Positions 1 through 64,000 of a stretch of 64,000 bases of DNA are shown in pieces (positions within the stretch are counted from its first letter, which is position 1; each line of letters begins with the position of its first letter). The position numbers and the translations under genes were made by a program. This DNA is from Thiomicrospira sp. XS5 (GTDB lineage Bacteria > Pseudomonadota > Gammaproteobacteria > Thiomicrospirales > Thiomicrospiraceae). A model generated the notes under the pieces. That model saw nothing but the letters and a program-made list of their open reading frames with translations, was not told the origin of the DNA and made no database searches. The DNA lies in NCBI RefSeq assembly GCF_001507555.1, contig NZ_LQBO01000002.1, positions 1 to 64,000 of the forward strand, written 5' to 3'.

Positions 1-86
1 TTCGTCATCGCATCCGCTGCTTCAATCGCTGGCACCAAACCACGGGTTTCAATCATGCCCAGTGCAATTCCATATTCCGTACTCAT
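1..86 (-). CDS. csoS1: Carboxysome shell protein CsoS1 (BMC-H), truncated by window edge
   Basis: Only the first 28 codons lie in the window; the gene continues past position 1. The N-terminus (MSTEYGIALGMIETRG) is that of the hexameric BMC-domain proteins that tile the facets of alpha-carboxysomes. It is the third csoS1 copy in this operon. Its visible DNA, including the upstream Shine-Dalgarno, is essentially identical to the start of the copy at 355-648, which points to recent duplication or gene conversion. An inverted-repeat element lies between the two copies. Confidence 0.93.
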   Translation of the reverse strand, partial: MSTEYGIALGMIETRGLVPAIEAADAMT

Positions 87-164
87 AGCCTTTCTCCTTA
101 GAGGTAAAAAGAATTGTTCCCGCATCAAGTCCCTAAGCATTAAGTGTTTCGGGGTACTTTCTGT

Positions 165-331
165 TTAGAGAGAGCTTTGCACGAGATAGTTACACGAGTA
201 AAAATGGCTAAAATCCGTCTGATTTTTGTTGAAAAACTGGCTAATAGCTAGCTATTAGCTGCCTTTTCCGCCTCAATCAGCCAAATTTTCTCTCATTTTT
301 TCTTCGCGTCCTACTCGTGCAAAGCTCTCTT
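165..331. repeat. MITE-like inverted-repeat element inside the carboxysome operon
   Basis: The element is bounded by perfect 17-bp inverted ends, AGAGAGCTTTGCACGAG at 169-185 and its reverse complement at 314-330. Its core holds a central palindrome, CTAATAGCTAGCTATTAG, around 241-258. A diverged copy with the same core (AAAAATGGC, AATAGC/GCTATT, CGCCTC) occurs at 58388-58556, and a hairpin made only of the ends lies at 9040-9078. It carries no ORF, so it would be non-autonomous. Sitting between two csoS1 genes, its long stem could affect the stability or termination of the operon transcript. Confidence 0.75.
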
Positions 332-354
332 AGAGACTTTTAGCGAAAGACAAC

Positions 355-648
355 TTACTTACTTTCAATTGTTAAAACGGGTTCCACTTCTTTGTGTGGG
401 CGAGCAATGATGTGCGCGGCTACCAGACCGTCACCAACACGTTCACAAGCGTCTGCTCCGGCACGAACCGCAGCGTTTACTGCACCGGTTTCACCACGAA
501 CCATTACCGTGACGTAACCACCGCCAACAAACTCACGACTGACCAAACGGACTTCCGCCGCTTTCGTCATCGCATCCGCTGCTTCAATCGCTGGCACCAA
601 ACCACGGGTTTCAATCATGCCCAGTGCAATTCCATATTCCGTACTCAT
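355..648 (-). CDS. csoS1: Carboxysome shell protein CsoS1 (BMC-H), second copy
   Basis: A 97-residue single-domain BMC protein whose hexamers form the carboxysome shell facets; the central pores are thought to pass bicarbonate and RuBP. Family hallmarks are MIETRGLVPAIEAADAM near the start, the pore-side segment FVGGGYVTVMVRG and a C-terminal IARPHKEVEP stretch. It is nearly identical to the copy at 677-967, differing at a few residues near both ends. A good Shine-Dalgarno (AAGGAGAAAGG) precedes the ATG at 648. It is downstream of csoS4B in the operon. The CsoS1A/B/C paralogue letter cannot be assigned without alignment. Confidence 0.95.
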   Translation of the reverse strand: MSTEYGIALGMIETRGLVPAIEAADAMTKAAEVRLVSREFVGGGYVTVMVRGETGAVNAAVRAGADACERVGDGLVAAHIIARPHKEVEPVLTIESK

Positions 649-676
649 AGCCTTTCTCCTTTAATAAAGAACTAAA

Positions 677-967
677 TTATTTTTGATCAATTGTTAAAAC
701 GGGTTCCACTTCTTTGTGTGGGCGAGCAATGATGTGCGCGGCTACCAGACCGTCACCAACACGTTCACAAGCGTCTGCTCCGGCACGAACTGCGGCGTTA
801 ACCGCACCGGTTTCACCACGAACCATTACCGTGACGTAACCGCCGCCAACAAACTCACGACTGACCAGGCGCACTTCCGCCGCTTTCGTCATCGCATCCG
901 CTGCTTCGATCGCTGGCACCAAACCACGGGTTTCAATCATGCCTAACGCAATACCGTAATCACTCAT
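677..967 (-). CDS. csoS1: Carboxysome shell protein CsoS1 (BMC-H), first copy
   Basis: A 96-residue BMC-H shell protein beginning MSDYGIALGMIETRG. The ATG at 967 is chosen over an in-frame upstream ATG at 1021 because it follows a clear Shine-Dalgarno (AAGGAGAAAGTT) and matches the family length; the upstream one would overlap the end of csoS4B. It lies 32 bp downstream of csoS4B and 28 bp upstream of the next csoS1, so the three shell paralogues are cotranscribed as tandem near-duplicates. Confidence 0.95.
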   Translation of the reverse strand: MSDYGIALGMIETRGLVPAIEAADAMTKAAEVRLVSREFVGGGYVTVMVRGETGAVNAAVRAGADACERVGDGLVAAHIIARPHKEVEPVLTIDQK

Positions 968-999
968 AACTTTCTCCTTTGAGTTGCTCACTTTAAAAC

Positions 1000-1254
1000 T
1001 TACTTTTGTTCTGGTTGCCAATCATCAATGATGCCGCCAACCGTTAAATCCGTTAATAATCGTTTGTCTCCTGCCGCGTCTCTCGCCGCAGAATTGGCGA
1101 TGGTAAACACCCAGTCACCCAACTTTGTTCCAACGGGATCCATCGCCACAAGTACTTCGCCTGTCTGGCTGACCAACGCTTTGATCGGAAGATGACCTAA
1201 CCCTTCCAAGCGACTGGTCAGAACCAGCTCTTTTTTAACTTGTAGTATCTGCAT
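1000..1254 (-). CDS. csoS4B: Carboxysome vertex protein CsoS4B (BMC-P pentamer)
   Basis: An 84-residue CcmL/CsoS4/EutN-family protein. Pentamers of this family cap the twelve vertices of the icosahedral carboxysome. The sequence shows the pattern V-DPVG-K-GDW followed by SAARDA and a C-terminal VGGIIDDW, shared with its neighbour CsoS4A. The start at 1254 (MQILQVKKELV) is preferred over an in-frame ATG at 1287, which lies deeper within csoS4A. With this choice it overlaps the csoS4A 3' end by 20 nt, consistent with translational coupling. Confidence 0.92.
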   Translation of the reverse strand: MQILQVKKELVLTSRLEGLGHLPIKALVSQTGEVLVAMDPVGTKLGDWVFTIANSAARDAAGDKRLLTDLTVGGIIDDWQPEQK

Positions 1255-1507
1255 CCTCTGGCACTTCCCATTTATCGATAATTCCAACGATGGTTAAATC
1301 ACTTGGATATCCTTTTACACCTGTCGCATCTCGGGCTGCCGAGCTACCACAACAAATCACCCAATCTCCCGGCTTGCACCCCACCGGATCAACCGCTACT
1401 TGAGGGGTACCGCCATCTTTTTCTCGCACCACCAGCAGAGGCTTGTGCTCCATCATGGAAATGCGATTGGTCGAAACGAGTGTCTTATCGACTTTATAAA
1501 TTTTCAC
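1235..1507 (-). CDS. csoS4A: Carboxysome vertex protein CsoS4A (BMC-P pentamer)
   Basis: A 90-residue pentameric vertex protein starting MKIYKVDKTLVSTNR. It contains VDPVGCKPGDWVICC, then GSSAARDATG and IVGIIDKWE, all conserved in CsoS4/CcmL proteins. It lies 27 bp downstream of csoSCA after an AGGAG-type ribosome site. The paired csoS4A-csoS4B order after the carbonic anhydrase is the canonical arrangement of proteobacterial alpha-carboxysome operons. Confidence 0.93.
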   Translation of the reverse strand: MKIYKVDKTLVSTNRISMMEHKPLLVVREKDGGTPQVAVDPVGCKPGDWVICCGSSAARDATGVKGYPSDLTIVGIIDKWEVPEDADTTS

Positions 1508-1534
1508 CTTCTACTCCTTTCTAAGCAGTGCTTC

Positions 1535-3106
1535 TCAAGCTGAAAAATCTGCCAGGCTGGGTAGTCTTTCCGCTGGCTGACAGCCGGTAAAATCTCTTAA
1601 GGTCGGCATGGTTTGCAACAAACCGGATGCCGACAATTCCTGATAACGATTGTGCAATGCCTTTTCGATTCTCACCGCTTTGGCTTGCGCTCTATCTTTA
1701 GAGCCTGGAACGCGTCCGTCGTAATCGCAACGGATGATGATCGGAATCGGTCGCCCTTTTTTGACGTTCAGACCTTTAAAGATCTTGATACCGACATCCA
1801 CATCGTTCACACCTTCTTCCACCGTATCGAGGAAGCTGTAATAACTCAGATTGCGAAGTTGTACTTCTTCGAAGCCGTTACCGACTCCGATAAACCTTTC
1901 CGCATGACCGATATCGCTATAGCAACCGTTTTCATATCGGTTGACATAGGCCAGTTGCGAGAAGTTATTCGCAATCAACCAGGCAATCAGGGTATTCACC
2001 CCTGGCTGAGGAGTGGTAGAGCTTCGATTCAAATTGCAATCGTCGATTGCTTTCTCAATCGTTTGCTTCGCCTGGTCTGCCGACAAATCAGCGGTTTGCT
2101 GATATAGCTGGTCGGTTTCCACAAAGCGCTGCAAACACACCTTGCCTTGCTCGTTAGGGATATGGATTTTCAAACTGTCGTCGTCGGTATTCATTCCGAT
2201 CAACAAGGTTTGAACACTGGCACCACACCCGAAACGGTTTTCAATTGCCTGCCTAAAATCCTTGAGCTTTGTTAATGCAGCCTCCGCTGCTTTTTGGTCA
2301 TCACTCCCGTGTGCGGCACACCCCTGATGGGTCGGGTCGGCTTTCGAAAAGTGATATACCGCAATCTTTAAATAACGCGTCGGTTCTTCAGCCGCATTTG
2401 GCTTACCTTCTCTGAACCGCGTGTGTTCAATAAACACCCAGTTTCTGACACTTTCACTGATATCGAATAATGACCCCGCATGGGCCTTTCTTCTCACAGC
2501 GTCATAAGGCAGTCTGAGTACATAACTGACTACATGAGCAAGACGTCCATCCGCACAAGGCGCAATGCCTACTGCGTGAAACCCTGCTTCTTTAAAAATG
2601 CGTTCGGCTTCTTGTTTTCGCTGGCCCATTAATGGGTCATTGATATAGAAGTCTTCCGACATTCGAATAAATTGTGCAAAGAGGGTTTTGGCGTACAGTT
2701 TCTGAAACGCGTTCTGAGATTGAAAATTCAATTCAGATTGCCAATCGTCTTCTGTCAGCTTTACACCCAACTTTGCAAACAACGTTTGGTTCGCCCAAGC
2801 CACAAAGCCTGGTTTGCCCTGCTGCGTCAAAATGTCTTTCAAAACGGCTTCGATATCATCAAAACGTGCCTTGATATCCATTTCATAACGACGCAACAAT
2901 TCATTTTGAGCCTCGTTAACCAAAACATGAGTGCCGGTCATTGCCAGAGTTGTATCAACTCTGTCTTGTCTTCCGATTTCATCCATCGTATCCGCTGCAA
3001 CCGTTGAACCATGAGCAGTCGGCTTCTGTTGTTGCCACAAAGGATTCGATGGAATCGGCTTCCAAAACAATGACTTTTGACGATAGTTCTTTTTTGTAGA
3101 ATTCAT
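1535..3106 (-). CDS. csoSCA: Carboxysomal carbonic anhydrase CsoSCA (CsoS3)
   Basis: A 523-residue epsilon/beta-type carbonic anhydrase that converts imported bicarbonate to CO2 inside the carboxysome. Probable zinc ligands are Cys184 in APCADGRLAH, His252 in AVYHFSK and Cys263 in HQGCAAHGSDD; their spacing resembles that of the characterised Halothiobacillus enzyme as I remember it. The Asp186/Arg188 pair matches the catalytic dyad of beta-type enzymes. The first ~50 residues are Gln/Pro-rich and probably disordered, the region used in relatives to dock on RuBisCO. The C-terminal domain is the catalytically dead duplicate typical of the family. It sits between csoS2 and csoS4A. Confidence 0.93.
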   Translation of the reverse strand: MNSTKKNYRQKSLFWKPIPSNPLWQQQKPTAHGSTVAADTMDEIGRQDRVDTTLAMTGTHVLVNEAQNELLRRYEMDIKARFDDIEAVLKDILTQQGKPGFVAWANQTLFAKLGVKLTEDDWQSELNFQSQNAFQKLYAKTLFAQFIRMSEDFYINDPLMGQRKQEAERIFKEAGFHAVGIAPCADGRLAHVVSYVLRLPYDAVRRKAHAGSLFDISESVRNWVFIEHTRFREGKPNAAEEPTRYLKIAVYHFSKADPTHQGCAAHGSDDQKAAEAALTKLKDFRQAIENRFGCGASVQTLLIGMNTDDDSLKIHIPNEQGKVCLQRFVETDQLYQQTADLSADQAKQTIEKAIDDCNLNRSSTTPQPGVNTLIAWLIANNFSQLAYVNRYENGCYSDIGHAERFIGVGNGFEEVQLRNLSYYSFLDTVEEGVNDVDVGIKIFKGLNVKKGRPIPIIIRCDYDGRVPGSKDRAQAKAVRIEKALHNRYQELSASGLLQTMPTLRDFTGCQPAERLPSLADFSA

Positions 3107-3135
3107 CTAACACTCACACTTTCGTTACACAATCA

Positions 3136-5127
3136 TTAAGCTCTAGCACCGCCCGACAAAGTCACTTTCGCGCCCGTGTCGGTATTACCGGATGACCCCG
3201 TAATCGGACTCATGGGTACTTCGGCATTGGCCCCTGGCGTAAACTGCGCAGCCGCCATAGGAGACTGTTTAGCCGTGCCACGAACCGAGGCATTACGCTG
3301 TGCCGCCCAAGGTCCATCTGTACCGGTTACTTTGGAACCTCTGTCCCATCCGTCACCGGTAATTCTCGACCCTTGTTCCGGCGCAGGTTCTGCCATCGCC
3401 ACTGGAGCGGCTTGCGCTTGCCCCACCATCATCGGAAAATCCGATTCGCCCGGTGCCGCGGCATTGTTAGAGTCACATACCATGGCTGTTTGATCGTTGC
3501 CTTGATAATGTGTCCCTGAAACCAATTCACAAGCACCTTTTTGTGCACCTGTCAGTCCCTGAGGCCCCGGCTGAACACCTGAAATGGACGGGTTAGCACC
3601 TTGACGCTGCCGAACCTTTATTTCAGTTTGCTGATCAACCGAGCACAATTGTGCTTGCTCAGCGCCCGTATAAGGTGTGCCGGTTACCGCTTGGCAATCA
3701 CCGGTTTCCGCCCCCGTCATACCGAAGTAAGCACCACTGCGTTCACCCGTGACCTTTTGGCCACCACTGGTGCCAGACGCGGTTACCTTCGTAGCCGTAT
3801 CGGTGGCTGGCGTTTGGCAGAAAGCCTCCGTTTCTTCCACACTCTGATAGCCTGTACCCGTAACAGATTTACAGTTTCCCGCTTCACCTCCGGTGACGGC
3901 TTCCAAGCGTCCCACCTGGGTACCGGTCGTCGTATTACCTTTGGCCGTTTGGGAAGGCATTACCTTTTGCGGCGCTTTCGCGGGCTCTTTTGGCTTGATC
4001 GTTGTCGATTGAGACTGTCGATTGTCGCCACCCGTGATTTTGTTACCGCGGCTCTGCGTTGGCTGAGACATCACCGAAAACCCGGTTGCACTCGCTTTTG
4101 CAGGCACAGCACCACAGTACATTTGACTCTGGTCAGCCGGTAAATACTCAGTGCCTGTAATGGATGAGCAAGTCCCAGTTTCGTTACCGGTCATCTTCTC
4201 AGCACGCCCGACTTCCGTTCCGCTCACACTTTGACCACGAGTGGTTTGTGTTTGCGTGACTTTTGCCGGCTTTGCCTCGGGTTGAGAACCACAGCTTGTA
4301 TGGAACTCTTCCGAACCCAAATACTCCGTGCCACTCACCAACTGACATGCACCGGTTTCGGCACCGGTCATTTTCTTTTCACCTTGACCGACTTGCGTAC
4401 CGGAAACGGATTGACCACTTAGGGTTTGTGACTCACCCACTTTTTGTGGTAACGATTCGCTATTTCTCGGTTGCCGCATGGGTCGTGAACCGCCAGTTGA
4501 ACAGGTTTTGCCTTTAGCGCACTTTTCTGCACGAACTTGCTTTGCAATTTCGCGTGTCGATGCGTCCGGGTTCGCCAACTTGGCTTTCGCACCAGATTGA
4601 CTTGTCCCTTTCGATTTAAAGGCCTCCTGTCCAGCTTTGCCTTTAGCTTGTGCCTGACGGTATGCCTTGGATTGAAGGCGTCCGCTCGGTTGCACGGCCA
4701 CTTCAGGTTTTACCGCTTTACGGCGTTCTGAGCGTGCTGCAGGCTTCGATGTCTTAGACTGACGAGGTTCCACAATCGGCTCTTCCGGTTTTTGCTTGGC
4801 TTTCGCCTTCTGACCAGGTCGAGACGTTGACTTAGCCGCATCTGCCGCACTTTTCCCGTTCTTCTGTTGCTGTCTCTTCTGTTTCGCCGCTTCACGACCT
4901 GCTGCAGACGCCGGAGTTGGCGCCGCGGCAGAAACTGGACGACGAGAGCGAGACGGCTTAGAAGCAACCGGAGTAGGTGCAGGCGTCGCCGTTGTCGCAA
5001 TAGGCTCGGGAGAGGATGGACGTTGACGAGTCGCTGTCGAAGCCGACGCCTGTCCTCCCTTTCCGTTCACCTGTGCTTTTCGGCGAGCAATCGCTGCGGC
5101 TCGACCGCTTTGAGCATTGTTACTCAT
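3136..5127 (-). CDS. csoS2: Carboxysome scaffold protein CsoS2
   Basis: A 663-residue intrinsically disordered protein that bridges RuBisCO and the shell during assembly. The N-terminal part is Arg/Lys-rich with repeated helices such as AAAIARRKAQ, REAAKQKRQQ and SKAYRQAQAKGK, the RuBisCO-binding repeats. The middle has about six repeats with VTGT..G followed by C..VTGT.Y and a second Cys. The C-terminus carries ITGDGWDRGSKVTGTDGPW and an acidic/Gly tail for shell anchoring. The start at 5127 (MSNNAQSGRAA) has an AAGGAGG ribosome site; a longer reading from 5232 would run back into cbbS. I could not confirm a frameshift site like the one that yields two CsoS2 forms in some relatives. Confidence 0.94.
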   Translation of the reverse strand: MSNNAQSGRAAAIARRKAQVNGKGGQASASTATRQRPSSPEPIATTATPAPTPVASKPSRSRRPVSAAAPTPASAAGREAAKQKRQQQKNGKSAADAAKSTSRPGQKAKAKQKPEEPIVEPRQSKTSKPAARSERRKAVKPEVAVQPSGRLQSKAYRQAQAKGKAGQEAFKSKGTSQSGAKAKLANPDASTREIAKQVRAEKCAKGKTCSTGGSRPMRQPRNSESLPQKVGESQTLSGQSVSGTQVGQGEKKMTGAETGACQLVSGTEYLGSEEFHTSCGSQPEAKPAKVTQTQTTRGQSVSGTEVGRAEKMTGNETGTCSSITGTEYLPADQSQMYCGAVPAKASATGFSVMSQPTQSRGNKITGGDNRQSQSTTIKPKEPAKAPQKVMPSQTAKGNTTTGTQVGRLEAVTGGEAGNCKSVTGTGYQSVEETEAFCQTPATDTATKVTASGTSGGQKVTGERSGAYFGMTGAETGDCQAVTGTPYTGAEQAQLCSVDQQTEIKVRQRQGANPSISGVQPGPQGLTGAQKGACELVSGTHYQGNDQTAMVCDSNNAAAPGESDFPMMVGQAQAAPVAMAEPAPEQGSRITGDGWDRGSKVTGTDGPWAAQRNASVRGTAKQSPMAAAQFTPGANAEVPMSPITGSSGNTDTGAKVTLSGGARA

Positions 5128-5186
5128 GCTAAAGCCTCCTTTTCGTCTTGATGACTCGTTTAATCTCGTTATTCGTTCCGTGCGAA

Positions 5187-5528
5187 TTACATTCCGCGAG
5201 GACGGTAAACTACAAAGTTGTGCCCTTGGCACTGAGTGTAGTTGTCATATCCGATCAAACGAATCAAGTGGTTTGGGTAAGCGGCGCGACAAGCGTCCAA
5301 CTCAACCAGCACTTCATTTGGATCACGTGTACCAAACAATGGTAGCTTCCACATTCCCCAGTAATGCGCTGAGGCATTGGCCGGATCTTCATGCTCTAGA
5401 GCTGGTGTCCAACCCTGGTTGATGATGTAAACAATCTGATCGTAAACTTCATCCGCATTGAATTCCGGTAAAAACGAGAAGGTTTCCAACGTGTACTGAG
5501 TACGGTAATCATCTGTTTGCATTGACAT
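5187..5528 (-). CDS. cbbS: RuBisCO small subunit, form IA
   Basis: A 113-residue RuBisCO small subunit. The segment [18 protein letters not shown], the [13 protein letters not shown] core and the C-terminal [19 protein letters not shown] are diagnostic. The ATG at 5528 follows AAGGAGATAAAA at ideal spacing; a second ATG two codons on (5522) is possible. It is 45 bp downstream of cbbL and 59 bp upstream of csoS2. The subunit forms the L8S8 enzyme that is packed into carboxysomes. Confidence 0.97.
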
Positions 5529-5573
5529 TTTTATCTCCTTGTATTGTTAGGATTCGTTCAAATAAGATGCGGC

Positions 5574-6989
5574 TTAGCCCACATCCAATTTGTCAACGGT
5601 ATCGAACTCGAACTTGATTTCTTTCCAAGTCTCCAGAGCGACTGCCAATTCTTTACTCGTACGAGCCGCGTCTCTCAAGATGTCTCCACCTTCTCTTTCC
5701 AGGTCACGCCCTTCGTTACGTGCTTTAACACAAGCTTCCAATGCCACACGGTTAGCGGCCGCACCGGCTGCGTTACCGCCTGGGTGACCTTGCGTACCAC
5801 CACCGAACTGAAGAACGGAATCGTCACCGAAGATATTGACCAATGCCGGCATATGCCATACGTGGATACCACCGGACGCCACGGCCATAACACCTGGCAT
5901 GGAACCCCAATCCTGATCAAAGAACACACCACGTGAACGATCTTCCGGAACAAAGGCTTCACGAAGCTGATCAACGAAACCAAGCGTCGAAGCACGGTCA
6001 CCTTCCAACTTACCAACAACCGTACCGGTATGTAGGTGGTCACCACCGGATAAACGTAGACACTTAGCCAATACACGGAAGTGGATACCGTGGTTCGGGT
6101 TACGGTCGATTACAGCGTGCATCGCACGGTGAATGTGCAACAACATGCCATTCTCACGACACCAGTTCGCCAACGTCGTGTTCGCCGTGAAACCTGCGGT
6201 CAAGAAGTCGTGCATGATGATTGGCTGCCCCAGTTCTTTAGCGAACTCAGCACGCTTCATCATTTCTTCAACGGTACCGGCGGTAACGTTCAAGTAGTGA
6301 CCTTTACGCTCACCGGTTTCCGCAGTCGCTTTATCAACCGCTTCTGCGACGAATTCAAAACGATCTCTCCAACGCTGGAAGGGTTGTGAGTTGATGTTTT
6401 CGTCATCCTTGGTCAAATCCAGACCGCCGCGCAAACACTCATATACGGCACGTCCGTAGTTTTTAGCCGAAAGCCCCAGTTTTGGCTTGATGGTACAACC
6501 CAACATAGGACGACCGTATTTGTTCAACTTGTCACGCTCAACTTGAATCCCGGATGGTGGCCCACCACACGTTTTGATGAATGCCATTGGGAAGCGCAAG
6601 TCTTCCAAACGAAGTGAACGTACGGCTTTAAACCCGAATACGTTACCGACCAATGAAGTCAATACGTTTACAACAGATCCTTCTTCGAAAAGATCCAATG
6701 GGTAAGCAATAAATGCGTAAAATGCATTTTTATCACCTGGAACATCTTCAATTCGGTATGCGCGACCTTTGTAGAACTCCATGTCCGTCAACAAATCCGT
6801 CCATACAGTCGTCCAGGTACCCGTTGATGATTCTGCCGCTACAGCCGCTGCTGCTTCTTCACGCGGTACACCATCTTGAGGAACAACCTTAAAACAAGCC
6901 AATAGATCTGTATCCAGAGGCGTATAATCTGGTGTCCAATAAGTCAGCTGGTAATCCTGTACACCAGCGTCAAACGTTTTACTCGCCAT
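5574..6989 (-). CDS. cbbL: RuBisCO large subunit, form IA
   Basis: A 471-residue large subunit catalysing CO2 fixation onto ribulose-1,5-bisphosphate. Visible active-site segments are [14 protein letters not shown] (catalytic Lys), [13 protein letters not shown] (carbamylated Lys and the Asp/Glu magnesium ligands), [12 protein letters not shown], the loop-6 element [10 protein letters not shown] and the phosphate-binding [10 protein letters not shown] near the C-terminus. It is the first gene of the carboxysome operon, and the region 5' of it carries an FNR-type palindrome. No cbbR is visible within the window. Confidence 0.98.
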
Positions 6990-7131
6990 AAATGCTCTCC
7001 TTGTTTTTGGAGTTGAAATAAATTCAAGTGCAATATTAGTGCGCCAACCTATAGGTGACTAATTGAAAGGCATGATGATTAGAATTGATGATAATCAATG
7101 CTTTGAATTTTTTTCTTTATTTTTCAACTAC
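6990..7131 (-). promoter_or_regulatory. cbbL upstream region with an FNR-type palindrome
   Basis: This holds the cbbL ribosome site (AAGGAGAGC) and upstream control sequences. Positions 7085-7098 read TTGAT-GATA-ATCAA, an exact match to the FNR/ANR-family consensus TTGAT-N4-ATCAA, 96 bp before the ATG. Nearer the gene, on the minus strand, is TTAGT followed after 17 nt by ACTAA, a dyad of the kind LysR-type regulators such as CbbR bind. Which regulator acts is inference. Confidence 0.5.
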
Positions 7132-7376
7132 TTAAAAACCATTGATTTTTCTTAAAATTCGAAAGAAAAGTGCTATTTTTTTAATTGAAGGGTTTGACGG
7201 CGATATAAAACTCATCCTGAGCAGGGTGAATCCCCATCCAAAAAACGACCAGGCCTGGTCAAAAATGAACCTACCGAAAAGCGGTTCATCCCGATAAGAA
7301 AGTTGGGGAAAAAATGCGGTCAAGCACCATTCCAAAATGGCTGGTATACAGTCATATACGGAAGCTGCAAATAAAA
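7132..7376. other. Non-coding stretch upstream of the carboxysome operon
   Basis: I see no convincing gene here. An 85-codon minus-strand reading frame exists but has no ribosome site, runs through the terminator at 7377-7403 and encodes a low-complexity Phe-rich peptide. The one notable element is a copy of GACCAGGCCTGGTC at 7247-7260, flanked by an A-run and AAAAAT. The low GC near 7100-7190 is typical of promoter DNA. Confidence 0.5.
7247..7260. repeat. CCAGGCCTGG palindrome, intergenic copy
   Basis: This is a 14-bp perfect palindrome, GACCAGGCCTGGTC, preceded by AAAAAAC and followed by AAAAATG. It is one of at least 13 exact CCAGGCCTGG copies in the window. Intergenic copies tend to be flanked by A- or T-runs and may act as weak terminators. 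Confidence 0.7.
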
Positions 7377-7403
7377 AAGGCTCCGCCATGGAGGCGGAGC
7401 CTT
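7377..7403 (-). terminator. Rho-independent terminator of the metallo-hydrolase gene
   Basis: A perfect 11-bp stem, AAGGCTCCGCC / GGCGGAGCCTT, with a 5-nt loop, followed on the minus strand by a T-run (complement of the A-run at 7373-7378). It lies 64 bp beyond the stop of the minus-strand gene at 7467-8564 and separates it from the carboxysome operon. Confidence 0.85.
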
Positions 7404-7466
7404 GGAAGGTTAAGCGAAGTTCACCCAGAACCCGGCTGCGGGCACGGATGAACCAACCGTTTGGCG

Positions 7467-8564
7467 TTACTCGAAGTTTTCACCTAAATCGCCACCGGTC
7501 ATCTCACGGTAAATATGACTGGCGTTGTTTCGATGGGTCTGCTCGTAGACCGGGCGATCTTGGTACATCGACTGGTCGATCTCCAGAGCATCCTCTTCCG
7601 CACCGTCCCGATCGATGATTTTCTGCACTTCGGTTTGCATATAGGTCAAATAATCATACGTATCGCGTTTGATGGTCGCCATATCGGTCGGCGCACCGTG
7701 CCCCGGAATCACTTTGACATCGTTTGGCATCGCAGCCATCATCCGATCGAACGAGTCCACCCAGTGCAAGGTATTGGTGTAGGAGAACAACGCCAGCATC
7801 CGGCTGTTGTAAGCTAAATCCCCCGTGAGCAGGAGTTTTCGGCTCGGCACATACACCAATGTCGACCCCGGCGTATGCCCCGGCCCGAAGTTCAGCACCT
7901 CGACGGTTTCTCCGCCGCCAACATCCACGGTCAATTTATCGTCAAAGGTGGTGAATTGATCCGACACATCACGCGCCGAATGGGTGATTTCCCTTCCCAC
8001 ACGAGTGGACCAATGTTCTTTGATGTGGGCAAACCCTTTATGGAAGTCGTCATTGGCGCGTTTGTGCGAATACAGGTTTTTCACGCCCACATCCACCCAA
8101 TAACTCGCTCCGAGGTAAGCATGCCCCTGGCTATTTTCCACGGCCACCCATTTCACCGGCTTATCGGTATAGGAGCGGATCATCTTATGAAACGCCGCGG
8201 CCACCGCCGGATTGGGTCCGGCATTGAAGACAAAAACGCCGTCTTCAAAAATCATAAACGTCAGATTATTGTTCAACCCGTAGTTGGACGGATTATGCCA
8301 AATCAGACTGCCGACCACGGTATAAACCCCGTCCATGACGTTCACCGGCTTCGGTAGATGCACCGTCGGACCAATGTAACCGGCCTTGCGCTCGGTTTTG
8401 ACGACTTCTTGCGCATAACCGCTATAAGTGGCATCTCCGCCCATTTCCTTAGCATAGGTTTCAAACCCCATCACATACGGGTCTCCGGTTTTATCCCCTG
8501 CGGCCAGGGCCGCACAGGACATAAAACCAGACGACAAAATCAACGTTGATAATAAGTGTCGCAT
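7467..8564 (-). CDS. Exported metallo-beta-lactamase-fold protein with altered zinc motif
   Basis: A 365-residue protein with an N-terminal signal peptide (MRHLLSTLILSSGFMSCAALA). The MBL fold is shown by GPGHTPGSTLVYV, LLLTGDLAYN and VIPGHGAPTDM. The usual HxHxDH motif is replaced by NSQGHAYLGASYW: only one His (His148) remains and the metal-2 Asp/His are missing, so activity may be mononuclear, altered or lost. It is the last gene of a TetR - membrane protein - MBL operon and has its own terminator. The substrate is unknown; periplasmic sulfur or quinoprotein-related roles would be guesses. Confidence 0.75.
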   Translation of the reverse strand: MRHLLSTLILSSGFMSCAALAAGDKTGDPYVMGFETYAKEMGGDATYSGYAQEVVKTERKAGYIGPTVHLPKPVNVMDGVYTVVGSLIWHNPSNYGLNNNLTFMIFEDGVFVFNAGPNPAVAAAFHKMIRSYTDKPVKWVAVENSQGHAYLGASYWVDVGVKNLYSHKRANDDFHKGFAHIKEHWSTRVGREITHSARDVSDQFTTFDDKLTVDVGGGETVEVLNFGPGHTPGSTLVYVPSRKLLLTGDLAYNSRMLALFSYTNTLHWVDSFDRMMAAMPNDVKVIPGHGAPTDMATIKRDTYDYLTYMQTEVQKIIDRDGAEEDALEIDQSMYQDRPVYEQTHRNNASHIYREMTGGDLGENFE

Positions 8565-8618
8565 AACTTTTTCCTTTCAAATACGTTCAATCAATTCACT
8601 CTTTAAAATCCGTTTTAT

Positions 8619-9017
8619 TCAGGCTTTCTGCACCGAGCCGTCCACCGGTTTGGAAAAGAAGGTGGAGCGAATCAATCCCCAGCTGAAGCGCTCGGAGTGA
8701 TTCCACGGCATGAGCGACATGAAACGCGCCAGGAAGCAATAGTCAAAGAACACCATCGCGGAAGTGCCCAAAATAATGAGGTAATACAGGAAGAACAACG
8801 GCGGATACAGCGCCACCAATAACAGTGCCAGGTAAGCCAAACGCACCTGTACCGGAAAGGCTTTCACATCCGGCGTACGGGCATAGAAATGCACCACCTG
8901 TATCACGTTGAAGACAATCGCCGCTTCAATACCGTAGGGCACACCCGCCACACCGGCAATCAACAGCACATCCGTAATGGCCCAATACCACCAAACCAAA
9001 TCCATTTTTAAAATCAT
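8619..9017 (-). CDS. Small multispanning membrane protein, unknown function
   Basis: A 132-residue hydrophobic protein with about four transmembrane segments (roughly residues 7-25, 27-45, 58-80 and 83-103) and a short basic C-terminal tail. The ATG at 9017 (MILKMDLVWWYW) follows CAAGGAGCGAAA and is preferred over an in-frame ATG at 9053. I do not recognise the family. It is 54 bp upstream of the exported MBL-fold gene and downstream of the TetR gene, so it is probably induced with them, perhaps partnering the MBL-fold protein at the membrane. Confidence 0.7.
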   Translation of the reverse strand: MILKMDLVWWYWAITDVLLIAGVAGVPYGIEAAIVFNVIQVVHFYARTPDVKAFPVQVRLAYLALLLVALYPPLFFLYYLIILGTSAMVFFDYCFLARFMSLMPWNHSERFSWGLIRSTFFSKPVDGSVQKA

Positions 9018-9039
9018 TTTCGCTCCTTGAGATTTATTG

Positions 9040-9078
9040 TGAGAGCTTTGCACGAGTGGGGCGCGAGCAAAACTCTCA
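9040..9078. repeat. Solo inverted ends related to the element at 165-331
   Basis: TGAGAGCTTTGCACGAG at 9040-9056 is followed after five bases by CGCGAGCAAAACTCTCA. The left arm is the same sequence as the end of the element at 165-331, so this looks like a copy that has lost its core. It lies between the TetR gene and the membrane-protein gene and would form a hairpin in their shared transcript. Confidence 0.6.
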
Positions 9079-9109
9079 TTGTAAAAATATGTTTATCGAG
9101 CTGGCGTCA

Positions 9110-9703
9110 TCATTCCGCTGCCAAAGCCCGCCAAGCCGCTTCGGTCAGTTCATCAAAATGCGTCATCAACGGCGTGGTCAAGACGCCGTCCAGGTACAGT
9201 TGAATCAAGCGTAGGACGCTACCATACGCAATGGACGATGCCACCATCACATCCATCCGGCGCAAGACGCCGGTTTCCTGTCCTTCCAGAATGACGTCCC
9301 GTAATGTCATAAACGGTTTCGCCGAGCAGATGGGTTTTACCGACGGCATAAATTCCTTGTGGCGCGCATACAAAATAAATTGCTCCACGTCGGGATAGGT
9401 TTCCGCAAAACGTAACATCCACTCCACCAAAGCGAAGTAACGTGCCTTTACGGTTTGATGCTCCGCCAGAATCTCGGCCTGTTCCGCTTCGATGATGGCC
9501 AGCAAATGGTGCATCAACTCCGTGGCCAGCGCTTCCTTGTCTTTAAAGGCGTGGTAAATCGACCCGGTGCTGACGCCCGAGTGCTCGACCAAGTCCGGAA
9601 TCGAAGTATTGAAAAACCCTTTTTCCACGAACAACGTTAAAGCGCTTTGCAAAATACGCTTTTTAGAAGCACTGATATCCGAAGCTTCAAAAAAATTGGC
9701 CAT
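9110..9703 (-). CDS. TetR-family transcriptional regulator
   Basis: A 197-residue regulator. Residues ~10-57 form the TetR DNA-binding domain (KKRILQSALTLFVEKGFFNT, then SGVSTGSIYHAFKDKEALA). The rest is the helical ligand-binding and dimer domain. The ATG at 9703 (MANFFEASD) is used because AGGAAATGAG lies just upstream; another ATG at 9724 is less likely. Two abutting 16-bp palindromes at 9732-9761 are probable autoregulatory operators. It leads an operon with the membrane protein and the MBL-fold gene; its ligand is unknown. Confidence 0.9.
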   Translation of the reverse strand: MANFFEASDISASKKRILQSALTLFVEKGFFNTSIPDLVEHSGVSTGSIYHAFKDKEALATELMHHLLAIIEAEQAEILAEHQTVKARYFALVEWMLRFAETYPDVEQFILYARHKEFMPSVKPICSAKPFMTLRDVILEGQETGVLRRMDVMVASSIAYGSVLRLIQLYLDGVLTTPLMTHFDELTEAAWRALAAE

Positions 9704-9731
9704 GTGTCTCTCATTTCCTTGCAAATCAATT

Positions 9732-9761
9732 TAGAATGATTATTCTAGAACAAACATTCTA
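9732..9761. promoter_or_regulatory. Tandem TetR-type operators
   Basis: TAGAATGATTATTCTA (9732-9747) is a near-perfect palindrome. The second 16-mer, TAGAACAAACATTCTA (9746-9761), shares two bases with it and has the same TAGAA/TTCTA arms. They lie 29-58 bp upstream of the TetR start codon and so are best read as its autoregulatory binding sites. Confidence 0.65.
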
Positions 9762-9950
9762 ATTCCAATCAAAAAAATTAATACGAATGATAAATAAATA
9801 GCACTCCATGGCGAAAAATCAAATAAAACCATAATAAATAAAGGGTTTAAAGCGCACCATTCAACAAAAATGCTTTTAATACCCGACTAATTACTTATAA
9901 TCGAAATTGAACATTTCATTGAAATATGGAAATACTGTGGAGGTCTTTAC
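9762..9950 (+). promoter_or_regulatory. AT-rich intergenic region with a candidate -10 box
   Basis: No gene is visible here. TATAAT occurs at 9896-9901 (plus strand), about 50 bp before a mini-ORF with a strong ribosome site. A clear -35 partner is not seen. The region is much more AT-rich than the flanking genes. Confidence 0.35.
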
Positions 9951-9977
9951 ATGAGTATGGCTTCAAACTCGTCATAA
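9951..9977 (+). CDS. Possible 8-codon leader peptide ORF
   Basis: ATG at 9951 follows TGGAGGTCTTTAC, one of the strongest Shine-Dalgarno sequences in the window, but the frame closes after eight codons (MSMASNSS). It lies 160 bp upstream of the respiratory module and its stop codon overlaps a 10-bp hairpin at 9976-9999. It could be a leader peptide for attenuation or the relic of a lost gene. Confidence 0.3.
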   Translation: MSMASNSS

Positions 9978-9999
9978 ACGGTTGATTCCTCAATCGTTT
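9976..9999 (+). promoter_or_regulatory. Hairpin overlapping the leader stop codon
   Basis: Ten base pairs (one of them G-U) form between AAACGGTTGA and TCAATCGTTT around a TTCC loop. No T-run follows, so it is not an intrinsic terminator as read. Its overlap with the stop of the mini-ORF is what makes it notable. Confidence 0.35.
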
Positions 10000-10138
10000 C
10001 ATTCATCATTAAATTTTATATACCCATAAATATAAATTTTTTCTAATTCCATTAACCACACCGAGTACTTAAGATTGCCGCAAAGCCATAATATAGGCTT
10101 ATATTAGATAAAAGATATTAATATCGAGGAATAGCAAG
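10000..10138 (+). promoter_or_regulatory. Leader and promoter region of the bd-like / sulfide dehydrogenase operon
   Basis: An AT-rich stretch ending in GAGGAATAGCAAG before the ATG at 10139. TTGCCG near 10075 with TTATAT about 17 bp on is a possible sigma70 promoter, and GATATTAATATC near 10119-10130 is a short palindrome. None of these is strong enough to name a regulator. Confidence 0.35.
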
Positions 10139-11596
10139 ATGGATTTAATCAGTTTATATCCAACCTGGTACGAACCAATTGTCGGTTCAGGCTGGGTGGT
10201 TGCGCTTATCGCAACCTTCCACGTGCTGGCCTCTCACACTTCCGTGGGTGCCGCACTTCTCTTTGCCTACCTGTCTCACAAAGCCTACAAAGAAGACCGA
10301 GAAGACCTGCTGGATTTCATTAAGAAATACGGCCTCTTCTTGCTGGTCTTCACCTATGTAGCCGGTTCCATTACCGGGCCAGGGATCTGGTACTCAACCA
10401 CCGTGGCGAGCCCGAACGGGATCGGCGCTCTGATTCACTCCTTCGTATGGAAGTGGGCGACGGAATGGGTTTTCTTCGTGATCGAAGTGGTCGGTGTGTA
10501 CATGATTGTGTATCTGGTCGGCAAGGTCGACAAGAAAACACACATGAAAATCTCGCTGATTTTCGGGATTGCCTCTTTGGCCACCATGGTCATTATCGTC
10601 GGGATTCTGTCGTTCATGATGGTTCCAGGGAAAGAGATGTGGTTTGAAGAAGGTGGTTACCTGAACGGTTTCTACGGCACCAACACCTTTGCGCAATTGG
10701 GTATGCGTATGGCGTTCATGTTCACCATGACAGCCGTCGTTGGCGGAATTATCATTTCCGGCATCAAAGACCCGGCCTTCAAAAAAGAAATGGCCCGTAA
10801 ACTGGGTTGGCTAGGGATTATCTCCACTCTGATCGGCGCGGCCATGTTCCAATGGTACTTAACATCTGTACCAGGCCAGGCGATTTTGGTGATGGAAAAC
10901 CGTTTACCGGACTATTTCCAAGCCAGCATCATGGCCGTATTGGCGGGTACGCTTGCCTACTTCATCATCACCATGCTACGTCCTCAAGTATTGGTTCAAG
11001 GCTTTGCCGGCGCGATGGCCGTCATCATTTTGGTGGCCGGTCTGTGGCCGGAAGAAACCGCGCGTGAATCCATGCGTAAACCTTGGGTCGCGGGTCAATA
11101 CGTTTACTCCAACCAAGTGATTGGGCGCGACGTGCCAGGCATGGACATTAAATCGCAACTGCCGACCATTGAAAAAGTGGGTATCCTTAAGGCGCATCCA
11201 TTTACGCCTGAGCACCTGAAAGAAGTCAATGACGGTAATATGATTCAGGCGGGTGAATTCATCGCCATGACTTATTGCTCCAACTGTCACTCTCCGAGCG
11301 CTACCGGGATTCGTCCTCTGCGTCGTTACTTCCCAGACGGCATCACACAGGCTCGCATGGAAGAATATGTTCGCGGGGTGCTTACCACCGGCAACATCGC
11401 TTACATGCCGAAAATGCCAATGCTGGAATCGGAAGTCAAAGCCTTATCGGCCTTCTTGGTCATGAATAAGAAAGGCGGTGAACCCGCCGTCACTGCAGCG
11501 ATTAAAAAAGAAATCTCAGACCGCGACCGTGCGCTGGCCATTAAACAAGCCGACGACAAAATTGCGAGTCTGACCGTTGAACAGGAGGGCAAATAA
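10139..11596 (+). CDS. Cytochrome bd-superfamily-like subunit I fused to a cytochrome c domain
   Basis: A 485-residue membrane protein with about eight transmembrane helices in residues 16-303, then a C-terminal cytochrome c domain with CSNCH (Cys380, Cys383, His384) and a Met-rich stretch MPKMPM (424-429) for the sixth ligand. The first helix has FHVLASHTSVG (His28), placed like the haem-ligand His of CydA. The third has TEWVFFVIE (Glu109, Glu116), reminiscent of the two conserved CydA glutamates. The CydA quinol-binding Q-loop is not apparent. This suggests a bd-family relative that takes electrons from cytochrome c rather than quinol; function is inferred. It overlaps the next gene by one base. 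Confidence 0.75.
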   Translation: MDLISLYPTWYEPIVGSGWVVALIATFHVLASHTSVGAALLFAYLSHKAYKEDREDLLDFIKKYGLFLLVFTYVAGSITGPGIWYSTTVASPNGIGALIHSFVWKWATEWVFFVIEVVGVYMIVYLVGKVDKKTHMKISLIFGIASLATMVIIVGILSFMMVPGKEMWFEEGGYLNGFYGTNTFAQLGMRMAFMFTMTAVVGGIIISGIKDPAFKKEMARKLGWLGIISTLIGAAMFQWYLTSVPGQAILVMENRLPDYFQASIMAVLAGTLAYFIITMLRPQVLVQGFAGAMAVIILVAGLWPEETARESMRKPWVAGQYVYSNQVIGRDVPGMDIKSQLPTIEKVGILKAHPFTPEHLKEVNDGNMIQAGEFIAMTYCSNCHSPSATGIRPLRRYFPDGITQARMEEYVRGVLTTGNIAYMPKMPMLESEVKALSAFLVMNKKGGEPAVTAAIKKEISDRDRALAIKQADDKIASLTVEQEGK

Positions 11597-12843
11597 TGGA
11601 TGCTGCTCAAGTTGCTCAGGTTACTGAGATGATGTACGCCCTGCGTAACCCCGCAGGGATTCCAACCTATCCGATTGTTTTCATCGCTCTGGGTGTTCTG
11701 ACCTTCGCCATGCACATTTTCTTTGTGCAGTTGATGCTGGGCACCTCTTTGATTACTCTGATCGGTGCTTTTAGTCAGAACGCTTACTGGCGTCGCCTGG
11801 GAGCAGCCATGCTGGAAATCGCCAAGGTTTCCGTCTCGGTTGCCATTGTAATCGGGGTCGCGCCGTTACTGTTTGTGCAGGTCACCTATGATCCGCACTG
11901 GTACACGTCAAACGTGCTGTCCGCCGATTGGGTCATCTCCTTTATCGTCATTTTGATTCTGGCGTATTGGGCGATGTACTTCTATTACTTCCGCAACAAC
12001 AAAGAAAAAGACAAAACCCTTCAGCCGAAATCGCGCTGGTCGATGGTTGTCAGCTTGGCGTTGATGCTGGTCGTTGGTTTCATCATGCACAGTTTGACCA
12101 AACAAATGTTGCACCCTGAACTGTGGCAAGAATGGTACATGCAGAACGGCACTCTGGATTATTCCGGTTCCCAACTGCATGCTTTCAGCCCTTGGCGTTT
12201 TGCGTTCTTCATCAGTTTGGCCATTCCGGTTGCCGGTGCCATGTTGGTGACTTACCGCCGCTTTAAGTCGGTGCGCGAAGATGCCGATCATGACTATTTG
12301 AACTGGGCGGCAAGCGTCGGCAAAAAATGGATGCTGGTCGGTTCCGTGATCTCAACCGTACTTTACATCGGTTGGATGATGACCTTACCGGAAACCGCTG
12401 GCAATTTCGCCACGTCTTTCTGGGGCATCCTCGGTGGCGCCGCGGTTCTGTTCTACGGTGTCTGGGGCTTAATCCGCCTGAGAGGCGAAGCACGCATCTG
12501 CAGCTACATGGCCTTGCCAATGGGCCTAGTGGTCGGTTTGGTTGTCGCCATCTCACGTGAAGTATTGCGTTACGACATCCTGAACGGATTCTTCAACTAC
12601 AGTTTCTTCGACTACAAAGTGATCACAGACTGGTATTCCACCGGACTGTTCTTCCTAACCTTTGCGGTTGTCGGCGGTAGCGTCTTGGCTTACTTCCTGA
12701 CCATCGCTTGGAAAGCCGGGCAAACCGTCGGCGTTTACACGCCGGGCGAAACCGTCAATAAGATGGGCACCATCGCAATTTGGATCATGACCCTGTGGAT
12801 GGTCCAGTTCTTTGCGGTTGGCTTCTATATCTGGTCACTGTAA
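11596..12843 (+). CDS. Second bd-superfamily-like membrane subunit
   Basis: A 415-residue protein with about nine to ten transmembrane helices and no CXXCH motif. Its first helix contains FAMHIFFVQLMLG with His40, again like the CydA helix-I haem ligand, so the pair could be two related haem-bearing subunits rather than a CydA/CydB pair. The start codon overlaps the previous stop (TAATG), implying translational coupling. Ten bases separate it from the downstream cytochrome c gene. It is probably the integral-membrane partner of the preceding subunit in an oxidase or electron-transfer complex. Confidence 0.65.
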   Translation: MDAAQVAQVTEMMYALRNPAGIPTYPIVFIALGVLTFAMHIFFVQLMLGTSLITLIGAFSQNAYWRRLGAAMLEIAKVSVSVAIVIGVAPLLFVQVTYDPHWYTSNVLSADWVISFIVILILAYWAMYFYYFRNNKEKDKTLQPKSRWSMVVSLALMLVVGFIMHSLTKQMLHPELWQEWYMQNGTLDYSGSQLHAFSPWRFAFFISLAIPVAGAMLVTYRRFKSVREDADHDYLNWAASVGKKWMLVGSVISTVLYIGWMMTLPETAGNFATSFWGILGGAAVLFYGVWGLIRLRGEARICSYMALPMGLVVGLVVAISREVLRYDILNGFFNYSFFDYKVITDWYSTGLFFLTFAVVGGSVLAYFLTIAWKAGQTVGVYTPGETVNKMGTIAIWIMTLWMVQFFAVGFYIWSL

Positions 12844-12853
12844 GGAGAAGACA

Positions 12854-13246
12854 ATGAAAAAACAATTATTAACCGTCTCATTCTGTGCCCTCACCCTGGC
12901 CGGAACGCACACTGCGCAAGCGGATGTTAAAACACCAACGGCCTCCGGCCAGGCCATGGCTTGGCAATGTGCGCCTTGTCACGGCACCAACGGGCAAGAG
13001 CTGCAAGAAGCCATGCCACCGTTGGCGGGCATGTCGGTCGAACAATTCACCGAAGCGATGATTGCTTATCGTGAAGGCACTCGCCCGGCGGTCATTATGG
13101 ACCGAGTTGCGCGCGGCTTCACCGATGAGGAAATCAAAGCCATGGCGGAATGGTTCGTCAAACAACCGATGAAGCCTTGGGAAGAAACCAGTTTAAAAGA
13201 GTCGTTGGCGGCACAGAAAGCCGGTTCGACAGGAGGTCAAGAATGA
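12854..13246 (+). CDS. Periplasmic monohaem cytochrome c
   Basis: A 130-residue protein with a cleavable signal peptide (MKKQLLTVSFCALTLAGTHTAQA) and one CAPCH haem site (Cys39, Cys42, His43), then PPLAGM and the class I pattern VARGFTDEEIKAMAEWF near the C-terminus. It resembles the cytochrome subunits of flavocytochrome c sulfide dehydrogenases. The ATG at 12854 follows AAGGAGAAGACA. Its stop overlaps the flavoprotein start (ATGA), so the two are probably made together and may form the flavocytochrome, FccA-like with FccB. Confidence 0.88.
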   Translation: MKKQLLTVSFCALTLAGTHTAQADVKTPTASGQAMAWQCAPCHGTNGQELQEAMPPLAGMSVEQFTEAMIAYREGTRPAVIMDRVARGFTDEEIKAMAEWFVKQPMKPWEETSLKESLAAQKAGSTGGQE

Positions 13247-14574
13247 GCCAATTAGAAAACATGACTTTCGATCGTAAAATCACACGACGCGATCTGATCA
13301 AAGTGTTCGGTGCCACGGCCGTGGCCGGGACCGGCATTTTCGGCGCAAGCAATAAAGCCTACGCCAAGTCCGCGCCACACGTTGTGGTGCTGGGCGGCGG
13401 TGTCGGTGGATCCACTTTTTCAAAGTACCTGCGATTTGCCGATCCAGACGTCAAAATCACCATCATTGAGCAGTACCCGGAATACATCACCTGCTTGCGA
13501 AGCAACGATGTTATTGTCGGTATGCACACCTTGGATGATTTGACGTTCAACTTGAACACCATCAAGTCGAAATACAACGTCAATGTGGTCATTGACAAAG
13601 TGGTCGGTGCCGACTTCGACAAGAAAACCGTGCGCACCGAAAAAGGCCACAGCTTCCAATACGACAAACTGGTGGTCTCACCGGGTATTGACTTCAAGTT
13701 TGAAGATTACGAAGGCTACGACGCTCAATTAGCCGCAGGCGATTTCCCGCACGCTTACAAAGCCGGTCCGCAAACATTGAAACTGCGCGATCAGTTGTTT
13801 GGCATGCGTAAAGGCGGCGTCGCCATTATCGCACCACCGCAAAACCCGTTCCGTTGCCCGCCTGGGCCTTATGAACGCGCGTCTTTCTTTGCGGAGCACT
13901 TCAAAAATTTCAACCCGACGGCCAAGCTGATCGTGTTGGACCCGAAAGAACGCTTCACCAAAGACGTACCGTTCAAAAAAGCTTGGGAACGCCTCTACGG
14001 TTATAAAACCGATAACGCCCTTCTGGAATGGGTGCCGGGTTCCGATGGCGGTAAAGTCGTTGGGCTGGATGCCAAAAACAAAACCGTCCTCACCGAATTC
14101 GGCGAGTACAAAGCGGATGTCATCAACATTATCCCGAACCAACGTGCCGGTAAACTGGCGCAAAAACTCGGTTTGACGGATCGTTCCGGCTGGTGTCCGA
14201 TTGACCGTAACTCGTTCGAATCCACGATTCACAAAGAAGTTTACGTTCTGGGCGACAGTAGCATTGCCGATGCGATGCCAAAATCCGGTTACTCCGCCAA
14301 CTCACAGGCCAAAGTCTGTGCGCAAGCCGTGGCCGATACGTTGAAAGGGAATCAACTGCAAAAAGCCATTTACTCCAACGTCTGTTACAGCTTGGCTGGT
14401 CAGAACTACGGGGTATCCATTGCCGCCATCTACGAGGTGCGTGACGGTTTGATTCAGCCAAAAGGCAAATCGGCCGGTGTTTCGCCGATTACCGACAAAC
14501 CGGCTCAGCCGATTCTCGAAGCCGTTTATCAAAAGAACTGGCAACGTGAATTTGTGAAAGACGTATTCTCTTGA
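13243..14574 (+). CDS. fccB: Sulfide dehydrogenase flavoprotein (FCSD flavoprotein subunit)
   Basis: A 443-residue FAD protein of the sulfide:quinone reductase / flavocytochrome c family that oxidises sulfide in the periplasm and hands electrons to cytochrome c. A twin-arginine signal (TRRDLIKVFG, residues ~15-24) is followed by the FAD-binding VVVLGGGVGGSTF. Cys residues in EYITCLRSND, NPFRCPPGPYERAS and later SNVCYSLAG include candidates for the redox-active pair and covalent FAD site. The FccB C-terminal domain with NYGVSIAAIYEV is present. The start at 13243 has an AGGAGGTCAAG ribosome site and overlaps the preceding cytochrome stop. Confidence 0.92.
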   Translation: MSQLENMTFDRKITRRDLIKVFGATAVAGTGIFGASNKAYAKSAPHVVVLGGGVGGSTFSKYLRFADPDVKITIIEQYPEYITCLRSNDVIVGMHTLDDLTFNLNTIKSKYNVNVVIDKVVGADFDKKTVRTEKGHSFQYDKLVVSPGIDFKFEDYEGYDAQLAAGDFPHAYKAGPQTLKLRDQLFGMRKGGVAIIAPPQNPFRCPPGPYERASFFAEHFKNFNPTAKLIVLDPKERFTKDVPFKKAWERLYGYKTDNALLEWVPGSDGGKVVGLDAKNKTVLTEFGEYKADVINIIPNQRAGKLAQKLGLTDRSGWCPIDRNSFESTIHKEVYVLGDSSIADAMPKSGYSANSQAKVCAQAVADTLKGNQLQKAIYSNVCYSLAGQNYGVSIAAIYEVRDGLIQPKGKSAGVSPITDKPAQPILEAVYQKNWQREFVKDVFS

Positions 14575-14589
14575 TAAAGGTGTGAGGTA

Positions 14590-15309
14590 ATGACAATGTT
14601 AAAACGAACTTTAATTTCCGCCTGCACGGCCGCCTTTATCGGACTCAGCGGTGCGGCGTTAGCCGGTGGTCATGGTGAAAAGCCAGAGGCCAACCCTTGG
14701 ACCAACTTCGCGTTGCAGAACACGCTCAACAAAATGCCGGCCGGCAATGCGGCCAACGGTAAAGAGTTGGGCGAGCAGTGGATGTGTACGGCTTGTCACG
14801 GCGAAACGGGTAAATCCCCTTCCCGTAACTACGCCTCTCTCAACGGCATGCCGAAAGAATACACCATCAAAATGATGTTGGATTATCGCGATGGACGTCG
14901 TTGGGAAAACTACAAACAAGCCAATATTATGGTCAAACTGGCGCAAAGCATGAGCGATCAGGAAATTGCGGACCTGGCGGCTTTCTATGCCGAGCAACCG
15001 CTGACCAACTGGACGGACAGCACCGATGTTGACCCTAAAATTGACCGTTTGGTGCGTAAAGGCGACGTCAATCGTATGATTACACCTTGTGCGTCCTGCC
15101 ACGGTGTGCACGGTGAAGGCCACGGTGTCGTACCGTCCTTGGCCGGTCAGGTGCCGGAGTACTTTGTCCGCACCATGAAAGCCTATCAGGACGGCCAACG
15201 CCATAACGACGTCAACCAAGGGATGTCACAATTCACCCACGACCTGACCGATGAAGAAATTCAAGGTCTGGCGGATTACTACGCGGCCATGCCGGCTGTT
15301 AAGGAGTAA
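14590..15309 (+). CDS. Dihaem cytochrome c (c4 / FccA type)
   Basis: A 239-residue exported protein with signal peptide (MLKRTLISACTAAFIGLSGAALA) and two haem sites, CTACH (Cys66, Cys69, His70) and CASCH (Cys167, Cys170, His171). Each half is a class I cytochrome with conserved LAG/LNG and DEEIQGLADYYA-type helices, as in cytochrome c4. The ATG at 14590 or 14596 is possible. It is 15 bp after fccB and 4 bp before a 32-codon membrane peptide. It probably relays electrons from sulfide dehydrogenase to the membrane subunits upstream or to other oxidases. Confidence 0.9.
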   Translation: MTMLKRTLISACTAAFIGLSGAALAGGHGEKPEANPWTNFALQNTLNKMPAGNAANGKELGEQWMCTACHGETGKSPSRNYASLNGMPKEYTIKMMLDYRDGRRWENYKQANIMVKLAQSMSDQEIADLAAFYAEQPLTNWTDSTDVDPKIDRLVRKGDVNRMITPCASCHGVHGEGHGVVPSLAGQVPEYFVRTMKAYQDGQRHNDVNQGMSQFTHDLTDEEIQGLADYYAAMPAVKE

Positions 15310-15313
15310 TATT

Positions 15314-15412
15314 ATGAATGGCATTAAAGCAATTATCTGGGGCTTGATCCTGACCTTTGGTTCAGTCGCACTGATGTGGTGGCTGAGTACCATCACAGTG
15401 GTCTCCGTTTAA
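15314..15412 (+). CDS. 32-residue single-span membrane peptide (CydX-like)
   Basis: The ATG at 15314 follows AAGGAGTAATATT, four bases after the dihaem cytochrome stop. The peptide is one hydrophobic helix (IIWGLILTFGSVALMWWL) with a short polar N-terminus (MNGIK) and no charged C-terminus. Its size and position as the last gene of a bd-like operon recall CydX/CbdX, the small single-span subunits that stabilise haems in cytochrome bd. Homology cannot be shown at this length by eye. The operon terminator follows 24 bp later. Confidence 0.65.
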   Translation: MNGIKAIIWGLILTFGSVALMWWLSTITVVSV

Positions 15413-15435
15413 CCCCAACCCACTCTCCTCAGCCG

Positions 15436-15471
15436 ACCTCCCTTTTCAGGATGAAAATGGGAGGTTTTTTT
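15436..15471 (+). terminator. Rho-independent terminator of the respiratory operon
   Basis: ACCTCCC and GGGAGGT arms enclose a second pairing, TTTTCA with TGAAAA, and are followed by seven T. It closes the operon that starts at 10139. Confidence 0.9.
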
Positions 15472-15581
15472 ATTTCTGGCCCACGCACATTAATAGCCCG
15501 ACACCCCCTCTTCAAGTTTCGTCCGGCGTCTGAACGCGTTACAATAAATGCTTTCAAATTAAACACAAACCGACCCAATCC

Positions 15582-16805
15582 ATGCCATCCCTTTCATCGT
15601 CCAACCCTTCGGCCGCCAATCTGTCACCGATGTTCTTAATCGTGGTCGTCGCCATGATCGGCATGCTCGCGCCCTTCACCATCGACACCTATTTGCCCTC
15701 TTTTCCGGCCATTGAAGCCGAACTGTCCGCGAACCGGGATTTACTCTCGCAAACACTCGCCATTTACCTTATCAGTTTCGCCTTGGCGACGCTGTTTTGG
15801 GGGCCGATGGCCGACCGTTGGGGACGCAAACCGATTATTCTCATCAGCTTGGTCGGCTATTTGGTCGCCTCCATTCTCAGCGCGCTGGCGCAGAGCATTG
15901 AAACGCTGTTATTAGGCCGCGCTCTGCAAGGCACCATGTTGGCGGGCAGTCTGGTGGCCAGTCGCGCCATGTTGCGTGACTTCTTTCAGGGCGACGAAGC
16001 GCAAAAGGCCATGGCGTTGATGATGATGTTATTCACCGCCGCTCCCGCATTGGCGCCGATTATCGGCGGTTGGTTGGAAATGCACCTGGGCTGGCGCTCG
16101 GTGTTTTATTTTCTGGCGATTTACAGCGTCATCATTATTATGCTGTTTTCCCTGCGGGTGAAAGAGTCCCAATCCCCCGAACACGTGCAATCCATTCACC
16201 CGCTTCGCATTCTCAAAGGCTACTGGCAAAGTCTGGTGCATCCGCAGTTTTTGCGGCTGGTGGCCGCCCAAGGGTTTATTATCGGCGGATTCTTTGTCTA
16301 TGTGGCCGGTGCCGCCAGCGTGGTGTTCGACCACCTGAAACTCGGTGAACAGGATTTCTGGATACTGTTTGTACCGGTGGTGTCCGGCGTGCTGGTCGGT
16401 TCCATTCTGATTCACCGCCTCACCCACCGTTTCAAAGCCACCACCTTAATCAATGTCGCTTTCACGCTGGCAAGTTTGGCGGTCATCATCAATCTCATCT
16501 TTGAAAGCTTCTTGCCGGTTCAGGCCTGGCTGGTGATTGCACCGCTGGTGCTCTATTCGTTTGCGTTTGCCATGGCGAACCCCGGCCTCAGTTTGGTGGC
16601 ACTGGATTGCTTGCCAAGCCAGCGCGGTCTGGCCAGTTCGGTGCAAAGTCTCTTTCAAATGGGGATGGCGGGATTAGTCGCCGCGCTGGTGGTGCCATAT
16701 GTGCAGCACAGTCTGCAATGGATGGCGATATCGCAAGCGATACTGGTGATGCTGGCGCTGTTGCTCTGGCTGAGTGTGCGCCGTCAGATTCAAACCACGG
16801 CCTGA
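15582..16805 (+). CDS. MFS drug-efflux transporter, Bcr/CflA family
   Basis: A 407-residue major facilitator with 12 predicted helices. The N-terminal helix ends in APFTIDTYLPSFPAIEAEL, the signature of the Bcr/CflA drug:H+ antiporters. The loop 2-3 motif is WGPMADRWGRKPI. It is monocistronic, starts 170 bp after the previous operon and faces a convergent RDD gene. A copy of the CCAGGCCTGG palindrome lies just past its stop. Confidence 0.88.
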   Translation: MPSLSSSNPSAANLSPMFLIVVVAMIGMLAPFTIDTYLPSFPAIEAELSANRDLLSQTLAIYLISFALATLFWGPMADRWGRKPIILISLVGYLVASILSALAQSIETLLLGRALQGTMLAGSLVASRAMLRDFFQGDEAQKAMALMMMLFTAAPALAPIIGGWLEMHLGWRSVFYFLAIYSVIIIMLFSLRVKESQSPEHVQSIHPLRILKGYWQSLVHPQFLRLVAAQGFIIGGFFVYVAGAASVVFDHLKLGEQDFWILFVPVVSGVLVGSILIHRLTHRFKATTLINVAFTLASLAVIINLIFESFLPVQAWLVIAPLVLYSFAFAMANPGLSLVALDCLPSQRGLASSVQSLFQMGMAGLVAALVVPYVQHSLQWMAISQAILVMLALLLWLSVRRQIQTTA

Positions 16806-16825
16806 GACATCATCATCAAAAACGC

Positions 16826-16835
16826 CCAGGCCTGG
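16826..16835. repeat. CCAGGCCTGG palindrome, intergenic copy
   Basis: CCAGGCCTGG in the 58-bp gap between two convergent genes, preceded by AAAAACGC and followed by TGAAAATAAAG. It could give a weak bidirectional terminator. Confidence 0.65.
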
Positions 16836-16863
16836 TGAAAATAAAGATTGTGGAACGTAAGAC

Positions 16864-17376
16864 TTAACGCTGATTGACGACCAAAGTCCGTGCCAAAATA
16901 TCGTGCAAACCTTGTTTGCGGGCGGTGAAGGCAATCATCAGGAAACCGATCATCAACAAAATCGCCGACAGGTATTTTCCGAAAAAGCGCCCGGTGGCGC
17001 GTAGAAACGAAATGCGCTGACCGTCGTAATCGGTGACCTTAATGCCCAGTGCCATCTTGCCCAACGTGCCTTGCTTCGACGACGACTCCATCAACGCAAA
17101 GTACCCCCAGGTAATCAGAATCGACCCCAAATCCACCGTGTTATCGTATTTCTCCATCGGCACTTCCTGATTCAAGTCCACCAAGCCCATCAAGGCCAGG
17201 GCAAAACCGATGATGACAAACACAAACGAAATCACCACAAAGTCGATGATATACGCCGCCAAACGCTTCCAGAAACCGGCGTACCGGACTTGCGCTTCTG
17301 CAACCGCTTCCGGTTCGGTCACGGGCGTGGTTTCATTTTCCACAATGGGTTGAATGTCTTCCTGCTTCTTATCCAT
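16864..17376 (-). CDS. RDD-family membrane protein
   Basis: A 170-residue protein. An acidic, cytoplasmic-like first ~30 residues precede YAGFWKRLAAYIIDFVVISF, the Arg/Asp-containing first helix that names the RDD family. Further helices lie at about residues 85-105 and 140-160, and KQGTLGKMALGIKVTDYDG is conserved in the family. Function is not established; some relatives have been linked to ion homeostasis. It is transcribed alone. Confidence 0.85.
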   Translation of the reverse strand: MDKKQEDIQPIVENETTPVTEPEAVAEAQVRYAGFWKRLAAYIIDFVVISFVFVIIGFALALMGLVDLNQEVPMEKYDNTVDLGSILITWGYFALMESSSKQGTLGKMALGIKVTDYDGQRISFLRATGRFFGKYLSAILLMIGFLMIAFTARKQGLHDILARTLVVNQR

Positions 17377-17437
17377 ACTGCGTCCTTTCCTAGGGTTTGA
17401 ATTTAGGTTTGAAATTTGGGTTTAAAGCTTCCGTCTT

Positions 17438-18199
17438 CTAAAAGGCAATCAGCGCCGCGCCGTTATCTTTCAGCCACTGTTTGTGGGTCTCGAAATCCGG
17501 GCAATGGCGCGCCACCAGCGCCCAGTAATCGGCGGAATGGTTCGGGTGAATCAGATGACACAACTCATGTTGAATCACATAATCCACCACCGCTTTCGGC
17601 GCCATGGCCAGCCGCCAATTGAACTGCACTCGCCCGTCGGTGTAGCAACTGCCCCAACGGGATTTGTAATTGCGGATGGTCACTTCGGTGGGCTGCACCC
17701 CGATTTGCTCGGCAAACATCTGTAAGCGCGGTTCCAGATAAGTTTGCAGTTGCTCGCTGAAAAACTGCACCACTTTTTTACGCTGCGTGGCTTGCGGGTC
17801 TTTCAAAGCGCGGGCGGTTTTCATATACGCCATCAAATGCGCGCCGTCCAACGCCACCGACAGGGTTTTCACCGGAGTATGATGATCTTCTTTGAACAGG
17901 ACTTTTTCGCCGAACAGCAACAGCTCGTGGCCGTTTTTCAACAGCAGGCGTTTCGGCATTTCCGCCTGATGCTGGCGGATTTGCTGCAACAACCAATCCC
18001 GCTCGTTTTCGATCAGGGATTCGATTGTCGCATCGGAAAATTGTTTCGGCACCATCAGGGCGATGCGGTCGGGTTCGACTTTCAGGGCAATCGAACCGCG
18101 GCGGGTGGTTTTGACCACCTCAATTGTTTCAGTATCCAGTTGTAATGTTTGCACTCGGCTGAACCATCTTTGATTGCAATGCGACAAATTGTACTGCAA
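17438..18199 (-). CDS. YgjP/SprT-like zinc metallopeptidase (DUF45)
   Basis: A 253-residue protein of the DUF45/YgjP family. The zinc site is HELCHLIHPNHSADYWALV (HExxH-like HELCH, then the third ligand His). SRWGSCYTDGRVQFNWRLAMAP is the preceding family signature. Its cellular role is uncertain. The annotated ATG leaves about 20 extra residues before VQTLQLDTETIEVV, so a later non-ATG start is possible. It diverges from the pseudouridine synthase gene at 18269. Confidence 0.85.
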   Translation of the reverse strand: MQYNLSHCNQRWFSRVQTLQLDTETIEVVKTTRRGSIALKVEPDRIALMVPKQFSDATIESLIENERDWLLQQIRQHQAEMPKRLLLKNGHELLLFGEKVLFKEDHHTPVKTLSVALDGAHLMAYMKTARALKDPQATQRKKVVQFFSEQLQTYLEPRLQMFAEQIGVQPTEVTIRNYKSRWGSCYTDGRVQFNWRLAMAPKAVVDYVIQHELCHLIHPNHSADYWALVARHCPDFETHKQWLKDNGAALIAF

Positions 18200-18268
18200 A
18201 AACCGTCGATGCTCGACAATTTACCGATGAAGCCACCGCAAGTCGTAAGAATCCCGTAAAATATTCCC

Positions 18269-19234
18269 ATGACCACGACACCCGACATCGAAAACGCCAC
18301 CGCCACACCGTTGGAATGCCACTTTACGCTGGCGCAGGAACAATCGCTTCTGGACGCCTTGCAAACGCATTTACCGGACGGCGTGACCTTTTCCAATCAA
18401 GCCTTAAAACGCTTTTGCCAACAAGGCGCGGTCTGGGTGGCCGAACCGTTAAAAAAAACTGACGCCAACAGCGAAACTCCAAAATTAACCCGGCCTGGCC
18501 GAATCCGCCGCGCCAAAAAAGTTCTGCCGGCCGGCAGCGAGGTGTCGTTTTACTACAATCCGGTGGTGTTGAACAGCGAGATTCCCTCGCCAGTATTGAT
18601 CACGGACGAACAAACATACAGCGTTTGGTACAAACCCAAAGGCGTGCTGTCGCAAGGTTCGAAATGGGGCGACCACACCACCTTGTACCGCTGGGTGGAA
18701 AGCGAATACCGTTTCGAACAAGCGCCGCACCAGCGCCCTTGTTGGCCGATTCACCGTCTCGACAAAGCCACCGACGGTCTCATGCTGTTGGCACACAACA
18801 AGAAAACCGCCCAGCAACTCGCACAACGTTTTGAACGCACGAACGCCAAGGACGAGCCGGATGAACCGCGACAACCGCACATTCGTAAAACCTACCAGGC
18901 TTGGGTAAAAGGGGAATTCCCGCCGGACACCGTCACATTGGATGCGCCGATTGACGGCAAAACCGCGCGCAGTCATGCCACGCGGCTGGCCTATGATGCC
19001 GAGCGGCATCAAAGTCGGGTGGAAGTGACCATCGACACCGGCCGCAAACACCAGATTCGCATTCATCTGGCACAAGCCGGTTTTCCGATTATCGGCGACC
19101 GCCTGCACGGCAACGCCGACGAAAACGCGCCGGACTTACAGCTCACCGCCGTGCGTTTGACACTGCTTTCCGAAAACGGTGAGATGGAACAAGATTACAA
19201 TCTGCCCGATGCACTCAATACGCTGATGGCTTAA
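18269..19234 (+). CDS. RluA-family pseudouridine synthase
   Basis: A 321-residue RNA pseudouridine synthase. An S4-like N-terminal part (residues ~25-90) precedes the catalytic domain, which carries the motif HRLDKATDGLML with the nucleophilic Asp. Downstream are KTYQAWVKGEFP and GRKHQIRIHLAQAGFPIIGD, also conserved. The target (rRNA or tRNA position) cannot be told from sequence alone. Confidence 0.9.
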   Translation: MTTTPDIENATATPLECHFTLAQEQSLLDALQTHLPDGVTFSNQALKRFCQQGAVWVAEPLKKTDANSETPKLTRPGRIRRAKKVLPAGSEVSFYYNPVVLNSEIPSPVLITDEQTYSVWYKPKGVLSQGSKWGDHTTLYRWVESEYRFEQAPHQRPCWPIHRLDKATDGLMLLAHNKKTAQQLAQRFERTNAKDEPDEPRQPHIRKTYQAWVKGEFPPDTVTLDAPIDGKTARSHATRLAYDAERHQSRVEVTIDTGRKHQIRIHLAQAGFPIIGDRLHGNADENAPDLQLTAVRLTLLSENGEMEQDYNLPDALNTLMA

Positions 19235-19267
19235 AACGTCCGATTAAACGCCGACCTGAGCAAATCA

Positions 19268-19426
19268 TTATTCTTTAACCTTTTCCGCCTCGCGGCTCAG
19301 TTCCTGATGCGACTCCTTGGCCGCTTCCTTTTGATACTCTTTCTGATAGGCGCGTTCTTCCGCTGTCGAACAACCGTTCAACACAAACATCGCCCCTAAC
19401 ACTAGACTCAACCAAGCTAATTTCAT
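19268..19426 (-). CDS. Small lipoprotein
   Basis: A 52-residue protein with a lipoprotein signal (LVLGAMFVLNGC, lipobox LNGC) and a short, highly charged helical tail rich in Glu and Lys. The ATG at 19426 has a GGAGAATGCG ribosome site and is preferred to upstream in-frame ATGs. No function can be assigned; it is convergent with the pseudouridine synthase gene. Confidence 0.75.
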   Translation of the reverse strand: MKLAWLSLVLGAMFVLNGCSTAEERAYQKEYQKEAAKESHQELSREAEKVKE

Positions 19427-19746
19427 CGCATTCTCCTTTCCGGCACACCATCGCAAAAACGTCATAATATTTGCAGATTCCCGACGCTTTCAACGTGTAT
19501 CCTAATTTCGATTGTTCCAACCCAAAAATTTCATAAATTTGCGCCAAGATCGCGCAGAAACTTGGTTTCACAAGGAAATTTTCGAAGAAATGTCGTATCC
19601 ACGATTACGACCGACTGAGAAAATATTTCTTGTGGAATCAAGTAGCAAGCTAGATGGTGTCTAATTTATGAATTTTTCGGGTTAAAATAGAAACATTCAT
19701 TCCGGTCAAATATACCCGATAAAACCACACATGCAAAGGAGCTTTC
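19427..19746 (+). promoter_or_regulatory. Intergenic region upstream of korA
   Basis: About 320 bp without a credible gene between a minus-strand lipoprotein gene and korA. It is AT-rich and ends with CAAAGGAGCTTTC before the korA ATG. AAAATAG near 19683 is a weak -10 candidate. I see no riboswitch or clear operator. Confidence 0.4.
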
Positions 19747-21513
19747 ATGTCGGACAACGCCTCGTCTTCGCTGCCAGCCGCAGCCGAACTGCACAACACC
19801 TTGGCGGTGTCCATTTCCGGCTCCGGCGGCACCGGCGCCGTCACCGTCGGGTTGATTCTGCTGGACGCGGTGGCCAAGGCGGGCTTTTACGGCGTGATGA
19901 ACCGCTCCTTCGGCCCACAGATTCGTGGCGGCGAATCGGCCGTGATGCTGCATTTTTCCGACCGGCCCATCGAAACCCTGGCCGAATATTCCCACGTACA
20001 CCTGGCGTTGGATTGGTTGAAGTTCGAACGCTTCCACGATGAAATCCCGCTGACCTCGGACAGTCTGGTGATTTACGACAACAGCCGCGAAAAACCGCCA
20101 GGCCTGGTGGAAAACACCGGTGCCACCTTGATTGGCGTCGCCTTGCAAGAAGCGGTGCGTAACCTCAAAGGTAGCCGCATCAACATGTTCGCGCTCGGCA
20201 TTCTCGCCCAACAAATCGGCCTGTCGTTGGACACCGTGGAAGCCGCCCTGCGCAAAACCCTCGGCAAAAAAGGCGACGAGGTTGTCCAGCAATCGTTGGA
20301 AGCCGTCAAAATCGGCACCACGCTAGTGGCGGAGACACCCTATTGTCGTCTGCCGGATTGGACGCCCACCGACACGCCGCGCTGGAATATCAGCGGCAAC
20401 GAAGCCTGCGGACTGGGCGCCCTGCGCGGCGGCTTGAAGCTGGCCGCGGCTTATCCGATCACCCCCGCTACCGATATTGTCGAATACCTCGCACCGCGCA
20501 TCGAACAACTGGGCGGCCATGTGCTGATTGCCGAAGACGAACTCGCCGCCATGAACATGGTCATCGGCGGTTCTTTCGGCGGTTTGCCGAGCATGACCGC
20601 CACCTCCGGCCCCGGCTTTGCCTTGATGACCGAAGCGATGGGCCTCGCCATCGCCAGCGAAACGCCCGCATTGGTAGTCACGGTGATGCGCGGCGGGCCG
20701 TCCACCGGCATTCCCACCAAATCCGAACAAACCGATTTAAACCAAGTGCTGTATGCTTTCCACGGCGAAGCGCCGCACGTGGTGGTCGCACCGTTGAACG
20801 TGCAGGAAATGGTGCCGATTTCGCAATGGTCTCTCGGTCTGGCCGAAGCCCTGCAAACGCTGGTGGTGGAAGTCACCGACCAGCATTTGGGACAATGCCG
20901 CGCCATTATCGACCCGGTGCCGCCGCAGGATTTCGGGTTGCAACGCAAAACCGCCACACCGCAGGAAGGCGCTTACCGTCGATACCAACTGACCGAAGAC
21001 GCCATTTCACCGATTGCCTGGCCGGGCATGCCGGACACCCAATACACCGCCGATGGTTTGGAGCACACCGAAGTCGGCGTGCCGTCGTCGATGGCCTCCG
21101 ACCATTCGGAACAACTGGCGAAACGCGCCCGCAAAATCGCCGAGTTCGATTACGGCGACCGATGGGCCAGCCTCGACCTGCCGCCGAAAACCAAAACCGT
21201 CGTCATCACCTGGGGTTCCAGTTATGAAGCGGTGCGCGTGGCCATCGACAACCTGAATGCCGACGGCGCCAACATCGGCTTGATCGCTTTGCGCCTGTTG
21301 ATGCCGCTGCAAACCGACGCCTTGCAAAAACACTTCAAAAGCAAACAGGTCATCGTCATCGAACAAAACGCCAGCGGCCAGTTGTATCATTATCTGCTGT
21401 CGCAAAATGCGATTCCGGTCAAAGCCGTTTCTATCGCCGAAGCCGGGCCGATTCTGTTCAATCCCGCCCGTGTCGAACACCACTTGACCGCCTGTCTGGA
21501 GAATAACCAATGA
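19747..21513 (+). CDS. korA: 2-oxoacid (2-oxoglutarate):ferredoxin oxidoreductase, fused gamma-alpha subunit
   Basis: A 588-residue protein. The N-terminal ~190 residues form the gamma (catalytic) domain, with SISGSGGTGAVTVGLILLDAV and the NRSFGPQIRGGESAV pattern. From ~residue 215 comes the alpha pyrimidine-binding domain, with GNEACGLGALRGGLKLAAAYPITPAT and EDELAAMNMVIGGSFGG; a C-terminal domain II follows. With KorB it interconverts 2-oxoglutarate plus CoA and succinyl-CoA plus CO2 using ferredoxin. It overlaps korB by 4 bp. A CCAGGCCTGG palindrome lies within at 20098. Confidence 0.92.
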   Translation: MSDNASSSLPAAAELHNTLAVSISGSGGTGAVTVGLILLDAVAKAGFYGVMNRSFGPQIRGGESAVMLHFSDRPIETLAEYSHVHLALDWLKFERFHDEIPLTSDSLVIYDNSREKPPGLVENTGATLIGVALQEAVRNLKGSRINMFALGILAQQIGLSLDTVEAALRKTLGKKGDEVVQQSLEAVKIGTTLVAETPYCRLPDWTPTDTPRWNISGNEACGLGALRGGLKLAAAYPITPATDIVEYLAPRIEQLGGHVLIAEDELAAMNMVIGGSFGGLPSMTATSGPGFALMTEAMGLAIASETPALVVTVMRGGPSTGIPTKSEQTDLNQVLYAFHGEAPHVVVAPLNVQEMVPISQWSLGLAEALQTLVVEVTDQHLGQCRAIIDPVPPQDFGLQRKTATPQEGAYRRYQLTEDAISPIAWPGMPDTQYTADGLEHTEVGVPSSMASDHSEQLAKRARKIAEFDYGDRWASLDLPPKTKTVVITWGSSYEAVRVAIDNLNADGANIGLIALRLLMPLQTDALQKHFKSKQVIVIEQNASGQLYHYLLSQNAIPVKAVSIAEAGPILFNPARVEHHLTACLENNQ

Positions 21514-22460
21514 GCACCGACGCCTTGAACCACGTGGAAGTCAGAACCACACAAAATGCCGCCGAATCGGATAATCCCGCTAAGCCTGCCAGACCGGCCA
21601 AACCCAATGATTATATGTCCGACATTCACCCGGTCTGGTGTCCGGGCTGCGGTCACTTTTTCATTTTGCGCGCCTTGACCAAAGCCCTGGCCTGGTTGAA
21701 TTTGCCGAAAGAGAAAATCGGGCTGGTGTCCGGCATCGGGTGTTCCTCCCGCTTGCCCGCCTACCTGGATGTGTACGGATTCCACGGCGTCCACGGACGT
21801 GCTCTGGCCGTGGCCAGCGGCTTGAAATTGAATCGCCCGGATTTGACCGTGTTGGTCGCCGGCGGCGACGGTGACGGCTACTCCATCGGCGGCAACCACT
21901 TCATTCACGCCTGCCGTCGCAATATGAACATGACCTACATCGTCATGGACAACGAAGTTTACGGTATGACCAAAGGCCAACCGTCGCCCACCACCGCGCC
22001 GGACTGGCACAGCAAACTCGCGCCGCACGGCACCGGCATCCGCTCCTTCAACCCACTGGGCATTGCACTGGCCTCCGGCGCCAGCTTTATCGCCCGCGGT
22101 TTTTCCGGCGACCCGAACGGCTTGAGCAAATTGATTGTCGAAGGCATTCAGCACAAAGGCTTTTCGTTGATTGAAGTGAAAAGCCCCTGCGTGACCTTCC
22201 GCCCCGAAGAAAAGGAATGGCAGAAAACCATGCGCCCGTTGAATGTCGAACCCACGTCCGACGTCATCGAAGCCGCCAAAGCCATTCACGCCAGCGACGG
22301 CTTCGATACCGGCATTTTCTATCAGGCCGATTTGCCGATTTACCCGGACGGTGACAGCACGGTCAAAACTGGGCAAACCGAACAAGCCACCTCCGAAGCA
22401 TTGGCCGACGACCAGGCGCAAACCATCCTGAACCGTATTGAAGAGGGCCATTTGGTATGA
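21510..22460 (+). CDS. korB: 2-oxoacid (2-oxoglutarate):ferredoxin oxidoreductase, beta subunit
   Basis: A 316-residue thiamine-diphosphate-binding subunit. WCPGCGHFFILRAL and GIGCSSRLPAYLDVYGFHGVHGR are family signatures and include Cys residues of the type that ligate the 4Fe-4S cluster. GGDGDGYSIGGNHF is the TPP/Mg motif. The Pro-rich N-terminal ~30 residues are extra. It overlaps korA upstream and a third gene downstream by 4 bp each, so all three are translationally coupled. Confidence 0.93.
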   Translation: MSTDALNHVEVRTTQNAAESDNPAKPARPAKPNDYMSDIHPVWCPGCGHFFILRALTKALAWLNLPKEKIGLVSGIGCSSRLPAYLDVYGFHGVHGRALAVASGLKLNRPDLTVLVAGGDGDGYSIGGNHFIHACRRNMNMTYIVMDNEVYGMTKGQPSPTTAPDWHSKLAPHGTGIRSFNPLGIALASGASFIARGFSGDPNGLSKLIVEGIQHKGFSLIEVKSPCVTFRPEEKEWQKTMRPLNVEPTSDVIEAAKAIHASDGFDTGIFYQADLPIYPDGDSTVKTGQTEQATSEALADDQAQTILNRIEEGHLV

Positions 22461-22996
22461 ACGCACTCCACACCAAAACCCAGCCACGCCCGCACCTGAA
22501 AACCAGCCATAAAAACCTGGCCTGGGTGCTGGCGGCCGTCAATGAGATGATTGAAGAATCCATGTACCATTGCCAAACCTTCGGCCACACCTTGCAGGCG
22601 CATCACAACCCGAACGCCGCGCGGATTTTCGATTCCATGCTGCCGCATTTCGAATCCGAACAATCCTTCCTGCTGGACAAACTGCCCAAGGTGCAACTGC
22701 CGAGCATTCCGCCTTGGGAGATTCCGCATCAGGAATACGAACACCCCGCCATGCGCCTGTTCCAAGCCCATTATCTGATGACCGAAGCCGAAGCCTGGAA
22801 ACTGATGGGCGAAATGATTCAGGTGCACACCTGTTTTTACAACCAGCTTTTGGAAGAACTGCAACAGGACGAAATCCGCGAACTGCTGCAATCCCTGCAA
22901 AAGCACTGCCAGATCTGCCGGGAAATGTGCAAACAGCAAAGCCTCACCATCGAACCACATCCCGAGGATTTGGACCCGCCGAATATCCAAGGATGA
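22457..22996 (+). CDS. Unknown helical protein, possibly ferritin/rubrerythrin-like, in the kor operon
   Basis: A 179-residue soluble, mostly helical protein rich in His, Glu and Cys. Repeated Glu/His spacing is seen in EMIEESMYHCQTFGHTLQAHH, LPHFESEQSFL, YEHPAMRLFQAHYLMTEAEA and MGEMIQVHTCF, which would suit a four-helix di-metal protein; a CQICREMC pair lies near the C-terminus. I do not recognise a named family. Its start overlaps the korB stop, so it is probably tied to the oxidoreductase, for example in oxygen protection or as an electron or metal carrier. That role is inference. Confidence 0.6.
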   Translation: MNALHTKTQPRPHLKTSHKNLAWVLAAVNEMIEESMYHCQTFGHTLQAHHNPNAARIFDSMLPHFESEQSFLLDKLPKVQLPSIPPWEIPHQEYEHPAMRLFQAHYLMTEAEAWKLMGEMIQVHTCFYNQLLEELQQDEIRELLQSLQKHCQICREMCKQQSLTIEPHPEDLDPPNIQG

Positions 22997-23025
22997 AAGG
23001 TTAGAAGACTCGAAAGGATAACCCC

Positions 23026-23415
23026 ATGCTTTCCATCTGGTTTCGGAAACTCACCCAAAGAATCCTGCACCCGTCTTTAAGCTGGGTGCTGCCGGTCAAA
23101 GGTGTGTATTTCTATGAAACCGACGCCGTGGAAAATCATGGCTTGCTGACGCCGGGCGCCATCGTCACCCTCAAACCGGAACCCGATAATGAATTCGACC
23201 GCCATGCCGTGCAAATCTGGCTGAACGGTTCGCCCTGCTTGCTCGGTTACATCCCGCGCAGCCATTCGCGCCGCATCGCCTGGCTGTTGCAACACGCCCA
23301 GCTCAAAAGCGCGGAAATCGAATCCGCTTATCGGCAATATCACCGGCTGTATATTTACGTCCGCCTGCAGTTTGACGTTCGCTGGTGGCAAGCCGTGCAA
23401 TATTGGATTCGATAA
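23026..23415 (+). CDS. HIRAN-domain protein
   Basis: A 129-residue stand-alone HIRAN domain. The pattern VKGVYFYE, GAIVTLKPEPDNEFDRHAVQIW and LLGYIPRSHSRRIAWLL is typical. HIRAN domains bind DNA ends or lesions in eukaryotic remodelers; single-domain bacterial proteins are uncharacterised. It is 29 bp after the kor operon with AAAGGATAACCCC as ribosome site, so it may be cotranscribed. Confidence 0.85.
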   Translation: MLSIWFRKLTQRILHPSLSWVLPVKGVYFYETDAVENHGLLTPGAIVTLKPEPDNEFDRHAVQIWLNGSPCLLGYIPRSHSRRIAWLLQHAQLKSAEIESAYRQYHRLYIYVRLQFDVRWWQAVQYWIR

Positions 23416-23512
23416 CTCACACCGCCACCCGCTTCGCGAAACAGTTGCCCGCCCTGCCGAGTTTTGTCACAATGGGCGTTCACATCTTTAACACAGCGAA
23501 TCACACAAGCCT

Positions 23513-24394
23513 ATGACAACCGACACCAATCTGGAAACCCTCGCCCAACAACTCGATGCCTCCGGCGACTATCAAGTCCTGCGCCGTTTTCAAGCCGTTT
23601 CCCAATATCAGGCGCCACAAGGCGACGATTATCATAAAGTCTGCATTATCGACACCGAAACCACCGGACTGGACACCTCGGTGTGCGAAATCATCGAACT
23701 GGGTTATCAAGTGGTGGAATTCGATTCGCAAGGCCATTTCTACCGAGTGTTGCTCGCCAAAAACTTCCTCAACGAACCGGAAGGCGAAATCACACCCGAA
23801 GTCACCCAAGTGACCGGCCTGACCATGGAAGACGTACAAGGCCACCGCATTCCGTGGGAAGAAGTCGAAGCCGATCTGGCGGACGTGCAACTCTGCGTGG
23901 CGCACAACGCCGCTTTCGACCGCCCGGTGGTGGAACGTTATAACGATTTGTTTGTCGAAAAGGTGTGGGGCTGCTCCGCCAGTCAGGTGGACTGGTTTCA
24001 CCTCGCCAAAGTCGGCTCGCGCAGTCAGGAATTTTTATGCTGGAAAGTCGGGCAGTTTTTCTACGGCGCGCACCGCGCCTTGGACGACGTGCAAGCCCTC
24101 ACCCATTTGCTGAGTTTCCCGATTTCCGAATCGCAACTGCCCGCCTTCCACTTCCTGCTGGCGTCCGTGCGTCAGCAAAAAGTGCTCATCAAAGCCACCG
24201 GCGCGCCGTTTGATTTGAAAGATGCGTTACGCCAACGCGGTTACCGCTGGCAAGTCTCGGAACGCGTCTGGCAAAAAATCTTCGACGCCAGCCAACAGCA
24301 AGACGAAATCGCCTGGCTGATTGAAAACAACACCCCCAACCCGGACGTGATTAAAATCAAAGCCACCGATACCTTTTCAGTGCGCGCGCAATAA
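23513..24394 (+). CDS. DnaQ-like 3'-5' exonuclease
   Basis: A 293-residue protein with a DEDDh exonuclease domain at residues ~43-205: VCIIDTETTGLD (Exo I), VAHNAAFDRPVV (Exo II) and GAHRALDDVQAL (Exo III with catalytic His). The C-terminal ~70 residues form an extra module (DLKDALRQRGYRW...VWQKIFD). The last 63 codons are duplicated at 26417-26596, after an inserted signalling gene. No terminator follows this copy; the one that belongs to it seems to lie after the duplicate. Confidence 0.88.
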   Translation: MTTDTNLETLAQQLDASGDYQVLRRFQAVSQYQAPQGDDYHKVCIIDTETTGLDTSVCEIIELGYQVVEFDSQGHFYRVLLAKNFLNEPEGEITPEVTQVTGLTMEDVQGHRIPWEEVEADLADVQLCVAHNAAFDRPVVERYNDLFVEKVWGCSASQVDWFHLAKVGSRSQEFLCWKVGQFFYGAHRALDDVQALTHLLSFPISESQLPAFHFLLASVRQQKVLIKATGAPFDLKDALRQRGYRWQVSERVWQKIFDASQQQDEIAWLIENNTPNPDVIKIKATDTFSVRAQ

Positions 24395-24483
24395 AAATCA
24401 CTCGAACCGGCTTGGCAAGTTCATGACTTTTCAGTACTATGCAACCATATAAAATATAATAAAATTGCACTCGCCATAACAAT

Positions 24484-26424
24484 ATGACAATCATAGCCCG
24501 CTCTAGTCTCGCCCTCTTCTTGACGGTGTTTATGTTCTCGAATCCTGCGCAGGCAGGACGAGATACAAGCAATCCCGATTCATTGACCCCCATTACACTG
24601 CAATTAAAGTGGAAACATCAGTTTCAGTTCGCCGGTTACTACGCCGCAATCCAACAAGGGTATTATCGTGACGCCGGTTTAAATGTGACCTTAAAAGAAG
24701 CCGGCATCGGACAGGGTCCAATCCAATCCGTACTTTCGGGACAAGCGCAATTCGGCGTCGGCACCAGCGAGGTGTTATTGAATTTTTATGAAAACAGTCC
24801 CATTGTGGTGCTGGCGGTCATTATGCAGCACTCGCCTTTGGCACTGGCCGCCTTATCCGATTCCGGCATCGAAAACATTCACCAGCTCGCCAGTCACCCC
24901 ATTATGATGGAACCCAACTCTCTGGAGCTGATGGCTTACTTGAAGGCCGAAGGGGTCAAGCTTGATAAATTACAACTACAAGATCATCGGCACCGCATCG
25001 ACGAACTCATTGACGGGCAAGTGGGTTCCATGTCGGTTTACACCACCGACGAGCCGTTCGACTTCAAACAAAAAGACCTTGATGTGCAACTGTTTCGCCC
25101 GGTGATGTCGGGCATCGACTTTTACGGCGACAACCTCTTTACCACCAAAAAAATGGTCGAAGCATCCCCGAAAATCGTCGCCGACTTTCTCCAGGCCTCT
25201 TTAAAAGGCTGGCAATACGCCATGCAGCATCCGGACGAAATCATCGACCTGATTCTATCCCAATATTCAACCCGAAAAAGCCGCGCGCACCTTGAATACG
25301 AAGCCGAACGGATGCGCCAGTTGATGATGCCAGACCTGGTGGAAATCGGTTATATGAACCCCGGTCGCTGGCAGCACATTGCCCATACTTATCATCAACT
25401 GGGCATCTTGCCGAAAAAATTCGATGTTGAAGGGATGCTGTATGAACCCGTCGATTTAGATTACGAACACCTCAAACAGCAACTCTATTATGCCGTCGCC
25501 ATTCTCGTGCTGATATCATTACTGGCCGCCATCGTGTACCGGCAGTTTCACCGCACCAATGTGCGCCGCCAACAGTTTGAAGATTTGTTTCAAAATGCGC
25601 CCGTCAGCCTGATCGAGATCGACCAGCAAGGCCTAATTCACCATTGGAACCGCGAAGCCGAAAACACCTTTCAGTATTCGGCTAAAGAAGCCATTCAGCG
25701 CAATGTGTATGACTTGCTATTACCCAAACCACAAAATCCATCCATTCCCGACATCATTCAACGCACATTAGCCGAAAAGGTTTTGACTTTTTCTGAAAAC
25801 GAAAACATTCGTAAAGACGGACAACGAATTCTGTGCAAATGGTCCAATATGCCGTTTGAAACCGGACACAAACATCACAAGCACCTGATTTGCATGGCAC
25901 AAGACATTACTCAACAAAAAGAGATGCAAACCCAGCTTTATCGGGCCGCACATTATGATGGCCTAACCGGGTTACCGAACCGAACCTTAATTTTAGAACA
26001 ATTGAAACACACCTTAGACACGGCCATCGCCGACCAAAACTATATGGCGATTCTGTTCATTGACCTAAACGATTTCAAAATCATTAACGACACGCACGGT
26101 CATCCAGTGGGTGATGTGGTTTTAAAACACATTGCAGAGCGTTTGCAGTGTTCAATCGGTGAGCATGACCAAGTTGGGCGCTTATCCGGCGACGAGTTTC
26201 TAATTATTATCCCCCCCTCCGCCACGCCACCCGACCTGAAACCGATCATGACAGCGATTCATACCAACCTCAAACCCAGCCTTCAAGTAGAAGACTTAAC
26301 CTTGACTCTGTCCGCCAGCATCGGCTGCAGTGTATTCCCTCAAGACGCAAGCGACATGCAACACCTGATTGCCGTGGCGGACCAAGCCATGTACCGCGAA
26401 AAACTGCGCAAGCGCACCGTTTGA
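24484..26424 (+). CDS. Diguanylate cyclase with NMT1/THI5-type sensor and PAS domain
   Basis: A 646-residue membrane sensor. A signal peptide (residues 1-24) precedes an NMT1/THI5-like periplasmic binding domain (~35-310, with LQLKWKHQFQFAGYYAAIQQGYY). A transmembrane helix (~340-358), a PAS domain (~370-480) and a GGDEF domain (~490-645) follow. The active-site motif is SGDEF (RLSGDEFLIII), usually still active, and DGLTGLPNR is intact. The stop codon comes from duplicated exonuclease sequence at the junction, so the native C-terminus may be slightly altered. It probably converts an extracellular pyrimidine- or amine-like cue into c-di-GMP. Confidence 0.88.
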   Translation: MTIIARSSLALFLTVFMFSNPAQAGRDTSNPDSLTPITLQLKWKHQFQFAGYYAAIQQGYYRDAGLNVTLKEAGIGQGPIQSVLSGQAQFGVGTSEVLLNFYENSPIVVLAVIMQHSPLALAALSDSGIENIHQLASHPIMMEPNSLELMAYLKAEGVKLDKLQLQDHRHRIDELIDGQVGSMSVYTTDEPFDFKQKDLDVQLFRPVMSGIDFYGDNLFTTKKMVEASPKIVADFLQASLKGWQYAMQHPDEIIDLILSQYSTRKSRAHLEYEAERMRQLMMPDLVEIGYMNPGRWQHIAHTYHQLGILPKKFDVEGMLYEPVDLDYEHLKQQLYYAVAILVLISLLAAIVYRQFHRTNVRRQQFEDLFQNAPVSLIEIDQQGLIHHWNREAENTFQYSAKEAIQRNVYDLLLPKPQNPSIPDIIQRTLAEKVLTFSENENIRKDGQRILCKWSNMPFETGHKHHKHLICMAQDITQQKEMQTQLYRAAHYDGLTGLPNRTLILEQLKHTLDTAIADQNYMAILFIDLNDFKIINDTHGHPVGDVVLKHIAERLQCSIGEHDQVGRLSGDEFLIIIPPSATPPDLKPIMTAIHTNLKPSLQVEDLTLTLSASIGCSVFPQDASDMQHLIAVADQAMYREKLRKRTV

Positions 26425-26596
26425 TTTGAAAGATGCTTTACGCCAACGTGGTTACCGCTGGCAAGTCTCGGAACGCGTCTGGCAAAAAATCCTCGACGCC
26501 AGCCAACAACAAGACGAAATCGCCTGGCTGAGCGCCCCCAATCCGGACGTGATTAAAATCAAAGCCACCGATACCTTTTCAGTGCGCGCGCAATAA
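26417..26596 (+). pseudogene. Duplicated 3' end of the exonuclease gene
   Basis: These 180 bp repeat the last 189 bp of the gene at 23513-24394 (from CCGTTTGATTTGAAAGATGC to the stop), with about ten substitutions and a 9-bp deletion where IENN is lost. The reading frame is open but has no start of its own. The copy directly abuts the diguanylate cyclase coding end, and the intrinsic terminator follows it. The arrangement indicates that the signalling gene entered at this site with duplication of the exonuclease tail. Confidence 0.9.
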
Positions 26597-26605
26597 GCTA
26601 AATAC

Positions 26606-26633
26606 AAAAAACGCCCAAGCCTGGGCGTTTTTC
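26606..26633. terminator. Bidirectional terminator with a CCAGGCCTGG-like palindrome
   Basis: AAAAAACGCCC AAG CCTGGGCGTTTTT forms a stem with A-run and T-run on either side, so it could serve the plus-strand genes and the minus-strand channel gene ending at 26632. Its core CCCAAGCCTGGG is one variant of the palindrome repeated across the window. Confidence 0.85.
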
Positions 26634-27537
26634 AAAACACCCCATTTGCTTTTTTTATCTTAGAGGCCAGTATCCGATAATTTTTTATAAAAACAATATT
26701 AAGCTTTATCTGCTTAAACATAGAAACATAGGGATTAATTCCATTACCCGGAATATATTTAACCTCTCCGCTATGCTTTTTTATCATTTCCATATCAAAC
26801 TCAGACCCTTTTTGCTTACCAATTCTAATATTCGGTTGATTTATAATATAGCTGCTAGCATCCAGTTCTTTGGATATTTTAAGAAAGTCCAGACAAATAT
26901 CTTCCAAATCCTTCCAACGATGTAAGTACCCATGTTTTATCGCATCTTCAACCACTGAACCTAACGATTTATATTCTGAAAAATAAAAGTTTACAGCAGG
27001 CGTAAAGCCATGATCTCTAAGACTAAGTGTAGGCATAAACATATCCTGCATATCATTGAAAGAAAAGTCCTCATTCAATTCCTCGTCTTTCCTATCTGAT
27101 ATTTGACTTGTCACTGGAATCGTATACCTAATATACCGAGTAATGTGCATATCAATAAGCTTACTATAGGCTTCAAACCTTTTCACATCACTAAGGAGCT
27201 GTCTTCTTTCTTCTGCTTCCCTTTCAGTTTTTTGTACTTCCATTCCCAGTCTTTGCGAAAGAGCATTCAAAAAAAGTCCAATAAAGACTATTCCAAGCAC
27301 AGACTCTAGTGCCGTTAACATTTGCGTTAAAGACCCAACAGGAAGCACATCCCCATACCCTAAAGTAGTTATCGTGACGGTGCTAAAATACACGTAAGTG
27401 AATAAACTATTAGAATGGGTTCCAATATTTAAATTTTCAGATGGAAGTAGCCCGTAAACCAATGCAAAAATAGGTATTAAGCTAAAATAGATAACCCCAT
27501 ATACAATAGGTTTTTGACCTGTTATTTTTCTTAGCAT
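26632..27537 (-). CDS. Two-helix potassium channel (Ion_trans_2) with long cytoplasmic domain
   Basis: A 301-residue protein. Two N-terminal helices (~10-30 and ~75-95) flank the pore sequence VTITTLGYGDVLPVG, with the potassium selectivity filter GYGD. A coiled-coil-like stretch (QKTEREAEERRQLL) and a ~180-residue cytoplasmic domain without a recognised nucleotide-binding fold follow. The gene is conspicuously AT-rich compared with its neighbours, which suggests acquisition by transfer. It is transcribed alone. Confidence 0.82.
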   Translation of the reverse strand: MLRKITGQKPIVYGVIYFSLIPIFALVYGLLPSENLNIGTHSNSLFTYVYFSTVTITTLGYGDVLPVGSLTQMLTALESVLGIVFIGLFLNALSQRLGMEVQKTEREAEERRQLLSDVKRFEAYSKLIDMHITRYIRYTIPVTSQISDRKDEELNEDFSFNDMQDMFMPTLSLRDHGFTPAVNFYFSEYKSLGSVVEDAIKHGYLHRWKDLEDICLDFLKISKELDASSYIINQPNIRIGKQKGSEFDMEMIKKHSGEVKYIPGNGINPYVSMFKQIKLNIVFIKNYRILASKIKKANGVF

Positions 27538-27654
27538 GCTTTTCTCCTCTAGAGTCTTAAAATTGCTTTATGTAATTGAACTAAATGTCATCAGATGATG
27601 TATTTCATACTTCACTCAAACCCAAAGTCGTGTAAGTATCAAAATATACAAAAG

Positions 27655-27675
27655 TCACCAAGCCTGCTGGTGGTT
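27655..27675. terminator. Likely terminator of the GIY-YIG gene
   Basis: CACCA and TGGTG arms surround AGCCTGC, with ACTTTTGTA following on the minus strand and GTTTTAAT on the plus strand. It lies just past the stop of the minus-strand gene at 27689. The stem is short. Confidence 0.5.
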
Positions 27676-27688
27676 TTAATAATTCAAT

Positions 27689-27973
27689 TTAACTGGTACA
27701 AAGCCCTTCTTTCTGGCTTCTCGGCCACTTTTTGATTTGCAGTTCGCGCTTTAAAGCTTGGCTTTTGTCGGGGTGGTTTTCGGAATAGACCAGTTGGCAG
27801 GGGCGGCGGCCTTGGGTGTATTTGGCGCCGCCGTTAATTTCGCCATTGTGTTGGCGCAGTCGGCGTGGCAGGTCGTTGGTGATGCCGCAATAGAGGGTGT
27901 TGTCGGCGCAGCGTAATAAATAAACTTGCCAGTCGTTTTTAGAGGTTTCGGTTGTTTGCGTTTCGTCAGTCAT
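27689..27973 (-). CDS. GIY-YIG domain nuclease-like protein (YhbQ type)
   Basis: A 94-residue protein that is essentially one GIY-YIG domain: WQVYLLRCADNTLYCGITNDLPRRLRQHN holds the two YIG-type strands and the catalytic Arg, and QALKRELQIKKWPR the Glu. The ATG at 27973 overlaps the end of ggt by 8 bp. Small relatives have been linked to DNA repair, but no target can be assigned here. Confidence 0.88.
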   Translation of the reverse strand: MTDETQTTETSKNDWQVYLLRCADNTLYCGITNDLPRRLRQHNGEINGGAKYTQGRRPCQLVYSENHPDKSQALKRELQIKKWPRSQKEGLCTS

Positions 27974-29744
27974 CTTTGGAAACGCTGGGCGGAATATCAA
28001 ACACCTTGGCGACACCGCGGCCGCGCACATCGGCGGCAGCTTGCAAGCCGTTGTCGTCCTGCACAATCAATTGCACATCGCCCAAGTAATTACCGCGTTT
28101 CAAACGGTAACCCATCAATTCCAACGCCTGACGAGTGTCGGTGTCGAGTTCAGGGTGGTATTGAATCAAATCCTTCGGCAGTAATTGATGATGCACGCGC
28201 GTGGCGTCCACCGCTTGCTGGGCGGGCATTTTGCGATCCACCACATTGACGATGGTTTGGAACACGGACGTGATAATGGAGGAACCGCCCGGTGTGCCGA
28301 CCACGACTTCCGCTTGATTGTCCTTGACCAGAATGGTCGGCGACATGGAGGATAACATGCGTTTTTCCGGCGCGATTTCATTGGCTTTGCCGCCAACCAC
28401 GCCGAACACATTCGCCACGCCGGGTTTGGTGCTGAAGTCGTCCATCTCGTCGTTCATCAGGAAACCGGCACCGGACACCACCACCCCGCTGCCGAACGGC
28501 ATATTCAAGGTATAAGTATTCGACACCGCATTCCCGTCGCCGTCCACCACCGAGAAATGCGTGGTATCGGGCGATTCGCCCAGGCCTGGTTGAATTTGTT
28601 CCGATTCGGAAATCTCGTCCATTTTCACTTCGCCGGCGCGGCGTTGCAGATAGGCATCCGAAATCAATTGCTGAATCGGCACCTCGACGAAATCCGGGTC
28701 GCCTAGATATTTGGCGCGGTCGGCATAGACGCGTTTTTCCATTTCCGCATAAAAGTGGGCGCGCGTGGCATCCGGCGGGATACCGGCTTTGTCCATCGAC
28801 ACCAGTGCGTCTTGGAACTCGTCGTCCAGCAAGGCTTTCATTTTCAGCAATTGCACGATGGCGATGCCGCCGGAGCTGGGCGGCGCGGCGGAAATGATTT
28901 CACGCCCTTTCCATTCGGCGACAATCGGCTGACGCCATTTTACGCGGTAATCGGCCAAATCCTGCCGGGTAATCAAACCGCCGTTGGACTGCATTTCCTT
29001 GACCAGTAAATCGGCGGTTTCCCCGAAATAAAAATCGTAAGGCCCGAGTTTGGCGATGCGCTTCAGGGTTTCCGCCAACTCCGGTTGCTTGAAGGTTTGC
29101 CCGGCTTTCAGATGACCGAAATAGGTTTTGAAATTAAGCGGTTGTTTGGATTTGTCGGCAATCCAGTTTTGATACCATTGAGCGACTTTGACCAGATGCT
29201 CGGACACCACAAAACCGTTTTCGGCGTAATCAATCGCCGGTTGCACCAGCATCCACCACGGCATGGAACCGAACTTTTGATGCGCTTCCCACAAACCCAA
29301 CACCGTGCCCGGTACGCCGGAGGCTTTGTAGCCGACCAGAGATTGATACGGAATCACGCGTTTTTTGGCGTCCAGATACAAATCGCGATGCGCGGCTTGC
29401 GGGGCTTTTTCGCGGTAATCGAGAAAATACGCTTGCTGATTCTTTTGCGCCGCGTCAGCCGAGGATTTCGACTTAGGAAAATACAAGGTCATAAAACCAC
29501 CGCCGCCCAGGTTTCCGGCCTCGGGATAGGTCACCGCCAAGGTCAGGGCCGCGGCAATGGAAGCGTCCATCGCATTACCGCCGCGTTGCAGAACCTGCTG
29601 GGCGACTTTGGCGCTGTATTCGTCCGGCATGGCGACGGCGGCTTGTTTGGTCGGCGTGGCTTGTGCGGCCTGAACGCCACCCCAAACCGCAACGGACACC
29701 ACCAAAAACGAAACGACTTGTAACATTCGACGCATGAACAACAT
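27966..29744 (-). CDS. ggt: Gamma-glutamyltransferase (Ntn-hydrolase)
   Basis: A 592-residue periplasmic enzyme that transfers or hydrolyses the gamma-glutamyl group of glutathione. A signal peptide (residues ~1-27) precedes GGNAMDASIAAALTLAVTYPEAGNLGGGGFM. The autoprocessing site and nucleophile is the first Thr of DTTHFSVVDGDGNAVSNTYTLN. Later elements are NDEMDDFS and SSMSPTILV. It is followed by an overlapping GIY-YIG gene. In a sulfur bacterium it may serve glutathione turnover. Confidence 0.93.
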   Translation of the reverse strand: MLFMRRMLQVVSFLVVSVAVWGGVQAAQATPTKQAAVAMPDEYSAKVAQQVLQRGGNAMDASIAAALTLAVTYPEAGNLGGGGFMTLYFPKSKSSADAAQKNQQAYFLDYREKAPQAAHRDLYLDAKKRVIPYQSLVGYKASGVPGTVLGLWEAHQKFGSMPWWMLVQPAIDYAENGFVVSEHLVKVAQWYQNWIADKSKQPLNFKTYFGHLKAGQTFKQPELAETLKRIAKLGPYDFYFGETADLLVKEMQSNGGLITRQDLADYRVKWRQPIVAEWKGREIISAAPPSSGGIAIVQLLKMKALLDDEFQDALVSMDKAGIPPDATRAHFYAEMEKRVYADRAKYLGDPDFVEVPIQQLISDAYLQRRAGEVKMDEISESEQIQPGLGESPDTTHFSVVDGDGNAVSNTYTLNMPFGSGVVVSGAGFLMNDEMDDFSTKPGVANVFGVVGGKANEIAPEKRMLSSMSPTILVKDNQAEVVVGTPGGSSIITSVFQTIVNVVDRKMPAQQAVDATRVHHQLLPKDLIQYHPELDTDTRQALELMGYRLKRGNYLGDVQLIVQDDNGLQAAADVRGRGVAKVFDIPPSVSKDD

Positions 29745-29895
29745 CCTGTTTTATCTTCTTATTTTTAAACAATCCGCCTATTGTAACAAACCTTATTTTT
29801 GTTACGGTTTTATCCGTTTCGCCGATTTAACAAATTCAATAGTCCATCCGAAAAACCACCAGGCCGGGTCAAAACCGAGATAACCGTTTGCGGGT

Positions 29896-30690
29896 TTAAC
29901 CCTCATTGTCCGAACCGGAGATTTGCGTGACGAAATAATTGTAGAACTGTTTCGCCACCCGGCCACTGCGCCCGCCGCGAGCGGTGGCAAAATTAATGGC
30001 TTCACGATGCAACATTTCACGGTCGCCCGCATAGTCGGTAAACAATCGGTCCACCATTTGCAGATATTGGTCCTGCGGCGGCGCGTAAAAGGACAAACGT
30101 AAACCGAAGCGATCCGCCAGCGAAGTGCTTTCTTCGACGGTATCGCCGTGATGGATTTCACCATTCGGGCCAAGTGTGGCGGCCAGATTGTCCTGCATTT
30201 TTTCGCTGACCAAATGGCGACGATTCGACGTGGCCATCATTAGAATATTTTCCGGCGGGCGCTCAATGGAGCCTTCCATCAACACTTTTAAATACCGATA
30301 GCGCGGATCACCGGCTTCAAAGGTCAGGTCATCACAATACAGCAGGAAGCGCCACGGCAACTCGCGCAATAAGTCGCTGATTTCCGGCAGGTCGTCGATG
30401 TCTTGTTTTTCCACTTCGACCACGCGAAGTTTTTGATCGCCATAAGTGTTCAACGCGGCTTTGACCAACGACGATTTGCCCGTACCACGCGCGCCCCACA
30501 GCAACACATGGTTACGCGGTCGGCCGTCCAGAAACTGTTCGAGGTTTTGACGGAATTCGGCTTTTTGGGTGTCGATGCCCAGCAAGTCGTCCATTGCGAT
30601 GGTGTCCAAATCGGAGACGGCGCGTAAACGCCCTTTTTTACCGCGCCAAACGGCGGCGTAGGTCTTTTTCCAGTTGATGTCTTTTGCCAT
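29896..30690 (-). CDS. DUF815-family AAA+ ATPase
   Basis: A 264-residue ATPase with Walker A VLLWGARGTGKSSLVK and Walker B-type FLLYCDDLTFE, followed by MMATSNRRHLV (sensor 1 region). These match the DUF815 family, whose function is not established. It is transcribed alone, with about 220 bp of non-coding DNA between its start and the next gene. Confidence 0.88.
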   Translation of the reverse strand: MAKDINWKKTYAAVWRGKKGRLRAVSDLDTIAMDDLLGIDTQKAEFRQNLEQFLDGRPRNHVLLWGARGTGKSSLVKAALNTYGDQKLRVVEVEKQDIDDLPEISDLLRELPWRFLLYCDDLTFEAGDPRYRYLKVLMEGSIERPPENILMMATSNRRHLVSEKMQDNLAATLGPNGEIHHGDTVEESTSLADRFGLRLSFYAPPQDQYLQMVDRLFTDYAGDREMLHREAINFATARGGRSGRVAKQFYNYFVTQISGSDNEG

Positions 30691-30852
30691 GATTCTTTAC
30701 GCTGAATGTGTGTGAACGTCGGATGAAACGGTGCTTAAAAGAGTATTTTAAATTCATTTGAACTCTCTTGGGCGGATTGAATCATCATAGCGCAAATTCG
30801 CGGCAAGACAAACGCAAAAACAATGGGGAAATCAATTTGAGAGAGGGGGAAG

Positions 30853-30883
30853 AAAAAGGCCGGTGAACCGAAGTCCACCGGTT
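30853..30883 (-). terminator. Terminator of the amt operon
   Basis: CCGGTG / CACCGG arms around AACCGAAGTC, followed on the minus strand by CCTTTTTCTT. It lies 30 bp past the stop of the small membrane peptide that follows the ammonium transporter. Confidence 0.75.
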
Positions 30884-30912
30884 GACATTACGTCAAGGAA
30901 GGATTGCCAGAA

Positions 30913-31080
30913 TTATTGGTAATCAATATACGAATGGTTTTCGTGATAGAACGAATAAACAATCACGCCAAGCGTCACCAATACGGACAAACCAAGAATC
31001 AATCCGATCATGGTTGGATTATTCGCAAACGTGAAGTAGGCCGTGGCCCCTTCCCAACTGGTAATTGGACTCGCATTCAT
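30913..31080 (-). CDS. 55-residue single-span membrane peptide downstream of amt
   Basis: The ATG at 31080 follows AAGGAGAAATACG. The peptide has a polar N-terminus (MNASPITSWEGATAYFTF), one transmembrane helix (GLILGLSVLVTLGVIVYSFY) and a short His/Tyr-rich tail. It is 42 bp after the Amt stop and shares its terminator, so it is likely a dedicated partner of the transporter. I do not recognise a named family. Confidence 0.75.
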   Translation of the reverse strand: MNASPITSWEGATAYFTFANNPTMIGLILGLSVLVTLGVIVYSFYHENHSYIDYQ

Positions 31081-31122
31081 CGTATTTCTCCTTTATTACG
31101 TTGAATATTACTCTGAATTAAA

Positions 31123-32469
31123 TTAAGCGGTTTTTCCGACGGAAACACCGGAATCGTCTTTGCCGTTATAAGCCGGAACCGATTCAGGGTAGGCTTGCAA
31201 CGGCACTTCAACGATATCCAAACCGGCCATTTCGGCTTTCGGTGGCACACGCAACAAACCGAACTTCGCTAGTACCAACGATACAAAGTATCCAGGAATG
31301 AAGCCGACCAGTGCCATGACAACCGCACTTTGCAATTGACCCATGAAGGAAACATTCGGCGCACCTTCGACCACATTCGGGAAGCCACTGAACACGCCCA
31401 ACATCAACAAACCGACCACACCACTGGCGCCGTGCACACCGAAGGCACCGACCGGATCGTCGAGTTTGAAACGCGAGGACAGTATCTTATCGACCATTGG
31501 CGCAACGGCACCACCGATGAAGGCGATCAGGAACGCAAGCGGTGGATAATAAAGATCCAGACCTGGCGCGGAAGCCACGATACCGGCAATCGCACCGGAC
31601 AACATCCAGAACGGCTGACGTGTCATGACATAAGCCCCGATAATCCCGCCGGCAATCGCCATCAAGGTGTTGAAACTAATCGCGGAAAGTGTGGTTTCGT
31701 TACCGAAAATAGACGTCCATTGCGCGCCCGGCATATAGATGATACAACCGCCCAGGAAACCGAAGAAACCGACCACGATCAACATCAAACCGATCATACT
31801 CATCGGTACGCTGTGACCGACAATCGTATTCACTTCGCCCTTCGGACCGAATCGACCGATACGTGCGCCCAGATTCAGCAACACACCCAAGGCAAAGAAA
31901 CCTGCGACCATGTGCACGGCACCGGCGGCACCAAAGTCATGATAACCCCATTCGGTGGTCAACCAACCGGTTGGGTGCCAGCCCCAAGACGCGGCCAAAA
32001 TCCACACCACAGACCCCAGCAGAACCGCCAGAACCAGGAAGGAACTCATGCGGATACGCTCGATGACCGCGCCCGAGAAAATCGACGCCGTGGTCGCTGC
32101 GAACAGCACGAAAGCACCCCAGAAGATACCGGAGGCATTATCCGACAAGTTCGGCCCCATATTTTCCGACCAAGGCAACCCGGCGGCGCCTGCTTCGAAA
32201 TCCGGAACGAACCCGTTGTACATACTCAAATAAATCCACCATCCGATGAAAAAGAAAGTGGGAACCATAAACGCAAACGCCAGAATATTCTTAACCCCGG
32301 ACGCCAATGCGTTCTTAAGACGGGACGCGCCCATCTCATAGGCCAGGAAACCGACGTGAATAATGACCATCAGACCGGTACAGAACCAATAGAAAATTTC
32401 CATATTGATTGTATCGGACATTTCAATCATCGCCTGTAAACTGGCTAATGTAGGTGCTGATTGCTCCAT
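31123..32469 (-). CDS. Amt-family ammonium transporter
   Basis: A 448-residue membrane protein with about 11 helices, taking up ammonium/ammonia (or possibly methylammonium). Family features are FFIGWWIYLSMYNG, AATTASIFSGAVIER, the conserved His regions in DFGAAGAVHMVAGFFAL and VGAFGVHGASGVVG, and GGAVAPMV. It starts with an extra ~20 residues that act as a signal-like helix. No GlnK/PII gene is adjacent, which is unusual for amtB. It is 361 bp downstream of the TMAO demethylase gene on the same strand, fitting a nitrogen-scavenging role. Confidence 0.92.
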   Translation of the reverse strand: MEQSAPTLASLQAMIEMSDTINMEIFYWFCTGLMVIIHVGFLAYEMGASRLKNALASGVKNILAFAFMVPTFFFIGWWIYLSMYNGFVPDFEAGAAGLPWSENMGPNLSDNASGIFWGAFVLFAATTASIFSGAVIERIRMSSFLVLAVLLGSVVWILAASWGWHPTGWLTTEWGYHDFGAAGAVHMVAGFFALGVLLNLGARIGRFGPKGEVNTIVGHSVPMSMIGLMLIVVGFFGFLGGCIIYMPGAQWTSIFGNETTLSAISFNTLMAIAGGIIGAYVMTRQPFWMLSGAIAGIVASAPGLDLYYPPLAFLIAFIGGAVAPMVDKILSSRFKLDDPVGAFGVHGASGVVGLLMLGVFSGFPNVVEGAPNVSFMGQLQSAVVMALVGFIPGYFVSLVLAKFGLLRVPPKAEMAGLDIVEVPLQAYPESVPAYNGKDDSGVSVGKTA

Positions 32470-32830
32470 AATTGAAACCTCTTAAAGTTGATTAAAGGAC
32501 CCATCTAATCACTCAAAAAAACTCAATCCCGATACGCGGTGCGTTTCGAATCTCAATTTTTTCGAACAACTTCCTCAGGTCTAACACGACACGCCGAGCA
32601 TCCAAAACCGAACCTTTCCCGACAATGCCAAACAAAACCGCCCCTTTTGGAACGCTCAAAACAACACGTTTTTAACCACCTTTAAAGCCCCCGATGACTG
32701 AAAATGGCATCCAAACGCAAGCCACAAAACCAATGCCTGTCAGCATTGCAAATAAATGATGTCGCCTTCGTCGGCCCCCTGACATCACTTAAATTCATTG
32801 AAATGGAGCAAGATAAGCCCCATTTACGGA
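32470..32830 (-). promoter_or_regulatory. Intergenic region between the TMAO demethylase and amt genes
   Basis: About 360 bp with no credible gene. Just before the amt ATG is AAGAGGTTTCAATT. A short dyad TGATGTC...TGACATCA at 32758-32788 and AATGC...GCATT at 32742-32757 could be hairpins, but neither has a T-run. No clear sigma54 or NtrC site was found for amt. Confidence 0.4.
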
Positions 32831-35101
32831 TTAACTTCTCACCCGGGTCCGTTCCGGGTCGTAAAACGGCAAAGCCACTACTTTGGCCGGAATGCGTTTT
32901 TGCTGCCCGTCCAACTGCCCGACTTCCAGCTCGGTATCCACCGCGGCGAAGTCCGGCGCCAAACGGCACAGCGCAATCTGTTTTTTCAAAATCGGCGAAA
33001 AGGTCGCGCTGGTGACGACACCGACCGGGAAACGCCCGTTATAAACCTTATCGCCGTGATGCACTGGTTCATTGCTTTGCACCGCCAGCCCCATCAATTT
33101 ATGACGGCTTTCCGGTGCCTGACGCTCAATCGCCTGGCGCCCGACAAAATCTTCATCGTTGGTTTTCAGCGGCGTGGTAAAGCCGATGCCTGCTTCAAAC
33201 GGATTGGTTTCCGGGCAGAATTCATGCTCGGCGAAAATCAAACCGGCTTCGATACGCAGCTTATCCAGCGCATCGAACCCCAACGGAGCGATGCCGTACG
33301 CCTGACCGGCTTCCCAAATCACATCCCACAAGGTTTCCGCATCGTCCGGGTGGCACCAGACTTCAAATCCCAGTTCCCCGGTGTAACCGGTACGGGACAC
33401 CATCACCGGCGTTCCGGTCGGCCCACCGAGGCGTCCGATGGTGAAATGGAACCAGGCCAGGTCGGCCACATCCGTTTGGTGTTCGGGCGTCCAAATCAGT
33501 TCTTGCAACAGCGCCCGGCTGTTTGGCCCTTGCACGGCGACATTGTGGAGCTGGTCGGTCGATTCCCGCACCGTGACCCGATGCCCGGTTTTCTCCGCCA
33601 ACTCGCGCAACCATTTGCCGGTATAAGGATCACCACACACCCAACGGAACGCTTGGTCGCTCATTTTGAACAAGGTGCCGTCGTCGATCATGCCGCCGGT
33701 TTCATTGCAAATCGCCGAATAAACGATTTCACCCACCGAAACGCGTCGGACATTACGGGTAATGGCATACTGCATGAACACTTCGGCATCCGAACCGACC
33801 ACTTCGAACTTGCGCAGCGGAGTCAGGTCAATCATGGCGACCTTTTCACGGCACGCCAGATATTCGGCATTGACGCCCCAGCCTTCGTATTCGGTCGCCA
33901 CCCAGTACCCCCGGTATTCGGCAAAATGTTTGGTGAGTTTCGACGTTCGACTGTGAAAGCCGGTTTGTTTGGTCATGCGGGACAACTCCTCTGGAATGGT
34001 TCGATAAGCGATGGAACGGGTAAATTGTTCGTTCTCATCGTAGATTCGGACATGAATGTCGGTCGGGTGCCAACCGTTGGCCGGGTCGATGTCATCCGGA
34101 CAGGCCGACGAGGCACACAACAAATCCCGATTGGCTTTCAACAAAACGTAATCGCCGGGACGAGACCAGGGTTCCGCAAACCCGATGGTGCCGCACGGCT
34201 CGACATAGGTATTGAAAAAGAAATTAATCGCCGGCCAGCCACTGCGCGGCTGGATACCGTATTTTTTCAAAGCGTTGTTGAAGTTCTCGGTACAACTGAT
34301 GTGACCGAAGTACCCCTGGTCTTCATAAAACTTCGGACTGCAGGCGAACAGGAAGCTGTCGTGACACCCGACCGTATCCTGAACCACTTCCAGCATGGTC
34401 TGCTGGTCTTCGTCCATAAACTTGGAAAACAGGCCCGGTTGCGGTAAGGACAAACCCATATTGGTTCGGGTCGCGGTGCCGTCAATCATCTTTTCTTGCC
34501 CGGCATCCAATGCGGCCTTATCAAACGCGATGAAGTCGGAGCTTTGTTTGCCTTGCACGTCGATGATTTGAATCCACTGCCCGGCTTTCACTTCATAAGT
34601 GCGTGCGCTGCTGTGAGGAACGCGGATTTCCTGTACCGGTTCGGCCAGCGGTTCCGGCAAATCAACCGGCGCCTGGGCATAATGCACCACCTTCAATTCG
34701 GTGGTCGGCTGATGGGCATTCACCGCCATGTTGTCACCCGCGGCGACCACCACCAGTTTGACGTCCTGTTCGGGTGAAATATCCGGTAAAGTTTGCGCGG
34801 TAAACGTGTAGGCGTCACTCAAGGCCGTCTCTTTCACCTGCCAGCTCTGAAACTGCTCTTTCAAACGTTCAGAAGCCTGACCGTTGGCGGCCATCAGATT
34901 TAGGGTGCCATTCGCCGGACCGACCGTCACGGCGTCCGAAACCGGTAACCGATAACCGCTGTCGGAGGCGAAGAACACTTCACATCCCTGACAACCGTCG
35001 ACCGAAGCCACTTGCACCCGATCACCCGCTTGGACCGACAGACAGATGGCGTCCTGTCCGGGAATGCGGTACTCCTTTACATAGGCATGTGTTTGCATCA
35101 T
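32831..35101 (-). CDS. tdm: Trimethylamine N-oxide demethylase (Tdm), DUF1989 plus GcvT domains
   Basis: A 756-residue two-domain enzyme splitting TMAO into dimethylamine and formaldehyde. The N-terminal ~380 residues are a DUF1989 domain (IQIIDVQGKQSSDFIAF, TVGCHDSFLFAC, HISCTENFNNAL, SACPDDIDPANGWHPTDIH), with several Cys/Asp suited to bind zinc and iron. From ~residue 385 comes a GcvT/aminomethyltransferase domain (GYWVATEYEGWGV, GYTGELGFEVW, EAGLIFAEHEFCPETNPFEAGIGF), which in characterised Tdm binds tetrahydrofolate and captures formaldehyde. The ATG at 35101 follows GAGAGCAACATC; an upstream ATG at 35161 is less likely. It diverges from the sensor-kinase operon and accompanies Tmm and Dmm genes. 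Confidence 0.87.
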   Translation of the reverse strand: MMQTHAYVKEYRIPGQDAICLSVQAGDRVQVASVDGCQGCEVFFASDSGYRLPVSDAVTVGPANGTLNLMAANGQASERLKEQFQSWQVKETALSDAYTFTAQTLPDISPEQDVKLVVVAAGDNMAVNAHQPTTELKVVHYAQAPVDLPEPLAEPVQEIRVPHSSARTYEVKAGQWIQIIDVQGKQSSDFIAFDKAALDAGQEKMIDGTATRTNMGLSLPQPGLFSKFMDEDQQTMLEVVQDTVGCHDSFLFACSPKFYEDQGYFGHISCTENFNNALKKYGIQPRSGWPAINFFFNTYVEPCGTIGFAEPWSRPGDYVLLKANRDLLCASSACPDDIDPANGWHPTDIHVRIYDENEQFTRSIAYRTIPEELSRMTKQTGFHSRTSKLTKHFAEYRGYWVATEYEGWGVNAEYLACREKVAMIDLTPLRKFEVVGSDAEVFMQYAITRNVRRVSVGEIVYSAICNETGGMIDDGTLFKMSDQAFRWVCGDPYTGKWLRELAEKTGHRVTVRESTDQLHNVAVQGPNSRALLQELIWTPEHQTDVADLAWFHFTIGRLGGPTGTPVMVSRTGYTGELGFEVWCHPDDAETLWDVIWEAGQAYGIAPLGFDALDKLRIEAGLIFAEHEFCPETNPFEAGIGFTTPLKTNDEDFVGRQAIERQAPESRHKLMGLAVQSNEPVHHGDKVYNGRFPVGVVTSATFSPILKKQIALCRLAPDFAAVDTELEVGQLDGQQKRIPAKVVALPFYDPERTRVRS

Positions 35102-35420
35102 GATGTTGCTCTCACTGTGCTCAATAAACGATTTGGTACATAACAGCGCATTTGCACTCAATCAGTGCGATTTTGGAAAAAAGACGATGTTTCTTTTTCC
35201 TTCAAATCGCAGACCTCCAACCCGATTTATTGATTCCTGATAATAAACAAAATTTACTGATATGATTTATTATTCAAGGACTTTGCACAATACTCCGTTG
35301 GCAGTAACCCCAATGGAGTAGGCCTGAATTCCGCTCCATGGCATGTTTGGTGCTTCTTCTCGTATCTAGGTAATAAATTGCACAATCAATGAGCCAAAAA
35401 GGTGAGCAAGGTGAGTCGGA
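35102..35420 (+). promoter_or_regulatory. Divergent control region between tdm and the sensor-kinase operon
   Basis: A strong inverted repeat occupies 35291-35320: TACTCC-G-TTGG, an 8-nt spacer, then CCAA-T-GGAGTA. Just downstream, 35339-35354 reads TGGCATGTTTGGTGCT, a fair match to the sigma54 consensus TGGCACG-N4-TTGCW with correct GG-to-GC spacing, 67 bp before the kinase ATG. Near 35230-35280 an AT-rich block could hold the tdm promoter. The roles are inferred. Confidence 0.45.
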
Positions 35421-36584
35421 ATGGTTAACCTGGGACAACTGTTATCGTTCAACATTTCCACACTTTGGCATCGTTCCGCCCGCAAAACAGCATCTCGCGC
35501 CTTAAACTCGCTCGATTATTCCGATATCGCCTTCCAATTGGCGACCACCGACAACCTGAAACGTTTGCTACCCAGCTTGCTTTCTCAGAGCGCTCTGCAA
35601 GACCAGTGCAGTGCCGAACTGCCTTATTACGACAGTCTGTTCATCCTGACGCCCTTGGCCGGTCATAAATACCATGTGCATGCCCCCGCCCTCCTGCCCC
35701 CGAACCCACAACTGATGAATTATTTTGAATCGCTACGCATCCGCACGCCGGGGCACAGCAATTCACAACGCATCGACCAGGTGGGCGCACACAATATTGT
35801 GTTTTTCCCGCTGCAAAATCGTGAAAGCCATGAAGAAGCCTACCTGGTGGTGGTCTTCAAAGGTCCGATTCCCAGAGACAATCACGCCGCCAACCTACTA
35901 CGCCCATTACGCAATGCGCTACAGAAAGGGCTACAGGCACATCAAAAACATCAACAGCAAATCGACCAGGCGGTGCAGCAGGAACGTGAAGCCCAAGCCG
36001 CCGATTTGCACGACTCCATTGCACAGATACTGAGTTATCTCAAAATGCGAGCTTACACCTTAAACAGTGCGTGCCTGGAACTCGAGGACCCAACCTTCCG
36101 AAAACTGAGCAAAGACATTGAACAGCAAATCGGGTTTGCACACCGCTTGACCCGCGAAATAATTTCATCCTCCCGCGTGACCTATGAGGAAACGCATCTT
36201 TCAAGCGCCATCGAAAACACCATGAATGAATTCGAACAGCTTTCCGGCATCGTCTTCGAGCTGGACAACCGGGCGAAAGAACCGCTGGAGACTGTCTCGC
36301 ACCCGAATGAAGTGCTATTCATCGTGCGTGAAGCGCTGTGCAATCTGGTGCGGCACTCTCATGCCTCACACACGCGAATCGTCATTACCCATCGCGCCGA
36401 TGTCGGCGTCAGCATCACCGTGGAAGATAACGGTATCGGTATCCGCCCGAACCCCGCCCGCAAGGACAGCTTCGGGCTCCGCATAATGGAAGAACGCGCC
36501 CGCAAGCTGGGCGCCAAATTACAAATCGAAACGCGTCAGCAAGGTGGCACGCGCGTTTGCTTACGGCTACCAAGGAAAAACTGA
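35421..36584 (+). CDS. NarX/DegS-type soluble sensor histidine kinase
   Basis: A 387-residue cytoplasmic kinase. The N-terminal ~190 residues show no transmembrane helix and look like a GAF-like sensor. A coiled coil leads into the HisKA_3 motif EREAQAADLHDSIAQILSYLKM with the phosphorylated His. The ATPase domain has REALCNLVRHSHASH, VEDNGIGIRP and GLRIMEERARKLGAKL. The next gene starts 5 bp on, encoding its response regulator. Position between tdm and tmm suggests control of the methylated-amine genes. Confidence 0.9.
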   Translation: MVNLGQLLSFNISTLWHRSARKTASRALNSLDYSDIAFQLATTDNLKRLLPSLLSQSALQDQCSAELPYYDSLFILTPLAGHKYHVHAPALLPPNPQLMNYFESLRIRTPGHSNSQRIDQVGAHNIVFFPLQNRESHEEAYLVVVFKGPIPRDNHAANLLRPLRNALQKGLQAHQKHQQQIDQAVQQEREAQAADLHDSIAQILSYLKMRAYTLNSACLELEDPTFRKLSKDIEQQIGFAHRLTREIISSSRVTYEETHLSSAIENTMNEFEQLSGIVFELDNRAKEPLETVSHPNEVLFIVREALCNLVRHSHASHTRIVITHRADVGVSITVEDNGIGIRPNPARKDSFGLRIMEERARKLGAKLQIETRQQGGTRVCLRLPRKN

Positions 36585-36588
36585 CACC

Positions 36589-37284
36589 ATGAAATCCCCT
36601 ACGACAGCGAATGCCATCGTCGTCGACGACCACCCATTATTTCGGCGCGGCGTCGTCGAACTGCTGAATGAAAGCGACCGTTTTGACGTCATGCAATCCT
36701 ACGGATCGGCATTGGAATTGATTGAAGACATGCCGGAGATACCGCCGGACTTACTGCTACTGGATTTGCAAATGCCCGATATGAGTGGTATCGAAGCGCT
36801 GAAAGCCCTTCGCCCGCAACTGACTGACACCAAAATCGTTATGCTGACGGTGTCGATGGACAGCCAAAGCCTGATGGAAGCCATCAGCATCGGTGCCGAT
36901 GGCTATCTGTTGAAGGACACCGACTCCGAACAGATTCTCGACCACCTGTCGGCGGTGCTGGCCGGAAAAATCGCCATCGACGAATCCGCGGTGACCTTGC
37001 TGGCCCAAGGCATTCGCACCCAAGGCCAACCAGCGCCAACGCAACGCGAACCCGAAAACCACGAAGACATTCTCAACGAACTGACCGAACGCGAACGCCA
37101 AACACTGGAATTGATTTCAAAAGGCCTCAGCAACAAGCTAATTGCCCGAGAACTCGGCATCAGCGACGGTACGGTCAAAGTCTACGTTAAAAATCTGCTG
37201 CGCAAACTTGACCTGCATTCCCGATTGGAGCTGGCGGCCTGGAATCATCGCCTGAAAGCGTCGCAAACGGACGAATCGTCATGA
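36589..37284 (+). CDS. LuxR/NarL-family response regulator
   Basis: A 231-residue regulator. The receiver domain (residues ~7-125) has the acidic pair in VVDDHPLFRRG, the phosphoacceptor Asp in LLLLDLQMPD and the Lys in GYLLKDTD. The C-terminal LuxR HTH has LTERERQTLELISKGLSNKLIARELGISDGTVKVYVKNLLRKL. The ATG at 36589 is used because the upstream in-frame ATG lies inside the kinase gene. It overlaps the following PAS gene by 4 bp. Confidence 0.93.
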   Translation: MKSPTTANAIVVDDHPLFRRGVVELLNESDRFDVMQSYGSALELIEDMPEIPPDLLLLDLQMPDMSGIEALKALRPQLTDTKIVMLTVSMDSQSLMEAISIGADGYLLKDTDSEQILDHLSAVLAGKIAIDESAVTLLAQGIRTQGQPAPTQREPENHEDILNELTERERQTLELISKGLSNKLIARELGISDGTVKVYVKNLLRKLDLHSRLELAAWNHRLKASQTDESS

Positions 37285-38069
37285 CCGCGTGGCTGCAAAG
37301 CGCGGCCGATTGGCTGCGAAGCCCTCACAGTTTGAACCTGGAGACGCTGATCGACAGCCTCAACGACGCCGTCATCGTCATCGAAAAACACAATCGGTTG
37401 CAGTACGCCAACCGCCATTGGTCTCAGTTGACGGGCCACGCTTCCGCCGACTGTCAGCATCAACCCTTCACCCAATTCATTCACCCGGAAGATCGCGTCA
37501 ACTGGCAAATTGCTTTCCAGAAATTTCACCAGGCCTGCGACAGCCAATTATTATGGCTACGCATTCTCGATAAGGAGGATGTGGTGCATTGGTGCGAAAT
37601 ACGGGTGCAACCGCTGTTGCCAAACCGGCCTTATCCGTTAAGCGCCACTTTGTGCGACATCACCCCGCAAATCCGTTCCGACCAAATCAAGGAAGCCCGT
37701 TACCGCAGCCTGAACCGTTTAGTCGACCGGGTGCCCGCGATGATTTACCGCTCCCGCAACAACATTCACTGGACCATGGAGTTTGTCAGCGACGGTTGCC
37801 GGGAGCTGACCGGTTACACGCCGGAAAAAATGATTAACAATGCCGAACTGTCTTACGGTTCGCTGATTCACGACGACGACCAGGAAGACGTCTGGTGCAA
37901 TGTCCAAAAAGCCATACAGGACAACCGTTGCTTTGAAATTACTTACCGTTTGCGCCACGCGGACGGCCATACCCGCCAAGTGTACGAAAAAGGCTGTGCC
38001 ATTTATTCCGATACCGGTTCCATTCTCGGCATCGAAGGCGTGATTTTCGCCTTGGACAACGTGCTTTAA
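37281..38069 (+). CDS. Stand-alone tandem PAS-domain protein
   Basis: A 262-residue protein with two PAS domains: residues ~22-125 (LIDSLNDAVIVIEKHNRLQYANRHW, then HPEDR) and ~140-260 (DRVPAMIYRSRNN, SYGSLIHDDDQEDVW, EITYRLRHADGHTRQVYEKG with PAC). There is no kinase, GGDEF or DNA-binding output. Its start overlaps the response-regulator stop, so it is a third component of this signalling operon, perhaps a sensor adapting the soluble kinase. That role is inferred. Confidence 0.85.
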   Translation: MTAWLQSAADWLRSPHSLNLETLIDSLNDAVIVIEKHNRLQYANRHWSQLTGHASADCQHQPFTQFIHPEDRVNWQIAFQKFHQACDSQLLWLRILDKEDVVHWCEIRVQPLLPNRPYPLSATLCDITPQIRSDQIKEARYRSLNRLVDRVPAMIYRSRNNIHWTMEFVSDGCRELTGYTPEKMINNAELSYGSLIHDDDQEDVWCNVQKAIQDNRCFEITYRLRHADGHTRQVYEKGCAIYSDTGSILGIEGVIFALDNVL

Positions 38070-38253
38070 CACATCACCTACCCCACTCGTACTACCCCGT
38101 TACCCTTTTAGAGTTACTAACTCTTAGGAATACCGAACCCCGGCTAAATCCATTAACTTATCTCCTAACGAAACAAAGAAACTTTTTTTCTTTAAAAGAA
38201 ACGTCGTTTCATTACCACACTTATTTCATTAGGTTTCATTAGGAGACATCACC
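38070..38253 (+). promoter_or_regulatory. tmm-dmm promoter region with repeats and dyads
   Basis: Two palindromes are present: AGAGTTACTAACTCT at 38110-38124 and GAAACGTCGTTTC at 38198-38210. TTTCATTA occurs three times (38207, 38224, 38234) close to the ribosome site TTAGGAGACATCACC. TACCCC-type motifs recur at 38079-38105. These are candidate sites for the adjacent LuxR-type regulator. Confidence 0.45.
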
Positions 38254-39627
38254 ATGACAAAACGTGTCGCGATTATCGGCGCCGGGCCTAGCGGACTGGC
38301 ACAATTGAGAGCTTTCCAATCCGCCCAATCCAAAGGCGCAGACATTCCGGAACTGGTTTGTTTTGAGAAACAAAGCGATTGGGGCGGTTTGTGGAATTAC
38401 ACCTGGCGCACCGGGCTGGACGAAAACGGCGAGCCGGTGCATTGCAGTATGTATCGTTATCTATGGTCAAACGGCCCGAAGGAGTGTTTGGAGTTCGCGG
38501 ATTACACCTTCGACGAGCATTTCGGCAAGCCCATCGCCTCTTACCCGCCGCGTGAAGTGTTGTGGGATTACATTAAAGGCCGAGTCGAAAAAGCCGGTGT
38601 CCGGGATTACATCCGTTTCAACACCGTGGTCCGTAACGTTTCATACGACGACGACGCCGAAACCTTCACCGTCACGGTTCAAGACCACAATGAAGACAAG
38701 ATCTATTCCGAAGAATTCGACTATGTGATTTCCGCCTCCGGTCACTTTTCCACACCCAAAGTGCCGGATTTTGAAGGCTTCCAGACCTTCGGCGGCCGCA
38801 TCCTGCACGCCCACGATTTCCGCGACGCCTTGGAATTCAAAGACAAGGATATTCTATTGGTCGGCGCCAGTTACTCGGCAGAAGACATCGGGTCGCAGTG
38901 TTATAAATACGGCGCCAAAAGTATTATCACTTGCTACCGTTCGGCACCGATGGGCTATAAGTGGCCGGAAAACTGGGACGAAAAACCGCTTTTGGAGCGT
39001 GTTGACACCCACCGCGCCTATTTCGCCGACGGCAGTTCCAAGAAAATCGACGCCATTATCCTGTGCACCGGCTATTTACACCACTTCCCATACCTGCCGG
39101 ACTCCCTGCGTTTGGTGACGGACAACCGACTTTGGCCGCTTGACCTGTATAAAGGCGTGGTCTGGGAAAACAATCCGAAATTCTTTTATCTCGGTATGCA
39201 AGACCAGTGGTACACCTTCAATATGTTCGACGCCCAGGCCTGGTATGTCCGCGACGTGATTCTCGGACGCATTCCGTTGCCGAGCAAAGCGGAAATGACC
39301 CAAAACTCCCAGGCCTGGCGGGAAAAGGAATTGACGCTGGAAACCGCGGAAGAAATGTACACCTTCCAAGGCGATTACATTCAGGAACTGATCGACGCCA
39401 CCGATTATCCGTCTTTCGACATTCCGGCCGTCAACCAGACCTTCTTAGAGTGGAAACACCACAAGAAGGAAAACATCATGACCTTCCGCGATCATTCTTA
39501 CCGCTCTTTGATGACCGGCACCATGTCGCCGAAACATCACACACCGTGGATTGATGCACTGGACGATTCGCTTGAAGCGTATCTCGCGGACGGTCCACAG
39601 GACGAAAAACTCGCCGCCAACCAATGA
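38254..39627 (+). CDS. tmm: Trimethylamine monooxygenase (flavin-containing)
   Basis: A 457-residue bacterial FMO that oxidises trimethylamine to TMAO with NADPH and O2. It has the FAD motif [17 protein letters not shown], the FMO identifying segment [14 protein letters not shown], the NADPH site [17 protein letters not shown] and [15 protein letters not shown]. Length matches characterised Tmm proteins. Two CCAGGCCTGG copies lie inside (39234, 39309). It is first in the tmm-dmm operon, overlapping an ATG of the next frame at its stop. Context with Tdm and Dmm supports amine rather than sulfide substrates, though Tmm enzymes also accept dimethylsulfide. Confidence 0.9.
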
Positions 39628-39653
39628 ACCCGGTCAGACATCAGGAGACGTTT

Positions 39654-40220
39654 ATGCAACCCGTTCCCAGTATCAAAAGTCGGCCGGTCTATGAAGACAT
39701 CGGCATTGACCCGGCCGTGCAAAAACATCTGTTCATCGCGCAAACCGGCAGCTTCGACAAATTGGCGAAACTCTACCAGGCCTGCCCGAGTGATAAAAGT
39801 TGCTGGATTGTCGGCGACGACACTCAGGAAAGCCTGCCCGACAACAGCCGTTTCGTTTCGCAGGACGGCATCGACACGGTGTTCGGCGAACAGTTCGCCG
39901 ACCTGCCGATTTCCAGCCACATCTATGTGGCCGGGCAAAACGAGTCTTTTTTGTGGGACATCCACAACCTCGCCACCCGGGCCGGACTGGCGTCGGAACA
40001 GGTGAAGATGTTCGAACCTGTCACCAACCAGAGACGGCTGTTCTGCACCCATTGTTACACCCTCACCGAGGGCGTGACCCATTCGCCTTACGAATGCCCG
40101 GGCTGCGGTCGCTTACTCTTGGTTCGCGACCATTTCTCCCGCATCCATGCGGCCTATGTCGGCGTCATCATCAATGCGGAAGACCCGAACGACATTCCCG
40201 AAACAGAGGAGTTGAGCTAA
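39654..40220 (+). CDS. dmmA: Dimethylamine monooxygenase small subunit, DmmA-like
   Basis: A 188-residue protein. The C-terminal part has a zinc-ribbon-like cysteine set, LFCTHCYTLTEG followed by YECPGCGRLLL, then VRDHFSRIHAAYVGV. This fits the DmmA family of the multisubunit dimethylamine monooxygenase that makes methylamine and formaldehyde. The ATG at 39654 follows CAGGAGACGTTT and is preferred over ATG 39624, which overlaps the tmm stop. Its TAA overlaps the reductase ATG by one base. Confidence 0.8.
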   Translation: MQPVPSIKSRPVYEDIGIDPAVQKHLFIAQTGSFDKLAKLYQACPSDKSCWIVGDDTQESLPDNSRFVSQDGIDTVFGEQFADLPISSHIYVAGQNESFLWDIHNLATRAGLASEQVKMFEPVTNQRRLFCTHCYTLTEGVTHSPYECPGCGRLLLVRDHFSRIHAAYVGVIINAEDPNDIPETEELS

Positions 40221-41167
40221 TGAGTGCCGCTATGAAAGTCCATGTCAGCGCCATCCGTAAAGTGGCGCCGACCATCAAGGAATTCATCTTGACGCCGGCT
40301 GACGGTGAATTCTTTCCCTTTTCACCCGGTTCCCACATCGTGGTGGAAATGCAGACCGACAGCAAAACCATCCGCAACGCTTACTCCTTGTTGAGCGATC
40401 CGATGGACAACCGTCAATACCGCATAGCGGTTCGCTTGCAACCCGAATCGCGTGGCGGTTCCGAGTTCATGCATCATGAAGTGCATGAAGGCGACGAATT
40501 GACGATTACACCGCCGAACAACCTGTTCTCGCCGGACTGGCGTGCCAAGAAACACGTGTTCTTCGCCGGAGGCGTCGGCATCACACCCTTTATGTCGTAC
40601 ATCCCGGAAATGCTGCGCCGCGGCGCGGACTTCGAACTGCACTACATGTATCGCAGCACTCAGACAGGCGCCTATGTGGAAGCGCTTCGCGACCTGATCG
40701 GCGAGCGTTTGCACACCTACGACTCCATCACCTCCAGCCGGGCGGAAATCGCCGACATCATGGCCCATTGCCCGCAAGGCACGCACCTTTACATTTGCGG
40801 CCCGGAATCGTTGATCGACACGGTGCGTTACCGCGGTCAACAAACCGGCTGGCCGGCGTCCCACATCCATTACGAAGCCTTTGCCGCGCCCAAACCCGGT
40901 AAACCCTTTGTGGCGGAATTGAAGAAATCCGGCAAAACCATTTATGTACCGGAAGACCAATCGCTTCTGGAAGCCCTGGAGGCCAACGAAGTAGAGATAC
41001 CGAACCTGTGCCGTGGCGGCGTTTGCGGCCAGTGCAGGAGTCCGGTATTGGATGGCGATATCGAACATCGGGATGAGTTCCTATCCGAAAAAGAAAAGTC
41101 CGACAACCGCTGCATTATGCCTTGCGTGTCACGCGCCAAGTCCAGTCGGTTACACCTAGACATTTAA
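40220..41167 (+). CDS. dmmB: Dimethylamine monooxygenase reductase subunit (PDR/VanB type)
   Basis: A 315-residue flavin/2Fe-2S reductase. A ferredoxin-reductase flavin domain (FSPGSHIVVEM, IRNAYSLLSDP) is followed by an NAD(P)H domain (VFFAGGVGITPFMSYI, HLYICGPESLID). The C-terminal 2Fe-2S ferredoxin has CRGGVCGQCRSPV and a final Cys in RCIMPCVSRA. It would pass electrons from NAD(P)H to the haem subunit encoded next. The order is as in phthalate dioxygenase reductases. Confidence 0.88.
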   Translation: MSAAMKVHVSAIRKVAPTIKEFILTPADGEFFPFSPGSHIVVEMQTDSKTIRNAYSLLSDPMDNRQYRIAVRLQPESRGGSEFMHHEVHEGDELTITPPNNLFSPDWRAKKHVFFAGGVGITPFMSYIPEMLRRGADFELHYMYRSTQTGAYVEALRDLIGERLHTYDSITSSRAEIADIMAHCPQGTHLYICGPESLIDTVRYRGQQTGWPASHIHYEAFAAPKPGKPFVAELKKSGKTIYVPEDQSLLEALEANEVEIPNLCRGGVCGQCRSPVLDGDIEHRDEFLSEKEKSDNRCIMPCVSRAKSSRLHLDI

Positions 41168-41183
41168 TCAAAGGAAATTGACG

Positions 41184-42203
41184 ATGAGATTAGCCCCAAA
41201 ACCCGTACAAACTTTCCGCGACGACTTCACTTACACCAACAGTGACGAAGCCATCAAACGCTTTCCGTTCCCGTTTCCGGAAGACGAATACATGTATTCG
41301 GTCAATATCGAACCCCACACCCTGCCCGGACCGGAAGGGTCGGTCTACGAACACCTGTTCGACATCGACGAACACTACCTGTCGGAAATGGCGGAACGCA
41401 AACAGGTTCTGGCCGAAAACCCGAAACGCTGCCTGGCCATGGACCACATGGATCTTGCCTGTTGGGATTTCATCGACCGCGCCATGACGACCATGTCGCA
41501 GGATTACCCGAATTATTTCACGTTAGAAAAAGATGGAGAACATTGGACATGGGAAAACAAACTACTCGGCATCAAAGACACCTTCACCTTCGGCGACAGC
41601 CGAACGCTACCGCACCCCCCGATGGAATACATGGGCTGTCAGGTGCAAGGCGATATCGCCCTGCTCGATCAACGGGACAACGACCTGTTTATGGACGCGG
41701 GCATCATCACCTGCCCGGCGGATTGGTCTCTAGCGTTCGACGCTGGTATGAGCTTTTCGCAATGGCATGGTCCAGTCCCTCTGGCGCATGAAGCCGGCAT
41801 CTTCGAACGGGCCCTGAAATACCTGAACGCCATCCCGGTCGACCAACCGGTGCGTCGTTTGAACTGGACATTAACCATCAACGCCCGCATGGACACCTCA
41901 CCGGAAACCTATCCGAATTGGGGTACCGACCGCGACAGCGTCACGCCGGAAAACGTCGGCGAAAAAGTCTATCTGCGTGTCGAACTTCAGGTGCTGGATC
42001 GCATGCCGCGAAGCAATGCGCTGATGTTCAGCATCCGCACGTATCTGATCAGCATGAACGACCTGGTCACCAACCCGGAATGGGCCAAACGCATGCACCG
42101 CGTCATGAAAACCCTGCCGGAAGAGTTGATTGAATACAAAGGCCTAACCCGCTATCACTCCACCCTATTGGATTGGCTGAAACAGTTCGATTTGGAAAAC
42201 TGA
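41184..42203 (+). CDS. Haem-dependent oxidative N-demethylase (DUF3445) subunit of dimethylamine monooxygenase
   Basis: A 339-residue DUF3445 protein, the presumed haem-binding catalytic subunit that hydroxylates dimethylamine. Family features include YMYSVNIEPH near the start, CWDFIDRAMTTM, DIALLDQRDNDLFMDAGIITCPADWS and FSQWHGPVPL with invariant His/Trp, and LNWTLTINAR. The ATG at 41184 follows AAAGGAAATTGACG. Subunit letters differ between published operons, so no symbol is given. It completes a tmm-dmm gene set in one transcript. Confidence 0.85.
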   Translation: MRLAPKPVQTFRDDFTYTNSDEAIKRFPFPFPEDEYMYSVNIEPHTLPGPEGSVYEHLFDIDEHYLSEMAERKQVLAENPKRCLAMDHMDLACWDFIDRAMTTMSQDYPNYFTLEKDGEHWTWENKLLGIKDTFTFGDSRTLPHPPMEYMGCQVQGDIALLDQRDNDLFMDAGIITCPADWSLAFDAGMSFSQWHGPVPLAHEAGIFERALKYLNAIPVDQPVRRLNWTLTINARMDTSPETYPNWGTDRDSVTPENVGEKVYLRVELQVLDRMPRSNALMFSIRTYLISMNDLVTNPEWAKRMHRVMKTLPEELIEYKGLTRYHSTLLDWLKQFDLEN

Positions 42204-42285
42204 TACACACGAATCATTGTTTACCCGCTCGGCGGCAGCGTCGGGCGATTTTTATCACGCACTCAAAGTAGTAAAGGAGAACGTC

Positions 42286-42642
42286 ATGGCGATGACACAT
42301 TACCCACAAGCGACGAAACGTACCGAAATCCCGAGCATGGGCGTTAATAACTGCAATGCCTTCCTAACGGATTTGGTGGTTTCCGAAGACCCGGACAAGA
42401 CCATTGTCGGCGGTTTTTTCAAAATGGAGAAATCCGATGAGCCGTTGGTGTACACCTACACCTATCATGAAATGAAAATCATCGTCGAAGGCGAAATGAT
42501 CATTTCCGACGAAACCGGTCAAGAAGTCCATGCCCGAGTCGGGGATGTCTTTCATTTCCCGAAAGGCAGCGTCATCACCTTCCAGTCCCCTAGCGTCGGG
42601 TTAGGTTTCTTCTGCGGCCAACGTCGCGAAGGCGAAGGCTAA
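42286..42642 (+). CDS. EutQ-like cupin protein
   Basis: A 118-residue single-domain cupin: YTYHEMKIIVEGEMIISDETG and ARVGDVFHFPKGSVITFQSP are cupin motifs 1 and 2. The HEMK and FHFPKG portions carry some metal-ligand-type residues, but the set is incomplete, as in EutQ-like proteins. The ATG at 42286 follows AAAGGAGAACGTC. It is the last gene of the tmm-dmm operon and is followed by a terminator. It may bind an amine, C1 adduct or metal; function unknown. Confidence 0.8.
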   Translation: MAMTHYPQATKRTEIPSMGVNNCNAFLTDLVVSEDPDKTIVGGFFKMEKSDEPLVYTYTYHEMKIIVEGEMIISDETGQEVHARVGDVFHFPKGSVITFQSPSVGLGFFCGQRREGEG

Positions 42643-42665
42643 GTGAATTAGCAACCGCACAAAAT

Positions 42666-42694
42666 AAAAAACGGCCAGGTCTGGCCGTTTTTGA
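42666..42694 (+). terminator. Terminator of the tmm-dmm operon
   Basis: AAAAAACGGCCAG-GT-CTGGCCGTTTTT is a strong stem with flanking A- and T-runs, so it can also end the convergent ppiC gene. Its core is a variant of the CCAGGCCTGG palindrome. Confidence 0.88.
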
Positions 42695-42715
42695 AGGTGA
42701 ATCAAACCGGGTGGT

Positions 42716-42997
42716 TTATTCGGTTCTGTCCGTCACTTCCACCAGGTGATAACCGAATTGGGTCTTGATTGGCCCTTCCAAAGAACCGACCTCGGCCGAA
42801 AAACAGACCTTATCAAATTCCGGCACCATCATGCCCGGTCCGAATTGCCCCAAATCTCCGCCACTACGGCTGGATGGACACTGAGAATTATCACGCGCCA
42901 CATCGGCGAAATCCGCACCCTCTTCAATTTGTTTTTTCAACGCCAACGCTTTCTCTTCGGTATCGACAAGAATGTGTCTCGCGGTCGCTAATGCCAT
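42716..42997 (-). CDS. ppiC: Parvulin-type peptidyl-prolyl cis-trans isomerase
   Basis: A 93-residue free-standing cytoplasmic parvulin. ARHILVDTEEKALALKKQI, CPSSRSGGDLGQFGPGMMVPEFD and IKTQFGYHLVEV are the standard elements. The ATG at 42997 follows AAGGAAAGTAAA and is preferred to upstream ATGs. It converges on the cupin gene. Confidence 0.92.
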   Translation of the reverse strand: MALATARHILVDTEEKALALKKQIEEGADFADVARDNSQCPSSRSGGDLGQFGPGMMVPEFDKVCFSAEVGSLEGPIKTQFGYHLVEVTDRTE

Positions 42998-43101
42998 TTT
43001 TACTTTCCTTTTCATTTCGATGGTTCCCGGCATCCGGTTTCGATATCCGAAAAGCCAAAGATCACCATCATTTTTTCAATCAATCATTGCTTCAGTTCGC
43101 A

Positions 43102-43107
43102 TATAAT
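43102..43107 (+). promoter_or_regulatory. -10 box close to the HMG-CoA reductase start
   Basis: A consensus TATAAT ends only 8 bp before the ATG at 43116, which would place transcription start within two or three bases of the start codon. No Shine-Dalgarno is visible, so the mRNA may be leaderless. The -35 region is weak. Confidence 0.4.
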
Positions 43108-43115
43108 ACCCCAAT

Positions 43116-44186
43116 ATGAAAAATGAATCATCCGACAAAACCGCCATGCACTTTGCACAGGTTCCCATGCAGTCGGTCGGCCCGTTCAAACTCATCGGCG
43201 AGGTGGACACCGACGACCTGATGGTGCCCATGGCGACGTATGAATCACCGCTCTGGCCCTCCGTGGCCCGTGGCGCCCGCGTGACCCATCGTGCCGGCGG
43301 CATTCGCGTCACCGTCATCGACGAGCGCATGACCCGCTCGGTCTTGCTGGAAGCGCCAAATGCCGAAGTCGCTCTGCGCGACTACCGCGCCCTGCAACAA
43401 CGCCAGGACGACTTGCAAGCCGTGGTATCGGAATCCAGCCGCTTCGCGAAACTGCTGGACACTCATGTGCAAATTGTCGGCAAACTGATTTATTTACGCT
43501 TGGAATTCCATACTGGCGACGCCTCCGGCCATAACATGGTCACCAATGCCGCCGACCGTTTAATTCCTTGGATTCTGCAACAGTATCCGGAACTGGATTA
43601 CGTTTCTATTTCGGCCAATTACTGCACGGACAAGAAAGTCTCCGCCGTCAACGGCATTCTGGGGCGCGGTAAAAACGTGGTGTGTGAAACCACCATCCCT
43701 CGCAAACTCTGTCAGCGTTTTCTGAAAACCACCCCCGAAGCGCTGGTGGATTTGCATATTAAAAAAGACCTGATCGGCAGCATCGTTTCCGGCGGCTTGC
43801 GCAGCGCCAACGCCCATGTGGCGAATATGCTGCTCGGCTTTTACCTCGCCACCGGCCAGGATGCCGCCAATATCGTCGAAGGTTCGCAAGCCATCAACCA
43901 CGCCGAAGTCACGCCGGACGGCGATTTGTATTTTTCCACCAGTCTGCCGAACTTGATTGTCGGCACCGTCGGTAACGGCAAAGGCTTGGACTTCGTTTTG
44001 GACAACCTCAAGCAACTCGGCTGTAACGACGAAACCGCCAGGCCTGGTCAAAATGCCCGTCGCCTGGCCTGCATCGCCGGCGCCACCGCTTTATGCGGCG
44101 AGCTGTCCTTGCTGGCCGCGCAAACCAATCCCGGCGAATTAATGGCCGCGCATTTGAAACTCGAACGCCAAGCAGATTCCGATTAA
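43116..44186 (+). CDS. Hydroxymethylglutaryl-CoA reductase
   Basis: A 356-residue soluble HMG-CoA reductase making mevalonate. Catalytic regions include VVSESSRFAKLLD (Glu), HTGDASGHNMVTNAADR (NAD(P)H/Asp site), YCTDKKVSAVNGILGRGKNV (Lys) and AAHLKLER (His near the C-terminus). It lacks an N-terminal membrane anchor. It is followed 10 bp later by type 2 IPP isomerase and then HMG-CoA synthase, forming a mevalonate cluster. A CCAGGCCTGG copy is at 44038. Confidence 0.92.
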   Translation: MKNESSDKTAMHFAQVPMQSVGPFKLIGEVDTDDLMVPMATYESPLWPSVARGARVTHRAGGIRVTVIDERMTRSVLLEAPNAEVALRDYRALQQRQDDLQAVVSESSRFAKLLDTHVQIVGKLIYLRLEFHTGDASGHNMVTNAADRLIPWILQQYPELDYVSISANYCTDKKVSAVNGILGRGKNVVCETTIPRKLCQRFLKTTPEALVDLHIKKDLIGSIVSGGLRSANAHVANMLLGFYLATGQDAANIVEGSQAINHAEVTPDGDLYFSTSLPNLIVGTVGNGKGLDFVLDNLKQLGCNDETARPGQNARRLACIAGATALCGELSLLAAQTNPGELMAAHLKLERQADSD

Positions 44187-44196
44187 CGGCACCCCC

Positions 44197-45228
44197 ATGA
44201 CCGATTCGAATATCACACAGCGCAAGCAGGATCACATCCATTTTCTTTTGCAGGATGCCGAGATCGAGCGGGGCCAATCCGGCTTCGAAGACATCCGCCT
44301 GACCCATCGCGGCCTGCCGGAATGCGATTTCGCCGACATCGACAGTAGCACCGACTTTCTCGGCAAGACCTTGTCCAGCCCATTACTGATTTCCTCCATG
44401 ACCGGCGGCGCAGCCGCCACATTGCAAGCCATCAACCGTCGTCTGGCTGAAGCCGCCGAAAACGCCGGTGTGGCGATGGCGGTCGGTTCGCAGCGCGCCA
44501 TGATTCAAGACTCACAGGCCCGCGCCAGCTTCGAACTGCGCCAATACGCACCGACCATACCGCTGATTGCCAATATGGGGGCAGTGCAGTTGAATTACGG
44601 TTTCGGCCTCGACGAGGCGCAACGCATGGTGGACGTATTGGAAGCCGATGCGCTTTACCTGCACCTCAACCCCTTGCAGGAAGTCATCCAACCGGAAGGC
44701 AACACCAACTTCGCCCAATTGACCGATAAAATCGCACAACTCGCCAAGGCCTTACCGGTGCCCATCATTTTGAAAGAAGTCGGCTGCGGCTTATCCGCCA
44801 AAGACATCGAACTCGGTTTGTCGGCCGGCATTCAGTGGTTCGATTTGGCCGGGCGCGGCGGCACTTCCTGGAGCCGAATCGAAGCGCACCGTGCGCATTC
44901 CAGCCAGTTGGCCAGCCTGGGCGAAACCTTCCAAGATTGGGGCCTGACCACGCCGCAAGCCCTGTTGCAAGCCCGCCCGTTTCAGGATCAGGCACACTTT
45001 ATTGCCAGTGGCGGAATTCGCAATGGCATCGACATGATTAAATCGGTTATAATGGGCGGCCAAATTTGCGGGGTAGCGGCGCCGTTGCTGAAACCGGCCA
45101 TGGATTCCACCGTTGCAACCCAAGCAAAAATAGAACAACTAAAACAGGAATTCCGCACCGCGCAATTCCTGCTGGGCGCGCCGACACTGGCGGATGTATT
45201 TTTAAACGATTCACTGATAGAGCCGTAA
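44197..45228 (+). CDS. fni: Isopentenyl-diphosphate isomerase, type 2 (FMN)
   Basis: A 343-residue FMN-dependent isomerase interconverting IPP and DMAPP. Signatures are RKQDHIHFLL, SSPLLISSMTGG, VGSQRAMI, HLNPLQEVIQPEGNTNF, ILKEVGCGLS, FDLAGRGGTSWSRIE and SGGIRNGIDMIKSV. It sits between HMG-CoA reductase and HMG-CoA synthase and supplies the last step of the pathway. Confidence 0.95.
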   Translation: MTDSNITQRKQDHIHFLLQDAEIERGQSGFEDIRLTHRGLPECDFADIDSSTDFLGKTLSSPLLISSMTGGAAATLQAINRRLAEAAENAGVAMAVGSQRAMIQDSQARASFELRQYAPTIPLIANMGAVQLNYGFGLDEAQRMVDVLEADALYLHLNPLQEVIQPEGNTNFAQLTDKIAQLAKALPVPIILKEVGCGLSAKDIELGLSAGIQWFDLAGRGGTSWSRIEAHRAHSSQLASLGETFQDWGLTTPQALLQARPFQDQAHFIASGGIRNGIDMIKSVIMGGQICGVAAPLLKPAMDSTVATQAKIEQLKQEFRTAQFLLGAPTLADVFLNDSLIEP

Positions 45229-45247
45229 CGGAATTTCCTTTTAACGC

Positions 45248-46423
45248 ATGAAAGTAGGTATTGATCTCATTCACTTCGCGACCTCGGATTACGCCCTGGG
45301 GCTGGACACCTTTGCCGAGGAAAAAGGAACCGACGTCAACAAATACCACATTGGTATCGGTCAGGAACAAATGTCCATTGCGCCGCCGGACGAAGACATC
45401 GTGACCTTGTCCGCCAAAGCGGCGGCCCCGATCATCGAGCAAATCGACCGCAACGACATCACCGCTGTGCTCTTCGCCACCGAATCCGGCGTGGATCAAT
45501 CCAAATCCGCCGGCGCTTTTTTGCACGGTTTACTGAAACTATCCAAACGTTGCCGCGTGGTTGAATTCAAGCATGCCTGCTACGCTGGCACCGCGGCCTT
45601 GCAAATGGCCACCACCATGGTCAAAGCCAACCCGAAAGAAACCATTCTGGTCATCGCCGCCGACATTGCCAAATACGATGTGGACTCGTCCGGCGAAGCC
45701 ACTCAAGGCTGCGGCGCCGTAGCCATGCTGGTCAAAGCGGAACCCCGTATTCTCGCCATCGAACCTGGCTCCGGTTACTACACCGACGACGTCATGGATT
45801 TCTGGCGTCCGAACAAACGCACCACCGCCTTGGTGGACGGCAAATACTCCACCAAGGTTTACCTGAACAGCTTGAAGCAGGCCTGGGAACATTTCGTGGA
45901 AGAAACCGGCCGTCACTTTGAAGACTTCGACGCTTTCTGTTACCACATTCCGTTTTCGCGCATGACCGAGAAAGCGCATAAAACGCTGGTTAAAAAAGTC
46001 GGCGCCAAGCTGACGCCCGACACCTTCCGTGAACAAACCGCGCCGGGCCAGGTTTACAACCGCGTCGTGGGGAACAGTTACAGCGCCTCTTTATTCATCG
46101 GTTTCTGTTCGTTTTTGGATAACGCCGTTCAGGATTTGACCGGCAAACGTTTTGGCTTCTTCAGCTACGGTTCCGGCTGTGTCGCGGAATTTTTCAGCGG
46201 CATCATCCAGCCCGGATACCAACAGCACTTAATGACCGAAAGCCATCGCCAGCAGATCGACTCTCGTCAGCCGTTGGATTACCAGCAATATCTGGCGTTT
46301 TACCATCAAACCGACAGCGACGTCGAGAACATCACCTTCCCGCACAACAACAAAGGGCCTTTCCGTTTGGCGGGCATCGAAAACCACATCCGTCGTTACG
46401 AATCGGATATCCAACCGGCTTAA
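45248..46423 (+). CDS. mvaS: Hydroxymethylglutaryl-CoA synthase
   Basis: A 391-residue thiolase-fold enzyme condensing acetyl-CoA and acetoacetyl-CoA. The active site has Glu in FATESGVDQSKSA, the nucleophilic Cys in VEFKHACYAGTAALQ and His in FCYHIPFSRMTEKAH. GNSYSASLFIGFCSFLD and FFSYGSGCVAEFFSG are also conserved. It starts 19 bp after fni with only a weak ribosome site. An acetoacetyl-CoA thiolase is not present in the window. Confidence 0.95.
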   Translation: MKVGIDLIHFATSDYALGLDTFAEEKGTDVNKYHIGIGQEQMSIAPPDEDIVTLSAKAAAPIIEQIDRNDITAVLFATESGVDQSKSAGAFLHGLLKLSKRCRVVEFKHACYAGTAALQMATTMVKANPKETILVIAADIAKYDVDSSGEATQGCGAVAMLVKAEPRILAIEPGSGYYTDDVMDFWRPNKRTTALVDGKYSTKVYLNSLKQAWEHFVEETGRHFEDFDAFCYHIPFSRMTEKAHKTLVKKVGAKLTPDTFREQTAPGQVYNRVVGNSYSASLFIGFCSFLDNAVQDLTGKRFGFFSYGSGCVAEFFSGIIQPGYQQHLMTESHRQQIDSRQPLDYQQYLAFYHQTDSDVENITFPHNNKGPFRLAGIENHIRRYESDIQPA

Positions 46424-46533
46424 ACAGTTTTCAAACGATTCCCAACCGCTTCAAGCCGGGCACCACGCCCTTTTCACGTCCAGACATCACTTCTGCTAAA
46501 ATTCAACGTATCCCGCTTCGATAAGGCTTATGC

Positions 46534-47484
46534 ATGTCGTCTTTAAACACCTTTCCCGCCATTGCCATACTGATTGCCTTGATTTCGCTGGTCGTAGCCC
46601 TACGCGCATCCGGCCTGTTGAAAATCGACGACGGTCCACTGTTTGCCCGTATCGTGACCCACTTAACACTCCCGGCTACCATCTTTTATGCGCTCGCCCA
46701 TGCCCGTGATTTGCAGTGGGATTATGCGCTGGTGGTGCTGTTCTTATTCGCCGCGGAAACCTTGCTATTATTACTCGCCTGGCTGACGGGACGAGCCCTC
46801 AAACTATCGCGCCCGCAACTGGGCAGTTTGATGTTGGTATCGGCCTTCGGCAGTTCCGCCTTGCTCGGCTATGCGCTGATCGAACAACTTTTCCCGAATG
46901 ATGTCGAAGCCTTATCCGAAGCCGTGTTCATTTCCGAACTGGGTGTGGGCGTCGGCTTATTTACACTCGGCACTTTGGTAGCCATTCACTTCGGCCAGGC
47001 AGCCAACTCGGCCAATTCCATGCTTCGAAGCCTTGGACTCTTCGCCAAATCACCGATTTTCCTGTCCATTTTGGCGGGCCTAGCTTACGGCCAGTTTCAG
47101 GCACCGGTGGATGGCCCGTTTTTCAAAGAACTGTTTGCCGCGTTGCACTTGGTGGCGCAAGCCAATACCTTTTTTGTGATTCTCACCATCGGCGTGATGT
47201 TGCAATTTCATGGTTTGAAGGCGTTGGCAGGTTTGGCGGCCGTTGCGATTGTGCTGAAGCTTCTGGTCAGCCCCTTATTGGTTTGGTTACCGTCTCAGGC
47301 CATGTCGTTGCAGACTTGGCAAATGGATGTGATTTTATTGGAGTCGGCCATGCCATCGGCCTTGTTAAGCGTTGTTCTGGCGGCGCGTTACGGCTGCGAT
47401 GCATTATTGGCGTCAAAACTGGTCTATGTCACCACACTGGTCAGTGCCGGTTCGATACTACTAGTATTGGAAATATTGGGATAA
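46534..47484 (+). CDS. AEC-family permease
   Basis: A 316-residue membrane protein with about ten helices, of the auxin efflux carrier family. The opening helices (ALISLVVALRASGLLKIDD), LTLPATIFYALAHA and the second half starting SPIFLSILAGLAYGQF with VVLAARYGCDALLASKLVYVTTL are typical of its inverted repeat. It lies 110 bp after mvaS with its own ATG; relation to the mevalonate genes is unclear. The substrate is unknown. Confidence 0.83.
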   Translation: MSSLNTFPAIAILIALISLVVALRASGLLKIDDGPLFARIVTHLTLPATIFYALAHARDLQWDYALVVLFLFAAETLLLLLAWLTGRALKLSRPQLGSLMLVSAFGSSALLGYALIEQLFPNDVEALSEAVFISELGVGVGLFTLGTLVAIHFGQAANSANSMLRSLGLFAKSPIFLSILAGLAYGQFQAPVDGPFFKELFAALHLVAQANTFFVILTIGVMLQFHGLKALAGLAAVAIVLKLLVSPLLVWLPSQAMSLQTWQMDVILLESAMPSALLSVVLAARYGCDALLASKLVYVTTLVSAGSILLVLEILG

Positions 47485-47527
47485 CTCGAAAAAGAACAAG
47501 TCGGTAATAAAAGAAAGGGAAAAATAA

Positions 47528-47618
47528 TGGCGGATAGCGAGGGATTCGAACCCTCGATAGGCTATTAACCTATACACGCTTTCCAGGCGTGCTCCTTCAA
47601 CCGCTCAGACAGCTATCC
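47528..47618 (-). tRNA. tRNA-Ser (GGA anticodon)
   Basis: On the minus strand the sequence folds as a class II tRNA: acceptor stem GGATAGC / GCTATCC, anticodon stem CACGC / GCGTG with loop CTGGAAA giving anticodon GGA, a long variable arm (TATAGGTTAATAGCCTATC), T-arm GGGTTCGAATCC and an encoded CCA end. All are as expected for bacterial tRNA-Ser. Confidence 0.96.
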
Positions 47619-47722
47619 GAAAGAAGTGGCGTATTTTACTGTCAAATTCTCACAAAGTCTAGCCTCGAATGCAAAATTATCACACTCGGGTACATTTGCT
47701 GAAAATCCTATATGGCCGACAT

Positions 47723-47786
47723 AAAAAAACCGGCCCAAAGGCCGGTTAAGGAGAAACAAAACCGACCAGGCCTGGCCGGTTTTTAA
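47723..47786 (-). terminator. Double terminator after the haem-binding-like gene
   Basis: Two hairpins lie beyond the minus-strand gene ending at 47805. The first (47761-47786) contains CCAGGCCTGG inside AACCGACCAGGCCTGGCCGGTT. The second (47723-47747) is AACCGGCC-TTTG-GGCCGGTT followed by seven T on the minus strand. Confidence 0.82.
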
Positions 47787-47804
47787 ATCACGATCATGAC
47801 GTGA

Positions 47805-48305
47805 TTACATCATTTCCAAATCCATTTGTACGGCTTCCACACCGGCCGCCGCACATTTTTCATCGTCCATACCGTCCGGCGCGCCACTGACACCCACGGC
47901 ACCATACAGTTTGCCTCCGGCCGTAATCGGAACGGAACCGGCCATAAAGGCTAAGCCTTCACCCATGGTTTGCAACGGGCTGTTGGCACGTCCGCTTAAT
48001 TGAGAACCTTTCACGTTGAACATCACGGCCGTATAGGCTTTTTTCTCACTGATGGACCAGGAAACCGGCGGCGCCATGGTGTCACGTAACTTCGCTTGCG
48101 GAATTCCGTTACGCTCGACAACGGTGACACTGACTGGAATGCCTTTTTCACGGCAAGCCTCAATCGTGGCCGTTGCGATTTTATTGGCGACATCCATGGT
48201 CAGACGGCTGACATTAACAGCCATATCTTCGGCTTGAACAGGCAAAGCGGCAGACACACCAATAGCGGCGGCCAAGCTCAATTGTGTTAGTTTTTTCATT
48301 TTCAT
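47805..48305 (-). CDS. Exported GlcG/HbpS-family haem-binding-like protein
   Basis: A 166-residue protein with a signal peptide (MKKLTQLSLAAAIGVSAALPVQA) and a single GlcG/HbpS domain: VSVTVVERNGIPQAKLRDTMAPP, SEKKAYTAVMFNVKGSQLS and GGKLYGAVGVSGAPDGMDDEKCA. Relatives bind haem or cobalamin-like ligands or simply have unknown roles. Two start codons (48305 and 48299) are possible. Its upstream DNA is entirely a MITE-like element starting 21 bp before the ATG, so its promoter may lie in that element. Confidence 0.88.
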   Translation of the reverse strand: MKMKKLTQLSLAAAIGVSAALPVQAEDMAVNVSRLTMDVANKIATATIEACREKGIPVSVTVVERNGIPQAKLRDTMAPPVSWSISEKKAYTAVMFNVKGSQLSGRANSPLQTMGEGLAFMAGSVPITAGGKLYGAVGVSGAPDGMDDEKCAAAGVEAVQMDLEMM

Positions 48306-48325
48306 ACTCGCTCCAAAGTAGTGAA

Positions 48326-48590
48326 AGGGTACCTCTATTAATTCCAGATTGATTCTGGCAACGCCAAGTTATTCAGATCAAGGCGTGAACGTGCAGTCAT
48401 GTCTAGACCTGGCAAGCGTTCACAACGCGGAGTTGAATAACTTGGATAAGCCCCTTTGGGCGGGGCTTAAAGGCCACTTCTTCGTTGTTATGCGTCTTGA
48501 CCTTAGAATGACTAAAGTCTCTGCCGCATGCCTAGAATAAGTGGCCTTTAAATCCCGCAGAATTCAACCTGGAATTAATAGAGGCACCCT
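48326..48590. repeat. 265-bp MITE-like element with 22-bp inverted ends
   Basis: The ends (48326-48347 and 48569-48590) are inverted repeats of 22 bp with one mismatch, sharing CCTCTATTAATTCCAG. Inside are two nested hairpins: CCAAGTTATTCA (48364) with TGAATAACTTGG (48434), and TTAAAGGCCACTT (48467) with AAGTGGCCTTTAA (48539). No coding capacity is seen. It separates the haem-binding-like gene from the second mevalonate cluster. Confidence 0.85.
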
Positions 48591-48674
48591 ATGTCAAAGA
48601 CTGAAATTTACAGGCCGGGCAACACACCATTTTGTGGCCCCCGTATTTACGTATTTAGGAGATACAGATTTTAA
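48591..48674 (+). CDS. Possible 27-residue peptide at the element boundary
   Basis: An ATG directly at the end of the MITE-like element opens a 27-codon frame (MSKTEIYRPGNTPFCGPRIY...), ending TAA at 48674. The PG..PFCG pattern recalls short YjzC-like motifs, but there is no good ribosome site. It may be the remnant of a gene cut by the element. Confidence 0.2.
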   Translation: MSKTEIYRPGNTPFCGPRIYVFRRYRF

Positions 48675-48884
48675 TTCTAAAGATTTTTACTCTCATGTAA
48701 AACACTCACTGAGAACGCATGCCGAAAATCCTGCCGCCGCCCAGGCCCCTTCCCCTGAAAACAAGCGGTTTTCGCGGGGTGAACGACATTGTGAAAAGAT
48801 TATGCAAACCTCCGAAAACGGAAACCCGACTCGTTTTCGAACGGCATTCGTTATAATAAGCAGAACGAAACGAACGGAACCCAC
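48675..48884 (+). promoter_or_regulatory. Leader region of the mevalonate kinase operon
   Basis: About 210 bp without a credible gene. TATAAT at 48852-48857 is a good -10 element, 27 bp before the kinase ATG; the ribosome site is a weak ACGGAAC. No terminator or riboswitch was seen. Confidence 0.45.
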
Positions 48885-49925
48885 ATGAAGACTGTCTGTA
48901 CCACACCCGCCAAGCTGATTCTTACCGGCGAACACTCGGTTTTGTTTGGGGCCCCGGCCCTGTGCATGGCGGTGGCGTTAGACACGGAGTGCGAGGTCAC
49001 CTTCAAGCCTCTGGACACCTCCGATCAGCAACCTTTTCTGGAAATTGAACTGACCGATTTTAACCAGAAAATGGCGTATCCGTACCTCACTTGGCAAAAA
49101 CGCGTCACGCACATTGAATCGCGTTACGCGCTCTATGAAAAAAACGCTCTGGCCATCCAAACGGTATTACAGCAACCGGTGGACCTCGTTTTATTGGCCC
49201 TGCAACAATTTCACAATCTTCAGCGCCTCAAACCGGGGCATTGGCAGATCAAGTTACGCTCGCATAACTTAAGCGGTAAAGGACTCGGCAGTTCGGCGTC
49301 CATCATCATCAGCTTACTGCACAGCTTATTCGTCCAACACCAAATCGACATCACCGAAATCGACCTTCTGGCGCTGGCACAGCAAGTGGAATCCCGACAA
49401 CACGGTGCGTCCAGCGGATTAGACCCGGCCACGGTGTACAAAGGCGGCTTATTACGCTTTCAGCAAGGCGTGCCATTGCAGCAACTGCCTCACCAGAACT
49501 TCAACGCCTGGGTGATCGACACCGGGAAGCCCCGCTCCACGACCGGGCAAGCCGTCAACCACGTCCACAAGCATTTCACGCATCAAAGCGCTATTTGGGA
49601 CGAATTTAAACAGGTTGCGTCCGAAATGGAAACGGCCTGGCAAGCCTCCGATGCCGATCAACTGAATGAAGCAGTGCGTAAAAACCAAGCTTTACTGGAA
49701 AAACTGGGCGTGGTGCCGGACAAGGTGAAAACCTTCATTGCAGCCCTGCATCAGAGCGACTATTCGGCCAAAATCTGCGGGGCGGGCAGCATCAGCGGAG
49801 ACCAAGCGGGCGTGGTCTTATGCATCGGCCCGGAAGCGCCAGCGGAGATCTGCGAGGCTTACGGTTACGATTACCACCCTTTGAAACTCAATGAAACCGG
49901 GAGCCAATGTGAAGTACATCACTAG
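48885..49925 (+). CDS. mvk: Mevalonate kinase (GHMP family)
   Basis: A 346-residue GHMP kinase. Motif 1 is PAKLILTGEHSVLFGAPAL, the ATP loop is LSGKGLGSSASIIIS, the central QHGASSGLDPAT matches the mevalonate-kinase type, and the C-terminal motif 3 is SAKICGAGSISGDQAGVVL. It would phosphorylate mevalonate to 5-phosphomevalonate. It is first in the cluster mvk - phosphomevalonate kinase - mvaD and overlaps the next gene. Confidence 0.85.
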   Translation: MKTVCTTPAKLILTGEHSVLFGAPALCMAVALDTECEVTFKPLDTSDQQPFLEIELTDFNQKMAYPYLTWQKRVTHIESRYALYEKNALAIQTVLQQPVDLVLLALQQFHNLQRLKPGHWQIKLRSHNLSGKGLGSSASIIISLLHSLFVQHQIDITEIDLLALAQQVESRQHGASSGLDPATVYKGGLLRFQQGVPLQQLPHQNFNAWVIDTGKPRSTTGQAVNHVHKHFTHQSAIWDEFKQVASEMETAWQASDADQLNEAVRKNQALLEKLGVVPDKVKTFIAALHQSDYSAKICGAGSISGDQAGVVLCIGPEAPAEICEAYGYDYHPLKLNETGSQCEVHH

Positions 49926-50832
49926 CGCCCCCGCCAATATCATGTTGATGGGCGAACACAGTGTCGTTGCCGGCGAAAAAGCCATTGCTTGTGGACTGAA
50001 CCAACGGCTGCACATCGAATGGCAAGGCCGTGCCGACCGGAAAATTCACATTTTCTCCGAACTGGGCGATTACGAAACCCATCTCGACAATCTGGGCGAC
50101 CACCCCAAATTAACCTGGGTATTGGCGGCGTTGCGCCATTATCAGCCGTCCCTAACGCACGGTTTGACCCTGACCATTCAAAGTGACTTTAAATCCACCC
50201 TTGGACTGGGCAGTTCTGCCGCCCTGTTGGCGGCTTTGCTGGGCGGGTTGGATGCCATCACCGGGCAAACGCCGGATTTTCAACAACGCTTTCAAACCGG
50301 TTTACACCTGATACATTCCTTGCAAGGGCGCGGTTCCGGCACGGATTTGGCAGCCAGCTTAACCGGTGGCGTGGTGTTGTTTGACCCACAAGCACAAACG
50401 GTCGAATCGCTCACCAGCCACTTAGCGTTAACGCTGGTGTACTGTGGTTACAAAACACCCACCGCCGAAGTCCTGCAGAAAGTGGCGGACGACTGGCAGC
50501 ATCAACCTGACTTACTGGCCGCGCTTTACCGCTTAATGGGACAAACCACCGAAGCGGCGTATCTTGCGTTGCAAAACGACAACTCAACCGAATTTTACCG
50601 CCTGGTGAATAGCTACCAAGGCTTGATGGACGCATTAGGCGTCAACGACCCGGTGCTGTCGGATTTGGTTTATCGCTTGCGTCAGGACACCGGGATCGCC
50701 GCCAGTAAAATATCCGGTTCCGGCCTGGGCGATTGCGCCCTGGGATTCGGTCAACTGAGCAGCGCCCTGCCCGGCTTTGACCCCTTGCCCATTGCCATTG
50801 ACTCACAAGGCCTGGAAATTCAACCACTTTAA
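49909..50832 (+). CDS. Phosphomevalonate kinase (GHMP family)
   Basis: A 307-residue GHMP kinase: PANIMLMGEHSVVAGEKAI, STLGLGSSAALLAAL, then QGRGSGTDLAASLTGG, the GSG.D pattern usual in phosphomevalonate kinases, and ASKISGSGLGDCALG. The GTG at 49909 follows CCGGGAGCCAAT and is preferred to an ATG at 49891 without a ribosome site; it overlaps mvk by 17 bp. Assignment of mevalonate versus phosphomevalonate kinase between the two neighbours rests on these motifs and could be reversed. Confidence 0.78.
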   Translation: MKYITSAPANIMLMGEHSVVAGEKAIACGLNQRLHIEWQGRADRKIHIFSELGDYETHLDNLGDHPKLTWVLAALRHYQPSLTHGLTLTIQSDFKSTLGLGSSAALLAALLGGLDAITGQTPDFQQRFQTGLHLIHSLQGRGSGTDLAASLTGGVVLFDPQAQTVESLTSHLALTLVYCGYKTPTAEVLQKVADDWQHQPDLLAALYRLMGQTTEAAYLALQNDNSTEFYRLVNSYQGLMDALGVNDPVLSDLVYRLRQDTGIAASKISGSGLGDCALGFGQLSSALPGFDPLPIAIDSQGLEIQPL

Positions 50833-50868
50833 TCGACTTTGATGAACACGGAAATCATTTGAGACACC

Positions 50869-51858
50869 ATGACACCGACTGAATTCATTCAACACTTACT
50901 GCCCGCAAACCCGACACCGGTCAAAAACGGTTTCGGCCAGGCGCCGGTCAATATCGCGCTCAGTAAATACTGGGGCAAACGCGATGTGCCCCTCAACCTG
51001 CCAACTAACAGCAGCCTATCCATCAGCTTACCGGAACTCGGCACCGAAACCCGTTTAAGCTGGCATGAAACCGGTCCCGACAAAATCACCTTGAATGGTG
51101 AAGAAATGGCACCGGAAGCGCCCTTTGCCAAGCGCCTGAGCCGTTTTCTGGATTTCTTTCGGCCTGACGCTCAGGGCAGCTTTCAGGTTGACACCCTCAA
51201 CACCGTGCCCACGGCGGCGGGATTGGCCTCCTCCGCATCGGGTTACGCGGCCTTAGTCAAGGCGCTGGACGACTGTTTTCAGTGGCAACTCTCCTCGCGC
51301 GACCTGTCGTTACTGGCCCGTTTAGGCAGTGGCAGCGCCAGCCGCTCCTTGTACGATGGTTTTGCCATCTGGCATAAAGGGGAACGTGAAGATGGCTTGG
51401 ACAGTTATGCCGAGAAAATTGACCAGGCCTGGCCGGAATTTTGTATTGGTTTATTGGAAATCGATACCTCTGCGAAACCCGTTGGTTCAACGCAAGGGAT
51501 GCAGCAAACGGTCAAGCATTGCGAACTTTACCAGGCCTGGCCAAAAAAGGCGGAGCAGGATTTAGCGAAAATCCATCGTGCGATTCTAGACAAAGACTTT
51601 CAAACACTGGGCGAGACCGCGGAAAACAATGCTTTGGCAATGCACGCCACCATGATTGCCACCTGGCCGCCGATTCTGTATTGGCAACCGGAGTCGGTCG
51701 CCGCCATGCACCGGGTCTGGCAGTTGCGCCAAGAAGGTGTAATGGTGTATTTCACCATGGATGCCGGGCCGAATTTAAAATTACTGTTTCCAGAAACAGA
51801 AACGCCCGCGTTAATGCGGGCGTTTCCGGAAATGAAATGTCTTCAACCGTTTGCTTGA
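50869..51858 (+). CDS. mvaD: Diphosphomevalonate decarboxylase
   Basis: A 329-residue GHMP-fold decarboxylase forming isopentenyl diphosphate. NIALSKYWGKRD, LPTNSSLSISL, TAAGLASSASGYAALVKAL, GSGSASRSLYDGFAIW and YFTMDAGPNLKLL are all diagnostic. Two CCAGGCCTGG copies occur within (51423, 51531). A 9-bp GC-rich hairpin lies in its last codons and may act as terminator for the convergent sspB. Confidence 0.95.
   Translation: MTPTEFIQHLLPANPTPVKNGFGQAPVNIALSKYWGKRDVPLNLPTNSSLSISLPELGTETRLSWHETGPDKITLNGEEMAPEAPFAKRLSRFLDFFRPDAQGSFQVDTLNTVPTAAGLASSASGYAALVKALDDCFQWQLSSRDLSLLARLGSGSASRSLYDGFAIWHKGEREDGLDSYAEKIDQAWPEFCIGLLEIDTSAKPVGSTQGMQQTVKHCELYQAWPKKAEQDLAKIHRAILDKDFQTLGETAENNALAMHATMIATWPPILYWQPESVAAMHRVWQLRQEGVMVYFTMDAGPNLKLLFPETETPALMRAFPEMKCLQPFA
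51800..51825 (-). terminator. Hairpin inside the 3' end of mvaD, possible sspB terminator
   Basis: AACGCCCGC (51801-51809) pairs with GCGGGCGTT (51816-51824) around a 6-nt loop. On the minus strand TTTCTGTTTCTG follows, 50 bp past the sspB stop. It lies wholly in mvaD coding sequence. Confidence 0.55.
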
Positions 51859-51874
51859 AGCGGCTTTAAACCCT

Positions 51875-52357
51875 TTATTTGACCACCGACAGGTGTGATC
51901 CTTTTTTGGGCTTATTCGACTTATTGGGTTTATCGTCTTTGTCGGTTTTTTGAGCGGTTTTCTCTGAACCCTCATCAGACACACCGGAATCCTTCACGGC
52001 CGACATGGTCGGCTTGGACGGTGTTTCGGCCGCTTCTTCCGGATAAGGTTCCGGCGGGAACGGCATGCCTTGGCCGTTTTCACGCGCAAATATCGCTAAA
52101 ACGGCTTCCGGCGGAAAGCCCAAGCGTCTTTCGATACCTTGAAAACGGGCCTTGAAACTGAACCAGTCATTTGCAAACTGCAACTCGCGGATGGCATTCG
52201 GGTGGACATTCAACACAATGACCCCGTCCTGCGCAAAATCCATCGGCACTTCAATCCCCGGATAATTGGCATCCACTTGCACATGCGGCGTCCAGTCATT
52301 ATCGACAATCCAGTCGAACATGGCACGAATCATATAAGGGCGATTGGAAATCATCAT
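51875..52357 (-). CDS. sspB: ClpXP specificity-enhancing factor SspB
   Basis: A 160-residue adaptor delivering ssrA-tagged proteins to ClpXP. The N-terminal dimer and tag-binding domain has RPYMIRAMFDWIVDNDWTPHVQVDA and VPMDFAQDGVIVLNVHPNAIRELQ with WFSFKARFQG. A flexible Pro/Glu/Lys-rich linker leads to the C-terminal ClpX-binding tail KKGSHLSVVK. It is 10 bp after sspA, the usual arrangement. Confidence 0.95.
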   Translation of the reverse strand: MMISNRPYMIRAMFDWIVDNDWTPHVQVDANYPGIEVPMDFAQDGVIVLNVHPNAIRELQFANDWFSFKARFQGIERRLGFPPEAVLAIFARENGQGMPFPPEPYPEEAAETPSKPTMSAVKDSGVSDEGSEKTAQKTDKDDKPNKSNKPKKGSHLSVVK

Positions 52358-52367
52358 CAGGCTCGCT

Positions 52368-53009
52368 TTAAACCACTTCTCGCATGTCTAACTCGTCGTC
52401 TGACAAGCTGTCCGGGAACTCTTCACGCGCCAGCACTTTTTCCGCATAGTCAATGACCGGCTTGGCGGACTTCGGCAAGTCAATTCCCAGGTACGGCAAA
52501 CGCCACATAAGAACCGCCAAACTGACGTCAACCAATGAATACTCATCGCTCATGAAATACGGCTGATGCTCAAACACCGGAATCATTTGAATCAAACGTT
52601 CCTGCAAATCGCGGCGCGCTTCCTTGACTTCTTTGTCATCGTCGCTGTTCACGATGATTTCGGCCAGTTGATACCATTCCTGTTCGATTTGACGTAGCAT
52701 CTGACGCGAACGCGCTTTGGAAATCGGATCCACCGACAACAACGGCGGATGCGGGAAGCGCTCGTCCAGATACTCGACAATGACTTGCGGATCGTACAAC
52801 ACCAAATCACGATCCACCAAGGTTGGCAAGGTGCCATACGGGTTCAACTCCAGCAGATCTTCCGGAATGCCTTCACTGGTATCCACTTCGATGATTTCCA
52901 AAGGGATGTCTTTCTCTTGCGCCATTAAACGCACACGGTGTGAGCTTGGGCCTTTGGAATCTGAAAATAAGGTCATTACGGATCTTTGCGTGATAGGCAA
53001 ATCTGACAT
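52368..53009 (-). CDS. sspA: Stringent starvation protein A
   Basis: A 213-residue glutathione-S-transferase-fold, RNA-polymerase-associated regulator. MTLFSDSKGPSSHRVRLMAQEKDIP, NPYGTLPTLVDRDLVLYDPQVIVEYLDERFPHPPL and the C-terminal helical domain are typical. The ATG at 53009 follows CAGGAGAACTCC and is preferred to an ATG at 53051. It is transcribed with sspB. Confidence 0.94.
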   Translation of the reverse strand: MSDLPITQRSVMTLFSDSKGPSSHRVRLMAQEKDIPLEIIEVDTSEGIPEDLLELNPYGTLPTLVDRDLVLYDPQVIVEYLDERFPHPPLLSVDPISKARSRQMLRQIEQEWYQLAEIIVNSDDDKEVKEARRDLQERLIQMIPVFEHQPYFMSDEYSLVDVSLAVLMWRLPYLGIDLPKSAKPVIDYAEKVLAREEFPDSLSDDELDMREVV

Positions 53010-53134
53010 GGAGTTCTCCTGGAAATCGATCGTCGATGTTATTGTTTTCAAAGCCTTTAGCGTATCGAACGCAAGTGCTTCCGATTACAGCTTCATTAAG
53101 CCATTATACATGGCCTGTCAAGCCCTCTTTTACC

Positions 53135-54094
53135 TCAAGATTCTTCGATGGCAAATGGCACAATCTCGCGAATGTCTTCAGCCTGAAACGCCAACATCAG
53201 CAAGCGATCCACCCCTAAGGCCACCCCGGAACACTCCGGTAAACCGTCAACGGCCAAAGCGGTCAACAAGGCGTCATCCAGCGGAACCTTCGACAGGCCG
53301 TTTTCCGCACGTTGAACCAGGTCGACTTCAAAACGACGGCGATATTCGTCGGCATCGGCCAATTCCTGATACCCATTGGCCAACTCCATGCCGTCGACAA
53401 ACACTTCAAAGCGCAAAGCCAAACGGTCATCTTGCGGATGAAGCTGTGCCAAGGCCGCTTCGCGCGCCGGGTAATGAGACAAGCAGGTGATTTTCCCCCG
53501 CCCCAATTGCGGTTCGATGACCTCGGTCAACACCAATTGTTCCCATAACGGTTTATCGTCGGCGTCCACTCCGACAATTTCCGGCACGCCATGCGCGGTC
53601 AGGCAGGCCTGGCAGGTTTCGGCACGGGCGTTATGAATGGCTTCCAACCCGGCATAGGATGCAAACGCGTCTTCATAGGAAATCATTTCCACCGGGCGGT
53701 CGCCGAGCAGGGATTGCACAACTTTGACGGTTTCGTCCATCATCGCACGTAAATCGAATCCCAAGCGATACCACTCCAAGAGGGTAAACTCGACTTGGTG
53801 TCGCCGACTGACATCGCCATCCCGAAACACCTTACCGAGATAGAAAATATCGCCACTGCCAGCGCATAACAAACGCTTCATCGGATATTCCGGCGAGGTG
53901 TGCAAATAAAAGGTGCGGGGGTCGGCCTGACCGGGCACCTGAACCTGGGTACTGAGCGAGCGTAGATGCAGGTCCGGCGTGGCGGCGGACGAGAGAATCG
54001 GCGTATCCACCTCCATCACCGAGCGGGCATAAAAAAACGCCCGCAGGGTTTTCAAAGCCTGCGAGCGTTTTTTCAAGTGGTCAATCGATGTCAT
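53135..54094 (-). CDS. epmA: EF-P (R)-beta-lysine ligase EpmA
   Basis: A 319-residue class II lysyl-tRNA synthetase-like enzyme that attaches beta-lysine to elongation factor P. It lacks the anticodon-binding domain. Visible are FFYARSVMEVDTPILS, LHTSPEYPMKRLLCAGSGDIFYLGKVFRDGD, HQVEFTLLEWYRLG and GVALGVDRLLML. Its first 22 codons contain a complete intrinsic-terminator structure (54031-54073), which probably serves the upstream efp gene. Confidence 0.94.
   Translation of the reverse strand: MTSIDHLKKRSQALKTLRAFFYARSVMEVDTPILSSAATPDLHLRSLSTQVQVPGQADPRTFYLHTSPEYPMKRLLCAGSGDIFYLGKVFRDGDVSRRHQVEFTLLEWYRLGFDLRAMMDETVKVVQSLLGDRPVEMISYEDAFASYAGLEAIHNARAETCQACLTAHGVPEIVGVDADDKPLWEQLVLTEVIEPQLGRGKITCLSHYPAREAALAQLHPQDDRLALRFEVFVDGMELANGYQELADADEYRRRFEVDLVQRAENGLSKVPLDDALLTALAVDGLPECSGVALGVDRLLMLAFQAEDIREIVPFAIEES
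54031..54073 (-). terminator. Intrinsic terminator embedded in epmA, downstream of efp
   Basis: On the minus strand, AAAAAACGCTCGCAGG and CCTGCGGGCG pair over ten positions (one U-G) around a 10-nt loop, followed by seven T. This lies 50-90 bp past the efp stop but within epmA codons 8-22, so transcription of efp may largely end there while some reads on into epmA. Confidence 0.7.
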
Positions 54095-54121
54095 GCGTCG
54101 CCTCGATTGAAACCCATCAAC

Positions 54122-54688
54122 TTACTTGGCGCGGGAAACGTATTCCCCGGTCTGGGTGTTGCACACCACCTGTTCGCCGATCTGAATGAACAACGGGACT
54201 TGCACCACGGCGCCCGTGGACAAAGTGGCTGGCTTGCCGCCGGTTCCGGCCGTGTCGCCTTTCAAGCCCGGATCGGTTTCCGTGACTTCCAAGGTCACTT
54301 GTTTCGGCGGCAATACAGAAATCGGATCACCGTTCCATAAGGTCACGGTGCAGACATCTTGCTCGATCAGCCACTTGCTGACATCGGCCACGGCCGCTTC
54401 ACCGGCTTGATACTGCTCGAACGAATCCGGGTCCATAAAGTGCCAGAATTCACCGTCGTTGTACAAATATTGCAATTCGGTGTCCATGACATCAGCCGCT
54501 TCGACTTTTTCACCGGATTTGAAAGTTTTTTCCAACACGCGTCCGGTAATCAGGTTACGGAATTTCACACGGTTAAACGCCTGACCTTTCCCCGGTTGAA
54601 CAATTTGGTTGTCCACAATGGTACACGGTTGACCGTCCATCAAAAACTTCAAACCGTTTTTAAATTCGTTCGTACTGACTGTTGCCAT
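54122..54688 (-). CDS. efp: Elongation factor P
   Basis: A 188-residue EF-P with three beta domains, relieving ribosome stalling at proline runs. The N-terminal domain has [25 protein letters not shown], in which the Lys of PGKGQ is the beta-lysylation site. [25 protein letters not shown] closes the protein. It is flanked by epmA downstream and divergent epmB, so substrate and both modifying enzymes are clustered. Confidence 0.97.
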
Positions 54689-54862
54689 GATTTTTTCACC
54701 CTTAGATTCACGCCGAGAAAACAGGAGTCGGCGCGCATTGAACTCTTTTCATGTAAAATAAGCCGCATATTTTAACGCAACTCCACCCGTGAAGGTAGTT
54801 TCTTCTCACAAAACCGGGAAACCGGGTCCGATTCGTTCATGGGCAGAACAACACGGAACCAC

Positions 54863-55810
54863 ATGATTCAATCCACCGAACAACTGTGCGACTTAATCGA
54901 ACTCGCGCCGGAAACTCTGGCGCTGGACGTCAACAGCCCCTTCCCGCTCAAAGTGCCCAAACACTTTGCGCAGCAAATTGAAAAAGGCCAGCCAAACGAC
55001 CCCTTGTTACGACAAATTCTGCCAGACCTGGCGGAACGGCAAGCCGTGCCCGGTTTCGTCGCCGACCCGGTGGGCGATTTGCAGTCCAACCCGCAACCGG
55101 GGTTGATTCACAAATACCACGGTCGCGCCTTGTTGATTGCCAGCCCGCGTTGCGACATCCACTGCCGTTACTGTTTTCGCCGCCACTTTCCTTACGAGCA
55201 GGCCAAAAAACAACACTGGCAAGCCGCCATCGACACCTTGAAAAACACAGCCGACATCGAAGAAGTGATTCTCAGCGGCGGTGACCCCATGACCTTGTCG
55301 GAAAACGCCCTGATGGATTTAATCGGCGAACTGGAAGCCATTCCGCATTTAACAACGTTACGCATTCACAGCCGCACGCCGGTGGTGGCACCGGAGCGCG
55401 CCAATCGCCCGCAACTGCTGGCAAAACTGTCGCAAAGCCGTTTGCAAACGGTGCTTGTCGTGCACTGCAACCACCCCAACGAGTTGAGCGAGCAAACCGC
55501 CGCCTGTTTGCAGGCGTACCGTAACGCCGGGGTGACATTACTCAACCAGTCGGTGCTCTTGAAAGGCGTCAACGATTCGGCTGACACCTTGGCGGCCTTG
55601 AGCAAAAAACTCTTCCGCCAGGGGGTTTTACCGTATTATTGTCACCTATTGGATAAGGTCGCGGGCGCGGGCGACTTTGACATCGAAAACGACCAGGCCT
55701 GGTCGATTTTCGAACAATTACGCCGCCGCCTGCCGGGCTATTTGGTGCCGCGATTTGTCGAGGAAATTGCCGGCGAACCCTATAAGACATTGCTCACAAA
55801 ACGCTTTTAA
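54863..55810 (+). CDS. epmB: EF-P beta-lysylation protein EpmB (lysine 2,3-aminomutase-like)
   Basis: A 315-residue radical SAM enzyme converting lysine to (R)-beta-lysine. The cluster motif is CDIHCRYCFRRHFPY; VILSGGDPMTLSENAL and IHSRTPVV follow. The ATG at 54863 is favoured; another at 54839 is possible. A CCAGGCCTGG copy is at 55693. It diverges from efp. Confidence 0.94.
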   Translation: MIQSTEQLCDLIELAPETLALDVNSPFPLKVPKHFAQQIEKGQPNDPLLRQILPDLAERQAVPGFVADPVGDLQSNPQPGLIHKYHGRALLIASPRCDIHCRYCFRRHFPYEQAKKQHWQAAIDTLKNTADIEEVILSGGDPMTLSENALMDLIGELEAIPHLTTLRIHSRTPVVAPERANRPQLLAKLSQSRLQTVLVVHCNHPNELSEQTAACLQAYRNAGVTLLNQSVLLKGVNDSADTLAALSKKLFRQGVLPYYCHLLDKVAGAGDFDIENDQAWSIFEQLRRRLPGYLVPRFVEEIAGEPYKTLLTKRF

Positions 55811-55832
55811 CCGAAACGGATTGACCGAATTT

Positions 55833-57362
55833 ATGAAACCGATGACAAGTGCTTTTTCATCCCTAGACCGTCCGGCACGCGCGGCTTTCTGGCTGGTGCT
55901 GCTGGTCAGCGTATGGCATTTATTGCTGGCCGGCCAATTGAACTTGAGTGTCGATGAAGCCCATTACGCGCTGTACGGCCTGAAACCGGACTGGAGTTAC
56001 TTCGACCATCCGCCAATGGTGGGCTGGCTCAATGCTTTGATGGTGCCCTTTACCCATTCCGACTTCGGGCTGCGAATCTTACCGGCCACCTTATTCGCGC
56101 TCGCCAACTGGGTGCTTTACAAACTGGCGAAACGCCTGTTCCCGAGCTTTAGCTGGATCGGTTTCTGGACGCTGGCGCTCGTCAACAGCGCCATTATGTT
56201 CCAGCTATTGAGCATTTCGATGTTACCGGATACGCCGCTGATGCTGGCGGGGCTGATGTTGCTTTGGCACCTGCTCAATCTGCGGGAAGCGCCGCTGAAC
56301 TCCCGTGACTCGTTGAAAAACTGGTTATGGATCGGTTTCTGGCTCGGCGTGGCCGCTTTGTCCAAATACACCGCGATTACTCTGGTGCTGTCCTTGCTGC
56401 TGGTCATGTTGGTGGAAAAGCGTTTTTACTGGCTGAAAGACAAAGGCCTCTGGCTTGCCGTGGCACTAACCGCACTGATGATTACGCCGGTTTTGTATTG
56501 GAACGCCACCCATGATTGGATTTCATTTCTGTACCAATTGAATCACGGCCAACATCACGACCAATGGGATTGGCTCAGAGCCGTCAACACCCAGTTGGCG
56601 CAATTGGGCGTTTATTCGTTGGCCCTATTCGTGATTGGGCTTTGGTTGATGGTGTCATCCTGGTTCCAGCCGCACCGTGAAAATGCTCGTCTGCTGGCCG
56701 CCTTCGCGCTGCCGATTATCTTGCTTTTTGCCCTGAACTCCGGTTACGAAATGAGCCTGCCGCACTGGACACAACTGGCTTGGCTGTTCATCAGCCCGGC
56801 CGTGGTGTATTGGCTGTGGCGACGCTGGCAATACAAAACCGCTCGCGTGTTTGTTTACGTCAGTTCCGCCATTACGCTGGCCGGCAGCCTCGCCCTCAAC
56901 AGCCAGTTGGCCGTGCCATGGATGCCGTTCCCGGCCAATGAAAATCCGGTGCGGGAACTGCACGGCTGGCCACAGGCCGTTGCCATGGCGAAAAGCTTTC
57001 AAAACGACCAACAGCAGCCGCCACTGTTCGCGGCCAACTGGTCACAAGGCAGCCGCATCGCCTGGTATGCCTATCCGCAACCGGTGTACGTGACCGATAA
57101 CCGTTTCGACCAATTCGATCTTTGGTATGGCAATCCGCCGGCCGGTTCCGAGGGTTTATTACTGGTGCCGTCTTATGAAGACCGTCCGCCCGAAACCGCC
57201 AGGCCTGGGCATTTTCAACACTGCCAACCCTTGGCGGTCATGCCCGCATTGCATGGCGACATCACCATCGTGACCTATCACCTGTACCTCTGCCAAGGTT
57301 TCCAACCGGTGCAATATTCCGGCTGGGCGGCGCAATTGCCACTGGTACAGGCCGCGGAATGA
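55833..57362 (+). CDS. PMT/ArnT-family membrane glycosyltransferase
   Basis: A 509-residue glycosyltransferase family 39-like protein with about 10-12 helices. The first periplasmic loop has LNLSVDEAHYALYGLKPDWSYFDHPPMVGWLNALM, with the Asp-Glu of the active site and YFDHPP as in ArnT-type enzymes. A C-terminal periplasmic domain holds Trp/Pro-rich loops. The ATG at 55833 is 22 bp after epmB. It likely transfers a lipid-linked sugar to a cell-surface acceptor. Confidence 0.85.
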   Translation: MKPMTSAFSSLDRPARAAFWLVLLVSVWHLLLAGQLNLSVDEAHYALYGLKPDWSYFDHPPMVGWLNALMVPFTHSDFGLRILPATLFALANWVLYKLAKRLFPSFSWIGFWTLALVNSAIMFQLLSISMLPDTPLMLAGLMLLWHLLNLREAPLNSRDSLKNWLWIGFWLGVAALSKYTAITLVLSLLLVMLVEKRFYWLKDKGLWLAVALTALMITPVLYWNATHDWISFLYQLNHGQHHDQWDWLRAVNTQLAQLGVYSLALFVIGLWLMVSSWFQPHRENARLLAAFALPIILLFALNSGYEMSLPHWTQLAWLFISPAVVYWLWRRWQYKTARVFVYVSSAITLAGSLALNSQLAVPWMPFPANENPVRELHGWPQAVAMAKSFQNDQQQPPLFAANWSQGSRIAWYAYPQPVYVTDNRFDQFDLWYGNPPAGSEGLLLVPSYEDRPPETARPGHFQHCQPLAVMPALHGDITIVTYHLYLCQGFQPVQYSGWAAQLPLVQAAE

Positions 57363-57478
57363 CGATGACTGCACGCCTCATAACCGCCGTTGGTCAACCC
57401 GACTCGCAGTTTCGTTTGGGTTTTGCGATAATACCCCGCAATTTCTTCCCAAAACTCACATGACGTAAGGAACTCGGT

Positions 57479-58387
57479 TTGGGCAACCTCATAAAACTCG
57501 GTCTCTCCATCGCGATTATCGGCTTTATTTTGTATAAGTTCGATGTCCGCGCGGTTTGGGACACCATTCTCAACGCCAATGGCGCCTTTTTACTGGCCGC
57601 CTTAGCGGTCCAGATGCTCAGCCAAACCGTGGCCGCCTACCGCTGGTCGTTGATTATGGGCATCTTGAAGTTCAAACACAGCTTCGGGTTTTACTTCCGC
57701 AGTTATTTCAAAGGCAGCCTGTTTAACCAAGTGTTGCCGACCAGCATCGGCGGCGATGCCTATCGGATTGCCGAAGTCACCGCGCATGGTGGTTTGGTCA
57801 AGGAAGCGTTTTATGGCGTGTTCATCGACCGCGTTGTCGGCTTGGTCGGTTTGCTGTTGCTGAACCTGTTCGCCAATATGATTGAATCCAACCTCATGCC
57901 TTACGAAGTCTTTATGACCATCAACGTCATTTTGGTCGCCTCCTTGTTCGGTCTCTTCGTACTGATGGCGATTCATAAATTCGACATTTTCAAACGCTAC
58001 CGCTTGACCCGCCTGTTCTACGAGTTATCCGAGCGCTTCCGTTTCATCTACAAGACTCCGAAACGCATCAGCCAGCAGCTGGGCTTGTCGATTGTGATTC
58101 ACCTTTTGTCGATGGTCGCGATTTTCGGCATTGGCCACAGTGTGGGCATCAACGAACCGCTGGTGGCTTACTTAGTGATTATTCCGCCTGCGATTTTGCT
58201 GACCTTATTGCCGATTTCCTTCGCGGGCTGGGGCGTGCGCGAAGGCGCGCTGGTGGCGTTATTCATGATGATTGGGATTGATGAAAACCTGGTGTTGGCG
58301 ATGTCATTGCTTTATGGCCTGATTCTGATTCTCAGCGCGCTGCCGGGGCTGTATTTCTACCTGACCAGCCAACACAAATACCTTTAA
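57479..58387 (+). CDS. LPG_synthase_TM / flippase-like membrane protein, TTG start
   Basis: A 302-residue membrane protein of the UPF0104/AglD-type family with about eight helices. FKGSLFNQVLPTSIGGDAYRIAEV and GVFIDRVVGLVGLLLLN are the family signatures, and FAGWGVREGALVALFMMIG is the second half motif. An upstream in-frame stop at 57461 leaves TTG at 57479 as the only plausible start, supported by AAGGAACTCGG. Relatives are implicated in lipid or glycolipid transfer. It ends one base before a repeat element. Confidence 0.83.
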   Translation: MGNLIKLGLSIAIIGFILYKFDVRAVWDTILNANGAFLLAALAVQMLSQTVAAYRWSLIMGILKFKHSFGFYFRSYFKGSLFNQVLPTSIGGDAYRIAEVTAHGGLVKEAFYGVFIDRVVGLVGLLLLNLFANMIESNLMPYEVFMTINVILVASLFGLFVLMAIHKFDIFKRYRLTRLFYELSERFRFIYKTPKRISQQLGLSIVIHLLSMVAIFGIGHSVGINEPLVAYLVIIPPAILLTLLPISFAGWGVREGALVALFMMIGIDENLVLAMSLLYGLILILSALPGLYFYLTSQHKYL

Positions 58388-58556
58388 TGAAAGTCTTTTG
58401 TATAAGCTGGATACACGGATAAAAATGGCGAAAATTTCCTTGATATTTGTTAAAACACTTGCCAATAGCAAGCTATTGGCCGCATCTTTCGCCTCTATCA
58501 AGAAAATTTTTTCACATTTTTCTCTCGCGCCCAACTCATACAAAAGACTCAAGCAA
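58388..58556. repeat. Second copy of the inverted-repeat element
   Basis: The core matches the element at 165-331 (AAAAATGGCGAAAAT, TGATATTTGTT, GCCAATAGCAAGCTATTGGC, CGCCTCTATCA). The outer arms are different in sequence, AGTCTTTTGTATAAG and CTCATACAAAAGACT, but pair with each other. So the ends have diverged together while keeping complementarity. It starts right after the preceding stop codon. Confidence 0.72.
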
Positions 58557-58593
58557 TTTCCCGAAACAAGATAAAAAGACTTACAATAACGCC

Positions 58594-59808
58594 ATGAATG
58601 TAGATTTAATGCGAAAAATCGATCACCACCTAGGGATTCCGCTGACCTTCGTCAGCACCTATGTGTTGAAACCCCTTTATTGGTTAAAAGGCAAAAAGCC
58701 CACTACGCCGAAAAACATCCTCTTTGTGGAGCTTTCGGAAATGGGTAGCACCATCATTGCCGACCCAGCGATGAAGCGCGCCCAAAAAGTGTTTGACGCC
58801 AATCTGTTTTTCGTGATTTTCAGTAAAAACAAACCCAGCCTGGATCTGTTGAAGACCATCCCGCAGGAAAACATCTTCACCCTCTGCGAAGACAACTTGT
58901 TCACGCTGATGCGCGATGCGGTACGTTACCTGTTCTGGTGCCGCAAAAACCGCATCGACACCGCCATTGACCTGGAACTTTTCTCGCGGGTATCGGCGTT
59001 GCTGACCGGTTTCAGCGGCGCCAATAACCGCATTGGTTACCATAATTTCCACGGCGAAGGGCTCTATCGTGGTGAAATGCTGACCCATAAAGTCAGCTAC
59101 AACCCGCACATCCACATCGCCAAAAACTTCATGGCGCTCATTCATGCATTGGAAGCGCCGAAACCGGAAGTGCCTTATGCCAAGGTGCTGATCAGCGACG
59201 ACCACATTCGCTTGGATCAAGTCACCTTCAGCGATGATGAAAAGGAATTTGTGCACCAAAAGGTCGCCGACTGTTATGCCAGTTACGACCGCGACGCACA
59301 CGAACTGGTGCTCATCAACCCGAATGCCAGCGACTTATTGCCGCAGCGCCGTTGGCCGAAAGCCAACTTCATCGCATTGATGCAACAAGTATTAACTCAA
59401 TATCCAAATGCGCTGGTGTTGATTACCGGCGCGCCCAACGAACGCGAAGAAGCGCAACAGCTTCTGGAACAAGTCGACCACGAACGTTGCATCAACTTCG
59501 CGGGGCAGTTGAAACTGCTGCAAATGCCGATTTTGTATAGCATCGCCCGCCTGATGGTCACCAATGACTCCGGGCCTGGGCATTTTTCGGCCATTACCCC
59601 ACTCAAAACCTTTGTTCTGTTCGGCCCGGAAACGCCGAAGCTGTACGGTTCCTTGGGCAACAGCACGCCGATTTTCGCCGGACTGGCCTGCTCACCGTGC
59701 GTGAGCGCAGCCAATCACCGGAAAACGCCCTGCACCGAACCGGTCTGCATGGACGCCATCACGGTCGACACCGTCTTCAAACAGGTTCAAATCGAACTGA
59801 ATTATTAA
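58594..59808 (+). CDS. Glycosyltransferase family 9 (heptosyltransferase-like)
   Basis: A 404-residue GT9 protein. NILFVELSEMGSTIIADPAMK begins the N-terminal Rossmann domain. LVLINPNASDLLPQRRWPKANFIALM and LMVTNDSGPGHFSAI with FGPETPKLYG form the nucleotide-sugar site. It carries extra Cys near the end (GLACSPCVSAANHR, CTEPVCMDAI). The ATG at 58594 is used because the upstream frame lies in the repeat element. Likely a lipopolysaccharide or surface-glycan transferase. Confidence 0.87.
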   Translation: MNVDLMRKIDHHLGIPLTFVSTYVLKPLYWLKGKKPTTPKNILFVELSEMGSTIIADPAMKRAQKVFDANLFFVIFSKNKPSLDLLKTIPQENIFTLCEDNLFTLMRDAVRYLFWCRKNRIDTAIDLELFSRVSALLTGFSGANNRIGYHNFHGEGLYRGEMLTHKVSYNPHIHIAKNFMALIHALEAPKPEVPYAKVLISDDHIRLDQVTFSDDEKEFVHQKVADCYASYDRDAHELVLINPNASDLLPQRRWPKANFIALMQQVLTQYPNALVLITGAPNEREEAQQLLEQVDHERCINFAGQLKLLQMPILYSIARLMVTNDSGPGHFSAITPLKTFVLFGPETPKLYGSLGNSTPIFAGLACSPCVSAANHRKTPCTEPVCMDAITVDTVFKQVQIELNY

Positions 59809-59842
59809 GCGGAACCCTGAGTTAAAGATCAGGTCAAAAGAT

Positions 59843-59870
59843 AAAATAACCACCGGCCGGGCGGTGATAA
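59843..59870 (-). terminator. Possible lptG terminator
   Basis: CACCG (59851-59855) and CGGTG (59862-59866) form a short stem with TTATTTTAT following on the minus strand, just past the lptG stop. The stem is short. Confidence 0.45.
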
Positions 59871-59877
59871 ACAAAGC

Positions 59878-60993
59878 TTAATGCAAACGCCGTAATAAGA
59901 AAAGCGCACTCAACACCAGTACAATGGACGGTAGAAACGCCCCGACAATCGCCGGGAGCTGATAGACGACACTGAGGTTGCCGAAAATCTGATTCAACAG
60001 ATGGAAACTCATGCCGATCATAATGCCGACAAACACCCGTTGCCCGATGCTCACCTGACGTTGCGAGCCGAAAATCAACGGGAACACCAACGCAATCATC
60101 CCCAAAATCACAAACGGCATCGCCACCTTACGCCAAAACGCCAGCTTATAAGGTTCGGCATCCAAAGCATTGGCTTCCAAAAAGCCAATGTATTGGTACA
60201 AATCCCAAATGCCCATATAACGTGTTTCAACGTGCAACGTTTGCAATAACTCGGGCGTGACGGGAAGCGATACCGGCTGAGAAACCTCTTGGAACGCGGT
60301 AAAATCCAAACGCTTCCAATCGGGCTTATCCGGCAATCGAGAAGGACTCATTGTCCAATCCAAACGCTGTCCGTCCACATCCAGTAAATGCCACTCCCCG
60401 TCTTTAAAACGGGCGGTTTTAGCAAACATTGTCTGCTTCAACTCACCGTCTTGCATATCGTAAATACGCACATCATAAAACTGGGTATCGGAGATCACCT
60501 GGCCCACATGGATATAACGCTCCCCTTCCCGCATCCAAAAATCATCGGACGTACCGATGGAAAAACTTTTATGCAAAGCTTCGCCGCGCATTTTTTTGGC
60601 ATAACTCTCACTGGCCGGCGCCACCCATTCTCCGATTACCGCGGCACAAATCCAAAGGATAAACGCCGACTTCATCACGCCCCAGAAAATACGCCCGATG
60701 GACCAACCGGTCACGCGCAGAATCGTCAGCTCAGCATGGTTCGCCAGGCCGCCCAACCCAATCAAGGTGCCAATCAATAAGGCCACCGGAAAAATTTCAT
60801 AACCGTACACCGGCAACTTCAAAACCGTATAAATCACGCCTTTTTCAAAGGTGTACTCATCGGTCAGCTTACCGACTTGAATCATAAATTCGGAAAAGCC
60901 CAAAATCACCAGCAACACCATCAGCACCAACAAGGTATGCCCCACGAGGACGCGCCCCAGATAACGTTCGATTAAATTCATTTTGATATTCAT
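59878..60993 (-). CDS. lptG: LPS export permease LptG
   Basis: A 371-residue permease of the YjgP/YjgQ family, part of the LptB2FG transporter that extracts lipopolysaccharide from the inner membrane. It has N-terminal helices (LIERYLGRVLVGHTLLVLMVLL), GTLIGLGGLANHAELTILRVTGWS (coupling region), a periplasmic jellyroll (~residues 130-260) and C-terminal helices with GQRVFVGIMIGMSFHLLNQIFG. The ATG at 60993 overlaps the lptF stop by 4 bp. Confidence 0.93.
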   Translation of the reverse strand: MNIKMNLIERYLGRVLVGHTLLVLMVLLVILGFSEFMIQVGKLTDEYTFEKGVIYTVLKLPVYGYEIFPVALLIGTLIGLGGLANHAELTILRVTGWSIGRIFWGVMKSAFILWICAAVIGEWVAPASESYAKKMRGEALHKSFSIGTSDDFWMREGERYIHVGQVISDTQFYDVRIYDMQDGELKQTMFAKTARFKDGEWHLLDVDGQRLDWTMSPSRLPDKPDWKRLDFTAFQEVSQPVSLPVTPELLQTLHVETRYMGIWDLYQYIGFLEANALDAEPYKLAFWRKVAMPFVILGMIALVFPLIFGSQRQVSIGQRVFVGIMIGMSFHLLNQIFGNLSVVYQLPAIVGAFLPSIVLVLSALFLLRRLH

Positions 60994-62144
60994 GATTTGG
61001 ACTCCGCGGCTTTTTTGAACCAGCGCCCCATATCCGGCCACTCAAACCAACTCGGTTTCAATGAGCCCTGATAAAGTGCGTAAGCCAAAAACAATACCGG
61101 AACCGGCCAAACACCAATGGCCGTCGGCAAAGATTCATTGGCGATGGCCTCACGGAAGGTTACCAACAACTGGTTATACACCACATACAGCACCAGCGCG
61201 AAAAACACCTTGGCAAAACGACCTTCCCGCGGGCCGGAGCGGCTCATCTTAAGCCCGAGCAGTCCCAACACCACAATGCTGAATGGCGTCACCATTCGCC
61301 ACTGGAATAAGGCCTGATAATCCAAGTTGTCCGATTGCCACAACTGCATACTGGCGATTTCAAATTTTTTCTGGCTCGGCGGCGTCACCTGAATCTCTGG
61401 TAAAAAGCCTTCAAAACGCCGAAAATCTCTTGCCGTGAAAGCTTCGCCTTTCTCCAGGCCTTCATAACTGTGACCGTTCAACAACACCAATGCCAGCCTG
61501 CCGTCAATCCATTCGAACCGGCCTTGCGGTGCCGTCATCAACACGTCCTGCTCTTCGGTTTTCAATCGCAGCCAGACCGATGACAAATCACCGTTATCGT
61601 CAATGGTGCGAGTGTAAAACACCCCTTCGCCGTTCGGCAGCGGATTGAATTTCCCCGGCACCAAAGCCGCCAGCGGAGACGTCACCTGCGCTTCCGCCAC
61701 CAAATGCCGCTCCTGCTGATAACTCCAAGGCGTCACCCACAAGGTAATCCAAGCGGTGACCAAAGCCAGCGGTAACAAAAACCAAAACACCCGTTTCTGA
61801 AAATAACGCATCGGCACGCCACAGCTTTGCAACACCACCATTTCCTGGTCTTGGTACAAGCGCCCGACGGCCAACATCACACTCAGTAAGGCCACCAATG
61901 GCAAAATGACTTCCAAAGCCGGCGGAATTTTGTACAGCAGCACCTTGAAGATAATGGTGGAGGGAATGGTGCCTTCGACGGCCACCGCGAGCAGTTTGGT
62001 GGCTTCGGTACCGAACGTAATCAGCAACAACACCGAGAGAACGGCGAAAAAGGTCGCAAACAATTCTTTGTAGAGATATTTATCAAGAATTCGCAAAAAC
62101 AGCCACCAAAGCGTTAGAATAATGAGATATTTCAAAGCGGCCAA
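60990..62144 (-). CDS. lptF: LPS export permease LptF
   Basis: A 384-residue partner of LptG in the LPS transporter. DKYLYKELFATFFAVLSVLLLITFG starts the family homology; LPLVALLSVMLAVGRLYQDQEMVVLQSCGVP is the coupling region and a periplasmic domain follows. The family usually starts near LRILDKYLYKEL, so a TTG at 62096 may be the true start and the first 16 residues from the ATG at 62144 may be untranslated. It is divergent from pepA. Confidence 0.92.
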   Translation of the reverse strand: MAALKYLIILTLWWLFLRILDKYLYKELFATFFAVLSVLLLITFGTEATKLLAVAVEGTIPSTIIFKVLLYKIPPALEVILPLVALLSVMLAVGRLYQDQEMVVLQSCGVPMRYFQKRVFWFLLPLALVTAWITLWVTPWSYQQERHLVAEAQVTSPLAALVPGKFNPLPNGEGVFYTRTIDDNGDLSSVWLRLKTEEQDVLMTAPQGRFEWIDGRLALVLLNGHSYEGLEKGEAFTARDFRRFEGFLPEIQVTPPSQKKFEIASMQLWQSDNLDYQALFQWRMVTPFSIVVLGLLGLKMSRSGPREGRFAKVFFALVLYVVYNQLLVTFREAIANESLPTAIGVWPVPVLFLAYALYQGSLKPSWFEWPDMGRWFKKAAESKS

Positions 62145-62252
62145 GCCGCCATCAAACCAATTGAAAACGCGCGCATCTGGTCAGCCGGTTCACGGCCCGC
62201 CAGGCGAAGGATTCATTTGTTTTCACGATTATACAAGAAGGAATTCCGCGAC

Positions 62253-63737
62253 ATGAAACAAATCCAGTTTAGTCTCTCTTCAAACGCCGACCTGAATGCT
62301 TTCGATACCTTGATCCTACCGGTATTCGACAAAGGGCAAACCACCGACCTGGGCCGCGAAACCCAACTGGTCAGCCTGACCGAAAGCTTGTTCGAGCAAG
62401 GAGACTTTCTGGCCAAACCGGGACAAACCCAAATGGTGTTTCAACCGGCAGGCGTTCCCTGCCGCCGCGTGCTATTAGTCGGATTCGGAGACACCAGCAA
62501 GCTGACCGTCAAAGCCTATCTGGAAAGCTTAAACGCCGCCGCCAAAGCACTGGACAACTCCGGAGCCCAAGAAGTTCTAAACGCCTTGATTGACGTGCAA
62601 CCATCCGAAAACGACCAGGCCTGGTCCATTTACCAGAATGCACTGGCCTTCCAACGCAGCCTTTACGATTACGAACACGAAAGCCGCAATAAGAAAACGC
62701 CGAAAGATCCAAAACTGAACGGCATGACCTTCCCGGCCGAAGCGTCGGAAAACAACGTTTCACAATTAGAACAGGCGCAGTCTTCCGCACTGGGGATGGC
62801 ATTAACACAAGACTTGGCGAATATGCCAAGTAACTTCTGTACCCCAACCTACTTGGCCGAAACCGCTCAAAAAATGGGGCAAACGCACGGTTTTGACGTC
62901 AACATTCTCGACCAGGATGAAATGATTGAAATGGGCATGGGCGCATTCATGGCCGTGGCGCAAGGCGCACACACGCCGCCGAAAATGATTTGCTTGTCTT
63001 ATCAAGGCGCCGGAGACGAAGCCCCAATTGCCTTGGTCGGCAAAGGTGTGACCTTCGACACCGGCGGGATTTCTTTGAAGCCTGGACAAGCCATGGACGA
63101 AATGAAATACGACATGGGGGGCGCGGCCACAGTACTGGGTGTGTTCGAAGCCCTGGGCCGCCTTAAACCGAAACTGAATGTGGTCGCCGTGATTCCATCC
63201 ACCGAAAACATGCCGGCCGGCAACGCCATCAAACCGGGCGATGTGGTGAAATCCCTATCCGGTCAAACCATCGAAATTCTCAATACCGATGCCGAAGGCC
63301 GCTTGATCTTATGTGATGCGCTGACCTATGCACAACAAACCTATCAGCCGAAAAAAGTGATCGACATGGCGACCTTGACCGGCGCCTGTATCATTGCGCT
63401 TGGTCATGAAATATCCGCCGTGCTGGGGAACAACCAACCGTTAGTGGATGCCCTTCTGGCCTCCGGCTTGAAAACCTACGACCGTTTCTGGCAAATGCCG
63501 TTGAGCGACGAGTACGACGAACAACTGCAGTCCAACTTCGCTGATATGGCCAACATCGGCGGACGCCCGGCCGGTACCATTACCGCCGCTCAATTCCTGG
63601 CGCGCTACACGAAAGATGTCGAATGGGCGCATTTAGACATTGCAGGAACGGCCTGGGTCAGTGGTAAAAACAAAGGCGCCACCGGTCGTCCGGTCCCGGC
63701 TGTGGTCGATTTTCTAATGGCTCAGGCCGGCCAGTAA
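62253..63737 (+). CDS. pepA: Cytosol (leucyl) aminopeptidase
   Basis: A 494-residue M17 aminopeptidase. The C-terminal catalytic domain has VGKGVTFDTGGISLKPGQAMDEMKYDMGGA (Lys/Asp metal ligands), ILNTDAEGRLILCDAL (NTDAEGRL signature) and DIAGTAWV. The ATG at 62253 follows AAGGAATTCCGCGAC. A CCAGGCCTGG copy is at 62615. The lptGF / pepA / holC layout is typical of gammaproteobacteria. Confidence 0.96.
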   Translation: MKQIQFSLSSNADLNAFDTLILPVFDKGQTTDLGRETQLVSLTESLFEQGDFLAKPGQTQMVFQPAGVPCRRVLLVGFGDTSKLTVKAYLESLNAAAKALDNSGAQEVLNALIDVQPSENDQAWSIYQNALAFQRSLYDYEHESRNKKTPKDPKLNGMTFPAEASENNVSQLEQAQSSALGMALTQDLANMPSNFCTPTYLAETAQKMGQTHGFDVNILDQDEMIEMGMGAFMAVAQGAHTPPKMICLSYQGAGDEAPIALVGKGVTFDTGGISLKPGQAMDEMKYDMGGAATVLGVFEALGRLKPKLNVVAVIPSTENMPAGNAIKPGDVVKSLSGQTIEILNTDAEGRLILCDALTYAQQTYQPKKVIDMATLTGACIIALGHEISAVLGNNQPLVDALLASGLKTYDRFWQMPLSDEYDEQLQSNFADMANIGGRPAGTITAAQFLARYTKDVEWAHLDIAGTAWVSGKNKGATGRPVPAVVDFLMAQAGQ

Positions 63738-63750
63738 ATGGAGTTGCATC

Positions 63751-64000
63751 ATGTCGGGTGAACAAGATGTGGTGTTCTATGTTTTGAGCAGTGATGGCGA
63801 CGCCGAACGCGAAGCCTTCATTGCCAAACTCGTTAATAAAATTCACCGTGAAAACCGCTTGTGCGACGTCCGTTTCGATGAAGATGAGGCGCGAACCCGC
63901 TTTGACCACCAACTCTGGCAATACCAACCGCAAGCGTTTATTCCACATGTCCTCGGTGAGGAATCGGATAGCCTTTCCGCGCCCATCCGCTTATGGACGG
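63751..64000 (+). CDS. holC: DNA polymerase III chi subunit, cut by the window edge
   Basis: The first 83 codons are in the window, beginning MSGEQDVVFYVLSS. The pattern REAFIAKLVNKIHRENRLCDVRF, LWQYQPQAFIPHVL and SAPIRLW is that of HolC, which links the clamp loader to single-stranded-DNA-binding protein. It is 13 bp after pepA, the usual place. Confidence 0.9.
   Translation, partial: MSGEQDVVFYVLSSDGDAEREAFIAKLVNKIHRENRLCDVRFDEDEARTRFDHQLWQYQPQAFIPHVLGEESDSLSAPIRLWT

Follow-up and report, generated by a model that had tools for sequence, protein, structure and literature searches.

A bd-like membrane pair encoded with a sulfide dehydrogenase in Thiomicrospira sp. XS5: a candidate sulfide-to-oxygen electron-transfer chain

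Can electrons from sulfide reach oxygen without passing through quinone? The question is raised by a locus of Thiomicrospira sp. XS5, in which an FCSD and cytochromes c are encoded beside a divergent bd-like pair. The same arrangement recurs in other sulfur bacteria, and thus sulfide electrons may go straight to O2. The window analysed here is a stretch of 64,000 nucleotides (contig NZ_LQBO01000002.1, forward strand), for which a first-pass annotation had proposed a direct chain from sulfide through cytochrome c to a membrane oxidase. The linkage of the genes backs such a chain, whereas a single stable complex would be a further step.

The locus is one operon of six co-directional genes at 10139-15412, all on the + strand. 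The first gene, subI (10139..11596), encodes a CydA-like membrane subunit of the bd superfamily, with 485 aa, 8 long predicted helices and a C-terminal haem c domain. It is followed by subII (11596..12843), encoding a second bd-superfamily membrane subunit of 415 aa, and by c1 (12854..13246), a monohaem cytochrome c with a leader peptide that resembles the haem subunit of FCSD (best PDB matches 5n1t_B, 3vrd_A and 1fcd_C). The FCSD flavoprotein of the FccB type (13243..14574) has a twin-arginine-like N-terminus, c2 (14590..15309) is a dihaem c4-type cytochrome with a leader peptide (cytochrome c4 6q2u_A, E 5.9e-21) and the tail gene (15314..15412) codes for a 32-residue single-span membrane peptide. 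CxxCH motifs read off the sequence number one in subI, none in subII, one in c1 and two in c2, in line with the monohaem and dihaem cytochromes first described. The tight packing of the six genes was borne out; of the several overlaps claimed, two exist, subI/subII by 1 nt and c1/FCSD by 4 nt, the remaining three intergenic gaps being 10, 15 and 4 nt. The terminator said to close the set was recovered as a hairpin followed by a T-run at 15435..15466 (+), with a folding energy of -17.6 kcal/mol that 0 of 200 shuffles equalled (z -3.68). A simple terminator scan gave 9 other sites against 7.5 expected and did not include this hairpin, perhaps because of its bulge. No sigma-70-like site was listed by the scan on the + strand from 9700 to the subI start. 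The regulator upstream of the operon is TetR-like.

That subI is a bd-like subunit joined to cytochrome c was confirmed at the level of the fold and of the haem c site. Foldseek placed bd oxidase chains at all of ranks 1-14 with prob 1.00; the lowest E value was 2.5e-3, so that no match fell at or under 0.001, and the predicted model is of moderate quality only (pLDDT 70.9). With narrow subI alignments, hhalign against CydA gave probabilities of 0.9-6.8%, no better or weakly better than reversed controls (up to 1.6%). The profile was then diversified with eight distant homologues and the CydA set enlarged from 9 to 14 and then to 27 canonical sequences, drawn from 30 loci (L001, L082-L110). 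The diversified family matched the 27 CydA with 95.2% and E 2.5e-8 in local mode and 97.3% and 6.2e-11 in global mode, where reversed controls reached up to 39.9% (one control hit) and 3e-4. The subI of the window scored 10.2 bits with Pfam PF01654, far under the 26.2 cut-off, which is a curation threshold and not a structural definition; 37 of the 51 aligned subI members matched this family at E<=1, the best at 1.2e-5. It should be noted here that these members (A1) comprise 49 of 60 loci, with L007 taken twice, and the window; L010, L012, L014, L025, L048, L051, L053, L058, L059, L060 and L061 were omitted, in part because they are fragments and otherwise without a particular ground. Together with the 8 distant homologues they make 59 rows, of which 58 are different.

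The residues expected of a CydA-like subunit are kept in these rows. The helix-I His is H28 (codon 10220..10222, +), aligned with CydA H19 and present in 59/59. The paired Glu of CydA (E99/E107) may be represented by E109, kept in all rows, and E116, kept in 58 of them, the remaining one having Asp; these Glu are spaced by 7 and not by 8 as in CydA, and the alignment is gapped there. The haem c site, CSNCH (C380-H384), lies at 11276..11290 (+); C380, C383, H384 and M423 are invariant in 59/59, M423 being the likely sixth ligand of the haem.

The second subunit gave a better model (AF2, pLDDT 87.8) and a stronger fold match (best 9r2g_A, E 1.7e-5; 4 hits <= 0.001), with bd oxidase chains at all of ranks 1-16. 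Its homology to subI was found by hhalign at 96.8% local and 98.4% global, so the second bd-like subunit first described was upheld. In the profile search of both subunits against the bd superfamily, only subI was linked to CydA, the match of subII being not significant (7.7%). The 52 aligned subII members (A2: 50 of the 60 loci, L007 twice, and the window) matched 19 families, and PF01654 was not one of them. An identity with CydB was considered and disfavoured: subII matched 24 CydB at 0.6%, in a test of little power because CydA and CydB themselves miss each other in it (3.1%), and the first five Foldseek matches are bd oxidase chains labelled A, which we take to be subunit I. By appearance subII is closer to an additional paralogue of the CydA kind than to a CydB.

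A quinol site, the absence of which had been suspected, was not evident in subI. Position 189, aligned with the haem b558 His of CydA (His186), is M, I, L, F or A in 59/59 rows and His in 27/27 canonical CydA; 7 of the 59 rows have some His in helix V, away from this position. The GD..G motif that precedes the Q-loop was found in 0/59 rows as against 27/27 canonical CydA. Neither subunit was assigned to an unrelated quinone family, bd oxidase chains standing at the top of both fold lists. These features are most naturally read as those of an oxygen reductase fed by cytochrome c, akin to the OR-C families.

The donor side was identified as first described. The flavoprotein matched Pfam FCSD_central at 3.7e-39 and 1fcd_A at E 2.6e-117, and its redox Cys pair, C205 and C381, is present in 57/57 copies. 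The Cys for covalent FAD attachment, Cys42 in A. vinosum, is C84 in the window; all 22 copies of the group to which it belongs have it, whereas 27 of the 35 others carry Pro or Gly there. A dedicated sulfide:O2 electron-transfer chain with an exchangeable dehydrogenase cassette seems to us the probable reading, held with fair though not high confidence. The FCSD flavoprotein and monohaem c1 would oxidise sulfide in the periplasm, and electrons would pass onward, probably via dihaem c2. They would enter subI at its fused haem c domain and from there reach putative active-site haems in the bd-like core of subI and subII. There O2 could be reduced to water with protons from the cytoplasm, a reaction that may be electrogenic, and quinone would be bypassed.

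How tightly the dehydrogenase is tied to the oxidase can be judged from their distribution. FCSD lies <=5 kb from subI in 54 of 60 loci, a set found with peptide patterns derived from the window and therefore tilted to close relatives; in the other 6 the contigs end 0-1750 bases beyond the subI match. Among 55 family genomes examined, all 24 that bear subI have FCSD <=4 kb away, a count taken, like its distances, from tables by eye and not independent of the first because records are shared (e.g. G029/L003, G025/L004, G001/L013). In the tree, with FCSD labels assigned by hand, FCSD-linked subI forms one clade, and the linkage spans Gamma-, Beta- and one Alphaproteobacterium. Strains with the pairing include Thiomicrorhabdus chilensis DSM 12352, Thiothrix lacustris DSM 21227 and Guyparkeria hydrothermalis R3. 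The cluster is also carried by a MAG labelled T. denitrificans (L037).

It could be argued that subI and subII are a general cytochrome c oxidase and that FCSD feeds a common c pool, the genes being co-regulated with no dedicated chain. More distant subI homologues have no FCSD nearby, some of them standing beside small c cytochromes and RegB/RegA-like genes, so that other donors can supply the oxidase. In five family genomes FCSD is present and subI is not; FCSD is therefore not dependent on this oxidase. The genome of the window also encodes cbb3, canonical CydA and two SQR-like flavoproteins (below cut-off), which offer other routes for sulfide and for FCSD electrons. However, the linkage holds across the FCSD clade and in every subI-bearing family genome even though FCSD is common without subI (96 of 398 genomes in a sample of the phylum, as against 3 with full-length subI). 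We consider such loose coupling unlikely, though it is the rival that deserves most weight.

The dedicated chain gains a further aspect from the way in which its genes vary. In the Thiomicrospira-Hydrogenovibrio-Thiomicrorhabdus group, c1-FCSD-c2 occurs in two divergent types that are discordant with the oxidase tree, and it varies as a block against a constant oxidase core. L007 has a tandem pair of loci with a near-identical 2.7 kb block, which could partly be an artefact of its draft assembly, and two loci of one MAG (L012 and L058) have one cassette type each. Horizontal exchange of the cassette would fit, as would an old tandem pair with differential loss and homogenised cores. Among the loci searched, the tail peptide was found only in this group and not in other taxa; its identity is independent of the cassette type, and we liken it to CydX by position and size only. 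We read the oxidase core and tail as a constant module and c1-FCSD-c2 as an exchangeable input module. That the proteins assemble physically into a sulfide:O2 oxidoreductase supercomplex, in which a bd-type oxidase independent of quinone has a dedicated sulfide dehydrogenase and one constant core accepts divergent cassettes, is a tentative proposal to which we would give slightly less than even weight.

Another acceptor, such as NO or quinone, would be reached if the membrane pair were a haem relay for FCSD electrons and not an O2 reductase. The active site is assigned from alignment and fold, some hallmark positions differ, and below the bd chains in the fold search with subII, at ranks 17-21, come membrane subunits of Alternative complex III with E values no better than 0.026. 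Yet the helix-I His and both Glu are conserved as described above, the b558 His and GD..G are missing, and electron transfer from cytochrome c to quinone is energetically uphill, all of which make such a relay improbable. A redox sensor or degenerate paralogue is least probable of all, for although RegB/RegA-like genes adjoin FCSD-less subI copies in Methylosinus, Agrobacterium and family genomes L145 and L146, and lie ~4 kb away in L147 (all calls scoring under curated cut-offs), none adjoins the operon of the window, and 41 subI residues are invariant across the 59 rows, Thermus included, so that decay is not suggested.

The dedicated chain can be compared with known systems. With canonical cytochrome bd (CydAB, e.g. 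PDB 6rko and 5doq), the pair has in common the fold, the His of helix I and probably the two helix-III Glu, but it has no aligned b558 His and no GD..G, carries an added haem c domain and has a second subunit homologous to the first. Non-quinol bd families, OR-C and OR-N, were reportedly described by Murali, Gennis and Hemp in 2021. OR-C is defined by haem c fused to subunit I, a trait seen here in the invariant haem c residues. OR-C/OR-N are reported as divergent members of the bd superfamily with no quinol site and cytochrome c as putative donor (PMC10839748, PMC8509429, PMC12342949). The present pair would resemble them in its divergence from bd, the missing quinol site, a putative c donor and a composition of two subunits of the CydA type, like that proposed for CydAA', whereas its operon adds FCSD, monohaem c, dihaem c and the tail peptide. 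According to one account, all bd-type cytochromes biochemically characterised to 2021 were quinol oxidases, families with cytochrome c or other donors being predicted (PMC8509429). For one of these predicted families the operon points to FCSD, acting via haem c, as a likely natural donor. If this is true, sulfur oxidisers would have an oxidase, probably tolerant of sulfide, that draws its electrons directly from sulfide, and the donor of non-quinol bd oxidases becomes testable with purified components.

With FccAB (PDB 1fcd, 3vrd, 5n1t) the system shares the flavoprotein, the redox Cys pair and a c-type partner, but here these are encoded with a membrane oxidase, the partner has one haem, and a dihaem cytochrome resembling c4 is encoded separately. 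FCSD partners with a single haem are already on record from Guyparkeria, Thiohalobacter and Thioalkalivibrio (PMC6504805). A membrane-bound FCSD is reported from the colourless sulfur bacterium Thiobacillus sp. W5 (Visser et al. 1997, cited in PMC3504083); a place of FCSD at the membrane would be common to both systems, and in strain W5 it might depend on an oxidase of the present kind. The surroundings of fccAB have been treated, in an excerpt, for a group including A. vinosum and C. limicola (PMC6382920), and an excerpt on Hydrogenovibrio lists both FCC and CydAB and draws no connection between them there (PMC5733100). Full-text literature searches, which covered passages of papers other than Murali 2021, returned no description of the FCSD/bd-like pairing. 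In Nitrospirales, an extract reports OR-N5 CydAA' encoded downstream of Alternative complex III (PMC12342949). A bd-like oxidase is genetically tied to its likely donor in both systems, the donor there being Alternative complex III and here a sulfide dehydrogenase.

The six genes lie on one strand at 10139-15412, in the order subI (a bd-like subunit with a C-terminal haem c), subII (a second bd-like subunit), c1 (monohaem c), FCSD (flavocytochrome c sulfide dehydrogenase flavoprotein), c2 (dihaem c) and tail (a 32-residue single-span peptide). Two junctions are overlaps, the remaining spacings are 4-15 nt, and a hairpin with a T-run stands at the end, which bears out the packed, terminated six-gene set of the first-pass annotation. 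The surrounding genome is 2.63 Mb, and the nearest matches of its subI are in a Thiotrichales MAG and then in Thiomicrorhabdus. Upstream, on the minus strand at 7467-9724, genes for a metallo-beta-lactamase (MBL)-fold protein, a small membrane protein and a TetR regulator were found. The top NCBIfam for the MBL-fold protein is a SoxH-related quinoprotein relay hydrolase (score under the cut-off), and two related loci (L015 and L016) also have MBL and TetR genes upstream.

The starts of FCSD and subI are 1.4-3.2 kb apart in 54 of the 60 related loci; in the remaining six the contig ends too early. Gene order is variable, with c1-FCSD placed before subI in loci of the Halothiobacillus type. Among 55 relative genomes, which share records with the 60 loci, 24 carry subI, and FCSD is within 4 kb of it in all 24. 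It is the only FCSD found in six of these, and the window FCSD is likewise the sole one found in its genome; five more genomes of the family have FCSD without subI. Three other subI copies (50-51% identity) showed no FCSD across the 13 kb fetched. Of 398 genomes sampled across the phylum, 96 have FCSD and 14 match the subI profile, 11 of these in the haem c domain alone. The three full-length matches are the window's genome and two distant genomes. In the limited sequence fetched from these two (10.9 and 3.8 kb) there was no FCSD; both carry one on another contig. In a Thiobacillus MAG (L059:2817-4012) subI is broken across two frames.

SubI is 485 aa long, with eight long helices predicted ahead of the haem c domain. 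Its predicted structure is of moderate quality (pLDDT 70.9), and bd oxidase chains fill ranks 1-14 of the Foldseek search against PDB, with probability 1.00 and a best E of 2.5e-3, none reaching 0.001 or below. The subII model is good (pLDDT 87.8), and bd oxidase chains fill ranks 1-16 (best E 1.7e-5). Comparison of a diversified subI family profile with 27 CydA sequences gave 95.2% (local) and 97.3% (global), reversed controls staying at or below 39.9%; earlier comparisons with narrow alignments had given no significance. SubI and subII are homologous to each other (96.8% local, 98.4% global). Neither matched CydB, and CydA and CydB did not match each other in the same test. A distant subII homologue (L136:173-1543) bears its own CxxCH site, so haem c is possible on both subunits.

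H28, H33, E109, R190, E306 and E310 are invariant in all 59 aligned subI sequences, including Thermus, as are the haem c residues C380, C383, H384 and M423; E116 is Glu in 58 of 59. H28 aligns with CydA H19. No sequence of the 59 has His at the b558-aligned position, and in seven of them helix V has a His at another position. The GD..G motif is missing from 59/59 subI sequences, whereas it is present in 27/27 canonical CydA. In subII, H40 is His in 60/60 and H165 in 57/60. As read from the alignments, this pattern would fit an oxidase that retains the active-site haem pair and has lost quinol entry. A second genome of the class encodes a divergent CydA-like protein (E 2.1e-19) within an open frame of 638 residues (L105/L137, G047:C18:565737-567296).

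The flavoprotein is an FCSD (match to 1fcd, E 2.6e-117), and its Cys pair C205/C381 is present in 57/57 sequences. C84 occupies the position of the covalent-FAD Cys; among the 57 FCSDs of these loci, 27 have Pro or Gly there, every one outside the window's group. c1 is similar to FCSD haem subunits and c2 to cytochrome c4. Since c1 and c2 carry Sec-like leaders, read from sequence, and FCSD a twin-arginine-like one (Pfam E 0.087; 32/57 FCSDs by a simple pattern), the sulfide chain would be periplasmic. With parts list, homology and linkage established, we infer the electron order and the acceptor: electrons would pass from sulfide to FAD, c1, possibly c2, the subI haem c, the active-site haems and finally O2. 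E. coli bd oxidases are described as sulfide-tolerant (PMC4815019), and such tolerance is a plausible reason for the FCSD pairing. Parallel routes are possible in the window's genome, through cbb3, canonical CydA and two SQR-like flavoproteins (under cut-off).

Within the Thiomicrospira-Hydrogenovibrio-Thiomicrorhabdus group, FCSD splits into two well-separated types of 11 copies each, and the clade of one type takes in four further FCSDs that do not come from this group. For types a and b respectively (8-9 and 10 loci), identity to the window averages 81% vs 46% in FCSD, 66% vs 40% in c1 and 64% vs 50% in c2, whereas the figures are 85% vs 84% in subI, 77% vs 76% in subII and 77% vs 84% in the tail. 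On the subI tree, of which 9 of 20 inner branches are well supported, cassette type needs 7 changes, no fewer than by chance (371/500 shuffles needed no more), and at least five are required by well-supported branches. In the draft assembly of Thiomicrorhabdus heinhorstiae (L007:5999-17017), tandem operons carry both cassette types behind nucleotide-identical subI-subII, their two FCSD proteins being 47% identical. Thus, c1-FCSD-c2 varies as one block and the tail peptide goes with the oxidase core.

In a quick, midpoint-rooted subI tree with flagged long branches, a single clade (SH-aLRT 96) unites the FCSD-linked subI with four loci truncated at contig ends, and the eight FCSD-less sequences fall outside it. 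RegB/RegA (PrrBA)-like redox regulators, with scores under curated cut-offs, adjoin FCSD-less copies in Methylosinus, Agrobacterium and two family genomes (L141, L144, L145, L146), and lie about 4 kb from an FCSD-less subI/subII pair in a third family genome (L147). This neighbourhood is possibly an ancestral or regulatory context. The Methylosinus copy is on a plasmid, close to a methanobactin biosynthesis cluster (L141:14226-19368). Two Thermus thermophilus plasmid pairs (L142, L143; subI about 33% identical) have metal ABC transporter and SaoD/DsrE-like genes in their vicinity, and showed neither FCSD nor RegB/RegA-like genes on the stretches fetched. Taken together, the coupling to sulfide appears to be a specialised development of an older cytochrome c oxidase.

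Non-quinol bd families are recognised from phylogeny, some being thought to use cytochrome c, according to two papers (PMC10839748, PMC8509429). Full-text literature searches, the primary bd-family paper lying outside their scope, returned no account of a conserved FCSD/bd-like operon or of cassette exchange. Because both membrane subunits are homologous to each other, their plan is nearer to CydAA' than to CydAB.
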